Shown here piece after piece: positions 1 through 64,000 of a DNA stretch of 64,000 nucleotides. The translations under genes and the position numbers were made by a program. Location: positions 310,001 to 374,000 of the forward strand of contig MKUP01000022.1 of NCBI GenBank assembly GCA_001898625.1, in the 5' to 3' direction. This stretch comes from Burkholderiales bacterium 67-32 (GTDB lineage Bacteria > Pseudomonadota > Gammaproteobacteria > Burkholderiales > Burkholderiaceae_B). Every line of letters starts with the position of its first letter. Position 1 is the first letter of the stretch. The notes beneath the pieces are model-generated. The model saw nothing but the letters and a program-made list of their open reading frames with translations. It was not told where the DNA came from and searched no databases.

Positions 1-662
1 CGGAGGCGCCGCTGCTCGCCATGGGCAGCCGCCTGACCTCGCAGAAAATGGCGGATCTGGCGATCAAGGTGTTCCCCCTGCTGCTGGCGGCGCATCCACG
101 TCTGCAGATCGCCGTGCTCGGCTGCGGCGAACGCGCGCTGGAAGCGGCATTGCAAGACCTGTCCTCGCATCATTCCCGCAACCTGGGCGTGCACATCGGT
201 TACGACGAACGGCGCGGCCACCTGCTGCATGCCGGCGCGGACATGCTGCTGCACGGCAGCCGCTTCGAGCCTTTCGGCCTGACCCCGCTTTATTCCATGC
301 TGTACGGAACCGTGCCCATCGCGTCCCGCGTCGGCGGACTGGCCGACAGCATCACCGGCCTGTCGCCGGAACCGGATGCCGAGGTCGGCTCGGCCACGGG
401 CATCCTGTTCGACGGAGACAGGCCCGCCAACATGCTGGCGGCCGTCGAACGCGCGCTGGAGACGTTTGCCCAGCCTCAGCGGTGGTCGGCCCTGCAGAAG
501 AACGGGATGACCCGTCATTTCGGCTGGGAAACCTCCGCTGCCCAGTATGTGGAGCTGTACCGCATGCTCGCGCCGGTCGCTCCCGTGGGCGCGCCCATGG
601 TTGCCCGCCGTCCGGAGACGGCCGGCGCTCCGGTCGAGGCCAGCGTACGGAAACGGGCCTGA
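1..662 (+). CDS. glgA: Glycogen synthase, C-terminal part (5' end outside window)
   Basis: This is the C-terminal half of a GT5 glycogen/starch synthase, which moves glucose from ADP-glucose to the non-reducing end of alpha-1,4-glucan. The frame is open from base 3 and reads through to TGA at 660-662. The residues SRLTSQK near the start and the nucleotide-sugar site motif SRFEPFGLTPLY followed by GTVPIASRVGGLAD are the family's C-terminal Rossmann-fold signature. The C-terminus carries about 25 extra residues (PVGAPMV onward) that look unstructured. The stop overlaps the start of the glgE-like gene (TGATG), so the two are translationally coupled. The ATG at 21 is internal, not the true start. 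Confidence 0.9.
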   Translation, partial: EAPLLAMGSRLTSQKMADLAIKVFPLLLAAHPRLQIAVLGCGERALEAALQDLSSHHSRNLGVHIGYDERRGHLLHAGADMLLHGSRFEPFGLTPLYSMLYGTVPIASRVGGLADSITGLSPEPDAEVGSATGILFDGDRPANMLAAVERALETFAQPQRWSALQKNGMTRHFGWETSAAQYVELYRMLAPVAPVGAPMVARRPETAGAPVEASVRKRA

Positions 663-3600
663 TGGCGGCGCGACGTCGACCGCCGCTGCGTATCTGCCAG
701 GCCAGGGGCTCGGCCCTGGGACCGGTGCTGGACGGCGCGCGCGCCCTGGCCGCGCCCTGGCGCGGATGGCTGGAGACGGCCGCCGGACTGGGATTCGGAC
801 AGGTGCTGGCCGACGCGCGCGGCGCCGGCGACGAGGCCGCGTGCGAGGCGCTGGTGCGCGCCGCGTCCCGGCGTCGGCTGGAGCTTTATCTGGATTGTCC
901 GCCAGCCGGCGACGAGGCCGGATACGCGGTCGACTGGGCGGAACGCGGCCCCTTGTGGCGCGACCTGGGCGCCAGGGGGCTGCTGATCAGGGGCTTGGCG
1001 ACATCCGGGCCATTGCCGGAGCGGCTGGCGCCGCTGCGCGAGTGCGCGGAAGGCCTGGACCTGCTGGCGTGGACGCCGGGCCTGTCGCGCGAGGCGGTGC
1101 GCGGCCTGCGCGGCCTGGGGTTTTCCCACGTGTTCTCGTCGCTGGCCTGGTGGGATTTCCGCAGCGCCTGGTTGATGGACGAATGGCATGCGCTGGCGGA
1201 TACCGGTTGCGCCGTGCTGGCCTTTCCGTCGGACCCGTATGGGGCCGGCGCGGCGGGCGTCGGCGTGCCGGATGCCGAGGTGCGGCGACGCGCCTCGATC
1301 CGCGCGCTATGGGCGGCCGCCACCTGCGGTGCGGGCTGGCTGGTGCCCATGGGGTACGAACGGCATGGCCTGGACGGTGCGCCGCACGATCAGTTGGACC
1401 TGAGTGCGGACCTCCGGGCGGCGAACCGCTGGCTGGCACGGGCGCCGGCCGACGACGTGGCGCTGCTGCCGCTGGGCGGCGCGGACGCGTCCATCGCCAT
1501 GCTGCTGCGCCGCGGCGCCGGGCAGCGAGGCCGGCGCAGCCATCTGCTGCTGTTCAATCCCGATCTGCTGGCCGCTTCGGCGGTGGACTGGCCCATGATC
1601 CAGTCCAGGCTGCCGGACGGCGCGCAGCGGCCAGCCGAGGGCGGCGTGCCCGTCACGCTGGGGCCCGGCGCCGCGCATGTCGTGGAACTGGGGCCCGCGC
1701 CGCCCGTACTGGCCGGGCTGCCGCGCCGGCGGTCGCTGACCGCAGCCATGGGCGCGGCCCGCGTGGCGATCGAGGCGGTCGAGCCCGCCATCGAGCAGGG
1801 CCGCTTCGCGGTCAAGCGCACGCCGGGCGAAGCACTGGCGGTGCGCGCCGACATCTTGATGGATGGCCACGACAAGCTGGCCGCCGATCTGCTCTGGCGC
1901 GCTGCCGACGAGGAAGCCTGGACCCGGGTGCCCATGGTCCACCTGGGCAATGATCGCTGGGAGGCCGTCTGCCGCTTCGAACGCGTGGGCATGGGCTGCT
2001 ACGCGATCGAGGCCTGGCGCGACACCTACGCCACCTTCCTGGATGAACTGCGCAAGAAGACGGATGCGGGCGTGGATGTAGCGGTGGAAGTCGAGGAGGT
2101 TCGAGGCTGGATGGCGACGGTGCTGGGCCGCGCCGCCCAGGTCGGACATGAGATGCGGGCACGGGCCGAGGAAGCCGCTCTCGGCCTGGCGGACCTGCAC
2201 GGCGACGCCTGCCTGGCCTGGATACGTTCGCCCGAGGCCGCCGCCTTGATCCAGGCGCTGGAGCCTCGCGAATTCGCGTCGCGCTCGGCGGAGTTCCCGG
2301 TCCGGGTGGAACGCCGGACCGCCCGGTTCGGCAACTGGTACGAGTGCTTTCCGCGCTCGCAAAGCGGCGACGCGCACCGGCACGGCACCTTCGCCGACGT
2401 CGCGGCTCGCCTGCCCGCGATACGGGACATGGGCTTCGACGTCCTGTACTTCCCGCCCATTCATCCCATCGGCCGGCGCAACCGCAAGGGCCGCAACAAC
2501 AGCCTCGTGGCCGAACCCGGCGACCCGGGCAGCCCTTACGCCATCGGTTCGGAAGAGGGCGGGCACGACGCGATACATCCCGAGCTGGGGACGCTGGACG
2601 ATTTCCGCACGCTGGTGGGCGAGGCGGCTCGGCACGGGCTGGAGATCGCCCTGGATTTCGCCATCCAGTGCTCGCCCGACCACCCATGGCTGGTCCAGCA
2701 TCCCGACTGGTTCGCGTGGCGCGCCGACGGTTCGCTGCGCTATGCCGAGAATCCGCCCAAAAAATACGAGGACATCGTCAACGTCGATTTCTACGCGCGG
2801 GCCGCGAACGGGCGCGATACCGCCTCCTCGGGCCTGTGGCTGGCGCTGCTGGACGTGGTGCTGTTCTGGGCCGGGGAAGGTGTACGGATCTTCCGGGTCG
2901 ACAATCCGCATACCAAGCCGCTGCCGTTCTGGGAATGGCTGATCGCCCAGGTGCACGCGCGCCATCCCGATGTGGTGTTTCTGTCGGAAGCCTTCACCCG
3001 GCCCAAGATGATGTACCGGCTGGCCAAGCTGGGTTTCTCGCAGTCCTACACCTATTTCACGTGGCGCGAGACGCGGCGGGAACTGAGCGACTATGTGGAG
3101 GAAATCTCGCGGCCGCCTGTATCCGATTTTTTCCGGCCCAATTTCTTCGTCAACACGCCCGACATCAATCCGCGCCACCTGCAGGACTCGGGCCGTACGG
3201 GTTTCCTGATCCGCGCCGCGCTGGCGACCACGCTGTCGGGTTCCTGGGGCATGTACAGCGGCTTCGAGCTGTGCGAGGGCACGCCGGTGCCCGGCAAGGA
3301 GGAGTATCTCGATTCCGAGAAGTACGAGATCCGGGCCTGGGACTGGAGCCGGCCGGGCAACATCGTGGCCGAGATCGGCGTCCTGAACCGGATACGGCGC
3401 GACAACCCCGCGTTGCATATCCATACAGGCACCGGTTTTCTCAACACCGATAATGATCGGGTGCTGGCCTATACCAGGGCGACGCCGGAGCGCGACAACG
3501 TGGTGCTGGTGGTGGTGAACCTCGACCCCCACGGCGCGCAGGGCGCCAGCGTCGAACTTCCACTGTGGGAGTTCGGCTTGCCGGACGATGGCACGTTGCA

Positions 3601-3712
3601 TGCCGAAGACCTGCTGCGCGGGTATCGCTTCGACTGGCATGGAAAGATGCAGCATGTGCGGCTCGAACCTGGCGGCCCCTACGCGATATGGCGTATTTCC
3701 CGACGATTCTAG
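662..3712 (+). CDS. glgE: Alpha-1,4-glucan:maltose-1-phosphate maltosyltransferase with N-terminal amylase-like extension
   Basis: GlgE (GH13_3) transfers maltose from maltose-1-phosphate onto alpha-1,4-glucan. The protein is 1016 aa, against about 660-700 aa for the actinobacterial enzyme. Residues of about 1-380 form an extra region that looks like a degenerate amylase barrel. The GlgE N-terminal domain (DUF3416) follows at about 382-480. The catalytic domain starts near 555 with FGNWYECFPRS. The nucleophile Asp lies in RIFRVDNPHTKP (about D747) and the acid/base Glu in FLSEAFTRPKMM (about E776); the 29-residue spacing matches characterised GlgE. The start at 662 is chosen because it overlaps the glgA stop and keeps the whole extension; later starts are possible. 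The next gene, the TreS-maltokinase fusion, makes its substrate. Confidence 0.93.
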   Translation: MAARRRPPLRICQARGSALGPVLDGARALAAPWRGWLETAAGLGFGQVLADARGAGDEAACEALVRAASRRRLELYLDCPPAGDEAGYAVDWAERGPLWRDLGARGLLIRGLATSGPLPERLAPLRECAEGLDLLAWTPGLSREAVRGLRGLGFSHVFSSLAWWDFRSAWLMDEWHALADTGCAVLAFPSDPYGAGAAGVGVPDAEVRRRASIRALWAAATCGAGWLVPMGYERHGLDGAPHDQLDLSADLRAANRWLARAPADDVALLPLGGADASIAMLLRRGAGQRGRRSHLLLFNPDLLAASAVDWPMIQSRLPDGAQRPAEGGVPVTLGPGAAHVVELGPAPPVLAGLPRRRSLTAAMGAARVAIEAVEPAIEQGRFAVKRTPGEALAVRADILMDGHDKLAADLLWRAADEEAWTRVPMVHLGNDRWEAVCRFERVGMGCYAIEAWRDTYATFLDELRKKTDAGVDVAVEVEEVRGWMATVLGRAAQVGHEMRARAEEAALGLADLHGDACLAWIRSPEAAALIQALEPREFASRSAEFPVRVERRTARFGNWYECFPRSQSGDAHRHGTFADVAARLPAIRDMGFDVLYFPPIHPIGRRNRKGRNNSLVAEPGDPGSPYAIGSEEGGHDAIHPELGTLDDFRTLVGEAARHGLEIALDFAIQCSPDHPWLVQHPDWFAWRADGSLRYAENPPKKYEDIVNVDFYARAANGRDTASSGLWLALLDVVLFWAGEGVRIFRVDNPHTKPLPFWEWLIAQVHARHPDVVFLSEAFTRPKMMYRLAKLGFSQSYTYFTWRETRRELSDYVEEISRPPVSDFFRPNFFVNTPDINPRHLQDSGRTGFLIRAALATTLSGSWGMYSGFELCEGTPVPGKEEYLDSEKYEIRAWDWSRPGNIVAEIGVLNRIRRDNPALHIHTGTGFLNTDNDRVLAYTRATPERDNVVLVVVNLDPHGAQGASVELPLWEFGLPDDGTLHAEDLLRGYRFDWHGKMQHVRLEPGGPYAIWRISRRF

Positions 3713-3752
3713 GACCCCTGTTTCCCGGGGATCCATCGGCAGGCGAGGACGC

Positions 3753-7107
<3,355 letters not shown>

Positions 7108-7127
<20 letters not shown>

Positions 7128-9303
7128 CGGCGGGATCGCACCCGAGGATATCGACGCACTGGTAGCGGGCAGGCATGCCGACCCTTTTTCCGTGTTGGGA
7201 CCGCAACTGCGCGACGGCCGGTTGTGGCTGCGCGCCTTCCTGCCCGGCGCCGTGACCGTGCAGGCCGTGTCGGACACGGGAGGCGTCGTGGACCTGAGGC
7301 CGCTGCGCGCGGGTGTGTTCGAGGCCCAGGCCGACCCCGGTTTCCTGCCCGCCCGCGTGGGCTACCGGTTGCGCATCCAGTGGCCCGGCGCGTTCCAGGA
7401 GGCCGAGGACCCGTACGCCTTCGGCCTCATGCTGGGCGACGAGGATCTTGCGCTGCTGGCGCGAGGCGACCACGACGGCCTGGAAGGCTGCCTGGGCGCG
7501 CACTGCACCACGATGGACGGGGTTCCGGGCGTGCGCTTCGCGGTATGGGCTCCCAATGCCCGCCGCGTATCGGTGGTCGGCGGCTTCAACGCCTGGGACG
7601 GCCGCCGCCATCCCATGCGGCTGCGCCATGCCGCGGGCGTATGGGAACTGTTCGTGCCGCGCCTGTCGCATGGCGAGTCCTACAAGTACGAACTGCTGGG
7701 GCCCGATGGCGGACTGCTGCCGCAAAAAGCCGATCCCTGCGCCTTCCAGGCCGAGCCGGCGCCGGGCTCGGCATCGGTGGTCGCCGATCCCGAGCCTTAC
7801 GCGTGGACGGACGAGGCGTGGATGGCAAGCCGTGCGGCGCGCCATGCGACCGGCGCACCCATCTCGGTCTACGAGGTGCATGCCGGTTCCTGGCTCAGGA
7901 AAGAAAATGGCGGAACCTGGAGCTGGCACGAGCTGGCCGATCGCCTGATCCCCTATGTGGCGGGGATGGGTTTCACCCACCTCGAACTGCTGCCCATCAT
8001 GGAATATCCCTTCGGCGGCTCGTGGGGCTACCAGCCGCTGGGCATGTTCGCGCCCACGGCGCGCCATGGCTCGCCACGCGACTTCGCGGCGTTCGTCGAC
8101 CGCTGCCACGCGGCGGGCCTGGGCGTGATCCTGGACTGGGTGCCGGCGCATTTCCCGACCGACCCCCATGGACTGGCGCGCTTCGACGGCACGGCGCTGT
8201 ACGAATACCAGGACCCGCGCGAAGGTTTCCACCAGGACTGGAACACCTACATCTACAACCTGGGCCGCAACGAGGTCTGCAACTTCATGCGGGCCAGCGC
8301 GCTGTACTGGCTGGGCCGCTACCACGTGGACGGGCTGCGGGTGGATGCGGTCGCCTCCATGCTGTATCGGGACTACAGCCGCCGCGCCGGGGAGTGGGTG
8401 CCGAATCGCCACGGCGGAAGGGAGAACCTGGAAGCCATCGCCTTCCTGCGCGACCTGAACGGCAGGGTGCGGCGCCTTTTTCCCGACGCCATGATGATCG
8501 CCGAGGAATCCACCGCCTGGCCGGGCGTGACCGCGCCGCCGGAGGCGGGCGGGCTGGGATTCCATTACAAATGGAACATGGGCTGGATGCATGACACGCT
8601 GCGCTACATGCAGCGGGATCCCGTGCACCGGCCCTATCACCACCACGACCTGACCTTCGGCATGGTGTATGCCTATTCGGAGCAGTTCGTGCTGCCGCTC
8701 TCGCACGACGAGGTGGTCCACGGCAAGGGCTCGCTGATCGGCAGGATGCCCGGCGACCGCTGGCAGCGCTTCGCCAACCTGCGGGCCTATTTCGGCTTCA
8801 TGTGGAGCCATCCCGGCAGGAAGCTGTTGTTCATGGGCGGAGAGCTTGCCCAGGAGCGGGAGTGGAACCACGACGCGCAACTGGGTTGGGACGCCCTGGC
8901 CGATCCGCTGCATGCCGGCGTGCAGCGGCTGGTGGGCGACCTGAACCGGACCTATGCCGGCACGCCCGCGCTGCATCGGCTGGACGGCGATCCGGCGGGA
9001 TTCCGCTGGGTGATCGGGGACGACGACCGCAACAGCGTGTTCGCCTACCTGCGCATGGACGGCGAGCGCTGCGTGCTGGCGGTGTGCAACATGACGCCAG
9101 TCCCGCGCGGCGACTACCGGCTGGGTGTTCCGCGCGGGGGACGCTGGCGCGAGATCGTCAATACCGACGCGGCCGACTATGGCGGTTCGGGCGTGGGCAA
9201 CGCCGGCGCGGTCGAGGCGCAGCAACAGGCCGCGCACGGCCTGGCCCATTCGCTGGTGCTGACGCTGCCGCCCCTGGCCACCTTGTTGCTCGAACCCGAA
9301 TGA
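7108..9303 (+). CDS. glgB: 1,4-alpha-glucan branching enzyme
   Basis: GlgB cuts alpha-1,4 links and re-forms them as alpha-1,6 branches on glycogen. It is 731 aa, matching E. coli GlgB (728). An N1 domain (DPFSVLGPQ) and a CBM48 domain ([20 protein letters not shown]) precede the GH13 barrel. Catalytic residues are about D413 ([12 protein letters not shown]), E466 ([11 protein letters not shown]) and the Asp of [12 protein letters not shown]. The start is TTG at 7108 after the strong site ACGGAGGG; no ATG occurs before conserved sequence. The gene begins inside the treS stop region and its own stop overlaps the glgX start, so it is mid-operon. The TTG start may lower its translation relative to neighbours (inference). 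Confidence 0.95.
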
Positions 9304-11393
9304 TCATGGGCGCCATCGCCGACCGACTGCTGCCCGGCCGCCCGGCCCCCCTGGGTGCGCACTGCGACGGGATGGGCGTGAACTTCGCCGTGTTCTCGGC
9401 GCACGCACATCGGATCGACCTGTGCCTGTTCGACGAATCGGGGCGCAAGGAAGTCGCGCGCATGGCCTTGCCCGAATGCACCGACGAAGTCTGGCACGGC
9501 TACCTGCCGCGCGCCGGTCCCGGGCTGGTGTACGGCTATCGGGCGTTCGGTCCCTACGAGCCGCAGGACGGCCACCGCTTCAATCCGCACAAGCTGCTGA
9601 TCGACCCGTATGCGCGCAAGCTGGCCGGCTCGCTGCGCTGGACCGACGCGCTGAACGGCTTCCGGCGCGAGGAGCGCGGCATGGACCGCCGCGACAGCGC
9701 TGCCGCAGTTCCCAAGTGCGTGGTGGTGGACGATGCCTTCGACTGGCATGGAGACCAGCGGCCGGAATGGCCGTGGGGCCAGACCGTGATCTACGAGGCC
9801 CACGTGCGGGGGATGTCGATCGCGCGCGAGGACATGCGGCCCATCGAGCGGGGCACCTTTCACGCGCTGACCAACCCCGCGCTGATCGACCACCTGCTGT
9901 CGCTGGGCGTGACCTCGCTCGAACTGCTGCCCGTCCATGCCCACGTCAACGACCGTTTCCTGGTCGAACGCGGCCTGCGCAACTACTGGGGCTACAGCAG
10001 CCTGTCTTTCTTCGCTCCCGAACCCTGCTACCTGGCGCGCAACGAACTGCACGAGATCCGGACCGCCGTGCGCAACCTGCATGCGGCCGGCATCGAGGTG
10101 ATCCTGGACGTCGTCTACAACCACACCTGCGAGGCCAGCGAGACCGGGCCGACGCTGTCGTGGCGCGGGCTGGACAATGCCAGCTACTACCGGCTGGTGC
10201 CGGGCGACGAGCGCCACTATATCAACGATACGGGCTGCGGCAACACGCTGAACCTGTCGCATCCGCGGGTGGTGCAGATGGTGATGGACTCGCTGCGCTA
10301 CTGGGCCGAGGCTTTTCGCGTGGACGGCTTTCGCTTCGACCTGGGCGTGACGCTGGGCCGCGAGGCCGGCGGTTTCGACCCCGGGGCGGGCTTCTTCGAC
10401 GCGCTGCTGCAGGACCCGCTGCTCTCGCGGCTGAAGCTGATTTCCGAGCCCTGGGACGTCGGCCCCGATGGCTATCACGTCGGCCACCACCCGCCAGGAT
10501 TCGCCGAATGGAACGACCGCTTCCGCGACACCGTGCGCCGTTTCTGGCGCGGCGACGAGGGCGTGCGGCCGGAACTGGCCACGCGGCTGGCGGGCTCGGG
10601 CGACCTGTTCAACCGCCGCCATCGCCGCACCTGGGCATCGGTCAATTTCGTCACCGCGCACGATGGCTTCACGCTGGCGGACCTGGTCAGCTATGCCCAC
10701 AAGCACAACGAGGCCAACGGCGAGGAAGGGCGCGACGGCAGCAACGAGAACCTGAGCAGCAACTGGGGCGTCGAGGGGCCGACCCTGGACCCGGCCGTGC
10801 TGGCGACGCGGGCCGCGGTGGCCCGGGCCATGCTGGCGACGCTGTTCTGTTCGCACGGCACGCCCATGCTGCTGGGCGGCGACGAGTTCGGGCGCACGCA
10901 GTTCGGCAACAACAATGCCTATTGCCAGGACAACGAGATGTCGTGGTTCGACTGGCGCCTGGCCGCCTCGGACGAGGGCCGGGCGATGACCGTCTTCGTC
11001 GCGCGGCTGGCGGCGCTGCGGCACGAATATCCGTCGCTGCGCAGTGAACGTTACATGGCGGACTACCACTTCGTCGAGGAAGGCCTGGCCGAGATCGGCT
11101 GGTTCGACGAGCAGGGGGAACAGGTCGGCAGCGAGGCCTGGAACGATCCGCACCGGCGTGCGCTGGTGCTGCGCCGGGCCGCCCGGCACGACGGCCGTGT
11201 CGAGATCACGCTGCTGCTGGTCAACGGCCATGACCATGCCGTTTCGTTTTCCCTGCCCGCGCCTGTCGTGCGCTGGCGCATGCTGGTCGACAGCAGCCGG
11301 CCGGAGGCGCCCGAGGCGGAAATGGTGGAGGTGTCGCTGGCGCTGGCGCCGCGCAGCGTGGTGTTGCTGGGTTGCAGGATGAACGCGCCATGA
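9300..11393 (+). CDS. glgX: Glycogen debranching enzyme (GlgX type)
   Basis: GlgX hydrolyses alpha-1,6 branches of limit dextrin, releasing short maltodextrins. The 697-residue protein has an N-terminal CBM48 domain ([20 protein letters not shown]) and a GH13_11 barrel. Catalytic motifs are [11 protein letters not shown] (about D347), [10 protein letters not shown] (about E383) and [10 protein letters not shown]. The family landmark [11 protein letters not shown] with [11 protein letters not shown] is present. ATG codons at 9300 and 9306 are both possible; 9300 is chosen because it forms an ATGA overlap with the glgB stop. The stop at 11393 overlaps the treZ start the same way. Its products are natural substrates for MalQ and TreY in the same operon. 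Confidence 0.95.
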
Positions 11394-13180
11394 AGAAGGC
11401 TTCGCTTGCCGAGAAATTCGGCGCGCGCCTGCTGGGACCGGACCGCACGCGCTTTCGCCTGTGGGCGCCGGGCCAGCAGGCCGTATCGGTGGAGCTGGAT
11501 CCCGGTACGGCGCAAGCGTCCATCGTCCCCATGCTCGCCAGGCGGGAAGGCTGGTTCGAGGCCGAGGTGGCGCGGGGAGCCGGCACGCGCTACCGGTATC
11601 GCCTGGCGGACGGAACCGCCGTCCCGGATCCCGCCTCGCGCGTGCAGGACGGCGACGTGCACGACGCCAGCGTGGTCGTCGATTCGGCCGCCTACCAGTG
11701 GCGCAACACGCGCTGGCGCGGCCGGCCGTGGAGCGAGGCTGTCATCTACGAGCTGCACGTGGGCGCCATGGGGGGCTTCGACGGCGTGCGCGGCCACCTG
11801 CCGCGCCTGGCCGACCTGGGCGTGACCGCCATCGAGCTGATGCCCATCGCCGATTTCCCCGGAACCAGGAACTGGGGCTACGACGGCGTGCTGCCCTATG
11901 CGCCGGACCGCGCCTATGGCTCGCCCGAGTCGCTCAAGGCGCTGGTCGACGAGGCCCATGGCCTGGGGCTCATGGTGTTCCTGGACGTGGTCTACAACCA
12001 CTTCGGACCCGACGGCAATTACCTCCATGCCTACGCGCCGTCCTTTTTCCGCAGCGACGTGCACACCCCATGGGGGCCGGCCATCGACTTTCGCCGCAAG
12101 CCCGTGCGGGAGTTCTTCACCGGCAATGCGGCGTACTGGCTGCACGAATACCGCTTCGACGGCCTGCGGCTGGATGCGGTGCATGCGATCGCCGAGCAGG
12201 ACTGGCTGGAGGAGATGGCCCACGCCATTCGGCAGGCGACCGACCGCCAGCGCCACGTGCACCTGGTCATCGAGCACGACGGCAACGCCGTGCCGCTGCT
12301 CGAGCACGAGTTTGACGCGCAGTGGAACGACGATGGCCACCACGTCCTGCATCGGCTGCTTACGGGCGAGAACCAGGGCTACTACCGCGACTACGACGAC
12401 CGGCCGGCGGCGCGGCTGGCGCGCTGCTTGGCCGAGGGCTTCGTCTACCAGGGCGAGGCATCGGCTCATCGCGGCGGCCAGCACCGGGGCCGGCCGTCGG
12501 CCCACCTGCCGCCCACCAGCTTCGTGCTGTTCCTCCAGAACCACGACCAGATCGGCAACCGCGCGCTGGGCGAGCGCCTGCGGACCCTGGTGGGCGAACG
12601 CACGCAGGCCTTGCGCGCGGCGGTGGCGCTGGTGCTGCTGGCGCCCCAGATCCCGTTGATCTTCATGGGCGAGGAGTACGGCGTGCAAACGCCGTTTCTG
12701 TACTTCACCTGCCATGGCCCGGAACTGGCCGGGGCGGTGCGGGAAGGGCGGCGCAAGGAGTTCGAGAGTTTTCCCGCTTTCGCCGGCGAGGCCGCGCGGG
12801 CCGCGATTCCGGATCCCAACGAGGCATCGACTTTCGAGGCGTCCCGGCATGGCCTGTTCCAGGACACGGCGGATTGGTATGCGTACTACCAGGCGCTGCT
12901 GCGCTGCCGGCGCGAGGCGCTGATGCCCAGCCTGGACGCGACGCGGGCGCTGTGGGCGCGCGCGCTGGGCGACAGCGGCGTGGAGGCGCGCTGGAGCCTG
13001 GGCGACGGGCGCGTGCTGGCGATCGCCGCCAATCTCGGCGACGACGCGGTGGCGGCGACGGCGTCAGGCGCGTCCCTCGTCCTACTGTTCGAGAGCCGCC
13101 CGGGGCTGGCACGCGGCTTGCGGCAGGGCGTGCTCGATCCCATGTGTACCCTTGCCTGGACGGAGGCGCAGACTTCATGA
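11390..13180 (+). CDS. treZ: Malto-oligosyltrehalose trehalohydrolase
   Basis: TreZ cleaves the alpha-1,4 bond next to the terminal trehalosyl unit made by TreY, freeing trehalose. The 596-residue protein starts with an E-set domain (FGARLLGPDRTRFRLWAPG). The GH13_10 barrel carries about D262 (FDGLRLDAVHAI), about E295 (LVIEHDGN, where many homologues read ENDRN) and the Asp of FLQNHDQIGNRALGERL. The ATG at 11390 overlaps the glgX stop (ATGA); an in-frame TTG six codons upstream is less likely. Its partner treY is two genes downstream, with malQ between them. Confidence 0.94.
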   Translation: MKKASLAEKFGARLLGPDRTRFRLWAPGQQAVSVELDPGTAQASIVPMLARREGWFEAEVARGAGTRYRYRLADGTAVPDPASRVQDGDVHDASVVVDSAAYQWRNTRWRGRPWSEAVIYELHVGAMGGFDGVRGHLPRLADLGVTAIELMPIADFPGTRNWGYDGVLPYAPDRAYGSPESLKALVDEAHGLGLMVFLDVVYNHFGPDGNYLHAYAPSFFRSDVHTPWGPAIDFRRKPVREFFTGNAAYWLHEYRFDGLRLDAVHAIAEQDWLEEMAHAIRQATDRQRHVHLVIEHDGNAVPLLEHEFDAQWNDDGHHVLHRLLTGENQGYYRDYDDRPAARLARCLAEGFVYQGEASAHRGGQHRGRPSAHLPPTSFVLFLQNHDQIGNRALGERLRTLVGERTQALRAAVALVLLAPQIPLIFMGEEYGVQTPFLYFTCHGPELAGAVREGRRKEFESFPAFAGEAARAAIPDPNEASTFEASRHGLFQDTADWYAYYQALLRCRREALMPSLDATRALWARALGDSGVEARWSLGDGRVLAIAANLGDDAVAATASGASLVLLFESRPGLARGLRQGVLDPMCTLAWTEAQTS

Positions 13181-15297
13181 ACGGAGCCGATCACGACCTC
13201 GAACGCCTGGCCGGCGCGGCCGGTGTGGCGGTGCGCTGGCGGGACGCCATGGGCCGGGAGCAGGTCGTGGCGCCGGAGGTGCTGCGCACGCTGCTGGCCG
13301 AACTGGGTTTCGACGTTGACACGCCCGCGTGCGTCGCCGATTGTCTGGCGCGGCTCGCGCGCGAAGGTGCACAAGGATTGCCCGCGTTGAAGACTGCGTC
13401 GCCCGGCGAGCCCATCGAACTGCCATGGGCCGGCGACATGGACGAGCTGCCTTTCCAGTTGCTGTTCGAGGACGGCGGGCGGATGAGCGGCATCGCCCGG
13501 CGCGGCGCGAGCGGCGCGCTGGTCCTGCCTGGCGTGGACCGGCCGGGCTACCATACCCTGCAATTGGGCGCGGCCTCCTGCACGCTGGCCGTCGCGCCCG
13601 ATCGCTGCTTCGCCATCGACGACGCCCTGCACGGCGCGCCGGCCCGCCTCTGGTCCCTGGGGGTGCAGCTCTATGGCCTGCGCCGCGATGCCGAGGCATC
13701 GGTCGCCGCGGGCAGCGCGGGGTTCGGCGATTTCACCGCCTTGCGCCTGCTGGCCGAACAGGCGGCCGAGCGGGGCGCGGCCGCCGTGGCCGTGAGCCCG
13801 GTACATGCGATGTTCAGCGCCGATCCGGGGCGCTACAGTCCCTATGCCCCTTCAAGCAGGTTGTTCCTGAACGCGTTGTACGCGGATCCGGCCGCCTTGT
13901 TCGGGCCGCAGGCGCTGGCCGCCGTTTCGGCGCAAGGGCTGGGGGACGAACTGTCGCGGCTGGCGGGCCTGTCCCTGATCGACTGGCCCGCCGCCGGGCG
14001 GGCCAAGCTGGCCGTGCTGCGGGCCTTGTTCGATGATTTTCCGCGTAACGCGCCGCCGCGCGTCCACGAGGATTTCCAGGCCTTCGAGCGGGAGGGCGGT
14101 GAGCCGCTACGCTCGCACGCGCGCTTCGAGGCCATCCATGCCTGGCGCGTGGCGCAGACGCAGGATCGGTCGGGCTGGCGGCACTGGCCCGCGGCCTTTC
14201 GCTCGCCCGCCAGCCCGGAGGTCGCGCGTTTTGCCGCGCAGCACGAGCGCGAGGTGAGCTTCCACGTCTTTCTCCAATGGCTGGCCGCGCGCGGGCTGGG
14301 GGACGTCCAGACCGCCGCCCGCCGGGCCGGTATGCCGGTCGGCCTGATCTCGGACCTGGCGGTCGGCACGGATCCCTCGGGCAGCCATGCCTGGACGCGG
14401 CAGGAGGAAGTGCTGGCCCGGCTCTCGCCCGGCGCGCCGCCGGACATTTTCAACCCGCGCGGCCAGGCCTGGGGGCTGACGGCATTTTCGCCGCGCGCGC
14501 TGGCCGCCAATGGCTACCGTGCCTTCATCGAACTCCTGCGGGCTAGCCTGGCGCACGCGGGCGGTGTGCGCATCGACCATGCCCTGGGCCTGTCGCGCAT
14601 GTGGCTCGTGCCGGAGGGAGCCTCGCCGGATGAGGGAGCCTATGTGCGCTATCCCTTCCAGGACATGATGCGGCTGGTCGCGCTGGAGTCGTGGCGCCAT
14701 CGCGCCATCGTGATCGGCGAGAACCTCGGCACCGTGCCCGAGGGTTTCAACGAGCAGATCGCGCGCGCCGGCATGCTCGGCATGGACGTGCTGTGGTTCA
14801 CCCGCGAAGGCGGCTGGCCGGGCGCGCCGTTCAAGGCGCCGGGAGATTGGTCGCGGCAGGCGCTTGCCACCACCACCACGCACGACCTGCCGACGGTGGC
14901 GGGATGGTGGCGCGGCACCGACATCCGCTGGCGCGCGGAACTGGGCCTGCTGGCCGAGGGCCGCGACGCCGGGACCGAGGAAGCGGAGCGCGGGCAGGAT
15001 CGCACCCGATTGTGGGAGGACCTGGGCCGCGCCGGCCTGGTGGACCCGGGCGGACCAGTTCCGCAAGAGGCGCCGGTGACCGAGGTGCTCGACTTCGTGG
15101 CGCGGACGCCGGCGCCGCTGCTGGTCGTGCCGTTGGAGGACATGCTGGGTCTTGTGGAACAGCCCAATCTGCCGGGCACTGTCGATACCCATCCCAACTG
15201 GCGCCGCCGCATGCCGCTGTTGGTGGAATCGCTGTTCGAGGAACCCGGCGCGGCCAGCCGCACCGTCTTGCTGGGCAGAACGAGGAGGTGGCCATGA
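13177..15297 (+). CDS. malQ: 4-alpha-glucanotransferase (amylomaltase)
   Basis: MalQ (GH77) disproportionates maltodextrins by moving glucan segments between chains. The 706-residue protein has an N-terminal accessory region (about 1-150) like E. coli MalQ (694 aa). The barrel opens with RLWSLGVQLYGLR. Catalytic residues are about D467 (GGVRIDHALGLSRMW), about E515 (VIGENLGTVPEGF) and the Asp of TTTHDLPTVAGWW. The ATG at 13177 overlaps the treZ stop, and the stop at 15297 overlaps the treY start. Placement between the two Tre genes suggests it adjusts chain length for TreY, which needs oligomers of at least three or more glucoses (inference). Confidence 0.94.
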   Translation: MNGADHDLERLAGAAGVAVRWRDAMGREQVVAPEVLRTLLAELGFDVDTPACVADCLARLAREGAQGLPALKTASPGEPIELPWAGDMDELPFQLLFEDGGRMSGIARRGASGALVLPGVDRPGYHTLQLGAASCTLAVAPDRCFAIDDALHGAPARLWSLGVQLYGLRRDAEASVAAGSAGFGDFTALRLLAEQAAERGAAAVAVSPVHAMFSADPGRYSPYAPSSRLFLNALYADPAALFGPQALAAVSAQGLGDELSRLAGLSLIDWPAAGRAKLAVLRALFDDFPRNAPPRVHEDFQAFEREGGEPLRSHARFEAIHAWRVAQTQDRSGWRHWPAAFRSPASPEVARFAAQHEREVSFHVFLQWLAARGLGDVQTAARRAGMPVGLISDLAVGTDPSGSHAWTRQEEVLARLSPGAPPDIFNPRGQAWGLTAFSPRALAANGYRAFIELLRASLAHAGGVRIDHALGLSRMWLVPEGASPDEGAYVRYPFQDMMRLVALESWRHRAIVIGENLGTVPEGFNEQIARAGMLGMDVLWFTREGGWPGAPFKAPGDWSRQALATTTTHDLPTVAGWWRGTDIRWRAELGLLAEGRDAGTEEAERGQDRTRLWEDLGRAGLVDPGGPVPQEAPVTEVLDFVARTPAPLLVVPLEDMLGLVEQPNLPGTVDTHPNWRRRMPLLVESLFEEPGAASRTVLLGRTRRWP

Positions 15298-17972
15298 GGG
15301 CCGCCGCGTCCGCCGTGCGGGCGGGCATCGTCGCCGGCGGCGTGCCGCGCGCCACGGCGCGCCTGCAATTCCATGCCGGTTTTCCCTTCGAGGCCGCGGC
15401 CGTGCAGGTCGGCTATTTCCACGCGCTCGGCATCAGCCACCTGTACGCCTCGCCCATCACGCGCGCGCGGCCGGGGTCCATGCACGGCTACGACACCGTG
15501 GACTATGGCTGCGTGAGTCCGGAGCTGGGCGGCGAGAACGGCTTGCGCGAGCTGGTGGCGCGGCTGCGTGACCACAGCATGGGGTTGATCGTGGACATCG
15601 TGCCCAATCACATGGGGGTGGGACGGGACAACGCCTGGTGGTGGAGCGTGCTCAAGCTCGGGCGCGCCAGCCCCTATGCGGAATTTTTCGATATCGACTG
15701 GGAACCCGCCGACCCGGCGCTATGCGGCAAGGTGCTGGCCCCCTTCCTGGGCGACCAGTACGGCCAGGTCCTGGCTGGCGGCCATCTGTCGGTGCAGCCC
15801 GATGAGGAGACGGGCGAATCCGTCATCGCCTATTTCGACGCACGCTTCCCGATCACTCCCGACTGCGCGGCCGAGATCGCGGCCCAGCCGCCCGAGGCCT
15901 ACGACGCCGCGCGGCCCGAGGGCAGGGCGCGGCTGCATGCGCTGCTCGAGCGCCAGCACTACCGGCTGGCTTGGTGGCGCACGGCGGCCGAGGAAATCAA
16001 CTGGCGGCGCTTCTTCGAAGTCAGCGACCTGATCGGCGTGCGCGCGGAAAGAGAGGACACGCGCGAGGCCATCCATGCGCTGCCGTTCCGCCTGTACGCC
16101 GAAGGCCTGATCGATGGCGTGCGTGTCGATCATATCGACGGCCTGGCCGATCCCGAGGCCTATTGCCGCTACCTGCGCGAGAACCTGGCCGCCCTTGATG
16201 CCGACAGGCCGCCGGGCTGCCCGCGCGACGCGCCCTACATCGTGGTCGAGAAGATCCTGGCATCCGACGAACCGCTGCCCGCGAGTTGGCGCGTGCATGG
16301 GACCACCGGCTACGACTTCATGAACGACGTGGGCGCGCTGTTGCACCATTCCGACGGCGAAGCCCGATTGACGGCGCAATGGGAGGCCGTCTCGGGAGAG
16401 GCTCGCGGTTTTCGCGCCCTGGTGCTGGACGTGCGGCGCCGGCTGGTCGCGCAGAGCTTCGCCGGCGAGTGCGACGCGCTGGTCCGCGCGCTGCACTGCA
16501 TCGCGCGCGCCGATCTCGCCACCCGCGACTGGGGGGCGCCGGCCATCCGCCGGGTGCTGACCGAGCTGCTGGTGCATTTTCCGGTGTACCGGACCTACGT
16601 GGGGGGCGAGACGCCCCTGGCGGCCGACGACGTGGCCATGGGCATCGCCTGCAAGGGCGCGCGGCAGGCCCTGCGGCGCGCCGACCATGGGCTGCTGGAA
16701 CTGCTGGCGCACTGGCTGGGGCAGGTCCCGGACGCACCGGCCACGCCGGCGCTGCGGGCCTGGCGCCGCGAGGCGGTGCGCCGGTTCCAGCAATTGACGG
16801 CGCCGCTGGCGGCCAAGTCGGTGGAGGACACCGGTTTCTATCGCTACGGACGGCTGCTGTCGCGCAACGAAGTCGGCTCCGACCCCGGCGTGTTCGCGCT
16901 GGATGCCGAAGGCTTCCATCGCAAGGTGCTGGCGCGGGTCGCCCGCTTTCCTGACGCGATGCTGGCCACCGCCACCCATGACCACAAACGCGGCGAGGAT
17001 GCCCGGGCGCGCCTGGCGGCACTGAGCGAACTCGGCGACGAATGGCTGCGGCTGGTGGAGGCATGGATGCGCCGCCACGAGGCCTTCAAGGCGCGCGAAG
17101 GGCCGCGTCCCGCGCGGGCGGACGAATACATGCTGTATCAGACGCTGTTCGGAGCCTGGCCCCTGGATCTTGCCATCGTCGACGAGGCCGGCATCGCGGC
17201 GCTGGCGGACCGGGTGGGGGAGTGGCAGACCAAGTCCCTGCGCGAGGCCAAGCTGCGTTCCAGTTGGGTGGCGCCGGCCGACGAATACGAACAGGCCTGC
17301 GACGCTTTCCTGCGCGCCGTGCTCGATCCCCGCCGCAACGGCCGCAGCCTGCTGGAGTTGTCGGCTTTCGTGGCGCGCGCCGGCGCCGCGGGCGCCCTGA
17401 ACGGCCTGGCCCAGACCCTGCTGCGGCTGGCCGCGCCGGGCGTGCCCGACCTCTACCAGGGCACGGAGTTCTGGGATTTCAGTCTGGTCGATCCGGACAA
17501 CCGCCGGCCGGTGGACTATGGCCGCCGCCGCGCCGCGCTGGAGGACGATACCGACGCCGCCGCGCTGGTGGAGGGCTGGCGCGACGGCCACATCAAGTTC
17601 CAGTTGATTCGGCGCGCCCTGGCGCTACGCCAGCGGGATCCCGAGCTGTTCCGGCGCGGCGACTACCTGCCGCTTGCGGCGCGCGGCGACGCCCAGGATG
17701 CCGTGCTGGCCTTCGCGCGCCGCCACGACGACCGCTACGCCGTGGTCGTCGTGCCTCTGCACGCCTCGGCGCTGGTGCTGGCCTCCGGCCCTTCACCCGT
17801 CCCCCACGTACCGCCCCGGGCCTGGGGCGACACGTTCATCGACCTGTCCGGCCTTGTGCGCGACGGTACCCTGCGCAATGCCCTGGACGGCCGCTCCTGC
17901 ACCGTGGCCGACGGAACGGTGCGCGTGGCCGACGCGCTGGCCGCCTTCCCGGTCGCCCTGATGCACGCCTGA
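15294..17972 (+). CDS. treY: Malto-oligosyltrehalose synthase
   Basis: TreY rearranges the reducing-end alpha-1,4 link of maltodextrin to an alpha,alpha-1,1 link, making the TreZ substrate. The 892-residue length fits the family. Motifs in order are ARLQFHAGFPFE, GYFHALGISHLYASPI, GSMHGYDTVDY, IVDIVPNHMG, the catalytic Asp in GVRVDHIDGLADP (about D279), the Glu in YIVVEKILASDE, and ATHDHKRGEDARARL. The ATG at 15294 overlaps the malQ stop. This is the last gene of the operon; about 98 bp separate it from the permease gene. Confidence 0.95.
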   Translation: MRAAASAVRAGIVAGGVPRATARLQFHAGFPFEAAAVQVGYFHALGISHLYASPITRARPGSMHGYDTVDYGCVSPELGGENGLRELVARLRDHSMGLIVDIVPNHMGVGRDNAWWWSVLKLGRASPYAEFFDIDWEPADPALCGKVLAPFLGDQYGQVLAGGHLSVQPDEETGESVIAYFDARFPITPDCAAEIAAQPPEAYDAARPEGRARLHALLERQHYRLAWWRTAAEEINWRRFFEVSDLIGVRAEREDTREAIHALPFRLYAEGLIDGVRVDHIDGLADPEAYCRYLRENLAALDADRPPGCPRDAPYIVVEKILASDEPLPASWRVHGTTGYDFMNDVGALLHHSDGEARLTAQWEAVSGEARGFRALVLDVRRRLVAQSFAGECDALVRALHCIARADLATRDWGAPAIRRVLTELLVHFPVYRTYVGGETPLAADDVAMGIACKGARQALRRADHGLLELLAHWLGQVPDAPATPALRAWRREAVRRFQQLTAPLAAKSVEDTGFYRYGRLLSRNEVGSDPGVFALDAEGFHRKVLARVARFPDAMLATATHDHKRGEDARARLAALSELGDEWLRLVEAWMRRHEAFKAREGPRPARADEYMLYQTLFGAWPLDLAIVDEAGIAALADRVGEWQTKSLREAKLRSSWVAPADEYEQACDAFLRAVLDPRRNGRSLLELSAFVARAGAAGALNGLAQTLLRLAAPGVPDLYQGTEFWDFSLVDPDNRRPVDYGRRRAALEDDTDAAALVEGWRDGHIKFQLIRRALALRQRDPELFRRGDYLPLAARGDAQDAVLAFARRHDDRYAVVVVPLHASALVLASGPSPVPHVPPRAWGDTFIDLSGLVRDGTLRNALDGRSCTVADGTVRVADALAAFPVALMHA

Positions 17973-18070
17973 TCCCGCGTTGGCCTCCGACTATCCGCCG
18001 GGCGGGGGGAACCTCTACACTTGCGCTGCTCCATGTGGGCGAAATCAAAATAAAGCGAGGGAGTGTATCT

Positions 18071-19369
18071 ATGGCGGGTTCTTACTTTCCGGCCTGGCGC
18101 GAACAGCCAGGCAGCCTGGAGGCAGGGCGCGTCATCGCGCCCGACGAGCGTCTGCCGTGGCCGCAGATGCTGGCCATGGGCGTGCAGCACGTGGTCGCGA
18201 TGTTCGGCTCCACGGTGCTTGCGCCGCTCTTGATGGGTTTCGACCCCAACCTGGCGATCTTCATGTCGGGCATCGGCACGCTGCTGTTCTTCCTGGTGGT
18301 CGGGGGCAGGGTGCCCAGCTACCTGGGATCCAGCTTCGCCTTCATCGGGCTGGTGATCGCGGTGACCGGATACGGGGGTTCCGGGCTGAATGGCAACATC
18401 GCCGTGGCGCTGGGCGGCATCATCGCCTGCGGTGTCGTCTACGCGCTGATCGGGCTGGTGGTGATGGCCTCCGGCTCGGGCTGGATCGAGCGCTTCATGC
18501 CGCCCGTGGTCACGGGCGCGGTGGTGGCCGTCATCGGCCTGAACCTGGCGCCGATCGCGGTCAAGGGCGTCACCGCCAACACCTTCGACGCCTGGATGGC
18601 GCTGGCGACGGTACTGTGCGTGGGGGTCGTCGCGGTCTTCACGCGCGGGATGCTGCAGCGCCTGCTGATCCTGGCCGGCCTGCTGCTCGCCTATGTGCTC
18701 TACGCGCTGCTGACCAACGGCATGGGGCTGGGCAAGCCCATCGATTTCACGCTGGTCGCGCAGGCCGCGTGGTTCGGGCTGCCCAACTTCACGGCGCCGG
18801 TGTTCAAGCTGGACGCCATGATCCTGATCGCGCCGGTGGCGGTGATCCTGGTGGCCGAGAACCTGGGCCACCTGAAGGCGGTCAGCGCCATGACGGGCTA
18901 CAACATGGACCGCTACGTGGGCCGCGCCTTCGTCGGCGACGGCGTCGCGACCGTGCTGTCGGGCAGCGTGGGCGGTACCGGCCTGACCACCTACGCCGAG
19001 AATATCGGCGTCATGGCCGTCACCCGCATCTACTCGACGCTGGTGTTCGTCATCGCCGCGCTGATCGCCATCCTGCTGGGATTCTCGCCCAAGTTCGGCG
19101 CGGTCATCCAGACCATTCCCGGACCGGTGCTGGGCGGCGTCTCCATCGTGGTGTTCGGCCTGATCGCCGTCGCCGGCGCGCGGATCTGGGTCGAGAACCG
19201 GGTCGATTTCTCCGACAACCGCAACCTCATCGTGGCCGCGGTCACGCTGGTGCTGGGCACGGGCGATTTCACCCTGCACTTCGGCGGCTTCGCGCTGGGC
19301 GGCATCGGTACCGCCACCTTCGGCGCCATCCTGCTCAACGCCCTGCTGGCGGGGACCCGCAAGCGCTGA
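18071..19369 (+). CDS. NCS2-family uracil/xanthine permease (RutG-like)
   Basis: This is a 432-residue inner-membrane nucleobase:cation symporter. About 12-14 hydrophobic segments are visible, starting at QMLAMGVQHVVAMFGSTVLA. The QHVVAMFGST box and the later PVAVILVAENLGHLKAV segment with its conserved Glu are NCS2 signatures. The wording GRVPSYLGSSFAFIG resembles the RutG/UraA branch, so uracil is the best guess for substrate, but no rut genes are nearby and specificity is not proved. The ATG at 18071 follows GCGAGGGAG. A strong hairpin follows the stop at 19377-19409. Confidence 0.85.
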   Translation: MAGSYFPAWREQPGSLEAGRVIAPDERLPWPQMLAMGVQHVVAMFGSTVLAPLLMGFDPNLAIFMSGIGTLLFFLVVGGRVPSYLGSSFAFIGLVIAVTGYGGSGLNGNIAVALGGIIACGVVYALIGLVVMASGSGWIERFMPPVVTGAVVAVIGLNLAPIAVKGVTANTFDAWMALATVLCVGVVAVFTRGMLQRLLILAGLLLAYVLYALLTNGMGLGKPIDFTLVAQAAWFGLPNFTAPVFKLDAMILIAPVAVILVAENLGHLKAVSAMTGYNMDRYVGRAFVGDGVATVLSGSVGGTGLTTYAENIGVMAVTRIYSTLVFVIAALIAILLGFSPKFGAVIQTIPGPVLGGVSIVVFGLIAVAGARIWVENRVDFSDNRNLIVAAVTLVLGTGDFTLHFGGFALGGIGTATFGAILLNALLAGTRKR

Positions 19370-19376
19370 ACGCAAA

Positions 19377-19409
19377 CGTGGCCGGCACGCGCAAGGCGTG
19401 CCGGCCACG
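19377..19409. terminator. Perfect 14-bp stem-loop between convergent genes
   Basis: CGTGGCCGGCACGC at 19377-19390 pairs perfectly with 19396-19409 across a 5-base loop (GCAAG). It lies 7 bases after the permease stop and about 30 bases before the end of the convergent minus-strand gene. It probably serves as a bidirectional terminator, although no clear U-run follows on either side. Confidence 0.6.
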
Positions 19410-19439
19410 CCGGTCTTCATCGGGCAACGACAGGCGCCG

Positions 19440-19853
19440 TCACGAGGCCGGAAGCCGTGCCTCCCAGCGTCCACCCTGCTGGTAGAACTCGTAGCGGTGG
19501 GTGCCCTCGCGGCGATTGCCCTTGACGTCGGCGCTGGTCGTGACGTCGCAGGTCACGCTCTGGGCGCCCGCCGCGCTGCAGTTGTCCAGGGCCTTGACCT
19601 CCAGCGAGCGGGTCATGCTGGTTGCCGAGGGGCTGTCGAAGCCCTGCTGGTTGTTCATGGACTGGATTTCCCTTTGCATGGCGTTCTGCAAGGCCTGGGT
19701 GGCCTGGTCCCGCGTCGGGGCCTGCTGGGCGTATGCCGCGGCGCAGCAGCCGGCCAGCCCGATGGCCAGGACGAAATGTTTCACCCTGGGGCCGCCCCCG
19801 GAAGAAATGCGGCCCCCGCAGGGGGGCTGCGCCGCGTAATCGGTATGCTTCAT
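19440..19853 (-). CDS. Hypothetical exported protein
   Basis: I do not recognise this 137-residue protein. It has a hydrophobic export segment (HFVLAIGLAGCCAAAYAQ), so it is probably periplasmic or a lipoprotein (the CC in GLAGCCAAA is only a loose lipobox). The mature part is polar, with QATQALQNAMQREIQS likely helical, two Cys (DNCSAAG, VTCDV) that could form a disulfide, and a C-terminal strand-like HRYEFYQQGGRWEARL. The ATG at 19853 has a good ribosome-binding site (GAGGAG, 6 bases upstream) but leaves a 23-residue Gly/Pro-rich leader before the signal. A GTG at 19784 would start right at the signal (VKHFVLAIG). The leader coding stretch is itself hairpin-rich. Confidence 0.6.
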   Translation of the reverse strand: MKHTDYAAQPPCGGRISSGGGPRVKHFVLAIGLAGCCAAAYAQQAPTRDQATQALQNAMQREIQSMNNQQGFDSPSATSMTRSLEVKALDNCSAAGAQSVTCDVTTSADVKGNRREGTHRYEFYQQGGRWEARLPAS

Positions 19854-19964
19854 CGCGTGCTCCTCGTAGATCGAAAACACCACGTCTTTCAATCTAGTCG
19901 GCTTCGCGGCCACGCTGTGTAAGGTTTTACGTGGAATCTTGTCCGTTGGTAATCGGCCCCGCCT

Positions 19965-21578
19965 CTACCATGAGGCGACGGATCCGTCGCTGCGCGGATC
20001 GGCGCCGCCCTCCAGCGTGCCGTCGGCATGCCGCAGGATCGCGCCGGCATGGCCCATGGTCTCGTCGTAGGAGCGCAGCATCTCGACCTCGTGCCCACGC
20101 GCCCGCAGGGCATCGGCCGTGGCGGCGCCGAAGCGCGATTCCAGCTTCAGGGTGTCCGACGATTGGCCCCAGGTACGGCCGAGCAGCCAGCGAGGCGCGT
20201 CCACCGCGGCCTGGGGATTCATGCCGTAGTGCGCGATGCGGGTGAAGACGGCGCTTTGCGACTGGGGCTGGCCGTCGCCGCCCATGTTGCCGTAGACCAG
20301 CGTGCGGCCGTCGGCCAGGTGGGCCATGGCGGGATTCAACGTGTGGAAAGGCTTGCGGCCGGGCATCAGCGGATTGCGCGAGCGCGGGTCGAGCGAAAAG
20401 CTGCATCCCCGGTTCTGCCAGTTGACGCCCGATCCGGACAGCACGACGCCGCTGCCGAACTCATGATAGATGCTCTGGATGAAGCTGACCGCGACACCGT
20501 CGGCATCGACCGCGCCCATCCATATCGTGTCGGCCGGTCCCTTGCCCTTGCCCCAGGGAGCGGCCTGTTCCGTGGAGATGCGGGCGGCCATGGCGTCCAG
20601 CTCCCGGGGCGCGAGCAGGGACTGCGGATCGACGTCCATGTGCGCCGGGTCGGTGATGTGGGCGTCGCGCACGCCGAAGGCCAGCTTGGTTGCTTCGACG
20701 CAAAGATGGACGTAGTCGGCGCCGGCGGGGTCCAGGTCCCGGGGCAGGCGGCGGTCCAACTGGCCCAGGATCAACAGCGACACCAGACCCTGGGTGGGCG
20801 GCGGCACGTTGTAGACCTTGCCGAGGCTGTGTTCCAGCACCAGTGCCGTCTTCCAGACGGGCTGGTGCGCGGCCAGGTCGGCCGCGGCAAGCGGGCTGCC
20901 GACGGCAGCCAGGTCGCGGGCCAAAGTCTCGGCCAGCGCGCCCCGGTAGAAGTCGTCCAGGCCGCTGCGCGCCAGGTGTTCCAGGGTATCGGCCAGCCGG
21001 GGCTGGCGGAACAGCGAGCCCGTGGCCGGTGCCTGTCCGCCGGGAAGAAAGGTATCGGCGAATCCGGGAATGGACGACAGCTCCTCGCGCTTGGCCTGGG
21101 TGCACGCGGCCTGGCTGGCGGTGACCGGCATGCCGTGGCGGGCATAGTCGACGGCATCGGCCAAGAGGCGCGACAGCGGCAGGCGGCCGCCGAGTTCGCG
21201 GCGCGACCATTCGTGGGCGGCGTTCCAGCCCGATACCGTGCCGGCCACGGTGTTGGCCGCCAGGCCGCCGCGGAACGGAATCGTGTCCAGGCCGCGGTCG
21301 CGGTACGAGGCGATATCCGCGGCGGCGGCCGCCGCGCCGCAGGCTTCCAGCGCCAGCGGCGGCCGGCCCGGGCGGCTGATCAGCCAGAATCCGTCCCCGC
21401 CCAGGCTGTTCATGTGCGGGTATACCACCGCGATGGTGGCGGCCGCCGCGATCATGGCCTCGACGGCATTGCCGCCTTCGCGCATGACGGCCAGCGCGCT
21501 TTGCGAGGCCAGTGCGTGCGGAGCGACGGCCATGGCACGGCTGCCGCGTACGGGATTGGGGCTGAACGAGAGCGGCAT
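19965..21578 (-). CDS. Gamma-glutamyltransferase family protein
   Basis: This is an Ntn-hydrolase of the gamma-glutamyltranspeptidase family, 537 aa. It starts PLSFSPNPVRGSRAMAVAPH without a signal peptide, so it is probably cytoplasmic. Family landmarks are GGNAVEAMIAAA, the large-subunit GGDGFW, and the processing site where the nucleophile Thr follows Asp (DTIWMGAVDADG). The glycine-rich oxyanion region is SIYHEFGSGVVLSGSGVNWQNRG. This branch, unlike classical periplasmic Ggt, includes oxamate amidohydrolase and related amidases, so the substrate is open. It sits upstream of and divergent from gshA, which might hint at glutathione turnover (inference). ATG 21578 is chosen because homologous sequence begins there. 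Confidence 0.85.
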   Translation of the reverse strand: MPLSFSPNPVRGSRAMAVAPHALASQSALAVMREGGNAVEAMIAAAATIAVVYPHMNSLGGDGFWLISRPGRPPLALEACGAAAAAADIASYRDRGLDTIPFRGGLAANTVAGTVSGWNAAHEWSRRELGGRLPLSRLLADAVDYARHGMPVTASQAACTQAKREELSSIPGFADTFLPGGQAPATGSLFRQPRLADTLEHLARSGLDDFYRGALAETLARDLAAVGSPLAAADLAAHQPVWKTALVLEHSLGKVYNVPPPTQGLVSLLILGQLDRRLPRDLDPAGADYVHLCVEATKLAFGVRDAHITDPAHMDVDPQSLLAPRELDAMAARISTEQAAPWGKGKGPADTIWMGAVDADGVAVSFIQSIYHEFGSGVVLSGSGVNWQNRGCSFSLDPRSRNPLMPGRKPFHTLNPAMAHLADGRTLVYGNMGGDGQPQSQSAVFTRIAHYGMNPQAAVDAPRWLLGRTWGQSSDTLKLESRFGAATADALRARGHEVEMLRSYDETMGHAGAILRHADGTLEGGADPRSDGSVASW

Positions 21579-21751
21579 CGACGCATTCCGTGGGCGGTGG
21601 AAAGCGTGATTGTGGCCCAGACCGCCGGCGCGCGGGGCAATTTTCCCGGGGCGGACGGGGCAGGGGGACGGCCGGAGTATGCTTGGCCGGGGCGAGTCCC
21701 GAAAAGAACGCAAGCCTGTAAGGGAATTCCAGGGGCATGCGGCCCCACACC

Positions 21752-21757
21752 TATAAT
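21752..21757 (+). promoter_or_regulatory. Candidate -10 box upstream of gshA
   Basis: A perfect TATAAT lies about 99 bases before the chosen gshA start. The best -35 at the right distance (TTCCAG-like near 21727) is weak. The 277-bp region between the divergent ggt-like gene and gshA holds no other clear signal. Confidence 0.4.
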
Positions 21758-21855
21758 GTGCCGCCCTGCCGCGTAGGCGCGTGGGCGGCAATTGGGATAT
21801 AAACACGCCCATGCCGGCCGCGGCCATGCGAGGCCGTACGAATTCAAGGACATCC

Positions 21856-23439
21856 GTGAGTGATCTGCTAGACCGCCGCCTGGCGTTGCTGGACCAGCCC
21901 GCGCATCGCGCCGTGCTGGCCCGCAGGCTTCATGGCATAGAACGAGAAAGCCTGCGCGTCGACCCCCAGGGGCACCTGGCGATGACCCCGCATCCGGCCG
22001 CCCTGGGCGCGGCGCTGACGCATCCCAGCATCACCACGGACTATTCGGAAGCCCTGATCGAGTTGATCACGGGCACCCATGCCAGCCACGAGTCGCTGCT
22101 GGGCGAGCTGCGCGACATCCATCGTTTCGTCTATGGCGAGCTGGACGGCGAACTACTGTGGAACCAGTCCATGCCGTGCGGGTTGCCGCCGGAGAAGGAC
22201 ATTCCCATCGCGTGGTTCGGGACGTCCAACATTGGCATGCTCAAGCACGTGTACCGGCGTGGCCTGGCCTATCGCTACGGCAAGGCCATGCAGTGCATCG
22301 CCGGCATCCACTTCAATTTCTCGTTCTCCGAGGAACTCTGGCCGCTGCTGGCCGATGCCGGCGAACCCGCCGGCCTCTCGGAGAAGGACCGCCAGTCGGC
22401 CCGCTACGTCGGGCTGATCCGCAACTTCAACCGCTACAGCTGGCTGCTGATGTACCTGTTCGGCGCCTCGCCCGCGCTGGCGGTCGATTTCCTGCAGGGC
22501 CGGCCGCATCGGCTCGAACAGCTGGACGAGCAGACGCTGTACCTGCCCCATGCCACCAGCCTGCGCATGAGCGACCTGGGCTACCAGAACAAGGCCCAGG
22601 CTGCCCTGAAGCCTTGCTACAACGACCTGTCGACCTACGTCGCGCGCCTGTACGAAGCAGTCAGCACGCCCTGGTCCGAATACGAGAAGATCGGCACGGT
22701 CCGCGACGGCGAATGGGTGCAGCTCAACACCAACATCCTGCAGATCGAGAACGAATATTATTCGAGCATCCGGCCCAAGCGCGTCGCGCGCAGCGGCGAG
22801 CGGCCCCTGCGCGCGCTGGCCGAGCGCGGCGTGCAGTACGTCGAGGTGCGCTGCATGGATATCGATCCGTTCCTGCCCGTGGGCATGGACGAAACGACCA
22901 GCCGGTTCCTGGATGCCTTCCTGCTGTATTGCACGCTGCAGGAAAGCCCGCTGTTCGGCGACGGCGGACATTGCCGGCTCAGCGCCAACAACTTCCTGAC
23001 CGTGGTCAAGCAGGGCCGCCAGCCCGGCCTGACCCTGAACCGCGACGGCAAGGAGATCGGCTTGCGCGCCTGGGCCGGCGAACTGCTCGATCGCATCGCC
23101 GCCTGTGCCGACCTGCTCGATCGGGTCCATGGCGAGACCGGCTATGCCGCCTCGGTGGCCGCGCAGCGCACCAAGGTCGAGGCGCCCGAGCTGACGCCGT
23201 CGGCCCGCGTGCTCGAAGCCCTGCGCGCCAGCGGGATGACGTTCCAGTCCTTCATGCTGGAAACCAGCCGCCGGCATGCGGAGCACTTCCGTGCCCAGCC
23301 CTGCACCGGCGAGCAACTGGCCGGTTTCCGCGCGCTGGCCGACCGGTCCCTGGCCGAGCAGCGCGAACTGGAGCGCGTGCAGACGGGCGACTTCGGCGAG
23401 TTCGTGGCGGCCTACCAGGCTGGCCTGCTGGGCAAGTAG
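21856..23439 (+). CDS. gshA: Glutamate-cysteine ligase (proteobacterial type)
   Basis: GshA joins L-glutamate and L-cysteine with ATP, the first and rate-limiting step of glutathione synthesis. The 527-residue product is close to E. coli GshA (518). Conserved segments are [62 protein letters not shown] and [12 protein letters not shown], which line the substrate and metal site. The GTG at 21856 is chosen because AAGGA sits five bases upstream and the product then starts at [11 protein letters not shown], as homologues do. ATG codons at 21781 and 21811 would add a basic extension without a good site. Confidence 0.93.
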
Positions 23440-23508
23440 CCAGGGGCTGGGCCGGCCCGGTTTGGTGGTAGGCTTGACGACGGTTTTTCCTCGCCAGGCC
23501 GCGTTTCC

Positions 23509-25173
23509 ATGCAAATCGTCTTTACCGTACTGATGCTGCTGCTGGCAGTGGCGATGTCGGGGGTGGTGTCCAGGCTTTCTCCGATACGGCTGCCTTTGCC
23601 CCTGTTCCAGATCGCCATCGGCGCGCTGTTGGCGGCGCCGGCCTTCGGCCTGAAGGTGAGGTTCGATCCCGAGCTGTTTCTGCTGCTGTTCATCCCGCCG
23701 CTGCTGTTCGCCGATGGCTGGCGCATACCCAAGCGCCAGTTGTACCAGTTGCGCGGCCCCATTCTCGCCCTGGCGCTGGGCCTGGTGATCTTCACCGTGG
23801 TCGGCGTGGGCTATTTCATCCACTGGCTCATCCCCGCGATCTCGCTGCCCGTCGCCTTCGCGCTGGGCGCGGTGCTGTCCCCCACCGACGCCGTGGCGGT
23901 ATCGGCCATCGTCGGCAAGAACCGGCTCCCTACCAAGCTGCAGCATGTGCTGGAAGGCGAAAGCCTGATGAACGATGCCTCGGGCCTGGTGGCCTTCAAG
24001 TTCGCGATCGCGGCGATCCTGACCGGTTCGTTCTCGCTGTGGCAGGCCAGCCTGAGTTTCCTCGTCATCGCCCTGGGCGGCCTGGCCGTGGGCGGCGCCC
24101 TGGCATGGCTGCTGAGCCTGGGCCGCAGGATGGTGGCCCGCTGGACCGACGACGAGCCGGCCATCCAGGTCGTGCTGCTGATGCTGACGCCGTTCGCGGC
24201 CTACCTGGTGGCCGAGCATTTCGGCGTGTCCGGCATCCTGTCCGCCGTCGCGGCGGGCGTCGCCATGACCTATACCGAATCCGGGCAGGGCTCGTCGGCC
24301 ATGCGGCTGCAAAGCAACAGCGTCTGGTCCATGCTGGAGTTCGTGTTCAACGGCATGACCTTCATCCTGTTGGGATTGCAGCTGCCCAGCGTCATCGGGC
24401 TGGCCCACGCCGACGCGAGAGAGGCGGGCAACGTGCCGGTGTGGCACCTGTTCGCCTATGTGGTGGCGATCACGGTGGCGTTGATCGCGCTGCGTTTCCT
24501 GTGGGTGTGGGTCACCTACCATCTGAAGAGCTTCCGCATGCTGTTGCAGGGCTCGCCGGTGCGCCGGGTCAACACCTGGGTGATCCTGACCACTTCGCTG
24601 TCCGGGGTGCGCGGCTCGATCACGATGGCGGGCGTGCTGACGGTGCCCCTGGAAATCTCCACCGGCGTGCCGTTCCCCGGCCGCGATCTGCTGATCTTCC
24701 TGGCGACGGGCGTGATCCTGTGCTCGCTGCTGCTGGGCAGCTCATTGCTGCCGCTGGTGCTGCCCAGGGTCCCGACCCCGGTCGAGACCATGAAGGAAAA
24801 GGAAGAACGCGAAGCGCGGCTGCACCTGGCGATGGCCGCGCAGGCCGGCCTGGAGCAGGCGCAGGCCCGCATGGACAAGGAACTGGCCGACGACGACGCC
24901 AAGGCCATGCTGGCCGACATCGCCGCCATGCTGGCCCAGATCTACCGCAACCGCGTCGATGCCGAGAGCGACACGGCCGAGATCGCCCTGCGGGCCAACC
25001 AGCATCGCAATTTCGAACGCGACCTGCGCATGGCCGCGATCTACGCTCAGCGCACCGAGCTGTACCGGCTGCGCGACGCGCGCCTGATCGACGACGACGT
25101 GTTTGCCGTGCTGCTGCGCGACGTGGACATGGCCGAGAACTGGCTGTCCGGGACGCTGGTCAGCAAACACTGA
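23509..25173 (+). CDS. CPA1-family Na+/H+ antiporter
   Basis: This 554-residue inner-membrane protein exchanges Na+ (or K+) for protons. Around 12 membrane segments fill residues of about 1-420, including FIPPLLFADGWRIP, the ion-binding LGAVLSPTDAVAVSAI with the paired Thr-Asp, and GESLMNDASGLVAFK with the conserved Asn-Asp. A second half includes TSLSGVRGSITMAGVL. A cytoplasmic tail of about 130 residues (EKEEREARLHLAMAAQ onward) is strongly helical, as in NhaP/YjcE-type exchangers. It follows gshA by about 70 bp and is not obviously coupled to it. Confidence 0.9.
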   Translation: MQIVFTVLMLLLAVAMSGVVSRLSPIRLPLPLFQIAIGALLAAPAFGLKVRFDPELFLLLFIPPLLFADGWRIPKRQLYQLRGPILALALGLVIFTVVGVGYFIHWLIPAISLPVAFALGAVLSPTDAVAVSAIVGKNRLPTKLQHVLEGESLMNDASGLVAFKFAIAAILTGSFSLWQASLSFLVIALGGLAVGGALAWLLSLGRRMVARWTDDEPAIQVVLLMLTPFAAYLVAEHFGVSGILSAVAAGVAMTYTESGQGSSAMRLQSNSVWSMLEFVFNGMTFILLGLQLPSVIGLAHADAREAGNVPVWHLFAYVVAITVALIALRFLWVWVTYHLKSFRMLLQGSPVRRVNTWVILTTSLSGVRGSITMAGVLTVPLEISTGVPFPGRDLLIFLATGVILCSLLLGSSLLPLVLPRVPTPVETMKEKEEREARLHLAMAAQAGLEQAQARMDKELADDDAKAMLADIAAMLAQIYRNRVDAESDTAEIALRANQHRNFERDLRMAAIYAQRTELYRLRDARLIDDDVFAVLLRDVDMAENWLSGTLVSKH

Positions 25174-25187
25174 GCGGCGGCGGCACA

Positions 25188-25241
25188 TGGACACCCATGG
25201 CAAACAGCTATATAGTAGTTCAAGGTAATACCTTTTACTGC
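25188..25241 (+). promoter_or_regulatory. Toxin-antitoxin promoter with overlapping palindromic operator
   Basis: A -35 TGGACA (25188-25193) and -10 TATAGT (25211-25216) are separated by exactly 17 bases, each matching the sigma-70 consensus at five of six positions. A 27-bp imperfect palindrome (25215-25241) with the perfect core AAGGTA-A-TACCTT (25222-25234) overlaps the -10 end and the likely transcription start. This is the expected layout for autorepression by the downstream ribbon-helix-helix antitoxin, alone or with its toxin. Confidence 0.7.
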
Positions 25242-25265
25242 AAAGTCGAATCATGGGAGCTGCGC

Positions 25266-25544
25266 ATGGTAACTGCGACGTCGATCAAGCTTGATGATGA
25301 ATTGAAAGGGCGGGTGCAGAATTTGGCGGAAAGCCGTCGGCGTACGCCCCACTGGATCATGCGCGAAGCCATCGCGCAGTACGTTGCGCGGGAGGAAAAG
25401 CGCGAGGAATTGAACCAGGACACGCGCAAGGCATGGGAGGAGTTCCGGGCCACAGGCCATTACGCGACCGCCGAAGAAGTGGATCAATGGCTGGCCAGTT
25501 GGGGCACGGAAAACGAGTCGCCCGCACCTGAATGCCGCAAGTGA
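25266..25544 (+). CDS. Ribbon-helix-helix (CopG/Arc) antitoxin
   Basis: This 92-residue protein begins VTATSIKLDDELKGRVQNLA, the beta-strand and first helix of a ribbon-helix-helix DNA-binding domain. RRTPHWIMREAIAQYV is the second helix. The C-terminal half (KAWEEFRATGHYATAEEVDQWL) is typical of the part that wraps the toxin. It overlaps the toxin gene by 13 bases. I expect it to bind the 25215-25241 palindrome and repress the pair. Composition is less GC-rich than its neighbours at the 5' end, consistent with mobility. Confidence 0.85.
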   Translation: MVTATSIKLDDELKGRVQNLAESRRRTPHWIMREAIAQYVAREEKREELNQDTRKAWEEFRATGHYATAEEVDQWLASWGTENESPAPECRK

Positions 25545-25822
25545 TCTTTGCGCCGGCCGCCGTCCGGGATATGGTGCGGCTGCGCGATTTCCTGCGCGCC
25601 AAAAGCCCTGGGGCGGAGCAACGCGCTGGCGAAGCGATCAGGCAAGGTCTCCATGCCCTTGGCGTTCACGCGCGAATGGGGCGCCTGATCGAGGATCTGC
25701 CCGAGCAATATCGCGAATGGCCCATCGACTTCGGTGATAGCGGTTACGTGGCCCGGTATCGCCTCGATGGCGATACCGTCACGATCCTGGCCGTGCGCCA
25801 CCAAAAGGAGGCGGGGTACTGA
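25532..25822 (+). CDS. RelE/ParE-family toxin
   Basis: This 96-residue protein has the RelE/ParE fold order: an N-terminal strand (QVIFAPAAVRDMVRL), two helices (DFLRAKSPGAEQRAGEAI), then the strands DFGDSGYVARYRL and DTVTILAVRHQKEAGY. ARYR near the third strand and the final VRHQKE match the ParE/plasmid-stabilisation branch more than ribosome-dependent RelE, so the target could be gyrase, but this is not decided by sequence. It overlaps its antitoxin and ends 10 bases before the convergent cardiolipin synthase gene. Confidence 0.85.
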   Translation: MPQVIFAPAAVRDMVRLRDFLRAKSPGAEQRAGEAIRQGLHALGVHARMGRLIEDLPEQYREWPIDFGDSGYVARYRLDGDTVTILAVRHQKEAGY

Positions 25823-25831
25823 GCAGGGTTG

Positions 25832-27271
25832 CTACAGCATCGGCGAAAACAGCCGCGCCGAAGCGTCGAACAGGCGGCGGACGAAAGGCGACGGCCTGTC
25901 CTTGGGGACACGGGCCGCATGGCGCAGGTCGAGTTCGAATTGCCTGCCCAACTGGCGGGCCATGTCCTCGCCGTAGACCAGGGCGGTGACCTCGAAATTG
26001 AGATCGAAGCTGCGGTTGTCGAAGTTGGCCGTGCCGATGAACGAATAAGTGTCGTCCACCAGCAGGGTCTTGGAGTGCAGCATGCGGTCCCGGTATTCCC
26101 AGACCTTGACGCCTGCCTCCAGCAGCTCGTCGAAATACGAGCGCGAGGCCGCGGTCACCACCAGCGAGTCGCTGCGCCGGGGCACCAGCAGGCGCACGTC
26201 CACGCCCTTGTGCGCGGCGCTGGTCAGGCTCATCAGCGCCGCCTCGCTGGGAACGAAATAGGCCGTGGTCAGCCACACCCGCTCGGTCGCCGCGTTGATG
26301 GCTGCCACCAGGGTGCGGTGGATGGACTGGCGCGGATCGTCCGGGCCGGACGTGAGGATCTGCAATTGATGCGAACCGCCCGGCATCTCGGGCAGCAGCG
26401 CGTCGAGCTCGCAGTCGTCGGTGCGCTGCCCGGTGGTGTAGGCCCAGTCTTCCAGGAACACCATCTGCAGCCAGCGCACGGCACCGCCTTCCACGCGCAG
26501 GTGCACGTCGTGATAGGCGTCGGGACGCACGCGTTCATCTTCGTCGTCGGTCACGTTCAGCCCGCCCGTGAAGCCGATCTCGCCGTCGCAGATCAGGATC
26601 TTGCGATGATTGCGGTAGTTCGTGACGGGCCGCCAGCGGCGGCCGATGCGGACGTTGTGGAAGAAGCCCACCTGTGCGCCGGCCTCGCGCAGCGGCGCCA
26701 GGAAGCGCCGGCCCAGGCGGTCCGAGCCCAGCGCGTCCACCAGCAGGCGCACCGTGACGCCCTGGCGCGCCTTCTCGACCAGCTGGTCGCGGATGGCGGT
26801 GCCGATGCGGTCCGGTTTGAAAATGTAGAACTCCAGATGCACGTGGTGGCGCGCCGCGGCGATGGCCTCCATGAAGGCATCGTAGGTCTGTTCGCCTCCC
26901 ACCAGCAGGCGTACGTCGGTGGCCGAGGACAGCGGGATGTCGCTGGTGGTGCGGGCCAGCGCCGCCATGCGCGCCACCGGCGGCGGAGTGTCGTGGTCGT
27001 GTTCGCGCAGCAGGGCGCGTTCGGTCTGGCTGGCGATCAGCAGGCGGCTGCGCAGCCTTTTCAGGCGCCGCCGCTTCAGGCGCTGGGGGCCGAAGAAGTA
27101 ATAGACGGCATAGCCGATGTAGGGCAGCTGGGCCAGCACCAGTATCCACAGCACCGTCGACAGGGGCGGGCGCTTCTGCAGCACGATCCACACCGTGACG
27201 CTGGCGATGTAGAGCGCCCAGCCGACGGACCATGCATTGATCAGGTGGTGCTGCAGGTCCGCTTGGGCCAT
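25832..27271 (-). CDS. cls: Cardiolipin synthase (phospholipase D superfamily)
   Basis: Cls condenses two phosphatidylglycerols to cardiolipin at the inner membrane. The 479-residue protein has two N-terminal membrane segments (VGWALYIASVTVWIVL and VLWILVLAQLPYIGYAVYYF), then the basic linker LKRRRLKRLRSR. Two HKD motifs follow: NHRKILICDGEIGFTGG and HSKTLLVDDTYSFIGTANFDNRSF. Size and order fit E. coli ClsA (486 aa). It ends close to the convergent toxin gene and starts about 10 bases downstream of the ribA stop, so it may be transcribed with ribA. Confidence 0.92.
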   Translation of the reverse strand: MAQADLQHHLINAWSVGWALYIASVTVWIVLQKRPPLSTVLWILVLAQLPYIGYAVYYFFGPQRLKRRRLKRLRSRLLIASQTERALLREHDHDTPPPVARMAALARTTSDIPLSSATDVRLLVGGEQTYDAFMEAIAAARHHVHLEFYIFKPDRIGTAIRDQLVEKARQGVTVRLLVDALGSDRLGRRFLAPLREAGAQVGFFHNVRIGRRWRPVTNYRNHRKILICDGEIGFTGGLNVTDDEDERVRPDAYHDVHLRVEGGAVRWLQMVFLEDWAYTTGQRTDDCELDALLPEMPGGSHQLQILTSGPDDPRQSIHRTLVAAINAATERVWLTTAYFVPSEAALMSLTSAAHKGVDVRLLVPRRSDSLVVTAASRSYFDELLEAGVKVWEYRDRMLHSKTLLVDDTYSFIGTANFDNRSFDLNFEVTALVYGEDMARQLGRQFELDLRHAARVPKDRPSPFVRRLFDASARLFSPML

Positions 27272-27280
27272 GGCGCCGCC

Positions 27281-27886
27281 CTATAGGGGAATGGTGTGCT
27301 GCTTGTGGCGTACCTTGGCTTCGAGGTAGCGGCGGTTGTTGGGGTTCAGGTAGACCCCGGTGGGAATGATGCTCTCGATGTCGATGCCGTGCTCTTCGAG
27401 CTGGCTGGCCTTGTCGGGATTGTTGGTCAGCAGCCGGATGCGCGCCACGCCCAGCGCCCGGAGCATCTGCGCCGCGGGCTCGAAGCTGCGGGCGTCCTCG
27501 GGCAGGTTCAGGTGCCGGTTGGCCTCGAACGTGTCCAGGCCCTTCTTCTGCAGGGCGTAGGCCGACAGCTTGGCATACAACCCGATGCCGCGTCCCTCCT
27601 GCCGCAGGTACAGCAGGATCCCGCCCTCGCGCGAGAAGCACGACAGCGCCTCGTGCAGCTGCGGGCCGCAATCGCACAACTGCGATCCGAACACGTCGCC
27701 CGTCAGGCACTCCGAATGCACCCGCACCAGCGGCGGCGTACCACCCGGCTTGAGCTGCGGAAACACGATGGCCACGTGTTCTTCCGTGAAGCCGTTGAAG
27801 GTAATGAATTCCGGCGGAATCCCCCCCTCTTCGAGGGGAACGACTACCCGGTTCTTGATGGTAACCATACCGTTACTGTATTCCAT
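27281..27886 (-). CDS. ribA: GTP cyclohydrolase II
   Basis: RibA opens GTP to 2,5-diamino-6-ribosylamino-pyrimidinone phosphate, the first step of riboflavin synthesis. The 201-residue protein shows the zinc cysteines in [20 protein letters not shown], the substrate loop [19 protein letters not shown], and [17 protein letters not shown]. The family's usual FEANRHL segment is present. The start at 27886 ([11 protein letters not shown]) is chosen; ATG 27868 is also possible. Unlike ribB at 48146 it has no FMN riboswitch; a REP-like repeat lies just upstream. Confidence 0.9.
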
Positions 27887-27920
27887 GACAAGCGCCTTGC
27901 CCCGAGACAGCGTCCGAGGA

Positions 27921-27999
27921 CCCAGGATGCGGTGGATCCGGCTTTGCCGGTCCACCCGCATCGCCCCCTGGGGGGCGCGCGTAAGCGCGTAGGGGGGAT
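27921..27999 (+). repeat. REP-like double-hairpin repeat, copy 1
   Basis: A hairpin built on GTGGATCCGGC/GCCGGTCCAC is followed by GCCCCCTGGGGGGC and CGCGCGTAAGCGCG and ends in TAGGGGG. The copy lies between uppP and ribA. It is nearly identical in reverse orientation to copy 3 and close to copy 2. Confidence 0.85.
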
Positions 28000-28811
28000 C
28001 AGATGCTCATCCAGACGATGATCACCGCGCCGAGGGCGATACGATACCAGCCGAACACGCGGTACGAGTGGTTGGCGACGAAGCGCATCAGTGCCCGGAC
28101 CACCACCAGCGCGGCGGCGAAGGCCGCCAGGAAGCCGATGCCGATGGCGGTGACGTCGTTGCTGGTCAGCGATTCGTGGTTCTTCCAGGCGTCGTAGACC
28201 GAGGCGGCCAGCATCGTGGGCATGGCCAGGAAGAACGAGAATTCGGTGGCGGTGGTGCGCTTGAGGCCGGCGGCCATGCCGCCGATGATGGTGGCGCCCG
28301 AGCGCGAGGTGCCGGGGATCATGGCCAGGCATTGGGCCAGGCCCACCATCAGCGCCTGGAATCCGGTGATCTCGCTGATGTTCTGGGTCTTGACCTCGCC
28401 CTGAGGCTTGCGCTCGACGAACAGGATGATGAAGCCGCCGATGATCAGGGTCGTCGCGACCACCCCGGGGGTGAACAGCACCGTCTTGATCTCTTTCAGG
28501 AAGGTCACGCCGACGATGGCGGCGGGCAGGAAGGCGATGATGATGTTGCGGGCGAACTTCAGCGAGAACTTGTCGCCGGTCAGGATGCCGCCCAGGATGT
28601 GGGCGACCTTTTCGCGGAAGATCCAGATGACCGCCAGGATGGCGCCGAACTGGATGACGACTTCGAATACCTTGGCGTCCCCGGAGAAGAAATGGATCCA
28701 GTCGCCCACCAGGATCAGGTGTCCGGTGCTGGAAACGGGCAGGAACTCCGTCAGGCCCTCGATGATGCCGAGGAAGAAGGCTTTGATCAGGTAAAGCGTG
28801 TTTTCGGTCAT
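27999..28811 (-). CDS. uppP: Undecaprenyl-diphosphatase
   Basis: UppP (BacA) dephosphorylates undecaprenyl pyrophosphate so the lipid carrier can be reused for peptidoglycan and other envelope polymers. The 270-residue membrane protein carries both family signatures: [20 protein letters not shown] near the N-terminus and [13 protein letters not shown] near residue 165-175. About eight membrane helices are visible. Overproduction of this family gives bacitracin resistance. A 145-bp gap without a clear signal separates it from suhB upstream. Confidence 0.95.
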
Positions 28812-28956
28812 GAGTGTCGGCGTCCGCGGGCGGACGAGGTGGATGGGCGCGGGTGGCGGCTGGGGAGTCCGGAACGGTCGGAGCCGGTCCGGCGGGGCCC
28901 CCGCGAGGCCGGTGCCATTGTAGAACCGGCGGCGGGGTGGTCAGGCGGGAGGTGTT

Positions 28957-29772
28957 TCAGCCCCTTGCTTCCTTGAGTGGTTCCAGGAGGGACAGGAGCT
29001 GGGGGAAGACCTTGGGCGTGGCGGCGACGACTTCGCCGTTCTGCATCCAGCCCTGTTCGCCGTCGAAATCGCCGATCAGGCCGCCCGCTTCGAGGATCAG
29101 CAGGCTGCCCGCGGCCAGGTCCCAGGGCTTCAGGCCGCAGCCGTAGTAGCCGTCGAGCCGGCCGGCGGCGACGTTGGCCAGGTCCAGCACCGACGACCCC
29201 TGGCGGCGCACGCCCGAGGTGGTGGCCGAGATCTGGCCGAAGGTCTTGGTCCACAGGGCCAGGCGCTTGCCGCTGGGATCCGGGGCGAAGCTCGTGCCGA
29301 TCAGGGTCTCGGGCATGCGGGTGCGGCGCGAGACGCGGATGCGCCGGTCGTTCAGGAACGCACCGGCGCCGCGGGTGGCGGTGAACAGCTCGTTGCGCGA
29401 CGGATCGAAGATGCAGGACTGGGTGACCTGGCCGCGCTGCATCAGCGCGATCGAGACCGCGTATACCGGCATGCCGTGGATGAAGTTGGTCGTGCCGTCC
29501 AGCGGATCGATGATCCAGAGGTTTTCCTGCTGGCCGTTGGCATCGGCGGCGCCCAGGGCTTCGCCGGACTCTTCGGCTAGAATTCCGTGGTCGGGGTAGG
29601 CCGTCTTCAAAATCTCAACAATGGCCGCTTCCGCAGCTTTGTCGACTTCGGTGACGAAATCGCCCGGTCCCTTCTGAGACACCTTGACCAGATCCAGGTC
29701 CAGGCTGGCGCGATTGATGATGGCGCCGGCGCGCCTGGCCGCCTTGACGGCGGTGTTGAGCATGGGATGCAT
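28957..29772 (-). CDS. suhB: Inositol-1-monophosphatase family protein
   Basis: SuhB hydrolyses inositol phosphates and in E. coli also acts with NusA/NusB/NusG in rRNA antitermination. The 271-residue protein starts [16 protein letters not shown], matching E. coli SuhB, which fixes the start. Metal-binding motifs are [24 protein letters not shown] and the C-terminal [19 protein letters not shown]. It is divergent from trmJ with only 54 bp between, the same neighbourhood as in many proteobacteria. Confidence 0.94.
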
Positions 29773-29826
29773 AAGAGAGCCGATAAGGGCTGGGAATTGG
29801 TGAAACCCCTCTAGTTTAAAGGACAC

Positions 29827-30597
29827 ATGCTTTCCCGAGTCAGTTTCGTCATGGTCGAACCCAGCCACCCCGGAAATGTGGGGTCCGCGGCACGGGCGAT
29901 CAAGACCATGGGGTTCGCCCGCCTGGTGCTGGTCAACCCGCGAATTCCCGATACGCCGGCCCATCCGGACGCGGTCGCGCTGGCCAGCGGCGCCATCGAC
30001 GTGCTGGCGTCCGCGCGCGTCTGCGGCACCCTGGAGGAGGCCCTGGCCCCCGTGACCATGGCGTTCGCGATGACCGCCCGCCACCGCGACCTCGGCCCGC
30101 CGGCCTGCGACATGCGGCAGGCCGCCGAGCTGGTGCGCGAGCATCTGGCCGGCAGCCCGGACGGGCAGGGCGAGGTCCAGGCGGCGGTCGTCCTGGGTAC
30201 CGAGCGCTCGGGCCTGACCAACGAGCAGGTGGGCATGTGCCACCGGATCTGCCATATCCCGGCCAACCCCGAGTATTCGTCGCTCAATGTGGCGCAGGCG
30301 CTGCAACTGGCCGCCTACGAGCTGCGCTACGCGCTGCTGGGGGCGGAGGCGCTGGCGGTGGCCGGCCCCCGCGCCGAGCCGGCCTCGGGCGAGGCGGTCG
30401 AGGCCCTGCTGGCCCATTGGGAACAGGCCCTGATCGCCGTCGGCTACCTGGATCCCAGGCATCCCAAGAAGCTGATGCCGCGTATGCGTCACCTTTTCGC
30501 TCGTTCCGGCCTGAGCCGCGAGGAAACCGACCTGTTGCGGGGGGTATGCACCGCGATGATCGCGCAATCCCGAAAGATTTCCGATGGCAGTTCTTAA
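29827..30597 (+). CDS. trmJ: tRNA (cytidine/uridine-2'-O-)-methyltransferase
   Basis: TrmJ is a SPOUT enzyme that methylates the 2'-OH of nucleotide 32 in the anticodon loop using SAM. The 256-residue protein opens with [20 protein letters not shown], the classic motif [16 protein letters not shown] and [19 protein letters not shown] are the SAM-binding knot motifs II and III. A C-terminal helical extension (after 160) fits the family. It overlaps the downstream PrpF-family gene by 14 bases. Confidence 0.94.
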
Positions 30598-31732
30598 GAT
30601 CCCCGCCGTCTATATGCGCGGGGGAACCAGCAAGGGCGTGTTCTTCAATGCACGGGACCTGCCCCGCGACCCCGAACAGCGCGACCGCGTGCTGCTGCGG
30701 GTGCTGGGCAGTCCCGATCCGTATTCCCGCCAGACCGACGGCATGGGCGGAGCCAGCCCATCCACCAGCAAGGTGGTGGTGGTGGACGCTTCCAGCCGCG
30801 ACGACTGCGACGTGGAATACCGCTGCGGGCAGGTCGCCATCGATCGTCCGGTCATCGACTGGTCCGCCAATGGTGGCAGCCTGGCGGTGGCCGTGGGGCC
30901 GTACGCCATCCAGCAGGGGCTGGTCCCGGCCCGCGAGGGTACGACGGTGGTGCGCATCTGGCAGCCGCATCCCGGGCGGTGGCTGGCGGCCCATGTCGAG
31001 GTCCGCGGCGGGGAAGTGCTGGAAGACGGCGTCTTTACCGAGGACGGCGTGCCATTTCCGGCCGCCGAGGTGCGGCTGGACTTCATCGACGATGGCGTGG
31101 CCAGCCTGCTTCCGACGGGGCGTGTGCAGGACATGCTGGACGTCGAAGGCATGGCGTCGCTGCCGGTCAGCCTGGTCCGGACCGACGAGGCGACCATCTT
31201 CGCGCGCGCCTCGGACCTCGGGCTCAATGGCCGCGAGAAGCCGGACACCTTCAACCGCGACGCCAAAACGCTGGCCCGGCTGGAGTCCGTGCGGATGGCG
31301 GGGGCGGTCGCCATGGGCCTGATGTCCCGCGCGCGCGCCGAGAAGCCGGGCGCGGCGCTGCCCCGGCTGGTCTGGGTGGCGCCGCCCATGTCGTACAAGA
31401 GCGCGGGGGGCGGCGACGTCTCGCGCGACAGCATCGACGTGCTGGCGCGGAGCATGGCGGAAGGGCGCATGCAGCGCGGCTTCGGGACCCGCAGCGCGAT
31501 TTCGCTGGCGGTGGCCGCCGCCGTACCCGGGTCGGTGGTGTCGCAGGTGGCGCGCACGCTGCCCGGCGTGGCGACCCGGATCGGCCATGCCAGCGGGGTG
31601 CAGGCCGCCTGGGCAACCGTGGTCAGCAACGGGAACGGCTGGGGACTGGAGCGTGCCACCGTGTCCCGCACGGCGCGCTGCCTGATGAGCGGCTGGGTGC
31701 ACGTGCCCGCCGGCCCGGGCCGCCTGTTCTAA
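30584..31732 (+). CDS. PrpF-family isomerase/tautomerase
   Basis: The 382-residue protein belongs to the PrpF superfamily, diaminopimelate-epimerase-fold enzymes that isomerise aconitate-like acids. Landmarks are the N-terminal [32 protein letters not shown], and the C-terminal [13 protein letters not shown]. The classical role is 2-methyl-trans-aconitate isomerase with AcnD in the 2-methylcitrate cycle. No prp genes are near, so 4-oxalomesaconate tautomerase (GalD-like) or another acid is equally possible. It overlaps trmJ and is probably co-transcribed with it. Confidence 0.85.
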
Positions 31733-31766
31733 GACGTCCGGTCCAGGCGCCGGACACGGTCCGGTT

Positions 31767-32576
31767 TCAGTCGTCCAGCGCGATGTCGTGGTAGACCGGC
31801 CCGTCCTGGTCGATCGCCAGCCAGCCGCCGCGCGGATCGGCCGCATCGTCCAGGTCCCAGTCCTGCAATACCCAGCGCTCGCTCCGCCGGCCGTTCATCT
31901 CGAACACCTGCCGGCCGGGCCGGTGCGTGTGGCCGTGGATCATGCGGGTGACGTCGTGCGCGCGCAGCGCGGCTTCCACGGCCTGCTGGTTCACGTCCAT
32001 GATGTCGGCCGCCTTGCGGCTCTTCTCGGCCATGCTGCGCTCGCGCATCTGGCGCGCGATGGCCTGGCGGGCCGCCAGCGGCTGGGCCAGGAACTGCGCC
32101 TGCCATTGCGGGTTGCGCACCATGGCGCGGAACTGCTGGTATTCGACGTCGTCGGTACAGTAGGCATCGCCGTGCGACAGCAGGAACTCGCCGCCGTCGG
32201 TACGCAGCACGACCGGCTCGGGCAGCAGGCGGGTGCCGGTGGCTTCGGCCAGGCGCTTGCCCATCAGGAAGTCGCGGTTGCCCAGCCCGAGGTGGACCGG
32301 GATCCGCGCGGACGCGGCCCGCAGCCCGTCCAGGACCGCTTGCAGCCACGGCGCGGGGGCATCGATCTCGTCATCGCCCACCCAGGCATCGAAGATGTCG
32401 CCGGGCAGCAGCAAGGCACAGGCGCCATCGGCCGCGGCCTGCAGGAAAGCCAGAAAGGCTTCGCGCGTGGCGGGCCCGTCGGGGCCCAGATGCATATCGG
32501 ATGCCAGCCAGACGGAGCTGGAGAAAGTCAGGACGGAATGGGAAGCGGATGTCCCGGGAAGAGGGGAGCCGGTCAC
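31767..32576 (-). CDS. lpxH: UDP-2,3-diacylglucosamine diphosphatase
   Basis: LpxH cleaves UDP-2,3-diacylglucosamine to lipid X in lipid A synthesis at the inner membrane face. Metallophosphatase motifs are in order: WLASDMHLG, LLPGDIFDAWVGDD, LGLGNRDFLMG, LLSHGDAYCTDD and MIHGHTHRPG. EMNGRRSERWVLQDW near the end is typical. There is no ATG before the first metal motif: GTG codons occur at 32636 and 32576. I use 32576 (269 aa), still about 30 residues longer than E. coli LpxH (240). It follows the cytosolic cyclophilin gene on the same strand. Confidence 0.88.
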   Translation of the reverse strand: MTGSPLPGTSASHSVLTFSSSVWLASDMHLGPDGPATREAFLAFLQAAADGACALLLPGDIFDAWVGDDEIDAPAPWLQAVLDGLRAASARIPVHLGLGNRDFLMGKRLAEATGTRLLPEPVVLRTDGGEFLLSHGDAYCTDDVEYQQFRAMVRNPQWQAQFLAQPLAARQAIARQMRERSMAEKSRKAADIMDVNQQAVEAALRAHDVTRMIHGHTHRPGRQVFEMNGRRSERWVLQDWDLDDAADPRGGWLAIDQDGPVYHDIALDD

Positions 32577-32654
32577 GGAAACTCTCGATGGGGCGGGCCG
32601 GCTGCCGGCCGGCGCGGGAAGCGGGCGCTTCGCCACCGGCCCCGGCCCGTGGCG

Positions 32655-33158
32655 TTATTGGACGACTTCTGCCTTGGTGACGACGACGTCCTCGACGGGC
32701 ACGTCCTGGTGGCCGGCGCGGCTGCCGGTCTTCACGCCCTTGATCTTCTCGATCACGTCGGCGCCTTCCACGACCTTGCCGAACACGGCATAGCCCCAGC
32801 CTTGCGGCGTGGGCGAGCTGAAGTTCAGGAAGTCATTGTTGGCGACGTTGATGAAGAATTGCGCCGAGGCCGAGTGCGGGGCGTTGGTGCGCGCCATCGC
32901 GACGGTGTAGCGGTCGTTCTTCAGGCCGTTGGCGGCCTCGTTTTCGATCGGGGCCTGGGTGGGCTTCTGCGACATGCCGGGCTCGAAACCGCCGCCCTGG
33001 ATCATGAAGCCGTTGATGACGCGATGGAAGATCGTGTTGTCGTAGTGGCCGCTGTTGACGTAGGCGACGAAGTTCTCGACGGTCTTGGGGGCTTTTTCGC
33101 CATCCAGTTCCAGGCCGATCAGGCCGTGGTTGGTGTGCAGGTTGACACGGGTAGTCAT
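32655..33158 (-). CDS. ppiB: Cytosolic peptidyl-prolyl cis-trans isomerase (cyclophilin)
   Basis: This 167-residue cyclophilin catalyses prolyl isomerisation. Motifs are [17 protein letters not shown] (catalytic Arg), [17 protein letters not shown] and [13 protein letters not shown]. No signal peptide is visible, so it is cytosolic like E. coli PpiB. The start overlaps the stop of the upstream periplasmic paralogue by four bases (ATGA). The two share most of their sequence, which points to tandem duplication with change of location. Confidence 0.94.
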
Positions 33159-33721
33159 TTGTTCAGGACCTCAGCTTTTTGGATCACGATGGGTTGGAGC
33201 GGGACGCCTTCGTTCTGGCCCCGCGTGGCGGTGGGTACGGCCTTGATCTTGTCGACCACTTCCTTGCCCTGTACCACCTTGCCGAATACCGCGTAGCCCC
33301 AGCCTCGGGTGGTGGGCTCGCGATAGTTCAGGAAGTCGTTGTCGGCGACGTTGATGAAGAATTGCGCCGAGGCCGAGTGCGGGTCGGGCGTACGGGCCAT
33401 GCTCACGGTATAGGCGGCATTTTTCAAGCCATTTGAGGCTTCGTTACGTATGCCGGGACGCGTGGGTTTTTCCTTCATGTCGGCGGTCATGCCGCCGCCC
33501 TGGATCATGAAGCCGTTGATCACGCGGTGGAAGACCGTGCCGTCGTAGTGGCCCTCGCGCACGTATTGCAGGAAGTTGGCGACGGTGCCGGGAGCACGGG
33601 CGTCGTCCAGTTCGAGCACGATGCGGCCCATGGAGGTCTGCAGCGCGACCTGCGGCGCGGCCAATGCGGCCGGAGAGGCCAGGACGGCCGCCAGCGCCAG
33701 GCTGGAGAAAAGCAGTTTCAT
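33155..33721 (-). CDS. ppiA: Periplasmic peptidyl-prolyl cis-trans isomerase (cyclophilin)
   Basis: This 188-residue cyclophilin has a clear signal peptide ([20 protein letters not shown], cut before APQVAL) and should fold proteins in the periplasm. Catalytic motifs are [16 protein letters not shown] and [17 protein letters not shown]. The tail [15 protein letters not shown] parallels the cytosolic copy. Its start overlaps the end of the TPR gene by four bases (ATGA), so TPR gene, ppiA and ppiB appear to form one unit, possibly continuing to lpxH. Confidence 0.94.
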
Positions 33722-34515
33722 CGAGGTGTCCGGGGTGGATGTTCGGAAGACGCCGGCGCGTCCAGCAGTTTGCGGGTCTCGCTTTCCTTCTGGCTCGCGC
33801 CGGCGTCGCGCGGATTCAGCTTGGTGGCCGTGCCGTACGAGCGCGCCGCCAGCATGATATACAAATCGCCCAGGTTCTCGCGCGCGACGGCGTAGTTCGG
33901 GTCGGTGCGGATGGCCATTTCCAACGCCACCTTGGCCTGGTCCAGCCGGCCGTCGGCCACTTCCTGCGCGGCCAGGTTGTTCCAGGGCTCGGGCAGTTCG
34001 GGGAAGCGTTCGGTCATGTCGCGATAGACCGCCTTGGCCTCGTCGCGGCGTCCCAACTGGCTGAGCGCGCGGCCCTTCAGGAAGAGCAGTTGAGCGTTGG
34101 TGGCGTCGGGCGATTTCTGCTTGTCGGCGGCCAGGTGGTCATCGATCTCGGCCAGGGTCTCGGCGGCCTTGCCCTCGTCCAGTTGGCGCTCGAGCCGCTG
34201 CGCCAGGGCGCGGCTCGATTCGGGCAGGCTGGTATCGACACCGGGCTTGAGGGCCTCGAGCAGGTTGCTGAGCCAGGGGATGGCCTGGTCGCCATCGGCG
34301 GAGGGAGCCAGCACCGGCGGCGTGGCCGTCGTGGTCTGGGCGGGAAGCGGGGCGGGCGCCAGCGCGGCGCCCAGCACCAGCACGCCCGCCAGGGCCGCTG
34401 CGCGGCCCGCGCCCCGGCGCAGGCGGAGGAAATATACGTGGTTCGTGGTCAAACGATTCTGCCCGAAGAGAGGGGGACGGCCGGAGGCGCCCCGTCCAAT
34501 TGATATAATCACCAT
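33718..34515 (-). CDS. Tetratricopeptide-repeat exported protein
   Basis: The 265-residue reading has a signal-like segment ([22 protein letters not shown]) followed by TPR-type helices: [41 protein letters not shown] and [19 protein letters not shown], then [18 protein letters not shown]. It is probably a periplasmic scaffold; no enzymatic motif is seen. The start is uncertain: ATG 34515 gives a 40-residue lead before the signal, while TTG 34452 starts nearer to it. The C-terminus ends in a Pro-rich tail. It overlaps ppiA. Confidence 0.75.
34504..34509 (+). promoter_or_regulatory. Candidate -10 box ahead of cysS
   Basis: TATAAT occurs in the AT-rich patch between the divergent TPR gene and cysS, about 145 bases before the cysS start. 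No good -35 is seen at 16-18 bases, so support is weak. REP-like copy 2 lies between this site and cysS and would be in the leader. Confidence 0.3.
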
Positions 34516-34560
34516 TCTAATAGCCCACGGCGCAACGCGCCCTGCACCCCCTACGCTCGA

Positions 34561-34640
34561 CCCAGGGCACAGTGGATCCGGCTTCGCCGGTCCACCAGTG
34601 CCGCCCCCTTGAGGGGGCGCGCGAAGCGCGTAGGGGGTGG
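34561..34640 (+). repeat. REP-like double-hairpin repeat, copy 2
   Basis: Same layout as copy 1: AGTGGATCCGGC and GCCGGTCCACCAGT form hairpin one, GCCCCCTTGAGGGGGC forms hairpin two, then CGCGCGAAGCGCG and TAGGGGG. It lies directly upstream of cysS, ending 14 bases before its start codon, so it is probably within the mRNA leader. Confidence 0.85.
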
Positions 34641-34653
34641 TCCTTCCTTCCCC

Positions 34654-36036
<1,383 letters not shown>

Positions 36037-36060
36037 GTGCCGCGAACCGCTGAACACCAG

Positions 36061-36747
36061 ATGTTGAACATGAAGCTCCATGCCACGGCCGAGCCGGGCG
36101 GGTCCGTGCCCGCCGCTTCTTTCGCCGGCACCGACAAGCCCCCGTACTGGGACGCCGCGGTCGCGCACCTGCTCAAGCGCGACCGCATCCTGAAGAAACT
36201 GATCCCCCAGCATCCCGAGGTCCACCTCGCGACCCAGGGCGAGCCTTTCCTGACGCTGGCCCGCGCCATCATCGGCCAGCAGATCTCGACCAAGGCCGCC
36301 GATGCCGCCTGGGAGCGCTGCCTGGCCGCCTGCGGCCGCCGGGTCACCCCCGGGGTGGTCGGCAAGCTGGGCCTGGCCGGCCTGCGCGAGGCCGGCCTGT
36401 CGCAGCGCAAGGCCGAATACCTGCTGGATCTGGCCACGCATTTCCAGCAGCGCCTGGTGCATCCGGACCTGTGGACCGAGATGGACGACGAGGCGGTCAT
36501 CGCCGAATTGACCGCGATTCGTGGCATCGGCCGCTGGACAGCGGATATGTTCCTGATCTTTAATCTGCGGCGGCCGGATATTCTGCCGCTGGACGACCCG
36601 GGGCTGCTGCGCGCCATTTCGCTGCACTATTTCAGTGGCGAACCCGTGTCGCGTTTCGAGGCTAGGGAAGTGGCCCAGGCCTGGAAGCCGTGGTGTACGG
36701 TGGCGACGTGGTATCTCTGGAAGAGCTTGCCCCCCCCTACGCGCTGA
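36061..36747 (+). CDS. DNA-3-methyladenine glycosylase II family protein
   Basis: This HhH-GPD base-excision glycosylase (AlkA-like) should remove alkylated purines from DNA. The 228-residue protein has ARAIIGQQISTKAA, the helix-hairpin-helix ITAIRGIGRW-type segment (LTAIRGIGRWTADMF) and the catalytic Asp in ILPLDDPGL. It lacks the N-terminal beta domain of E. coli AlkA (282 aa). ATG 36061 and 36070 are both possible starts; a GTG at 36037 immediately after cysS is less likely. The last residues (PPPTR) and the stop are encoded by REP-like copy 3. Confidence 0.88.
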   Translation: MLNMKLHATAEPGGSVPAASFAGTDKPPYWDAAVAHLLKRDRILKKLIPQHPEVHLATQGEPFLTLARAIIGQQISTKAADAAWERCLAACGRRVTPGVVGKLGLAGLREAGLSQRKAEYLLDLATHFQQRLVHPDLWTEMDDEAVIAELTAIRGIGRWTADMFLIFNLRRPDILPLDDPGLLRAISLHYFSGEPVSRFEAREVAQAWKPWCTVATWYLWKSLPPPTR

Positions 36748-36810
36748 CGCGCGCCCCCCAGGGGGCGATGCGGGTGGACCGGCGGAGCCGGATCCACCGC
36801 ATCCTGGGTC
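36731..36810 (-). repeat. REP-like double-hairpin repeat, copy 3
   Basis: This is the reverse complement of copy 1 with about three to four differences over some 78 bases (CCCCCTACGCGCT, GCGCGCCCCCCAGGGGGC, GGTGGACCGGC, GCCGGATCCACCGCATCCTGGG). It overlaps the 3' end of the glycosylase gene and extends into the 153-bp gap before accA. Confidence 0.87.
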
Positions 36811-36900
36811 TGCACCGGGTGGGTGGGGTTTTGGAGTGATTGAGTTGTTGATGAACGAAGTTGGACGCCCCGGGCGTCCGCTGCCCCTTGGGAGGGCCTG

Positions 36901-37869
36901 ATGCGCAATGCATTTCTTGAATTCGAACAACCGCTGGCCGAGCTCGAGGGCAAGATCGAGGAACTGCGCTTCGTGCAGGCCGATTCCGCCGTCGATATCT
37001 CCGAGGAGATCAGCCGGCTGCAGCAGAAAAGCCAGGGGCTGGCCAAGGATATCTATTCCAAGCTGACGCCGTGGCAGACCGCCCTGGTGGCGCGTCATCC
37101 GCAGCGTCCCTATACGCTGGACTACGTGCGGGACATCTTCACCGATTTCCATGAACTGCACGGTGACCGCATGTTCGCCGACGACCGTTCCATCGTGGGC
37201 GGCATGGCGCGGTTCAACGGCATGCCCTGCATGATCATCGGCCACCAGAAGGGCCGGGACACGAAGGAACGCGCGGCGCGCAATTTCGGCATGCCGCGGC
37301 CCGAGGGCTATCGCAAGGCCCTGCGGCTGATGCGCCTGGCCGAGAAATTCGGTCTGCCGGTCTTTACTTTCGTCGACACCCCGGGAGCCTATCCCGGCAT
37401 CGACGCCGAGGCCCGCGGGCAGTCCGAGGCCATCGGCCACAACCTGTATGCGATGGCCGAACTGCAGGTTCCCATCATCACCACCATCATCGGCGAAGGC
37501 GGCTCGGGCGGGGCGCTGGCCATCGCGGTGGCCGATTGCGTGCTGATGCTGCAATACGCCACCTACTCGGTCATCTCGCCCGAAGGCTGCGCGTCCATTT
37601 TGTGGCGCAGCCAGGAGAAGGCCTCCGAGGCCGCCGAGGTGCTGGGCATCACGGCGCACCGCCTGAAGGCCCTGGGCCTGATCGACAAGATCGTCAGCGA
37701 ACCCGTCGGCGGCGCCCATCGCGACCCCAAGCACATGGCCCAGTTGCTGCGGCGCGCCCTGTCCGACGCGCTGCGCCAGTTCCAGGGCGTCAAGGCCGGC
37801 GATCTGGTCACCACGCGTCTCGAGCGGGTCATGGCCTATGGCCGCTTCAAGGAAACCGTCCAGTCCTGA
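36901..37869 (+). CDS. accA: Acetyl-CoA carboxylase carboxyltransferase, alpha subunit
   Basis: AccA with AccD forms the carboxyltransferase that moves CO2 from biotin to acetyl-CoA, making malonyl-CoA for fatty acids. The 322-residue protein matches E. coli AccA (319). Typical segments are [60 protein letters not shown] and [14 protein letters not shown]. The ATG at 36901 follows GGGAGGG. It overlaps tilS by 32 bases. Confidence 0.96.
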
Positions 37870-39274
37870 CGCCGGCGCGGACGTAGCGGCCCTGCACGCG
37901 TCCGAGCTGCTGGACCGGGCGCTGGATGCCATGCCCCCGGTGGCGGAGCGGTTCGCCGTCGCCTTGAGCGCCGGCCCGGATTCGGCCGCGCTGGCCGTGA
38001 AGGCCGCCGAGTGGGCCGCCCGGCGAGGCCTGGAAATGCGGCTGTTCCACGTCCACCACGGCCTGCATCCCGACGCGGATGCCTGGACCGGGCTGGCGGC
38101 CGACCTGGCGGGCCGCCTGGGCCTGCCGATGGACGTGCGCCGGGTGAGGGTGGATCCCGCCGATCCGGCCGGCACCGAGGCCGCGGCGCGCGACGCCCGC
38201 TACCGCGCCCTGGCCGGGATGGCCGCCGAAGCCGGCATCGACACCATCCTGCTTGCCCATCACCTGGACGACCAGGCCGAGACCGTGCTGCTGCGGCTGC
38301 TGCGGGGCGCGGGCACCGATGGCATGGGCGCGATGGCGGGTGAAACGCGCAAGGATGGGATTCGTTACCTTCGTCCCTGGCTCGCGGTGCCCAGAAGTCG
38401 GATACTTGCGTTCATGCACGCCTATTCGGCGCGCACCGGTTTCGAGGCTGTCCGGGATCCCAGCAACCTCGATGCCCGCTACGCCCGGGGCATCCTGCGC
38501 GCGGAAATCCTGCCCGCCATCGAGCGCCACTGGCCAGGGTACCGCGCGACCCTGGACCGCTACGCGCGCCGGTCCGCCGAGGCGGCGGCCTTGCTGAGGG
38601 AGGTGGCGCAGTCCGACCTGGACGCGATCCAGGAGCCGCGCCCTCCCTACGGCAGCGCGCTGCGCCTGTCGGGGCTGAGCCGGCTGGCACCCGCGCGCAG
38701 GGCGATGGTGCTGCGGCTCTGGCTGGCCGGCCACGACATGGCCGCGCCGTCGGAGGCCCGCTTGCGGGAAATGGCCAGGCAATTGCAGGACGCGGCGCAC
38801 GACAGGCAACTGTTGCTGCGCCATGGCGACAGGCAGGTGCGTCGTTATCGGGATCATGTCATCGTGGACAGCAGGGAGAGCGCGCCGCCGGCGGTACAGG
38901 CGGCCGGTGTCGAATTCAAGTGGGCCGGCGAATCCGCCATCCGGCTCGAGGCCATGGGCGGCACACTGGTGTTCGCCGTCGAGGAGTCGGGCATCGCCCC
39001 GGAGTGGCTGCGCAATACGGCCTTGATCATGCGCTGGCGCCGGGGCCGCGAACGGCTGAAGGTCACGGCCCAGAGCCCCAGCCGCAGCCTGAAGAACCTC
39101 TACCAGGAGCGGGGTATCCCCACCTGGGAGCGCGAACGCCTACCGCTCCTGTATCGCGGCGAGATCATGGCCTACGCCGCCGGGCTGGGCGCCGATGCGC
39201 GGTTGCCGCAGGCCTCCCCGGGTATCCGCCTGGAATGGGTGCCCGATCACCCCGGCGCCACCGTGACGTCCTGA
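37838..39274 (+). CDS. tilS: tRNA(Ile)-lysidine synthase
   Basis: TilS attaches lysine to C34 of tRNA-Ile(CAU) with ATP so that it reads AUA. The 478-residue protein has an N-terminal PP-loop ATPase domain and C-terminal domains ending around [16 protein letters not shown], the family's TilS-C signature. [19 protein letters not shown] is conserved. The PP-loop reads SAGPDS (S44-S49) where SGG-x-DS is usual, so the second residue is Ala. The start at 37838 lies inside accA; a later start is possible but would trim a non-conserved N-terminus only. Confidence 0.93.
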
Positions 39275-39395
39275 CGGCCAAGGCCCGGCTCCCTTGGGGG
39301 GAGAGGCTGAAATCCTGCCGTTTTGCGGAATTGCCGGAGCTGGGCTACCATTTATGGTTAGCCTTTTCTCTGGTGAAACAGGTTTTGCCGGCCAT

Positions 39396-39431
39396 CTGGT
39401 CGGCTACCTGGTCGGCCACCTGGTCGGCCAC
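39396..39431 (+). repeat. Three tandem 12-bp repeats upstream of lysC
   Basis: CTGGTCGGC followed by TAC, CAC and CAC repeats three times without gap, ending 45 bases before the lysC start. The frame with lysC is open through the repeats (LVGY-LVGH-LVGH). The 202-bp tilS-lysC gap holds no lysine-riboswitch-like fold that I can recognise. Confidence 0.85.
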
Positions 39432-39476
39432 CCCAAGGCAGTCCAGGCTCAAGCATGCGTTAAGCGACACAAGACA

Positions 39477-40736
39477 ATGGCACTAATCGTTCACAAGTAT
39501 GGCGGTACGTCGATGGGCTCGGTCGAGCGCATCAAGAACGTGGCACGGCGCGTGGCCAAATGGCACGCCGCCGGGCATCAGGTCGTGGTGGTCCCCTCGG
39601 CCATGTCGGGCGAGACCAACCGGCTCATCGGCCTGGCCAAGGAAATCCAGGAGCAGCCCGATCCGCGCGAACTCGACATGATCGCCTCCACGGGCGAGCA
39701 GGTCAGCGTCGGGCTCCTGGCCATGGCGCTGAAGGCGCAGGGCGTGGACGCCCGCAGCTACGCCGGCTGGCAGGTTCCGGTGCGCACCGACTCCGCCTAC
39801 ACCAAAGCCCGCATCTCCTCGATCGACGATACCCGCGTCCGCGCCGACCTCGACGCCGGCCGCGTGGTCATCGTCACCGGGTTCCAGGGCATGGACGACG
39901 CCGGCAACATCACCACCCTGGGTCGGGGCGGCTCGGACACGTCGGCCGTGGCCGTTGCGGCCGCGCTCAAGGCCGCGGAATGCCTGATCTACACCGACGT
40001 CGACGGCGTCTATACGACCGATCCGCGCGTGGTGCCCGAGGCCCGGCGCCTGAATGTCGTTTCCTTCGAGGAAATGCTGGAGATGGCCTCGCTGGGCTCC
40101 AAGGTCCTGCAGATCCGCTCGGTCGAGTTCGCCGGCAAGTACCGCGTGCCTACCCGCGTGCTGTCGTCGCTGACCGATCCGATGATTTCGCTCGACGAAG
40201 AAATGAAGTCGGGCACCCTGATTACTTTTGAGGAAGACGAGAAAATGGAAGCCGCCGTTGTATCCGGCATCGCATTCAGCCGGGACGAAGCCAAGATCAC
40301 GGTCGTGGCCGTGCCGGTCAAGCCCGGCATCGCCTTCTCCATTCTGGGCCCGATCGCCGACGCCAACATCGACGTCGACATGATCGTCCAGAACCAGTCC
40401 GTCGCCGGCACCACCGACTTCTCCTTCACCGTCAACCGCGGCGAGTTCAAGAAGGCGCTGGACGTCCTGAACGGCAAGGTCGTCCAAGCCATCGGCGCGC
40501 GCGAAGTCGTGTCCGACGACAAGGTCTGCAAGGTCTCCATCGTCGGCATCGGCATGCGTTCGCACGCCGGCATCGCCAGCCTGATGTTCCGGACCCTGTC
40601 GGAAGAGGGCATCAACATCCAGATGATCAGCACCAGCGAGATCAAGACCTCGGTGGTCATCGAGGACAAATACATGGAACTGGCCGTTCGTGCGCTGCAC
40701 AAGGCGTTCGGCCTGGACCAGGGCGCCGCGCAGTAA
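39477..40736 (+). CDS. lysC: Aspartate kinase
   Basis: This enzyme phosphorylates aspartate, opening the pathway to lysine, threonine, methionine and diaminopimelate. The 419-residue protein starts LIVHKYGGTSMGSVERIKNV (kinase motif KYGGTS). FQGMDDAGNITTLGRGGSDTSA is the ATP/aspartate site. Two ACT domains occupy about 265-419, with VPVKPGIAFSILGPIADANI and SEEGINIQMISTSEIKTSV, where lysine/threonine feedback is expected. Length and form match the monofunctional Pseudomonas/Bordetella type. Confidence 0.95.
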   Translation: MALIVHKYGGTSMGSVERIKNVARRVAKWHAAGHQVVVVPSAMSGETNRLIGLAKEIQEQPDPRELDMIASTGEQVSVGLLAMALKAQGVDARSYAGWQVPVRTDSAYTKARISSIDDTRVRADLDAGRVVIVTGFQGMDDAGNITTLGRGGSDTSAVAVAAALKAAECLIYTDVDGVYTTDPRVVPEARRLNVVSFEEMLEMASLGSKVLQIRSVEFAGKYRVPTRVLSSLTDPMISLDEEMKSGTLITFEEDEKMEAAVVSGIAFSRDEAKITVVAVPVKPGIAFSILGPIADANIDVDMIVQNQSVAGTTDFSFTVNRGEFKKALDVLNGKVVQAIGAREVVSDDKVCKVSIVGIGMRSHAGIASLMFRTLSEEGINIQMISTSEIKTSVVIEDKYMELAVRALHKAFGLDQGAAQ

Positions 40737-40837
40737 TCGCGGTGCCGCGGGGTGCCCGGTACCAGGGGAAACTGCAATTTTTTCGGCCGCCAGCGGCTGG
40801 ATCCCCCCTCGGACCGTGGTACACTGCCGGCTCTTTC

Positions 40838-40929
40838 GGAAGCGTGCCCGAGTGGCCGAAGGGGCTCCCCTGCTAAGGGAGTATGCGGCTAAAACTGCAT
40901 CGTGGGTTCGAATCCCACCGCTTCCGCCA
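40838..40929 (+). tRNA. tRNA-Ser (anticodon GCU)
   Basis: The acceptor stem GGAAGCG pairs with CGCTTCC, and CCA is encoded at the 3' end. The anticodon arm CTCCC-CTGCTAA-GGGAG gives anticodon GCU, reading AGC/AGU. A long variable arm (TATGCGGC...) and the T-arm GTGGGTTCGAATCCCAC complete a class II serine tRNA of 92 bases. Confidence 0.95.
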
Positions 40930-40938
40930 GATTTGCCG

Positions 40939-40969
40939 AAAAACCCCTTGAGAAATCAAGGGGTTTTTT
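40939..40969 (+). terminator. Rho-independent terminator after tRNA-Ser
   Basis: CCCCTTGA at 40944-40951 pairs with TCAAGGGG at 40956-40963 across a GAAA loop, extended by A/T pairs on the outside and followed by six T. It ends tRNA transcription and may also work in reverse for the convergent amidase gene. Confidence 0.9.
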
Positions 40970-40997
40970 GTTTGGCGCCGCGGTTTGGCGCTGGGGG

Positions 40998-41621
40998 TTA
41001 TTTCAACTGTTCCAGCATCTGGCGCATCCGCGCCAGCGAGACAACTTCCGCGTACTTGCTTTGCATGTCGACCAGGTTGCTCGCGTGCTGCGCGGCGGAG
41101 CGGTCGGCCACGCATTCCTGCACCACGAAAGGCGGGAATGCGTTCTGCATGGCGTCGACCACGCTGGCGCGTACGCAACCGCTGGTGGTGGCTCCGGCAA
41201 CGATGAGGGAATCGCATTGGCGGGCCGCAAGCAGCGCGGACAGCGGGGTGCCGAAGAAGGCGGAAGCCTGGGTCTTGCGCAGGACGAGATCGGTCGCGGG
41301 GTCGTAGTGAAGGCGTGGATCGATCTCGCAGGTGGGCGTACCCTGGATGAGCGTATCGAGCGACGTGCATTTCCTGCCCCATGCGCCCATGTCGCTCAGG
41401 TTGCGCTGGTAGCCGAGCAGCGTGAAGATGACGGTGCCCACGCCGCGCATGGCATCGATCAGCTCGTTGGTGGCAAGCACGGCCGCGCCGCAGTCCGATG
41501 CCAGGGGGCTGAGTGCCGGCTCGGTGAAGCCGCGCTGGAAATCGACGATCAGCAGCGCGGGGCGATGGCCGAATGTCAGGGTGCCGTTGAAACCGCTTCG
41601 GATGTTGTCTTGGTCTTGCAT
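40998..41621 (-). CDS. Isochorismatase-fold amidohydrolase (maleamate amidase-like)
   Basis: This 207-residue cysteine hydrolase has the family triad: D27 (IVDFQRGF), K116 (VLRKTQASAFFGTPL) and C149 (GATTSGCVRASVVDA, with the preceding cis-peptide region). Members include N-carbamoylsarcosine amidase, nicotinamidase and maleamate amidase (NicF). Maleate isomerase encoded in the same cluster makes maleamate to maleate plus ammonia the best-supported role, but this is context-based. It is divergent from the LysR gene with only 29 bp between starts, so the LysR protein probably controls it. Confidence 0.82.
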   Translation of the reverse strand: MQDQDNIRSGFNGTLTFGHRPALLIVDFQRGFTEPALSPLASDCGAAVLATNELIDAMRGVGTVIFTLLGYQRNLSDMGAWGRKCTSLDTLIQGTPTCEIDPRLHYDPATDLVLRKTQASAFFGTPLSALLAARQCDSLIVAGATTSGCVRASVVDAMQNAFPPFVVQECVADRSAAQHASNLVDMQSKYAEVVSLARMRQMLEQLK

Positions 41622-41650
41622 GGAATGCCTTGTTGAGGGCGATATCGTTT

Positions 41651-42547
41651 ATGGAACTGCGCAACCTTCGCTACTTCGTGGCCCTGGCCGAGGAACTCAG
41701 CTTTACCAAGGCCGCGCAGCGGCTGCATATCTCGCAGCCGCCGCTCAGCGTTCAGATCGCGCAGTTGGAAGAAGAGATCGGCGTTCCGCTCTTTACGCGT
41801 ACCAGCCGCAGTGTGCAGCTGACTCCCGCCGGCGAGGTGTTCCTGAACGATACCCGATCGATCCTGGACCGCCTGAGCGTCGCATGCGACCGCGCGCGTT
41901 CCGTGGGCAGCGGCCTGGCCGGCCGCATCGACATCGGCTTGTCCGGCTCGCAGTTCCAGGGGCCGCTGCCGAGCCTGATCGCCAAGTACATGCAGATGAA
42001 TGCGGGCGTGTCGATCGTGTTGCATGAGTCCCGGCCCGCCGATCAACTGGAGGAACTGCGCCGCGGCAGCATCGATCTGAGCATCTCGCGCACGCCGGTC
42101 AACGATTCGGTGCTGCGCAGCCAACTGCTGTTCAATGATCCCGTCGTCGTGGCGCTGCCCGCGGGGCACCGCCTTGGCGGGAAGGAGCGCCTCAAGCTGC
42201 CGGATCTGGCGGCCGAGCCGTTCATCATGCTGCGTACGGAGTCGTCGGCGTTTGCCCGGATGCTGTTCGACAGCTGCATCCAGGCGGGCTTTGCGCCCAA
42301 GGTCGTGCAATGGGTGCTGGAAGTGCCCGCGATCACGAGCCTCGTGGCGGCAGGCATAGGCGTGGGATTCGTCCCGCGCTCGGCTGCCTGCGCGCGCGAC
42401 GATTGCGTGTACCGTGCGCTCGATGGCGACGTACCGCGCTCGGGCGTGTACGTCGTGCAGCGATGCAATGAAACTAACCGCGTGGCGGAGGCGTTCGTGC
42501 GCATGCTGGAAGAGAGCGACCTGAGCCGTTGGCAGGGTGGCGACTAG
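41651..42547 (+). CDS. LysR-family transcriptional regulator
   Basis: The 298-residue protein has an N-terminal winged helix-turn-helix (LRYFVALAEELSFTKAAQRL, then ISQPPLSVQIAQLEEEIG) and a C-terminal periplasmic-binding-like effector domain starting near residue 92 (GRIDIGLSGSQFQGPLP). It resembles the CatR/BenM branch that senses aromatic-catabolism intermediates. It is transcribed away from the amidase gene, whose promoter must lie in the short 29-bp gap or within the LysR 5' region. It is convergent with the maleate isomerase gene. Confidence 0.9.
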   Translation: MELRNLRYFVALAEELSFTKAAQRLHISQPPLSVQIAQLEEEIGVPLFTRTSRSVQLTPAGEVFLNDTRSILDRLSVACDRARSVGSGLAGRIDIGLSGSQFQGPLPSLIAKYMQMNAGVSIVLHESRPADQLEELRRGSIDLSISRTPVNDSVLRSQLLFNDPVVVALPAGHRLGGKERLKLPDLAAEPFIMLRTESSAFARMLFDSCIQAGFAPKVVQWVLEVPAITSLVAAGIGVGFVPRSAACARDDCVYRALDGDVPRSGVYVVQRCNETNRVAEAFVRMLEESDLSRWQGGD

Positions 42548-42595
42548 GGATCCGTCGCGGGCCGGCATCAGGTCGCCTGGCGTTTCGTGGAAGCG

Positions 42596-43348
42596 TCAGT
42601 ACTTGCCCGACAGCAGCGAGCCGAAGCCGGGCACTCGGGTCTTGAGGCCGAGCGACTTGAGCATCATGTAGGCCGTGGACACCGCGGCCGAGACCACGGG
42701 CATGCCTACACGATCCTCTATGCCCTGGATGGAGGTAAGCGAAGGCATCTGCACGCAGGCCGACGCCACGACGGCATCCGCGCCGGCCGTGTTCAGGCGT
42801 TTGGTGATCTCCAGGGGCGCCAGCGGATCGCGTCGACCCACGTCCAGGTTGTCCGGAATCTCCAGCGAGATGCTGTCGACCACTTCTATGCCCTCGTGCG
42901 CCAGGTAGTCGATCACGAGCTGCGTCAGGGGCTTCATGTAGGGCGTGAGAATCGCCACGCGCTTGGCACCGATGGCGTGCAGGCCGCTGACGAGGGCGCC
43001 CGCGCTGGTAACGATGGGGGCGGGGCCGCCGGCCTCGACCGTGCGCTCATGCAGGCGCTTTTCGGAGACGCGGTGGTAGCCCAGGCCCATGCTCATGATG
43101 GCGACCAGGCAGGCATAGCCCATGACGTCGACCCGGGCGTCGGCCAGTTCCATGGCGCAGCGGTCGGAGTCGCGATCCATGGCCGCCAGTTCTTCCTTGG
43201 TCACCTTCTGCATGCGCATGCGGCTCGAGTGGAAGGTGAAACGCTCAGGCTCGTGGTTCTGGCGGGCGGTCAGAATGGCGGGGATCTCGGTCTCCATCGT
43301 GGTGTTGGAGCTGGGGACGATCTGCCCGATGCGGTAGGTGGTGGTCAT
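42596..43348 (-). CDS. nicE: Maleate cis-trans isomerase (Asp/Glu racemase superfamily)
   Basis: The enzyme converts maleate to fumarate, the last step of nicotinate breakdown by the maleamate route. The 250-residue protein begins TTTYRIGQIVPSSNTTMETE, nearly the NicE opening. Both catalytic cysteines are present: C80 (MGYACLVAIMSMG) and C198 (VASACVQMPSL). FHSSRMRMQKVT and LTPYMKPLTQLVIDYLAHEG are further characteristic blocks. No other nic genes are nearby, so here it probably serves another maleate-forming route. Confidence 0.9.
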   Translation of the reverse strand: MTTTYRIGQIVPSSNTTMETEIPAILTARQNHEPERFTFHSSRMRMQKVTKEELAAMDRDSDRCAMELADARVDVMGYACLVAIMSMGLGYHRVSEKRLHERTVEAGGPAPIVTSAGALVSGLHAIGAKRVAILTPYMKPLTQLVIDYLAHEGIEVVDSISLEIPDNLDVGRRDPLAPLEITKRLNTAGADAVVASACVQMPSLTSIQGIEDRVGMPVVSAAVSTAYMMLKSLGLKTRVPGFGSLLSGKY

Positions 43349-43451
43349 CTGCCTTGCCTCGCTGGACGCCGCGTGTCCGCGGCCTTGGTTATCAATAGTG
43401 GCAGAAGATAGTCTCCGAACAAGTATTTGAGCAAATATGTTTTTTGTTTGT

Positions 43452-43474
43452 ATCTATTCTTTTTGAGAATAGAT
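43452..43474. promoter_or_regulatory. Perfect 9-bp inverted repeat in AT-rich gap
   Basis: ATCTATTCT and AGAATAGAT flank a five-base spacer in the AT-rich 136-bp gap between the CMD-fold gene and the maleate isomerase gene. No T-run follows on the minus strand, so an operator (perhaps for the cluster's LysR or GntR) is as likely as a terminator. Confidence 0.45.
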
Positions 43475-43484
43475 GGGCTGGCCT

Positions 43485-43904
43485 TCAGATCCCCATTTCC
43501 GCGAACACCTCCAGCATCACCCGCTGGCTGTCCAGCGCCGCGGGTACGCCGCAGTAGATGGCGGCCTGCAGGAAAACCTCGTTGATCTCTTCCTTGGTCA
43601 GGCCGTTGTTGATCGCGCCGCGCACGTGCAGCCGTAGCTCGTGCGGACGGTTCAGTGCCGTGATCATGGCCAGGTTCAGGAAGCTGCGGGTGCGGCGGTC
43701 CAGCCCCGGGCGGTTCCAGACGTCGCCCCAGCAATGCTGCGTGACCAGTTGCTGCAGTTCCATGCGCAGCGGGTCGTCGGCGGCCTTGGCCAGCGAAGCA
43801 TCCACGTGTTCGCGGCCGAGCACCTCGCGGCGGGTGGCCAGGCCCCGTTCGAACAGGGCTTCGTTGTAGCTGCCGCCAAGCGCGGTGCGGTCGGGTTGGG
43901 TCAT
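43485..43904 (-). CDS. Carboxymuconolactone decarboxylase-fold protein
   Basis: The 139-residue protein is a CMD-domain protein (PF02627), matching the size of 4-carboxymuconolactone decarboxylase. GLDRRTRSFLNLAMITALNR and LRLHVRGAINNGLTKEEINEV are the core helices. The AhpD redox CxxC is absent, so a peroxidase role is unlikely. Its substrate in this cluster is unknown; it may isomerise or decarboxylate a ring-cleavage acid. The ATG at 43904 follows AGGAGACG. It lies 53 bp downstream of the Bug receptor gene. Confidence 0.85.
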   Translation of the reverse strand: MTQPDRTALGGSYNEALFERGLATRREVLGREHVDASLAKAADDPLRMELQQLVTQHCWGDVWNRPGLDRRTRSFLNLAMITALNRPHELRLHVRGAINNGLTKEEINEVFLQAAIYCGVPAALDSQRVMLEVFAEMGI

Positions 43905-43957
43905 GCTCGTCTCCTGGATCGGTACTGCGCGAGCATAACCCTTCCTTCGGCCGCCGG

Positions 43958-44929
43958 TCAGTTCACCTGGGCGCCGGTTTCCTTCACGACCTTGGCCCAT
44001 TTGGCGAGTTCGTCGTGCAGGTATTTCCTGGCTTGCGGCAACGTGCCGCCCAGCGGCTCGAATCCCGTGGCGGCCAGCTTCGCCTGGAAGTCGGGGTCGC
44101 GCTGGATGCGCGCGACTTCGTCGTTCAGGCGCTGGAGCACCGCATCGGGCGTCTTGGCCGGCGCGAACACGCCTACCCATGTGACATCGGCGAAACCGGG
44201 AAAACCCGATTCCGCCACGGTGGGCACCTCGGGCAGCGCCGCCGAGCGCTTGCTGCCGGTCACGACCAGGCCGCGCACCTTGCCGGCCTTGACCAGTTCC
44301 ACCGCCGCCGGCAGGGCCACGCTGGCGAGCTGGGTCTGTCCGGCCGCGGCCGCCGTCAGGGCGGGGCCCGCGCCCTGGTACGGGATGTGGGTGACGGGGG
44401 TTCGGGCCAGCACCTTGAACAGGTATTCGGCGGTCAGGTGCGGCGTGGTGCCGGCGCCGGCCGTGCCGTAGTTGTAGTCGCCGGACTTCGCCGCGGCGAT
44501 GACCTCCTGCAGCGTCCTGGCCTTCAGGTTGGGCGCGGTCACGATGAGGTTGGGACTCGAGGCCACCAGCGCCGCCAGCGTCAGGTCCTTCTCGGCATCG
44601 AAGCCGAGATTGCGCTGCATGGCCGGATTGACGGCATAGGAACTGGTGTTGATCAGCAGGGTGTAGCCGTCGGGGTCGGCGCGGGCCACGGCGGCCGAGG
44701 CCACCGAGCCGCCGGCGCCCGGACGGTTCTCCACCACGATGCTCTGGCCCAGGACTTCGCCCAGGCGATGTCCCAGCAGGCGGGCGATAATGTCGGCCGG
44801 CCCGGCGGGCGCGAACGCGACGACGAAGCGGATGGGCTTGGCGGGCCAGGCGGCCTCGGCCTGCGCCAAGGCGGGCAATGCCAGGCCGCAGGCTGCCAGT
44901 GCCGCCGTGGCGGTGCGTAGGGATGTCAT
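43958..44929 (-). CDS. Bug-family (TctC-like) periplasmic solute receptor
   Basis: This 323-residue protein has a signal peptide (TATAALAACGLALPALAQA) and the Bug core: WPAKPIRFVVAFAPAGPADI, VVENRPGAGGSVASAAVARA, DGYTLLINTSSYAVNP and THIPYQGAGPAL. Bug proteins bind small carboxylates or amides and work with TctAB-type transporters. No tctA/tctB is adjacent; orphan receptors like this are common in Bordetella. It probably captures the substrate of the surrounding catabolic genes (inference). Confidence 0.92.
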   Translation of the reverse strand: MTSLRTATAALAACGLALPALAQAEAAWPAKPIRFVVAFAPAGPADIIARLLGHRLGEVLGQSIVVENRPGAGGSVASAAVARADPDGYTLLINTSSYAVNPAMQRNLGFDAEKDLTLAALVASSPNLIVTAPNLKARTLQEVIAAAKSGDYNYGTAGAGTTPHLTAEYLFKVLARTPVTHIPYQGAGPALTAAAAGQTQLASVALPAAVELVKAGKVRGLVVTGSKRSAALPEVPTVAESGFPGFADVTWVGVFAPAKTPDAVLQRLNDEVARIQRDPDFQAKLAATGFEPLGGTLPQARKYLHDELAKWAKVVKETGAQVN

Positions 44930-44957
44930 GTTGTCTCCTCCGTGCGCGAAGCGCTGT

Positions 44958-45833
44958 TCAGATCGTGTCGAGGACGTGGCGGGCCATCTCCTGCCGCGTG
45001 CCGACCCAGACGTCGCCGGCCTTGGCCACGCGGGCCATGATCTCGTCGTAGACCCAGGCTCCCGAGGGGCGGCCCATGACGTGCGTGTGGGCGGTGACGT
45101 CCAGCATCAAGGGCGCGGTTTCGCGTTCGCGGAAGGCGGCGAAGCAGTCCTCGAAGGTCTCCAGCATGTGCCGCGGTCCCTGGCCGTAGCGGATGCAGGT
45201 GGGCAGGTCGTTGACGTCCATGGTGAGTGGAATGGCGACGATGCGGTGTGGCCCGAAGTCCATGACGTAGGGCCGGTCGTCGTCGTTCATGTCGCCGTGG
45301 TGCAGATAGCCGGCCTCGGCCAGCAGCCGCGAACTGATCAGGCTGCCCGTGCCGCGCGGGCTGATCCAGCCGGTGGGCGCGGTGCCGGAGGTGCCGGCCA
45401 GCAGGTCATGGTTGCGGCGCAGGTTCGCGCGTTCGGCGGCCTCGTCCAGGTAGACCGGTATCACGTCCATGCCCCACGAGTGGTTGACGATCTCGTGGCC
45501 GAGTTCGGCGATGCGGCGCACCGTGGTGGGGTCGCGTTCGCAGATGACGCCGTTGACCATCACGCTGGTCTTCACGCCGTGCTTCTCGGCGATGCCGATC
45601 AGCCGATGGATGCCGCGGTTGACGCCGAACGAGGCCCAGGAGTGCGCGTTGGTGTCGAAGTAGCCCGGCTTGAGCACGTTGCCCATGGGACCGATGCCGG
45701 GCGCCTGGCCGTCCGACCAGGCCTCGAACGCGATGTTGAAGATCACCGCGATGCGCTTGCCGCCCGGCCAGCGGAAATCGTCGGGCAGGCGGGTGATGCG
45801 CGGGGTGGCTGGGTTTGCTGCGGTGTCACTCAT
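44958..45833 (-). CDS. Polysaccharide deacetylase-fold hydrolase (possible cyclic imidase)
   Basis: The 291-residue protein has the NodB-homology/PuuE-type fold with no signal peptide, so it is cytoplasmic. Segments are PGGKRIAVIFNIAFEAW, NRGIHRLIGIAEKHGVKTSV, GHEIVNHSWGMDVIPV (metal His region) and DVTAHTHVMGRPSG near the end. Cytoplasmic relatives hydrolyse small cyclic amides (PuuE on allantoin, bacterial phthalimidase/imidase), which fits a catabolic cluster better than sugar deacetylation. It overlaps the FAH gene (ATGA) and precedes the Bug gene by 28 bp. Confidence 0.82.
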   Translation of the reverse strand: MSDTAANPATPRITRLPDDFRWPGGKRIAVIFNIAFEAWSDGQAPGIGPMGNVLKPGYFDTNAHSWASFGVNRGIHRLIGIAEKHGVKTSVMVNGVICERDPTTVRRIAELGHEIVNHSWGMDVIPVYLDEAAERANLRRNHDLLAGTSGTAPTGWISPRGTGSLISSRLLAEAGYLHHGDMNDDDRPYVMDFGPHRIVAIPLTMDVNDLPTCIRYGQGPRHMLETFEDCFAAFRERETAPLMLDVTAHTHVMGRPSGAWVYDEIMARVAKAGDVWVGTRQEMARHVLDTI

Positions 45834-46705
45834 GCGTCGTCCTTCACAGTGTTGGCCAGGATGCCCAGGCCTTCGATTTCGATCTCGATGCGGTCGCCGG
45901 GCTGCATCCATACCGGCGGCTTGCGCGCATAGCCCACGCCGGCGGGCGTGCCCATCGCGATGACGTCGCCGGGCTCCAGCGTCAGCGCCTCGGTCAGGAG
46001 GCACAGCGTTTCGGCCACCGGGAACAGCATGTTGGAGGTGTTGTCGCTCTGCATGACGCGGCCGTTCAGGCGCGACTCGATCTTCAGGCCCGAGGCGCCG
46101 GGAGGTACCGCGTCGGCCGGGACCAGCCACGGTCCGAAGGCGCCGGTGCCGTCGAAGTTCTTGCCTATGGTCCATTGCGCGGTGCGGCGCTGGTAGTCGC
46201 GCAGGGTCGCGTCGTTGAAGCACGCGTAGCCCGCCACCGCCGACAGGGCGTCGTCCGGCTTGAGATGCCGCGCCCGCCTGCCGATCACCACCGCCAGTTC
46301 GGCCTCGAAGTCCAGCTTGTCCGAGACCCGGGGGCGCAGCAGCGGCGCGCCGTGGGCGATGAGCGAGGTGGCGCCGCGCATGAAGAAGCTCGGATACGAG
46401 GGCTTGGCATTGCCGCCTTCGGCGGCGTGGTCCGCATAGTTCAGGCCCAGGCAGATGATCTTGCCGGGGCGGGGCACGGGGGGCAGCAGGCGAACCTCGG
46501 CCAGCGGGACGCGCTTGGCGCCCGCCAGGGCGCGGTCGGCGGCTTCCCGCATGGCTTGCGGGCCCTGCGCGGCCAGCGCCGCCAGGGCTCCGGGCATGAA
46601 CGGATGGCCGGGATCGGCGATTTCGGCGACGCTGCTGTCCGCGACCACGCCGATGCGGACGGTGTCCTGGCCTGGGAGTGTGTAGGAAACGAAAGGATGA
46701 GTCAT
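45830..46705 (-). CDS. Fumarylacetoacetate hydrolase-family protein
   Basis: This 291-residue FAH-fold enzyme would hydrolyse or isomerise a beta-keto acid, or decarboxylate one. RPGKIICLGLNYADHAAEGG opens the C-terminal catalytic domain. The metal ligands are in KLDFEAELAVVIG and FNDATLRDYQ. QWTIGKNFDGTGAFGPWL and DVIAMGTPAGVGYARKP complete it. It starts within 1 bp of a TTGTCGACAA palindrome and is divergent from gntR. It leads the minus-strand run FAH, deacetylase-fold, Bug, CMD-fold. Confidence 0.9.
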   Translation of the reverse strand: MTHPFVSYTLPGQDTVRIGVVADSSVAEIADPGHPFMPGALAALAAQGPQAMREAADRALAGAKRVPLAEVRLLPPVPRPGKIICLGLNYADHAAEGGNAKPSYPSFFMRGATSLIAHGAPLLRPRVSDKLDFEAELAVVIGRRARHLKPDDALSAVAGYACFNDATLRDYQRRTAQWTIGKNFDGTGAFGPWLVPADAVPPGASGLKIESRLNGRVMQSDNTSNMLFPVAETLCLLTEALTLEPGDVIAMGTPAGVGYARKPPVWMQPGDRIEIEIEGLGILANTVKDDA

Positions 46706-46744
46706 TGTCGACAAAACTCCATATGGAGAAAAATATCGACAAAA
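46705..46744. promoter_or_regulatory. Operator-like palindromes between FAH and gntR genes
   Basis: TTGTCGACAA (46705-46714) touches the FAH start codon. CTCCATATGGAG (46717-46728) is a second perfect palindrome. TCGACAAAA occurs at about 46708 and again at about 46736, 28 bases apart. All lie in the 85-bp divergent gap, which is AT-rich, so this is the natural site for GntR control of both genes. Confidence 0.6.
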
Positions 46745-46790
46745 TTCTATCGAGCTAAAATAATGTCGGTAACCTGAGGAAAACCCCCGC

Positions 46791-47456
46791 ATGCTAGATG
46801 CCGATATCGCTCCCAGCATGACCGTGCAGATTTACGAACGCCTGCGCGCCGATCTGCTCGACGGTCTGTGGCCCCCTGGACAGAAGCTGCTGATGCATCG
46901 CCTGCGGCAACACTACGCCATAGGCGCGAGCCCGCTGCGCGAGGCGCTCAGCCGCCTGGTTGCCGAGGGGCTGGCGGTCCATAACGACCAGCGCGGGTTC
47001 GCGGCCGCGGCGGTGTCGGCGGACGAACTGGAGGACATCCTGCGCAATCGTGTGGCACTGGAGTCGCTCGCGCTGGAGCAGGGGCTGTCCAGGCGCAGCC
47101 CGCAATGGGAGGAAGCGCTGCTGCTCGCCTTTCACCGCCTGTCGCGCACGCCGCGTTCGGTGGACGAGGACAGCTATGAAGAGAATCCGGTGTGGGAACG
47201 GCAGCACCGCGCGTTCCACTTCGCGTTGTTATCCGCGTGCGGATCGCCGACCCTGATGGGGTTCTGCGAACAGCTCTACGACCGCGCCTACCGTTATCGG
47301 CAACTGGCGGCGCGCAAGGCCTACAAGCGGCGCAACGAACTGGACGAGCACCGGGCCATCTTCGAGGCCGTGATGGCGGGGGACCTGGAGGCGGCCAAGG
47401 GGCTGCTGGCCCGGCACTACGAGCGGACGGCCGCGTTGTCGGGTCAGCAGGGGTAG
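46791..47456 (+). CDS. GntR-family transcriptional regulator (FadR/FCD type)
   Basis: The 221-residue protein has an N-terminal winged helix (VQIYERLRADLLDGLWPPGQ, then YAIGASPLREALSRLVAEGL) and an all-helical FCD effector domain. The FCD metal-ligand pattern is partly visible in RQHRAFHFALLSACGS and LDEHRAIFEAVMAGDLEAA. It is divergent from the FAH gene and probably represses it until a carboxylate inducer binds. It is convergent with ribB, 24 bp apart. Confidence 0.92.
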   Translation: MLDADIAPSMTVQIYERLRADLLDGLWPPGQKLLMHRLRQHYAIGASPLREALSRLVAEGLAVHNDQRGFAAAAVSADELEDILRNRVALESLALEQGLSRRSPQWEEALLLAFHRLSRTPRSVDEDSYEENPVWERQHRAFHFALLSACGSPTLMGFCEQLYDRAYRYRQLAARKAYKRRNELDEHRAIFEAVMAGDLEAAKGLLARHYERTAALSGQQG

Positions 47457-47480
47457 GGCAGCTAGCGGCAGGCCTGGCCC

Positions 47481-48146
47481 TCAGGCCGCGATGGCTTCCT
47501 CGGCCGGCTGGTCGGCGCGCGAGCGCCAGGCGACGATGTCCTCGATCGTCAGCAGCGGCCAGCCGTGTTCGCGGCCATAGGCCAGCGCCGCGTCGCCGCG
47601 CATCATGCTGCCGTCTTCGTGCATCAGTTCGCACAGCAGCGCGGCGGGCGCGAGGCCGGCCAGCACCGCCAGGTCCACGGATCCCTCGGTGTGGCCGCGG
47701 CGGCCCAGCACGCCGCGCGGATCGGCGCGCAGCGGGAACACGTGGCCGGGGCTGACCAGGGCGGCGGGGTCGCCGGTCAGCGCGGCGCGCACCGTGGTGA
47801 TCCGGTCCGCCGCGGACACGCCCGTGCTGACGCCGTCGCGGGCTTCGATGGTGACCGTGAAGGCGGTGCCGTTGCGGCTGCGGTTGCGCGAGGTCATCTG
47901 CGGCAGCCCGAGCGCTTCCACGCTGTCGGGCGTCAGGCACAGGCAGACGATGCCGCTGCAATCGCGGATCATGCGCGCCATGATGGGTTCGGTGATGGAT
48001 TCGGCGGCGATGATGAGGTCTGCTTCGTTCTCGCGATCCTCGTCGTCCAGCAGCACGACAGGCTGGCCGAGTTTCAGCGCGGCCAGGGCCGCGAGCAGCC
48101 GTTGTTCGGCGGTGGTGGCTTCGAAGTACTGTTGCAGGGACTGCAT
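47481..48146 (-). CDS. ribB: 3,4-dihydroxy-2-butanone 4-phosphate synthase
   Basis: RibB makes the four-carbon unit of riboflavin from ribulose 5-phosphate. The 221-residue stand-alone protein matches E. coli RibB (217). Motifs are [63 protein letters not shown] and [15 protein letters not shown]. It lies behind an FMN riboswitch about 115 bases upstream, so high FMN should shut it off. It is convergent with gntR. Confidence 0.95.
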
Positions 48147-48260
48147 GAAAACGCTCCGTAGGAAACAGGAAGCGTTCAGGGCATGGCGCTCGCACGAGCG
48201 CCTTAGGAGGCGCGCCGTCCATGGCTGCGCGAACGCAGGCCGGTACGCGGCACGTGTTCC

Positions 48261-48402
48261 CGTCTTCTTTCATCCGGACTATGACCGTCGGCTCCGGCAT
48301 GGGACCGGATCTGCTGACCTTGCCGGGTAGCCGGCAAGCGCTCGCGGGCTCGGTGTCCGAGGACACCCTACCGCCGGTGGGGATTTCCACCCCGCCCTGA
48401 AG
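48261..48402 (-). ncRNA. FMN riboswitch (RFN element)
   Basis: Read on the minus strand, the conserved RFN blocks appear in order: CTTCAGGGCGGGGTG, CCCCACCGGCGGT, GCCCGCGAGCGC, GGTCAGCAGATCCGGT, GCCGGAGCCGACGGT and TAGTCCGGATGAAAGAAGA. It sits in the leader of ribB. The 366-bp ribB-MFS gap otherwise shows only this element and the ribB expression platform. Confidence 0.95.
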
Positions 48403-48512
48403 ACGCACCGCCCAGACAGGCGGTAGGGCTATCGTAGCAGAAGTGTCGCTCCGGTCTTGGTGAACGCCCTCACGGCGCCTCGGGTATTCTTGCCGTTCGA
48501 GGAGACCTGTCT

Positions 48513-49757
48513 TTGCCCATGCCCAGCGATAACGATACGCGGCCGCCCCAGATCGGCGGACGGCAGTCCCTGTTGATCTTTGCCTGTTTCGCCGCCGCCT
48601 ATTTCTTTTCCTACGGCCTGCGCTCGGTCAATGCCGCGCTGGCTCCCTTCATCACGCAGGACCTGTCGCTCAGCAAGTCGCAGCTCGGCTGGCTGTCGTC
48701 GGCGTTCTTCGTTTCCCTGGCCGCCATGCAGGCGCCGCTGGGCGTCTGGCTGGACCGGTACGGCGCGCGGCGGGTCGAGGCCTGCCTGCTCGCGGTCGCC
48801 GCCCTGGGGTCCTTCGTCATGGTCTGGGCCGGCAGCTTCGCGGTCACGTCGGCGGGGCGCATCCTCATCGGCGCCGGCGTGGCGGCCAGCCTGATGGCGC
48901 CGTTCTCGTATTTCCGGCGCTGCTATCCGGTGGAGCGGCAGGCGCAGTTGGGGTTGTGGCTGCTGGTGGCCGGTACGGGCGGGGCGGTGTTCTTCACCTC
49001 GCCCGCGGCCGCGCTGGCCGGCCATTTCGGCTGGCGCAGCGTTCACCTCTTGTCGGGGCTGTCGCTGGCGGTGGTCGCGGTCCTGCTGTGGCGCGTCGTG
49101 CCCGATCACGACGTGAGCGTGCTGGGAACCGGGCGTTCGGGCGCGGCGCGGGTCTCGCTGTGGGGACTGCTCAAGCATCCCGAGATCCTGCGCGTCATGC
49201 CGCTGTCGGCCATCGGGCAGGGCGGCATCATCGCCCTGCAGACGTTGTGGGCCGGGCCCTGGATGACGGATGTCCTGGGCATGAGTCCGGCCGGCAGCGC
49301 TTCGATGCTGCTGGTCATGATGCTGGTGATGACGCTGGGCTACGTGGTCATGGGCTTCGCCAGCCCGCCGCTGCAACGCCGCTTCGGTTTGTTGAACGTC
49401 GCGCTGGCGGGCTATCTGTGCTGCTTCGCCGTGATTCTCCTGCTGGCCTTCGTCGGGGGGCCGCTGGCATGGCTGCTGTGGCTGGTGATGGCGGCGGGCG
49501 TGGCGCCCATCATGCTGATGCAGCCCTATCTGTCCACGCAGTTTCCGCGCGAAGCGGCGGGGCGGCTGGTGACGCTCTACAACATGTTCGTGTTCGTCGG
49601 CGCCTTCGTGATCCAGTGGGGCATCGGCGTGGTCGTCGATGGGCTGACGCAGGCCGGCCTGGGCCGGGGGACGGCGTTCGCGGTGACGTTCGCGGGCCTG
49701 GGTGTGTTGCAGATGGCGTCGCTGGGATGGTTCGTCCGGGGCCGCCGGGCCGGCTGA
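48513..49757 (+). CDS. MFS transporter
   Basis: This is a 414-residue inner-membrane major facilitator with 12 predicted helices. The loop 2-3 signature is GVWLDRYGARRVEA. SYGLRSVNAALAPFITQDLSLSKSQLG is typical of the anion:cation symporter and cyanate/nitrate-like branch. No substrate can be assigned. GGAG lies 8 bases before a TTG at 48513 and 14 before an ATG at 48519, so the TTG may be the true start. It is divergent from ribB and ends about 218 bp before the element boundary. Confidence 0.85.
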   Translation: MPMPSDNDTRPPQIGGRQSLLIFACFAAAYFFSYGLRSVNAALAPFITQDLSLSKSQLGWLSSAFFVSLAAMQAPLGVWLDRYGARRVEACLLAVAALGSFVMVWAGSFAVTSAGRILIGAGVAASLMAPFSYFRRCYPVERQAQLGLWLLVAGTGGAVFFTSPAAALAGHFGWRSVHLLSGLSLAVVAVLLWRVVPDHDVSVLGTGRSGAARVSLWGLLKHPEILRVMPLSAIGQGGIIALQTLWAGPWMTDVLGMSPAGSASMLLVMMLVMTLGYVVMGFASPPLQRRFGLLNVALAGYLCCFAVILLLAFVGGPLAWLLWLVMAAGVAPIMLMQPYLSTQFPREAAGRLVTLYNMFVFVGAFVIQWGIGVVVDGLTQAGLGRGTAFAVTFAGLGVLQMASLGWFVRGRRAG

Positions 49758-49974
49758 CAGAGGGCGGCCGGCCCGGCGGCAAAAAAGTTCTGGTGTCAAG
49801 TCTTTCGCGCAAAGCACGCAAGGCTTGAAACCGTATATGGGACAGTAGGTTAGCTCTTTTCGGGGCCGCGGCGCAGGATTGCGGCTTGATGGGCTAGGTG
49901 CCACATAAGAGCGTCGGGAGGGAAAGCCGGATCGCACTTGGTCGTGCTGGATTGCCGAGTAACGGCGGGCTTGT

Positions 49975-49982
49975 TTTTTCAT
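49975..49982. mobile_element. Candidate attachment core, right end of Tn4371-like element
   Basis: TTTTTCAT lies 95 bp beyond the last gene of the trb region. As I recall, elements of the Tn4371 family carry this 8-bp sequence at both ends. The gap 49758-50076 holds otherwise the chromosome-side flank and a terminator. The matching left copy would lie beyond base 64000. Confidence 0.65.
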
Positions 49983-50017
49983 CATAGCCCAAGTGGCTTC
50001 GCAGCATCCAGAACGAA

Positions 50018-50045
50018 GAACGCGCAGCCCAGGGGCTGCGCGTTC
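50018..50045 (-). terminator. Hairpin after the trb operon
   Basis: GAACGCGCAGCCC (50018-50030) pairs perfectly with 50033-50045 across two bases, giving a 13-bp GC-rich stem just inside the element's end. On the minus strand it follows the DUF2274 gene by about 31 bases. It probably stops trb transcription before it enters the chromosome. Confidence 0.7.
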
Positions 50046-50076
50046 GATGGATGCCGTTGGATGGTGTGCAACGCCA

Positions 50077-50325
50077 TCATGTCGGCTTCGATGGCGTGCC
50101 GCCCCGTGTCGCCGTGCCCTTCCTGAATCCCCGATCCCCCGCCATGAACGCCTCCAGCATGTGCGGGATCAACGTCGTCGCATCGACGGCTTCGCCATAT
50201 GCCTGCGCGTGCAACGCGGCGTAGTGATCCAGGTCGGCTTTCAGGCTGGCCGGACATGCAAAGGTCAGCTTGATGCTCTCGGTTTTGGGCAGTGGCCCGA
50301 GCCGCAGCCTCTTGGTCGTGTTCAT
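50077..50325 (-). CDS. DUF2274 protein, end of trb operon
   Basis: This 82-residue protein starts NTTKRLRLGPLPKTESIKL and continues ACPASLKADLDHYAALHAQA, typical of DUF2274 proteins encoded next to trbI. The sequence looks like a small ribbon-helix-helix-type DNA-binding protein, but the function is not known. Its start overlaps the trbI stop by four bases. Its ATG is preferred over longer upstream frames that run inside trbI. Confidence 0.82.
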   Translation of the reverse strand: MNTTKRLRLGPLPKTESIKLTFACPASLKADLDHYAALHAQAYGEAVDATTLIPHMLEAFMAGDRGFRKGTATRGGTPSKPT

Positions 50326-51593
50326 CGCATGGCTCCCCGTTGGAAGAACATCGGCTGGTACGGACGCAACACTAGATCGCGGTTGGCAATGATCCTCACC
50401 GGCAGTCCTGGCCGTTCGGTCAACGTCGGCTGGATGTTCATGTTGCGCCGGGTCATCTCCTGCCCCACCTGATTCACGCTGTCCTGCAGACTGCCTTGCC
50501 CTGCGATGATGACCCGGTTGCCGTCTTGCCGGTTCTGCGGCGCGGCCAGCTCGGCGCCCACGCCCAGCAGCGTCGTCAGCGCCGCCCCCGCAAAGACGCG
50601 ATCCCAATGCCAATCGACGCCATCCTCCAGGCCGGAATAGCCGGCCGGATCGGTGCCCGCGAGGTTGTCAAGCTTCAGCGAAGACGTGTCGGGCAGGATG
50701 ATCCGGTTCCACACCACTTGCACGCGGCTCTGCCCGTAGCTCACCTGGCTGTTGTACTTGCCCAGGATGCGCGAGCCCTGCGGGATCAGCAGGAACTTAC
50801 CCGTGGCCGTGTCGTAGACCGGCTCCGTCACCGTGGCGATCACGTCGCCCGGCAGGTCGGACTTGATGCCCGTCACCAGCGCGCCCGCGACCACCGTGCC
50901 CGCCATGACCTGATAAGGCGAGGCCGGCATTTGCAGATTGCCGGAATTACGGGTTTCCGTAGAGCCGCCTTTCAGGAAAGCCTCTTTCTGGTCTTGCCGA
51001 TTCTGCACGGCGGTCGGGTCGGCAGGCTGGGCCGCCGTCGAGGCCGGGCCAGCGGCCAGCGGGTCGAGGCCGGCTAAGGCGCTGCCAGGCGCAGCCGCAG
51101 CAGCTTGCGCCGTGACCGGCGCGGGGGCCTTGCCTTGGTTGCCCGAGCGGAAGAACACCGACGAACCCGCCGCCGCATCGGCCTCCTTGCGCCGCGCATC
51201 CTCCGGGTCGTGGCCCGGTGGCGCATACGTCGGCGTCACCGGCTGCTGTGACTTCACGATGGCCGGGCCAAGATCACCCGGCAGCGGTGGCCCAAGCTCC
51301 GGCACCTTGGCCGGCAGCTTGGAATAGTCCGAAGGCAGGCCGTCCAGCCTTTCGGACTTCGAGACGCGATCCACGTTGTACAACTCGGTCTGCTCGCTTG
51401 CTCCACGCCGATGCGGTTGCAATGACCAGATCGTGGCCCCGAGCACGGCGACCGACAGGCCGCCGACGAGGATGGCCAGCGTGCGCCGGTTCAAGCGTGT
51501 GACCGGACGCGGCTGGGCGCGCAGCGCCACCGCTTCGGGTGCCACCTTGCCCGCCTGTGGCGCGGCAAGGTCTGGAGTGTCGTCCTGGCTCAT
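50322..51593 (-). CDS. trbI: Conjugal transfer protein TrbI (VirB10-like)
   Basis: TrbI is the VirB10-like protein that spans inner membrane, periplasm and outer-membrane ring of the mating channel. The 423-residue protein has a cytoplasmic N-terminus, one membrane helix (RTLAILVGGLSVAVLGATIW), a Pro-rich periplasmic linker and a C-terminal VirB10 barrel domain (QVMAGTVVAGALVTGIKSDL, LIPQGSRILGKYNSQV, VVWNRIILPDTSSLKLDN). It follows trbG by two bases. Confidence 0.93.
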   Translation of the reverse strand: MSQDDTPDLAAPQAGKVAPEAVALRAQPRPVTRLNRRTLAILVGGLSVAVLGATIWSLQPHRRGASEQTELYNVDRVSKSERLDGLPSDYSKLPAKVPELGPPLPGDLGPAIVKSQQPVTPTYAPPGHDPEDARRKEADAAAGSSVFFRSGNQGKAPAPVTAQAAAAAPGSALAGLDPLAAGPASTAAQPADPTAVQNRQDQKEAFLKGGSTETRNSGNLQMPASPYQVMAGTVVAGALVTGIKSDLPGDVIATVTEPVYDTATGKFLLIPQGSRILGKYNSQVSYGQSRVQVVWNRIILPDTSSLKLDNLAGTDPAGYSGLEDGVDWHWDRVFAGAALTTLLGVGAELAAPQNRQDGNRVIIAGQGSLQDSVNQVGQEMTRRNMNIQPTLTERPGLPVRIIANRDLVLRPYQPMFFQRGAMR

Positions 51594-51595
51594 GG

Positions 51596-52588
51596 TCAGT
51601 TCCTCCGCGTGCCGTCCGTGCGCTCGATCCGCACCACGTCGCCTTTGTCCCCGCCAAGGCGCAGCTCGGCCGCACCGAACAGGCGATCCACGATGTAGTA
51701 CGGCGCACGGAATCGGTAGTTCACCAACTGCCCATCGCCCTGCGCACCGATCACGAACAGCGGCGGCAATTCGCCCTGGGCGATGCCCGGCGGAAACTGG
51801 ATGTAGACCTTCTCGCCGTCATCAAAGGCGCGCAGCGGTTTCCACGGCGGATTGCTGCCACTGACCGCATAGCGAAAGCGGATCTTCTCCAGCGACAGGC
51901 CGCTATCGACCGGCGCAGCGGCGCTCGCTGCCTGCGCCTGGCGCTGCAAGGCCAGCATCTTGTCCTTCGGATACTCCCAGGACACCGAAGCCATCCACGT
52001 CTTCTCGGTCGAGGTCAGCTCGATCAGGTAGGTGCGCCGGCTGGTGGTGATGACCAGATTGGTCTTGAGGCCCGAGCGGATCGGCTTGACCATCACATTG
52101 ACGCGCAGCGCATCGCCGCTGCCGCTCGATGTGTCGCCCACGATCCAGCGCACGGTATCGCCGGCGGCCACCGTCACCAGCTCCTCTCCCGGCTGGAGCG
52201 CGATCACCGTCACGCGGCCCACGGCCGCATAGACCTGGTACAGCGCCCCATCCGTGAAAGGCCACACCTGAATTGCGTTGACGTACCCCTCGCGCGTGGG
52301 CGCGATGCGCGCCTCGGCATTGGCGCGGGACACGCGCACGGTTTCGTCGGCGGGTTCAGGCGTGGACTTGGCATCCGGCACGGGTTTCATCTGCGCCGGC
52401 ATCGGCAATACCTGCGGCACGGCCACCACTTCCACCGGCGCAGGCGGTTCCGGCAGCGGTTGGGCCTGCACCGGCTCATCGAGCGAGATGGACGGCGGCG
52501 GCTTGCCCTGCGTAGCGCAGCCAGAGAACAGCACGGTCGAAGCCAGAAGCATCACCGGCAAGGCGGATTTACCGAAAAGATCATTCAT
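51596..52588 (-). CDS. trbG: Conjugal transfer protein TrbG (VirB9-like)
   Basis: TrbG is the VirB9-like periplasmic/outer-membrane component of the channel. The 330-residue protein has a lipoprotein-type signal (LPVMLLASTVLFSGCATQG). The mature part includes YQVYAAVGRVTVIALQPGEEL and the C-terminal VirB9 region RFRYAVSGSNPPWKPLRAF with DGEKVYIQFPPGIAQGELPP. ATG 52588 is chosen because it starts the signal peptide and overlaps the trbF stop (ATGA). Confidence 0.93.
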   Translation of the reverse strand: MNDLFGKSALPVMLLASTVLFSGCATQGKPPPSISLDEPVQAQPLPEPPAPVEVVAVPQVLPMPAQMKPVPDAKSTPEPADETVRVSRANAEARIAPTREGYVNAIQVWPFTDGALYQVYAAVGRVTVIALQPGEELVTVAAGDTVRWIVGDTSSGSGDALRVNVMVKPIRSGLKTNLVITTSRRTYLIELTSTEKTWMASVSWEYPKDKMLALQRQAQAASAAAPVDSGLSLEKIRFRYAVSGSNPPWKPLRAFDDGEKVYIQFPPGIAQGELPPLFVIGAQGDGQLVNYRFRAPYYIVDRLFGAAELRLGGDKGDVVRIERTDGTRRN

Positions 52589-53289
52589 GGTTTTGCTCCT
52601 TCGTTTCCTTCCAGTTCGCGGCTCCACGACAGCCCGTTGACGTAAATGCCCAAGGGGTTCTTGCGCACGCGCTGCTCGGTGCGCGGCGTCTGCTGCACGA
52701 TGGAAACCACGGCATTCCAGCGCTCGGTGCGATCCAGCGCGCCGTTCACAAAGCGCGTCTCCGTCCAGCGCACGTTGAAAGACGTGTCGCTGGCGCGGGT
52801 CACGCTGGTGATCTGCACCGTCACCGACTCCTTGCCGATGCGCGCGAACGGATCGTTCACGCGGGCGTACTCGTTGAGCACCACGGCCCCCTTGTCGGTC
52901 GTGTAGTCATAGGCATCGAGCCAGTTCTGCCGCACCACGATGGGGTCGATGGACAGCGAGCGCACCAGGCCGATGAAGCGGCCGAGGTGGTAGGCCACCT
53001 GCGCATCGCTGGGCCGGTACGGCGTGGCGGCCTCGCCAACCGCGCGCACCTGGCCCGCGTTGTCCACCTCGATGACGTAGGGCGTGACGATGGACTGCGC
53101 CGAGCGCCAGACCAGCCCGCCCGCCATCAGCACGGCCAGCGTGAGACAGCCAAAGGCCATGAAGCGCCAGTTCTTCGCTTGCACGCGGGCCGAGCCGATA
53201 CGCTCGTCCCAAACCTGGGCGGCTGACTGGTACGGGGTAGCAGGCTGCGGCGTATCGCCATAGCGCACCTGCGGTCGTTTGAATCGCAT
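52585..53289 (-). CDS. trbF: Conjugal transfer protein TrbF (VirB8-like)
   Basis: TrbF is a bitopic inner-membrane assembly factor of VirB8 type. The 234-residue protein has a short cytoplasmic part, one membrane helix (FMAFGCLTLAVLMAGGLVW) and a periplasmic NTF2-like domain (VTPYVIEVDNAGQVRAVGEA, YHLGRFIGLVRSLSIDPIV, RTEQRVRKNPLGIYVNGLSW). A 17-bp gap separates it from trbL. Confidence 0.93.
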   Translation of the reverse strand: MRFKRPQVRYGDTPQPATPYQSAAQVWDERIGSARVQAKNWRFMAFGCLTLAVLMAGGLVWRSAQSIVTPYVIEVDNAGQVRAVGEAATPYRPSDAQVAYHLGRFIGLVRSLSIDPIVVRQNWLDAYDYTTDKGAVVLNEYARVNDPFARIGKESVTVQITSVTRASDTSFNVRWTETRFVNGALDRTERWNAVVSIVQQTPRTEQRVRKNPLGIYVNGLSWSRELEGNEGAKP

Positions 53290-53306
53290 GGGGTTCTCCT
53301 TGAGGA

Positions 53307-54668
53307 TCAGGAATCGGAATCACGCAGGCTCGGGCCTTGGCTTGAGCTGCCGCCGTCGCCGCCGCGCAGCGTGTGTGCGGCGGTCGTCGCGGCATGGCTG
53401 AGCTGCTGCCTGCGATGCAGGCGCTTGGCCCAGGCGGGTTGCGCACTGGATGGGGTTGAAGGAGGAGACTCGTTCGCAGCCTGTGCGGCACCGCCCCCCG
53501 ACGCCGATCCAGCGTCATCGGGCCGGAAGGCGGCGGCGACACGCTCCTTCATCGAGCGCGCGCCTTCGGCCACCTTCTGCCCGGCCGCTTGCGCGCCGGT
53601 CTTGGCGACATTGCCCACGCCAGCAGCAGCGCCCTTGAGGCCGCCACCAGCCGAAGCGGAGCCCGCTTGAAACGCCGACCGGGCGCTGGTAGCGGCCCCA
53701 GCGGCGGCACGCGCTCCGCCGCCGGCCAGCTTGGCCGCTGCGGGTGCCATGCGCGCCCCGGCGGCTACTGCGCCGCCGACACCCGTGGCCGCAGCGCCCA
53801 CGGCAACGGCCGCGCCGGCCGCACCCAGCGCCGCACCGGCCATTGCACCTGCGCCGAGCTGCGGGCCACCGGACACCAGCCCGGTTGCAATGCCCGGCCC
53901 GAAGATGCCCAAGGCCAGCAGGGTCAGCGAGGCCAGCATCACGACCACGGAATGGTCGATGGATGGCTCGGCGGGCTGTACCTGAAACTCGGTGAACAGC
54001 CCGGAGCCGATGCCGACGATCACCGCCAGCACCAGCACCTTGATGCCGGACGACACCACGTTGCCCAGTACCTTCTCGGCAAGGAACGCCGTCTTGTTCC
54101 AGAGTGCGAACGGCACGAGCACGAAGCCCGCGAGCGTGGTCAGCTTGAACTCGATCAGCGTGATGAAAAGCTGGATCGCGAGCACGAAGAAGCACAGGAG
54201 GACGATCAGCCACGCGAGGAACATCACGACGATGGGCGTGATGTTCACGAACACTTCGGGAAAGCCCGCCATGTCGCCGATCTGCTTCAGGATCGGCGCC
54301 CCGGCGTCGATGCCGACCTTCGCCAGCCGGCCCGGCTGCAGGAAGTTCTCCATGCTCAGGGTCGAGCCGCTGGCCGTTAGGCCCAGGCCCGCGAATGAGC
54401 GGAACAAGATGCCCGCCAGCGCGTTGAAGTTGCCGATGATGTAGGCGAAGGCACCGACATAGAGCACCTTGCGGATCAGCTTGGCGATCACGTCCTCGCC
54501 CTGGCCGGAGGCGTGGCCCATCGCCCAGAACAGCCCGGCGAGCGTCATGTCGATGACGATCAGTGTGGCGGTCAGAAACGCCACCTCGCCGTGCAACAAG
54601 CCAAAGCCCGAGTCGATGTAGCGCGAGAAGGTATCGAGGAAGCGGTCGATGACCGTTACGTCGTTCAT
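53307..54668 (-). CDS. trbL: Conjugal transfer protein TrbL (VirB6-like)
   Basis: TrbL is the polytopic inner-membrane channel protein. The 453-residue protein starts NDVTVIDRFLDTFSRYID, then has six or more hydrophobic segments (VAFLTATLIVIDMTLAGLFW, FLAWLIVLLCFFVLAIQLFI, VVSSGIKVLVLAVIVGIGSG). The last 180 residues are Ala/Gly-rich and low in complexity and probably disordered. ATG 54668 overlaps the trbK-like stop (ATGA). Confidence 0.93.
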   Translation of the reverse strand: MNDVTVIDRFLDTFSRYIDSGFGLLHGEVAFLTATLIVIDMTLAGLFWAMGHASGQGEDVIAKLIRKVLYVGAFAYIIGNFNALAGILFRSFAGLGLTASGSTLSMENFLQPGRLAKVGIDAGAPILKQIGDMAGFPEVFVNITPIVVMFLAWLIVLLCFFVLAIQLFITLIEFKLTTLAGFVLVPFALWNKTAFLAEKVLGNVVSSGIKVLVLAVIVGIGSGLFTEFQVQPAEPSIDHSVVVMLASLTLLALGIFGPGIATGLVSGGPQLGAGAMAGAALGAAGAAVAVGAAATGVGGAVAAGARMAPAAAKLAGGGARAAAGAATSARSAFQAGSASAGGGLKGAAAGVGNVAKTGAQAAGQKVAEGARSMKERVAAAFRPDDAGSASGGGAAQAANESPPSTPSSAQPAWAKRLHRRQQLSHAATTAAHTLRGGDGGSSSQGPSLRDSDS

Positions 54669-54979
54669 GGCGAGTCCTCCTGCCCAGGCGCGTCGGCTTC
54701 GGCGGGTTCGTCGAAGCTGGGCGGGATCGGCGGCAGCTCGGCCAGCGTCTGGTACTCGCCCGGCCCGGCATGGCCGGAGAGAAAGCGCCGCAGGTCGGCC
54801 TGCGCCACCTGCGTGCAGAACGCGCCGTCGTGCTCGCCCGCGCGGCATTGCGCGCGCAACGCACGCAGCCGGGACGCATCGGCGGCCAGCGCATCCACCG
54901 ACAGCCGCTGCGGCTGGTCACAGCCGGCCAGCACAAGCGCATGAACGGCGAAAGCAAACACGACGGGCGTGCGTTGCAT
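54665..54979 (-). CDS. trbK: TrbK-like entry-exclusion lipoprotein
   Basis: The 104-residue protein has a lipoprotein signal (TPVVFAFAVHALVLAGCDQP) with the lipobox LAGC. The mature part has a conserved-looking pair of Cys (LRAQCRAGEHDGAFCTQV) followed by AQADLRRFLSG, the pattern of TrbK proteins encoded between trbJ and trbL. In RP4, TrbK in the recipient blocks entry of the same plasmid. The C-terminus is Pro/Glu-rich. Confidence 0.8.
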   Translation of the reverse strand: MQRTPVVFAFAVHALVLAGCDQPQRLSVDALAADASRLRALRAQCRAGEHDGAFCTQVAQADLRRFLSGHAGPGEYQTLAELPPIPPSFDEPAEADAPGQEDSP

Positions 54980-54990
54980 GGCAGCCTCCG

Positions 54991-55746
54991 TCAGCGGTTG
55001 TAGAAGTTCACGGGCTGCGGCGTGTACGGCGTGCCTTCGCCCAGGAAGCGGCGCGTCACCTCGCGCCCGCGCTCCGTGGCCGCCGCCTGCCGCGCCAGTT
55101 CCAGCGAGGCGGCGCGATCCTGCGTGATCTGCAACCGTTGCGTCTGGATCGACTGCTTGGCCTGCAAGGCCAGCAACTGGTTCATGGCCTGCATCGCTTG
55201 CAGCGCGCCCTCGGCCGACTGGCTCTTGCCCACGAGGTCGGCCAGCACGCTTTCGTCGTCGCTCAGGTTCTGCGACGCCTGGGCCTGCATCTGCATGGTG
55301 GTCTGCAGGCCGTTGAGCGTGTTCTTCCAGCGCTCCTGCGCATCGAGGTACATCTGATTGCCGCTCACCGTGGCGGCGTACTTCTCGGGATACAGGCGCG
55401 CGAACTCCCGGTCGATGCTCGTCACGTCGTAGGCCAGGCCCTTGGCCTGCGCGATGAGGCGCTGGGTGGTCGCCAGGTTCGCGCGCAACTGGCCCACCAC
55501 GCTGGACGGCAGGCTGGCGAGGTTGCGCGCCTGATTGATGAGCATCTGCGCTTCGTGCTGGAGTTGCTGGATCTGGTTGTTGATCTGCTCCAGCGTGCGA
55601 ACGGCGGTGAGTGTGTTCTGCACCAGATTGGTCGGGTCGAGCACGATGTCGCCGACGCCGAACAGCGCGTGCGCGGGCTGCGCGATGCCGAAGGCGAGCA
55701 CGCAGGCGGCGGTCAACGCGGCGAGCTTTGGGGTATGCAATTTCAT
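54991..55746 (-). CDS. trbJ: Conjugal transfer protein TrbJ (VirB5-like)
   Basis: TrbJ is a secreted pilus-associated protein. The 251-residue protein has a signal peptide (KLAALTAACVLAFGIAQPAHA, cut before LFGVGDIV). The mature protein is mostly helix, with LEQINNQIQQLQHEAQMLIN and AMQAMNQLLALQAKQSIQTQ as coiled-coil-like stretches. The end (YTPQPVNFYNR) matches TrbJ. It overlaps the trbE stop by four bases. Confidence 0.92.
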   Translation of the reverse strand: MKLHTPKLAALTAACVLAFGIAQPAHALFGVGDIVLDPTNLVQNTLTAVRTLEQINNQIQQLQHEAQMLINQARNLASLPSSVVGQLRANLATTQRLIAQAKGLAYDVTSIDREFARLYPEKYAATVSGNQMYLDAQERWKNTLNGLQTTMQMQAQASQNLSDDESVLADLVGKSQSAEGALQAMQAMNQLLALQAKQSIQTQRLQITQDRAASLELARQAAATERGREVTRRFLGEGTPYTPQPVNFYNR

Positions 55747-58208
55747 GGCAGGTTCTCCTGGGGATGGCTGGGGATGAGGACGGCACCCGGCGCAGGGCCG
55801 GGGAAATCGCGCAGCAGATCGGCCGCCCAATCGAGGCTGCGGTGTCGCAGCCATGCGGCTGCGAACGGCGTGGATACGGATGAAGCGGCAGCGAGCACCG
55901 CGTCGATGTCGCGCTGGTCTTGCGGCGTGGAGGCACCCGCGAAGGCCAAGGTCGCGGCGCCCAGATCGAGGTCGAACAGGCGGTTCCCGAGACGCGATTG
56001 GTAGTAGTAGTCGCGCTTGGGCTGCGCGGTGGCCACGATCTCGATCTGCCGGCTGTTGAGGCCGAAGCCCTCGTAGATCGTGCGAATCTGCGGTTCGGTC
56101 GCCTGCGGATTCGGCAGGAAGATGCGGCTGGCGCAGCTTTCGATGATCGCCGGCGCGATGCTCGAATCCTTGATGTCCGCGAGCGACTGCGTGGCGAAGA
56201 TGACGCTGACGTTCTTCTTGCGCAGCGTCTTGAGCCACTGGCGGATGCGAGCCGCAAACACCGGATCATCGAGAAACAGCCACGCTTCATCGAGGATCAG
56301 CAGCGTGGGCGCACCGTCGAAGCGTTCATCGAAGCGAGCAAAGAGGTAATGCAGCACGGCCATGACGGCGGCCTTGCTGTGCATCAGCTCCTCCATCTCG
56401 AAGCCCTGCACGTCGGCCATCCCGAGTCGGTCATGGTCGGCGTCCAGCAGCTTGCCGTGCGCGCCGCCGAGTACGTAGGGAGCCAATGCCTGCCGCAGCG
56501 CGTTCGATTGCAGCAGCACCGACAGACCCGTCATCGTGCGCTGCTCCAGCGGGGCGCCGGCGAGACTGCCGAGCGCCGACCAGATGGCGGCCTTCTCGTC
56601 GGGGCCGACCGCAACGCCTTCATGTCGCAAGCGGCCTTCGATCCATTCGGCCGCCCAGGTGCGGTAGCCCTCGCGGTCGATGCGGGCCAGGGGCTGGAAA
56701 GCGATCTCGCCATCCATCCCGAGGTCGTAGTGCTCACCGCCCAGGCCCAGGATGGTGGCGCGCATGGAGCGCCCCATGTCGAAGGCGAAGATGCGCGAGC
56801 CGCGATAACGCCGGAACTGCATCGCCAGCGTGGCGAGCAAGACCGACTTGCCCATGCCGGTCGGCCCCGCGACAAGCGTGTGGCCCACGTCGCCGATGTG
56901 CGTCACCAGCCGGAACGGCGTGGCGCCATCGGTGCGGGTGACGATCAGCGGCGGCCCGTCGAGGTGGTCATTCTTCTCCGGCCCGGCCCATACCGCTGAC
57001 ACCGGCATCATGTGCGCCAGGTTCAACGTCGAGACGATGGGCTGGCGCACGTTGGCGTAGGCATTGCCGGGGATCGAGGACAACCACGCATCCACGGCAT
57101 TGAGCGTTTCAGGAATCGTCACGAACCCGCGCCCTTGGATGGCCCGCTCCACCATGCGCAGCTTCTCGTCGGCCACCGCAGGGGCGACGTCGAGCACTGT
57201 CACCGTAGCAGTGAGGTAGCCGAAGGCGACCTGATCGCTGCCTAGCTCTTGCAGGGCGGCATCGGCGTCGGCGGCCTTGTTGCTGGCGTCGGTATCGACC
57301 AGCGAGCTTTCCTGCTGGAAGATGGTTTCGCGCAGCAGCGCGATGACGTTCTTCCTTTTCGCAAACCACTGGCGGCGCAGGCGGACGAGTTCTTTTTCCG
57401 CCTCGGCTTTGTCGAGGCAGAGAAAGCGCGTACTCCAGCGATACGCAAAGCCCAGGCGGTTGAGGTCGTCCAGAATCCCCGGCCAGGTCGAGGTGGGAAA
57501 GCCCCGCACCGACACCACGCGCAGGTGCTGATCGCCCAGCATGGGCGCCAGGCCACCGACCAACGCGGAATCGGCCAGCAGCGCGTCGATGTGGAATGGC
57601 ACCTCGGGCACGCCAACCCGGTAGCGCCGCGCCGAGATGGTCGCGTGCAGGTGGGTCAACGTCTGGCTGTCATCGAGCCAGCCGATCTCCGGCATCACGC
57701 CGTCGAGCAAGTCGAAGATGCGATCGGTTTCCGCGACGAAGGCTTGCAGCCGCTCGCGCCAATCCACGCCTTCGGTGGGCCGGTTCTCGTACAACAATCC
57801 CGCCGCGCGGGCGCGGGCCTCCTCTGGCGGCAGGTACGCCAGTGTCAAGTGGTAGCCGCTCTCGAAGTGGTTGCCCGAGTCCTCGAAGGCGGCGCGGCGC
57901 TCCTCATCGACCAGCCAGGACAGCGCCTCGGGGAAATCCGAGTGCGGATAGTCAGCAGCGGCCCGGCGCTCGGCTTCCACGAACAGCGCCCAGCCGGAAC
58001 CCAGGCGCCGCAGTGCATTGTTCAATCGAGCTGATGTGGCGATCAGCTCGCCCTGCGTCGCGCTGTCGAGATCGGGGCCACGAAACCGGGCTGTGCGCTG
58101 GAAACTGCCGTCCTTGTTCAAGACGACGCCCGGCGCCACCAGCCCGGCCCACGGCAGCCAGTCGGCGAGCAAGGCCGGACGCTGGCGGTATTCGGCAAGG
58201 TTCAGCAT
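55743..58208 (-). CDS. trbE: Conjugal transfer ATPase TrbE (VirB4-like)
   Basis: TrbE is the large VirB4-type ATPase that powers pilus assembly and substrate transfer at the inner membrane. The 821-residue length fits. Walker A is LVAGPTGMGKSVLLATLAMQ and Walker B PTLLILDEAWLFLDD. The N-terminus has the VirB4 CagE-type domain (YRQRPALLADWLPWAGLVAP). Motif IFATQSLADIKDSSIAPAI is the conserved Gln-containing block after Walker B. It is nine bases downstream of trbD. Confidence 0.95.
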   Translation of the reverse strand: MLNLAEYRQRPALLADWLPWAGLVAPGVVLNKDGSFQRTARFRGPDLDSATQGELIATSARLNNALRRLGSGWALFVEAERRAAADYPHSDFPEALSWLVDEERRAAFEDSGNHFESGYHLTLAYLPPEEARARAAGLLYENRPTEGVDWRERLQAFVAETDRIFDLLDGVMPEIGWLDDSQTLTHLHATISARRYRVGVPEVPFHIDALLADSALVGGLAPMLGDQHLRVVSVRGFPTSTWPGILDDLNRLGFAYRWSTRFLCLDKAEAEKELVRLRRQWFAKRKNVIALLRETIFQQESSLVDTDASNKAADADAALQELGSDQVAFGYLTATVTVLDVAPAVADEKLRMVERAIQGRGFVTIPETLNAVDAWLSSIPGNAYANVRQPIVSTLNLAHMMPVSAVWAGPEKNDHLDGPPLIVTRTDGATPFRLVTHIGDVGHTLVAGPTGMGKSVLLATLAMQFRRYRGSRIFAFDMGRSMRATILGLGGEHYDLGMDGEIAFQPLARIDREGYRTWAAEWIEGRLRHEGVAVGPDEKAAIWSALGSLAGAPLEQRTMTGLSVLLQSNALRQALAPYVLGGAHGKLLDADHDRLGMADVQGFEMEELMHSKAAVMAVLHYLFARFDERFDGAPTLLILDEAWLFLDDPVFAARIRQWLKTLRKKNVSVIFATQSLADIKDSSIAPAIIESCASRIFLPNPQATEPQIRTIYEGFGLNSRQIEIVATAQPKRDYYYQSRLGNRLFDLDLGAATLAFAGASTPQDQRDIDAVLAAASSVSTPFAAAWLRHRSLDWAADLLRDFPGPAPGAVLIPSHPQENLP

Positions 58209-58217
58209 GGCATCACC

Positions 58218-58490
58218 TCACACGTCCAACAGCGGGCGGTGCTTGATGTGCCGCGCGAACACGGCCATGAACTGCGGATCGACGCGCGCGCCCCAGACTG
58301 CCAGCGCATGGCCGACGATCCAGAGCACGGCGCCGGGAATCCACAGTTGCAGGCCCAGCCCCACGGCGGCGGCCAGCGTGCCGTTGGCGATTGCCACGGT
58401 GCGCGGTGCGCCGCCCAGCAGAATCGGCTCGGTGAGCGAGCGATGCAGCGGCACCTCGAACCCGGCCGCGAAGGTGTCCGGGCCGCTCAT
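58218..58490 (-). CDS. trbD: Conjugal transfer protein TrbD (VirB3-like)
   Basis: This 90-residue inner-membrane protein has two adjacent hydrophobic stretches (AIANGTLAAAVGLGLQLW and PGAVLWIVGHALAVWGA). The start FEVPLHRSLTEPILLGGAPR is the VirB3/TrbD signature. It works with the VirB4-like ATPase encoded next. Its start overlaps the trbC stop. Confidence 0.92.
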   Translation of the reverse strand: MSGPDTFAAGFEVPLHRSLTEPILLGGAPRTVAIANGTLAAAVGLGLQLWIPGAVLWIVGHALAVWGARVDPQFMAVFARHIKHRPLLDV

Positions 58491-58864
58491 ACGACGGCCC
58501 CGCCCGAGAAGCTGAAGAACGACAGGAAGAAGCTCGAAGCCGCAAAGGCGATGGACAGACCGAAGACGATCTGGATCAGCTTGCGGAATCCGCCGGACGT
58601 GTCGCCGAACGCGAGCGCGAGGCCCGTGGCGATGATGATGATGACCGCGACGATCCGGGCCACCGGGCCTTGGATGGATTCGAGGATGGATTGCAGCGGC
58701 CCTTCCCAGGGCATCGAGGAGCCGGCGGCCTGCGCGGTGCCCGCAAGCAACAGCATCAGCGCCGCGAGCATCAGGCCCTGTAGGGTCGGGCGAGCCAGAC
58801 TGTCCAGCCGCGCGGGCTGGGGAAGCGGATTTACGGAAATACGGAAAGCATCAACGTGCGTCAT
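58487..58864 (-). CDS. trbC: Conjugal transfer pilin TrbC (VirB2-like)
   Basis: TrbC is the major pilin precursor. The 125-residue protein has a long signal region (LQGLMLAALMLLLAGTAQA) and two membrane helices in the mature part (VARIVAVIIIIATGLALAFG and VFGLSIAFAASSFFLSFFSF). In RP4 the protein is circularised; this cannot be judged here. It overlaps trbB and trbD. Confidence 0.9.
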   Translation of the reverse strand: MTHVDAFRISVNPLPQPARLDSLARPTLQGLMLAALMLLLAGTAQAAGSSMPWEGPLQSILESIQGPVARIVAVIIIIATGLALAFGDTSGGFRKLIQIVFGLSIAFAASSFFLSFFSFSGGAVV

Positions 58865-59904
58865 GGAAGTTCTCCAGAGTGGTCAGGGGACAGGGAGGAA
58901 GGGTCGGACTGCGGCAGCAGCTCGGGAAACGGCGTTTCCGGCGCCTCTAGCGCATCCACCAGGTGGTAGCCCACGCCATCGAAACCGACGACGCGGGCGA
59001 TGCTCTCGATGCGGCGCTTGCGCCCGCGTCCGGCGATGTGGATGACCACGTTGACCGCCTCGGCGATCAGCGCACGCGGCGGATTCACCGCCACTTCGAG
59101 AATCAGTTGCTCCAGGCGCAGCAGCGCGCCCAGCGCGGAGCCGGCGTGGACGGTGGCGATGCCGCCCGGATGGCCGGTGCCCCACACCTTGATGAGATCC
59201 AGCGCTTCGGCGCCGCGCACTTCACCGACGACGACACGATCCGGGCGCAGGCGCATGGACGAGCGCACCAGCTCGGTCATCGACACCACGCCCGCGCGCG
59301 TGCGCAGCGGCACGTGGTCGCGCGCCGCGCATTGCAGTTCCACCGTGTCTTCGAGCACCAGCACGCGGTCGCCGGTGGCGGCAATTTCTGCCAGCAGCGC
59401 ATTGGCGAGCGTGGTCTTGCCGCTGCTGGTGGCGCCCGCGATCAGGATGTTCTGGCGCTCGCGCACGGCGCGAACGAGAAAGCCCGCCTGGGCGCTGGTC
59501 ATCATTCCGTCGATGACGTACCGCTCCAGCGGGATCACGCCGATGGCGCGCTTGCGCAACGCGAAGGCAGGCCCCGGTGCAGCCGGGGGCAAGATGCCCT
59601 CGAAGCGTTCGCCGGTTTCGGGCAGCTCTGCGGACAGCAGCGGCTGGCCTCGATGCACTTCCGCGCCGACGTGGGCGGCCACGAGACGGATGATGCGTTC
59701 GCCATCGTCTTCGGACAGCTCCACGCCCATCGGCACGCGGCCCGATGAAAGCCGATCCACCCAAAGGGTGCGGTCGGGATTGAGCATGACTTCCACCACG
59801 TCCGGGTCTTCGAGCGCAGCGGCGATCAGCGGCCCCATCGCCGTGCGCAGCATCTGGATGCGGCGGTCGAGCGAGATGGTGAAAGACGAAGGTGCGGCGC
59901 TCAT
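58861..59904 (-). CDS. trbB: Conjugal transfer ATPase TrbB (VirB11-like)
   Basis: TrbB is the hexameric traffic ATPase at the base of the channel. The 347-residue protein has an N-terminal domain (EDPDVVEVMLNPDRTLWVDR), Walker A (LIAGATSSGKTTLANALL), the Asp box (VLVLEDTVELQC), the conserved RSSMRLRPDRVVVGEVRGAE and the His box TGHPGGIATVHAGSALGAL. Its start overlaps the RHH gene stop (ATGA). Confidence 0.95.
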   Translation of the reverse strand: MSAAPSSFTISLDRRIQMLRTAMGPLIAAALEDPDVVEVMLNPDRTLWVDRLSSGRVPMGVELSEDDGERIIRLVAAHVGAEVHRGQPLLSAELPETGERFEGILPPAAPGPAFALRKRAIGVIPLERYVIDGMMTSAQAGFLVRAVRERQNILIAGATSSGKTTLANALLAEIAATGDRVLVLEDTVELQCAARDHVPLRTRAGVVSMTELVRSSMRLRPDRVVVGEVRGAEALDLIKVWGTGHPGGIATVHAGSALGALLRLEQLILEVAVNPPRALIAEAVNVVIHIAGRGRKRRIESIARVVGFDGVGYHLVDALEAPETPFPELLPQSDPSSLSPDHSGELP

Positions 59905-60365
59905 GAGGCACGCTCCTGCGCTTCGGCAACTGCCGCCGCGTCATCCATCCGCATCGGGTCGGGATGCAGTTCCTCCACCACGTCGCGCACCAGGCTGCGC
60001 CCGCGCAGCAGGTGGCGGCCAAGCTGCTCGGTGAACTGCTCGAAGCGCGCCTTGCCCTGGGCACGCGCGGCCTCTTGATGGGCCTCGGGCACGGGCGTGC
60101 TGACCGTGAGGTAGTAGCGGATGAACAGCGCCAGCGTTTCGATGGCGATGTTCTGGTCTCGCTCCATGCGCTCGGCATGGCGCGACAGGCGATCAAGCCG
60201 CATCGCGATGGCCGCTTCGCGCTGGTCGGCCGCATCGGGCGACAGCCACGATGCGAGCGCCGCCGCGACGATGGACGACTTGGACACGCCTTTCTTGGCG
60301 GCCAGTTCGTCCAGGCGCTTGGCGTGCTCCGGCTGGATGAACAGGTTGAGGCGGTAGTGGCTCAT
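59901..60365 (-). CDS. CopG/RHH-family protein of the transfer operon
   Basis: The 154-residue protein starts SHYRLNLFIQPEHAKRLDEL, then KKGVSKSSIVAAALASWLS, a ribbon-helix-helix DNA-binding domain. A helical C-terminal part follows (LSRHAERMERDQNIAIETLA). This gene lies between traG and trbB in Tn4371-like elements. A role as operon regulator or accessory to DNA processing is possible but not shown by sequence. Confidence 0.83.
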   Translation of the reverse strand: MSHYRLNLFIQPEHAKRLDELAAKKGVSKSSIVAAALASWLSPDAADQREAAIAMRLDRLSRHAERMERDQNIAIETLALFIRYYLTVSTPVPEAHQEAARAQGKARFEQFTEQLGRHLLRGRSLVRDVVEELHPDPMRMDDAAAVAEAQERAS

Positions 60366-62377
60366 AGCTCGATTCCGTCGTTGGGGTCGAGAGAAGCCAG
60401 CCGGGCCGTGCGCTGTATGGCCGGATCAAGCTGGCGCGGAAGGGGAAGCGGCAAGTCGTCGTCGTCATCGAGCAACCCGAGGTCGGCTGCGGGCGCGGCC
60501 AGCTCGGGGTCGTAGGCGACGGTTTCGGAGAGTTCGGGCTGACGGCGCGGGCCGCCGTCGTCGGCGGCGTTGCCCAGGCCATCAGCGGACGCAGTGGTCG
60601 GAGCGACAGGCACGGTGGGAATCGCCAGCCCGCTCCAGTCGTCGGGCCGCGATGGCGGCACATCGGCGTACTGACCGCCTGCGAGCACAGGCGGCGGCAA
60701 TACGCGGCGCTTGAAATTGCTGTCCGCGTAATAGCGCAGCTTTTTGGCCTTGATCGGCGCCACGCTGGACACCATCACCACGGCTTCATCGGGCGGTAGC
60801 TGCATCACTTCGCCCGGCGTCAGCAGTGGGCGCGCGGTCTCCTGGCGCGACACCATGAGATGCCCCAACCACGGGGCGAGCCGGTGGCCCGCGTAGTTGC
60901 GCTGCGCGCGCAGTTCGGTGGCGGTGCCCAGCGTCTCGGAGATCCTTTTGGCGGTACGCTCGTCGTTGGTGGCGAACGTCACGCGTACATGGCAGTTGTC
61001 CAGAATCGAATGGTTCTGCCCATACGCCTTGTCGATCTGGTTGAGCGACTGCGCGATGAGGAAGCTGCGAATGCCGTAGCCCGCCATGAAGGCCAGCGCC
61101 GTCTCGAAGAAGTCGAGCCGCCCGAGTGCGGGAAACTCATCGAGCATCAGCAGCAGCTTGTGGCGGCGGGCAATGCCATCGCTGCCATCCAGCGATTCCG
61201 TGAGCCGCCGCCCGATCTGGTTGAGGATCAAACGGATCAGCGGCTTCGTGCGGCTGATGTCCGATGGCGGAACCACCAGATACAGCGACACCGGATGTTC
61301 GGCCGCGATCAGGTCGGCGATGCGCCAGTCGCAGCGCGAGGTGACTTCGGCTACCGTGGGATCACGGTACAGGCCGAGGAACGACATGGCCGTGCTCAAC
61401 ACGCCCGAGCGTTCGTTGTCGCTCTTGTTGAGGACTTCGCGTGCGGCGGATGCCACCACCGGATGCGGGCCACCCCCTTCCTCGTTCACGAGGTGCGGCG
61501 TGGTCATCATCCGGTGCAGGGTCAGCTCGAACGGACAGGCCGGGTCGCTGAGGAAGTTCGCCACGCCGCGCAGCGTCTTGTCCTCGCCCGCGTAGAGCAC
61601 ATGCAGGATGGCCCCGACCAGCAGCGCGTGCGAAGTCTTCTCCCAGTGGTTGCGGCGTTCGAGTGCACCTTCGGGATCGACCAGGATGTCTGCGATGTTC
61701 TGCACGTCGCGCACCTCGTGCGCGCCACGCCGGACTTCGAGCAGCGGGTTGTAGGCGGCTGACTTCGCATCGGTCGGGTTGAACAGCAGGCAGTGCGAGA
61801 AGCGCGAGCGCCAGCCGGCGGTGATGCTCCAGTTCTCGCCCTTGATGTCGTGGATGACGGCGGACGCAGGCCAGCTCAACAAGGTCGGCACCACCAGACC
61901 CACGCCTTTGCCCGAGCGGGTGGGCGCGAAGGTCAGAACGTGTTCCGGGCCTTCATGCCGCAGGTACTGGCGTTCGTGCTGGCCGAGGAACACACCGGCA
62001 GGCTGCGTGAGTCCTGCTTTGCGAATGTCATCCGCGTTCGCCCAGCGTGCCGATCCGTAGGTCGTGACCAGGCGCGATTGCCGCGAGCGCCAGATCGACA
62101 TGCCGATGGCGACCAGCACGGCCACCAGGCCGCTGCCGCCCGCGATGGCACCGCCGATGTCAAAGACGCGCGGCGCGTAGGCATCGAAGAAGAACCACCA
62201 CTCGAACAGCCGCCAAGGGTGATAGATGGGCGTGTCGAAGAAGTCGAACCAGGGCAAGCCAAGGCGTAGCTGATAGCCCAGGGCGGCGGCTGTCCATTGT
62301 GTGGCTGCCCACACGCCGGTGATCACGATGCCGAACACCACGGCGATCTGACCGAACAGCACGTTCGTCCCTTGCAT
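60362..62377 (-). CDS. traG: Type IV coupling protein TraG (VirD4-like)
   Basis: TraG links the relaxase-DNA complex to the secretion channel. The 671-residue protein has N-terminal membrane helices (GQIAVVFGIVITGVWAATQW; AIAGGSGLVAVLVAIGMSIW), Walker A (FAPTRSGKGVGLVVPTLLSW), Walker B (HKLLLMLDEFPALGR) and the motif SFLIAQSLNQIDKAYGQNHS. ATG 62377 is fixed by GGAGG seven bases upstream. It is the first gene of the trb operon seen here. Confidence 0.95.
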   Translation of the reverse strand: MQGTNVLFGQIAVVFGIVITGVWAATQWTAAALGYQLRLGLPWFDFFDTPIYHPWRLFEWWFFFDAYAPRVFDIGGAIAGGSGLVAVLVAIGMSIWRSRQSRLVTTYGSARWANADDIRKAGLTQPAGVFLGQHERQYLRHEGPEHVLTFAPTRSGKGVGLVVPTLLSWPASAVIHDIKGENWSITAGWRSRFSHCLLFNPTDAKSAAYNPLLEVRRGAHEVRDVQNIADILVDPEGALERRNHWEKTSHALLVGAILHVLYAGEDKTLRGVANFLSDPACPFELTLHRMMTTPHLVNEEGGGPHPVVASAAREVLNKSDNERSGVLSTAMSFLGLYRDPTVAEVTSRCDWRIADLIAAEHPVSLYLVVPPSDISRTKPLIRLILNQIGRRLTESLDGSDGIARRHKLLLMLDEFPALGRLDFFETALAFMAGYGIRSFLIAQSLNQIDKAYGQNHSILDNCHVRVTFATNDERTAKRISETLGTATELRAQRNYAGHRLAPWLGHLMVSRQETARPLLTPGEVMQLPPDEAVVMVSSVAPIKAKKLRYYADSNFKRRVLPPPVLAGGQYADVPPSRPDDWSGLAIPTVPVAPTTASADGLGNAADDGGPRRQPELSETVAYDPELAAPAADLGLLDDDDDLPLPLPRQLDPAIQRTARLASLDPNDGIEL

Positions 62378-62593
62378 GATCCATCCTCCGATCACGGCAC
62401 ACGGAGGTGCCGCAGCACCGAGGATCAAGGTGTACGCGCAGGCCGGTCAAAGGCCGTTATGGCGGGGATTCAGGCCGAAAAAGTCAGATTTCTTGCAGGG
62501 GAGAAACCAATACAAACGCTGCAGGCACGAGCGCGTTGCGGCGTGATGAGGTAACAGGGTGAATTTTGTCGCTGCTAAGCGACTGCAACGAGG

Positions 62594-62821
62594 CTACTTG
62601 GATTTCTGCTCCGGCCGATCACCGAAGAAGCGCCGCTTGGCGGCCTCGGCGGCACGCACGCAAAGTTCGTCGCCGACCTTCGCGCGATCTTCCTTGCATT
62701 GCCGTTGAATCTCCTTGATGCGCTCGGGATTCGCCACCAGCATGTCCACGGTTTCCGAAGGTTGAGAGGGGCCGCATGCGGTCAGCGTAGCGGCCAGCAT
62801 CAGCAGCATTACCTTGTTCAT
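62594..62821 (-). CDS. eexN: EexN-like entry-exclusion lipoprotein
   Basis: The 75-residue protein has a lipoprotein signal (NKVMLLMLAATLTACGPSQP) with the lipobox LTAC. VDMLVANPERIKEIQRQCKE followed by VGDELCVRAAEAAKRRFFG matches EexN-type proteins: one Cys-containing helix, then a second Cys. In IncN plasmids EexN blocks uptake of the same element. It lies upstream of traG; the 216-bp gap 62378-62593 shows no clear feature. Confidence 0.75.
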   Translation of the reverse strand: MNKVMLLMLAATLTACGPSQPSETVDMLVANPERIKEIQRQCKEDRAKVGDELCVRAAEAAKRRFFGDRPEQKSK

Positions 62822-62846
62822 GGTTCCAGTCCTTTCATCGGATGGG

Positions 62847-63761
62847 TCAAGAATCATCGGCGGCCCCAAGATCATCTACCGAATCAATGAAGGCCACTCG
62901 TTCAATAAACCGGGCCAGCATCTCGGATGGCTCCGCATCGTGGCGCAGCAGATAGGTCGTGAGCATTGGCGGTTTGCCCGCCAAGCGCCGGGCCACGACG
63001 CCTGGCTCGCGGCAGGAAGCGATGTGCGCCTCGCCCGCCAGACCCAAGGCCAAGCCGGCGGAAACCAGGGTCATCATCACGTCGAAGGTCGCCACGCGCT
63101 GCGCGATCAGGGGCTCCTGTTCGAGCTTGCGGAGAAAGCGATCGACTTGGCGTGCGTGGCCCTCGCAGATTGCCGGGTCGCCCAGTACCAACGGATAGCG
63201 CAGCACTTCCTTCAGCGGAACCTGCTTGAAGGCGAGCAAAGGATGGCGGGCCGGCACCGCCACCATCAATTCATCTTCCCATGCGGGAGTGACCACAATG
63301 CCATCGCCTGCGTCTTCGGCCATCGAGAAGCCAGCGTCATACAGGTCGCCATGAAGTCCCTTGATCTGCTGATCCAAGGGCACCTCAAACAGTCGAATTT
63401 CCACCTCGGGATCTTCTTCGCGGCTGCGTGCCAGCAGAGACGGCAGGCGGGACGGCGTGATTCCGTCGGACAAGGCGATGCGCAACTGGCCATGAAAACC
63501 GTTGGCAGCGGACTTGACGCTATCGCGGGCTTGATCCAGTGCTGCGAAGACACGCGGCACGTGCTCCAGGAACAGTCGCCCCGCACGGGTCAGTTGCGTG
63601 CTGCGAGTGGTGCGGACGAATAGACGGGCACCGAGTTCTTCCTCCAACTCCTTGATGGTGCGGGACAACGGTGACTGGTCGATGTGCAAGCGCTCGGCCG
63701 CACGGGCGAAGTGGAGTTCTTCGGCCACGGCCAGGAAGCAGCGGAGATGACGCAATTCCAT
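62847..63761 (-). CDS. LysR-family regulator within the element
   Basis: The 304-residue protein has the N-terminal helix-turn-helix (LRHLRCFLAVAEELHFARAA, then DQSPLSRTIKELEEELGARL) and an effector domain from about 92 (GQLRIALSDGITPSRLPSLL). It resembles the CatR/BenM-like branch. Its target is unknown; position just upstream of eexN-traG suggests a local gene, the adjacent lspA module or an accessory trait. It is transcribed in the same direction as the transfer genes, 25 bp from the eexN start. Confidence 0.88.
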   Translation of the reverse strand: MELRHLRCFLAVAEELHFARAAERLHIDQSPLSRTIKELEEELGARLFVRTTRSTQLTRAGRLFLEHVPRVFAALDQARDSVKSAANGFHGQLRIALSDGITPSRLPSLLARSREEDPEVEIRLFEVPLDQQIKGLHGDLYDAGFSMAEDAGDGIVVTPAWEDELMVAVPARHPLLAFKQVPLKEVLRYPLVLGDPAICEGHARQVDRFLRKLEQEPLIAQRVATFDVMMTLVSAGLALGLAGEAHIASCREPGVVARRLAGKPPMLTTYLLRHDAEPSEMLARFIERVAFIDSVDDLGAADDS

Positions 63762-63816
63762 GAGTCAATGCCCCCCCTGTGAAAGCCAATTTCGCGCATT
63801 GATCACACTGAAATCC

Positions 63817-64000
63817 TCATTGGTATCCGGGGTCCTGTGCAGCAAGCTTGCCTTGGTGCACGGCGGCTGCAAGCAAGCAGACCGCGCCAAGGGAGATTGC
63901 GACGTCAGCCAAATTGAAAGCTGGCCAATGCGCTCCCTGCCAATGGAAATCGAGGAAATCGACTACAGCCCCTCGCAACAGGCGGTCAACTGCGTTACCC
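63817..64000 (-). CDS. lspA: Lipoprotein signal peptidase, C-terminal part (5' end outside window)
   Basis: On the minus strand the frame open at the window edge reads [20 protein letters not shown], then [20 protein letters not shown], and stops at 63817. These are the two catalytic-Asp motifs (GNAxDR and FNxAD) of signal peptidase II. The chromosome will carry its own lspA elsewhere, so this is an extra copy on the element. Such copies travel with cadmium/zinc resistance genes in related elements (inference). About 60 residues are visible. Confidence 0.88.

Follow-up and report, generated by a model that had tools for sequence, protein, structure and literature searches.

Three candidate operators for an FCD-type GntR regulator at a divergent FAH-family hydrolase promoter in Burkholderiales bacterium 67-32

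Our analysis of a 64,000-nucleotide stretch (the whole of which is called the window here) of the 6.66 Mb genome of Burkholderiales bacterium 67-32 suggests, at a probability of about 85%, that an FCD-type GntR regulator represses both its own gene (gntR) and an operon headed by an FAH-family hydrolase gene from divergent promoters, and that an array of three candidate sites at the junction constitutes its operators. We infer that dimers of the regulator would bind, possibly cooperatively, to three copies of the imperfect palindrome TTTRTCGAYAAA, which we call O1, O2 and O3 and which lie within 72 bp, O1 to O2 being 28 bp and O2 to O3 30 bp. O1 lies at the FAH start, and the predicted gntR promoter, with the start expected from it, falls under O2 and O3, so occupancy would repress both: at O2 and O3 it would shut off gntR, and at O1 it could stand in the way of RNA polymerase and so keep transcription of the FAH operon from being initiated or elongated. 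Release would be by a small, probably carboxylate, metabolite of the FAH/PuuE-like/Bug operon. The features concerned are collected in table 1.

Table 1. Genes and candidate regulatory features at the FAH-gntR divergent promoter (positions in the window)
Feature	Position	Strand	Remarks
O1, candidate operator CATTGTCGACAAAA (core TTGTCGACAA, 46705-46714)	46703-46716		motif rank 1, 19.2 bits; abuts FAH start codon
O2, candidate operator AAATATCGACAAAA	46731-46744		motif rank 2, 17.5 bits; includes predicted gntR -35 TCGACA
O3, weak candidate operator TAATGTCGGTAACC	46761-46774		motif rank 6, 7.3 bits; near inferred gntR transcription start
Palindrome CTCCATATGGAG over FAH Shine-Dalgarno GGAG	46717-46728	-	probably not an operator
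Predicted sigma-70 promoter of gntR, TCGACA-17-AATAAT	46736-46764	+	10/12 matches
gntR, FCD-type GntR regulator, 221 aa, CsiR-like	46791-47456	+	Pfam GntR 2e-15, FCD 1.4e-21
FAH-family hydrolase, divergent operon gene 1	45830-46705	-	Pfam FAA_hydrolase 6.4e-71
PuuE-like polysaccharide-deacetylase-family hydrolase, gene 2	44958-45833	-	Pfam Polysacc_deac_1 2e-9
Bug/TctC solute receptor, gene 3	43958-44929	-	Pfam TctC 2.7e-69

By sequence the regulator is assigned to the FadR/FCD subfamily of the GntR family, with a predicted N-terminal winged HTH and C-terminal FCD domain; its Pfam scores are 56.6 bits for GntR (cut-off 27) and 77.7 bits for FCD (cut-off 24.3). The best NCBIfam model is CsiR (NF008576), at 136.7 bits, below the cut-off of 218 for that equivalog. 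Four histidines (H139, H143, H187 and H209), which may be the metal-binding residues of the FCD domain, are invariant in a seven-row regulator alignment, and the protein matches PDB entry 6z74 (2.6e-7), presumably Atu1419. Its nearest named relative is that of Pigmentiphaga kullae K24, at 100% identity when the loci were searched and 99.5% with tblastn. The second gene of the divergent operon encodes a protein that matches the PuuE allantoinase structure 3cl6 (5e-23) and scores 106.5 bits with the PuuE model, under its cut-off of 424.6; from the families alone, our guess would be that the two hydrolases and the Bug receptor serve a carboxylate or cyclic-imide breakdown route. Elsewhere in the window (50322-52627, minus strand) there are two conjugation genes, of the TrbI (Pfam 6.3e-58) and CagX/TrbG (1.3e-67) types, which suggest an integrated conjugative element near the FAH cluster.

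The 85 bases between the FAH and gntR genes have a G+C content of 40%, compared with 68% in the window. A first-pass annotation had described the region as stacked palindromes forming a candidate GntR operator set, and the palindromes and repeat it named are there exactly as lettered: TTGTCGACAA abuts the FAH start, sharing one base with the start codon (CAT, 46703-46705, on the minus strand), and TCGACAAAA at 46708-46716 recurs 28 bases away at 46736-46744. Two bases (46715-46716), not three, separate TTGTCGACAA from CTCCATATGGAG. The motif learned from orthologs (below) makes TTGTCGACAA and the TCGACAAAA repeat members of the array, but not CTCCATATGGAG, which diverges among relatives, lies off the motif and covers the GGAG; rather than stacked palindromes, the region holds spaced copies of one imperfect motif, and the range originally given (46703-46790) also spans the site near gntR that had gone unnamed. 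Palindromes as such are weak evidence here. When the 88 bases were simulated 20,000 times with a first-order Markov model, a pair of at least 10 bases each, one of them at least 12, appeared in 0.07% of the copies and a 12-mer alone in 1.4%, but counting alone is not decisive because the 64 kb window has 109 palindromes of at least 10 bases; it also has five neighbouring pairs no more than 40 bases apart with one member of at least 12, the TTGTCGACAA/CTCCATATGGAG pair included. The feature of the region that is above chance, as judged by sequence comparison, is its conservation among orthologs.

The motif was learned from nine orthologous upstream regions outside the window's near clade (L015, L053, L058, L059, L060, L062, L063, L064 and L065); one of them, L059 from P. 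litoralis, is also Pigmentiphaga, but its protein is 65% identical. The best palindromic motif, TTTTGTCGACAAAA, has 25 sites, spread over all nine regions, and scores 286.7; three shuffled sets reached 60.2, 52.4 and 58.1, but as controls they were sparser, being seeded at every sixth position where the real set was seeded at every second. When it is run over the window, O1 and O2 rank first and second, and the next-best match, located elsewhere, reaches 9.4 bits. In an earlier motif search AT-rich words scored above TTTTGTCGACAAAA, itself sixth, and we therefore changed to non-overlapping sites and a bit threshold; per site, TTTTGTCGACAAAA was the most informative of the eight motifs listed in that earlier search, and with either model no other place in the window outscores O1 and O2. 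A possible fourth site, CTATCGAGCT at 46747-46756, was dropped, with 3.5 bits in L009-L013, where its letters are those of the window.

The array is kept, between the regulator gene and the divergent operon, in orthologs that range from Pigmentiphaga to Variovorax, Pseudacidovorax and Xenophilus. At a threshold of 6 bits, 19 of 22 upstream regions have three sites and the other three have two, so that at least two sites lie beside gntR in every one (five named genera and one further); nine of the 22 were also in the training set, L060 and L061 (both strain E41) were counted separately, and L048-L052 (which repeat L009-L011, L013 and L014) and L016 (the same locus as L059) were left out. The distance from O1 to O2 is 28 bp in all 19 three-site regions, and that from O2 to O3 is 30 bp in eight and 29 bp in 11. 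A site of at least 6 bits stands in the place of O1 in 20 of the 22; L017 and L059 are without it and have two sites 29 apart, and L065, without O2 at 6 bits, has two sites 58 apart. Less favourable to the reading, O3 reaches no more than 6.0-7.3 bits in the window's clade; outside the near clade the orthologs score 12.5-23.0 bits at its place, at a distance of 29-30 bp from O2. Among seven Pigmentiphaga-clade sequences the invariant columns are 9/10 in the O1 core, 13/14 in O2, 12/14 in O3 and 15/16 in the gap between O2 and O3. The C at 46712 of TTGTCGACAA is a T in all six other near orthologs, which read TTGTCGATAA, so this genome alone among them has TTGTCGACAA as a perfect palindrome.

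Searches of larger genome sets tie the arrangement to the neighbouring gntR. The pattern TRTCGAYA-N20-TRTCGAYA occurs in ten of 268 genomes of the family, directly upstream of the orthologous gntR in eight of the ten and elsewhere in two (G111 and G256), and its reversed control has no match in the 268. FAH adjoins gntR divergently in 17 of the 18 named loci fetched, the exception being Ottowia L065, in which an FAH gene is on the other side of gntR. In this O. thiooxydans locus (about 5831-5890) a frame beside O1 resembles, by eye, the N-terminus of FAH and meets a stop after about 17 codons. A profile search of 399 genomes of the order at E 1e-75 returned two, the window's own and that of L096, whose regulator is 50% identical, whose FAH is on the far side of gntR, and whose upstream region has a single site above the 6-bit threshold (at 20.3 bits), a point against the main reading.

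The layout of the sites is consistent with repression of both genes. A consensus promoter scan gives one gntR promoter match, against a mean of 0.2 in 50 shuffles; counting against the reading, it found no FAH promoter in the region. With respect to the operator rule NyGTNxACNy, in which GT and AC are two or three bases apart, candidate site O1 reads GT-CG-AC, and it also fits the FadR-subfamily rule GTM-N0-1-KAC, both rules being given in the text of PMC4494728; O2 keeps one GT/AC half only (ATCGAC), and O3 reads GT-CG-GT.

Which regulator would use the array was approached by comparing about 250 bases upstream of 50 loci. With upstream patterns that were chosen after inspection, and with many of the rows orthologs (one locus appears as both L016 and L059, and one strain supplies both L060 and L061), operator type tracks the recognition helix of the adjoining regulator: TRTCGAYA is upstream in 23/23 loci with the helix GASPLRE, AATCGATT in 8/8 with SLSPLRE, and TATCGAGA or its complement in 6/6 with GAGTLRE. 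Two of the GASPLRE loci, L055 and L057, have a TATCGAGA-type word in addition. The TATACA types are less clean, the word being present in L002 and L025-L028 and absent from L018, which is cut by a contig end. The seven remaining loci each have a helix type of their own; L008 has TATACA and L005 has TRTCGAYA, and all four patterns are absent upstream of L019 (GASPIRE), L029, L030, L031 and L035. The paralogs in this genome (L002-L008) and the relatives L018-L037 are CsiR-like and have different recognition helices and different upstream palindromes. This tracking, and the retention of the sites beside the neighbouring gntR throughout the 22 regions, argue against a main role at the array for another FCD paralog, or for several paralogs that share it, the neighbouring gntR being one user among them. 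The best case for such an arrangement is paralog L005 of the same genome, which has TTTATCGATAAA in its own upstream region, where the motif gives scores of 19.0 and 21.9 bits and one pair of sites is 30 bp apart; these scores are as high as that of O1, so cross-binding is possible, but we consider use mainly by paralogs unlikely.

If the neighbouring gntR is the user, its reach may extend to other sites in the genome. With O1 and O2 included, TTGTCGAYAA is found at 12 places (2 forward and 3 reverse matches for its reversed control) and WWTRTCGAYAWW at 13 (control, 1 and 1). In 17 stretches around these places, the neighbours of which were Pfam-named for some only, pairs of sites 27-31 bp apart with one of at least 12 bits are present at two places: L081, where the pair sits upstream of paralog L005, and L079 (also L038). 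The latter (positions 2939-3009; contig C10, about 684.9-685.0 kb) carries three sites, scoring 12.4, 22.5 and 11.9 bits, at spacings of 29 and 28, with an extra 14.0-bit match between the first two, and is flanked by enoyl-CoA hydratase/acyl-CoA ligase-like genes on one side and Bug and S15-hydrolase genes on the other. A search of 11 genomes found this intergenic region in five Pigmentiphaga, the window's own and four more, and all five keep its strong middle site and its 29/28 spacing; the outer sites drop to 7.4 and 8.9 bits in some of them. The L079 array has no adjoining gntR relative, and the nearest on that contig is about 20 kb off, so control in trans is possible; paralog L005 with its TTTATCGATAAA is an alternative there to the window's gntR. 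We offer only tentatively, as less likely than not, the broader idea that three dimers assemble cooperatively on the array, with its fixed spacings of 28 and 29-30 bp, as part of a small FCD regulon that acts also in trans at L079 and has its specificity set by a helix code (GASPLRE for RTCGAY, SLSPLRE for AATCGATT and GAGTLRE for TATCGAGA). Another place in this genome (L076, 2017-2126; contig C33, about 667.0 kb) has two ATGTCGATAA sites, each with a TATCGCCA word 17 bases on, upstream of what resembles, by eye, a small HTH regulator gene; they are probably the operator pair of a different regulator.

The palindrome CTCCATATGGAG is probably not an operator, judging from its divergence. That all three elements of the original list, CTCCATATGGAG among them, are GntR operator elements seems very improbable: L011 and L012 do retain CTCCATATGGAG, whose 12 bases between O1 and O2 form a perfect palindrome, but it is altered in four of the six other near orthologs (to CTCCGTATGGAG in L009 and L010, TTCCATATGAAT in L013 and ATCTTTATAAGA in L014), only 5/12 of its columns are invariant in the seven Pigmentiphaga, it is by eye absent from the Comamonadaceae orthologs, and it does not match the learned motif TTTTGTCGACAAAA. 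A distance of 11 bases separates the FAH start codon from the minus-strand GGAG of this palindrome, the minimum-energy fold pairs CUCC with GGAG around AUAU, and the CTCC/GGAG stem letters are the same in L009-L012, but an FAH mRNA hairpin that hides this Shine-Dalgarno sequence for translational control is about as improbable and was not supported, since the leader of the window, the one folded, does no better than shuffles (z -0.15; 82/200 at least as good) and by eye L013 has a weakened stem and L014 an A/U stem in its place.

Repression by the neighbouring FCD regulator from the O1-O3 array would fit well with known systems. By analogy, its parts and logic are already known from the FadR-subfamily divergons, which Suvorova et al. 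(2015, PMC4494728) group by single or double sites in a text that makes no mention of CsiR. As there, a transcription factor gene is divergent from an operon with palindromic sites between them, and GT and AC are two bases apart, as they are in some of those groups; the double sites are proposed there to be cooperative, whereas the present locus has three sites at fixed spacings of 28 and 29-30 bp. There are also precedents, in the texts cited here, for triple-site or multi-site operators of GntR-type regulators. CsiR of Pseudomonas putida KT2440, the family whose model is closest to our regulator (if below cut-off), represses csiD by acting in the DNA between csiR and csiD, where it protects two regions, one of them over the -10/-35, and it forms four complexes in gels (PMC6667623); the operon here (FAH, PuuE-like, Bug) is a different one. 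No operator letters for comparison were found in the texts consulted on CsiR of P. putida (PMC6667623) and of E. coli (PMC5217608). Atu1419 of Agrobacterium fabrum is likewise an FCD regulator with palindromic promoter sites (candidate ones in our case), but there the promoters of the atu1418-1419 region carry 10-bp palindromes (ATGTATACAT), two of which lie 190 bp apart and are bound by a tetramer with a DNA loop (PMC7797058), in contrast to three sites with a TCGA core in 72 bp here. The E. coli repressor NanR, also GntR-type, places three dimers on a triple operator, and it binds close GGTATA repeats by means of a 32-residue N-terminal extension (PMC8012715); the sites here are separate palindromes, and the HTH match of our regulator begins at residue 12. 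By title and abstract, among the matches listed, literature searches on GntR/FAH/deacetylase/Bug and on Pigmentiphaga GntR returned nothing on this locus.

The comparison with orthologs thus corrects a reading that was based on palindromes alone, and it provides an exact and testable candidate operator for this regulator and its catabolic operon. If the correspondence between recognition helix and operator type holds, the operators of other CsiR-like regulators would be predictable from the protein.
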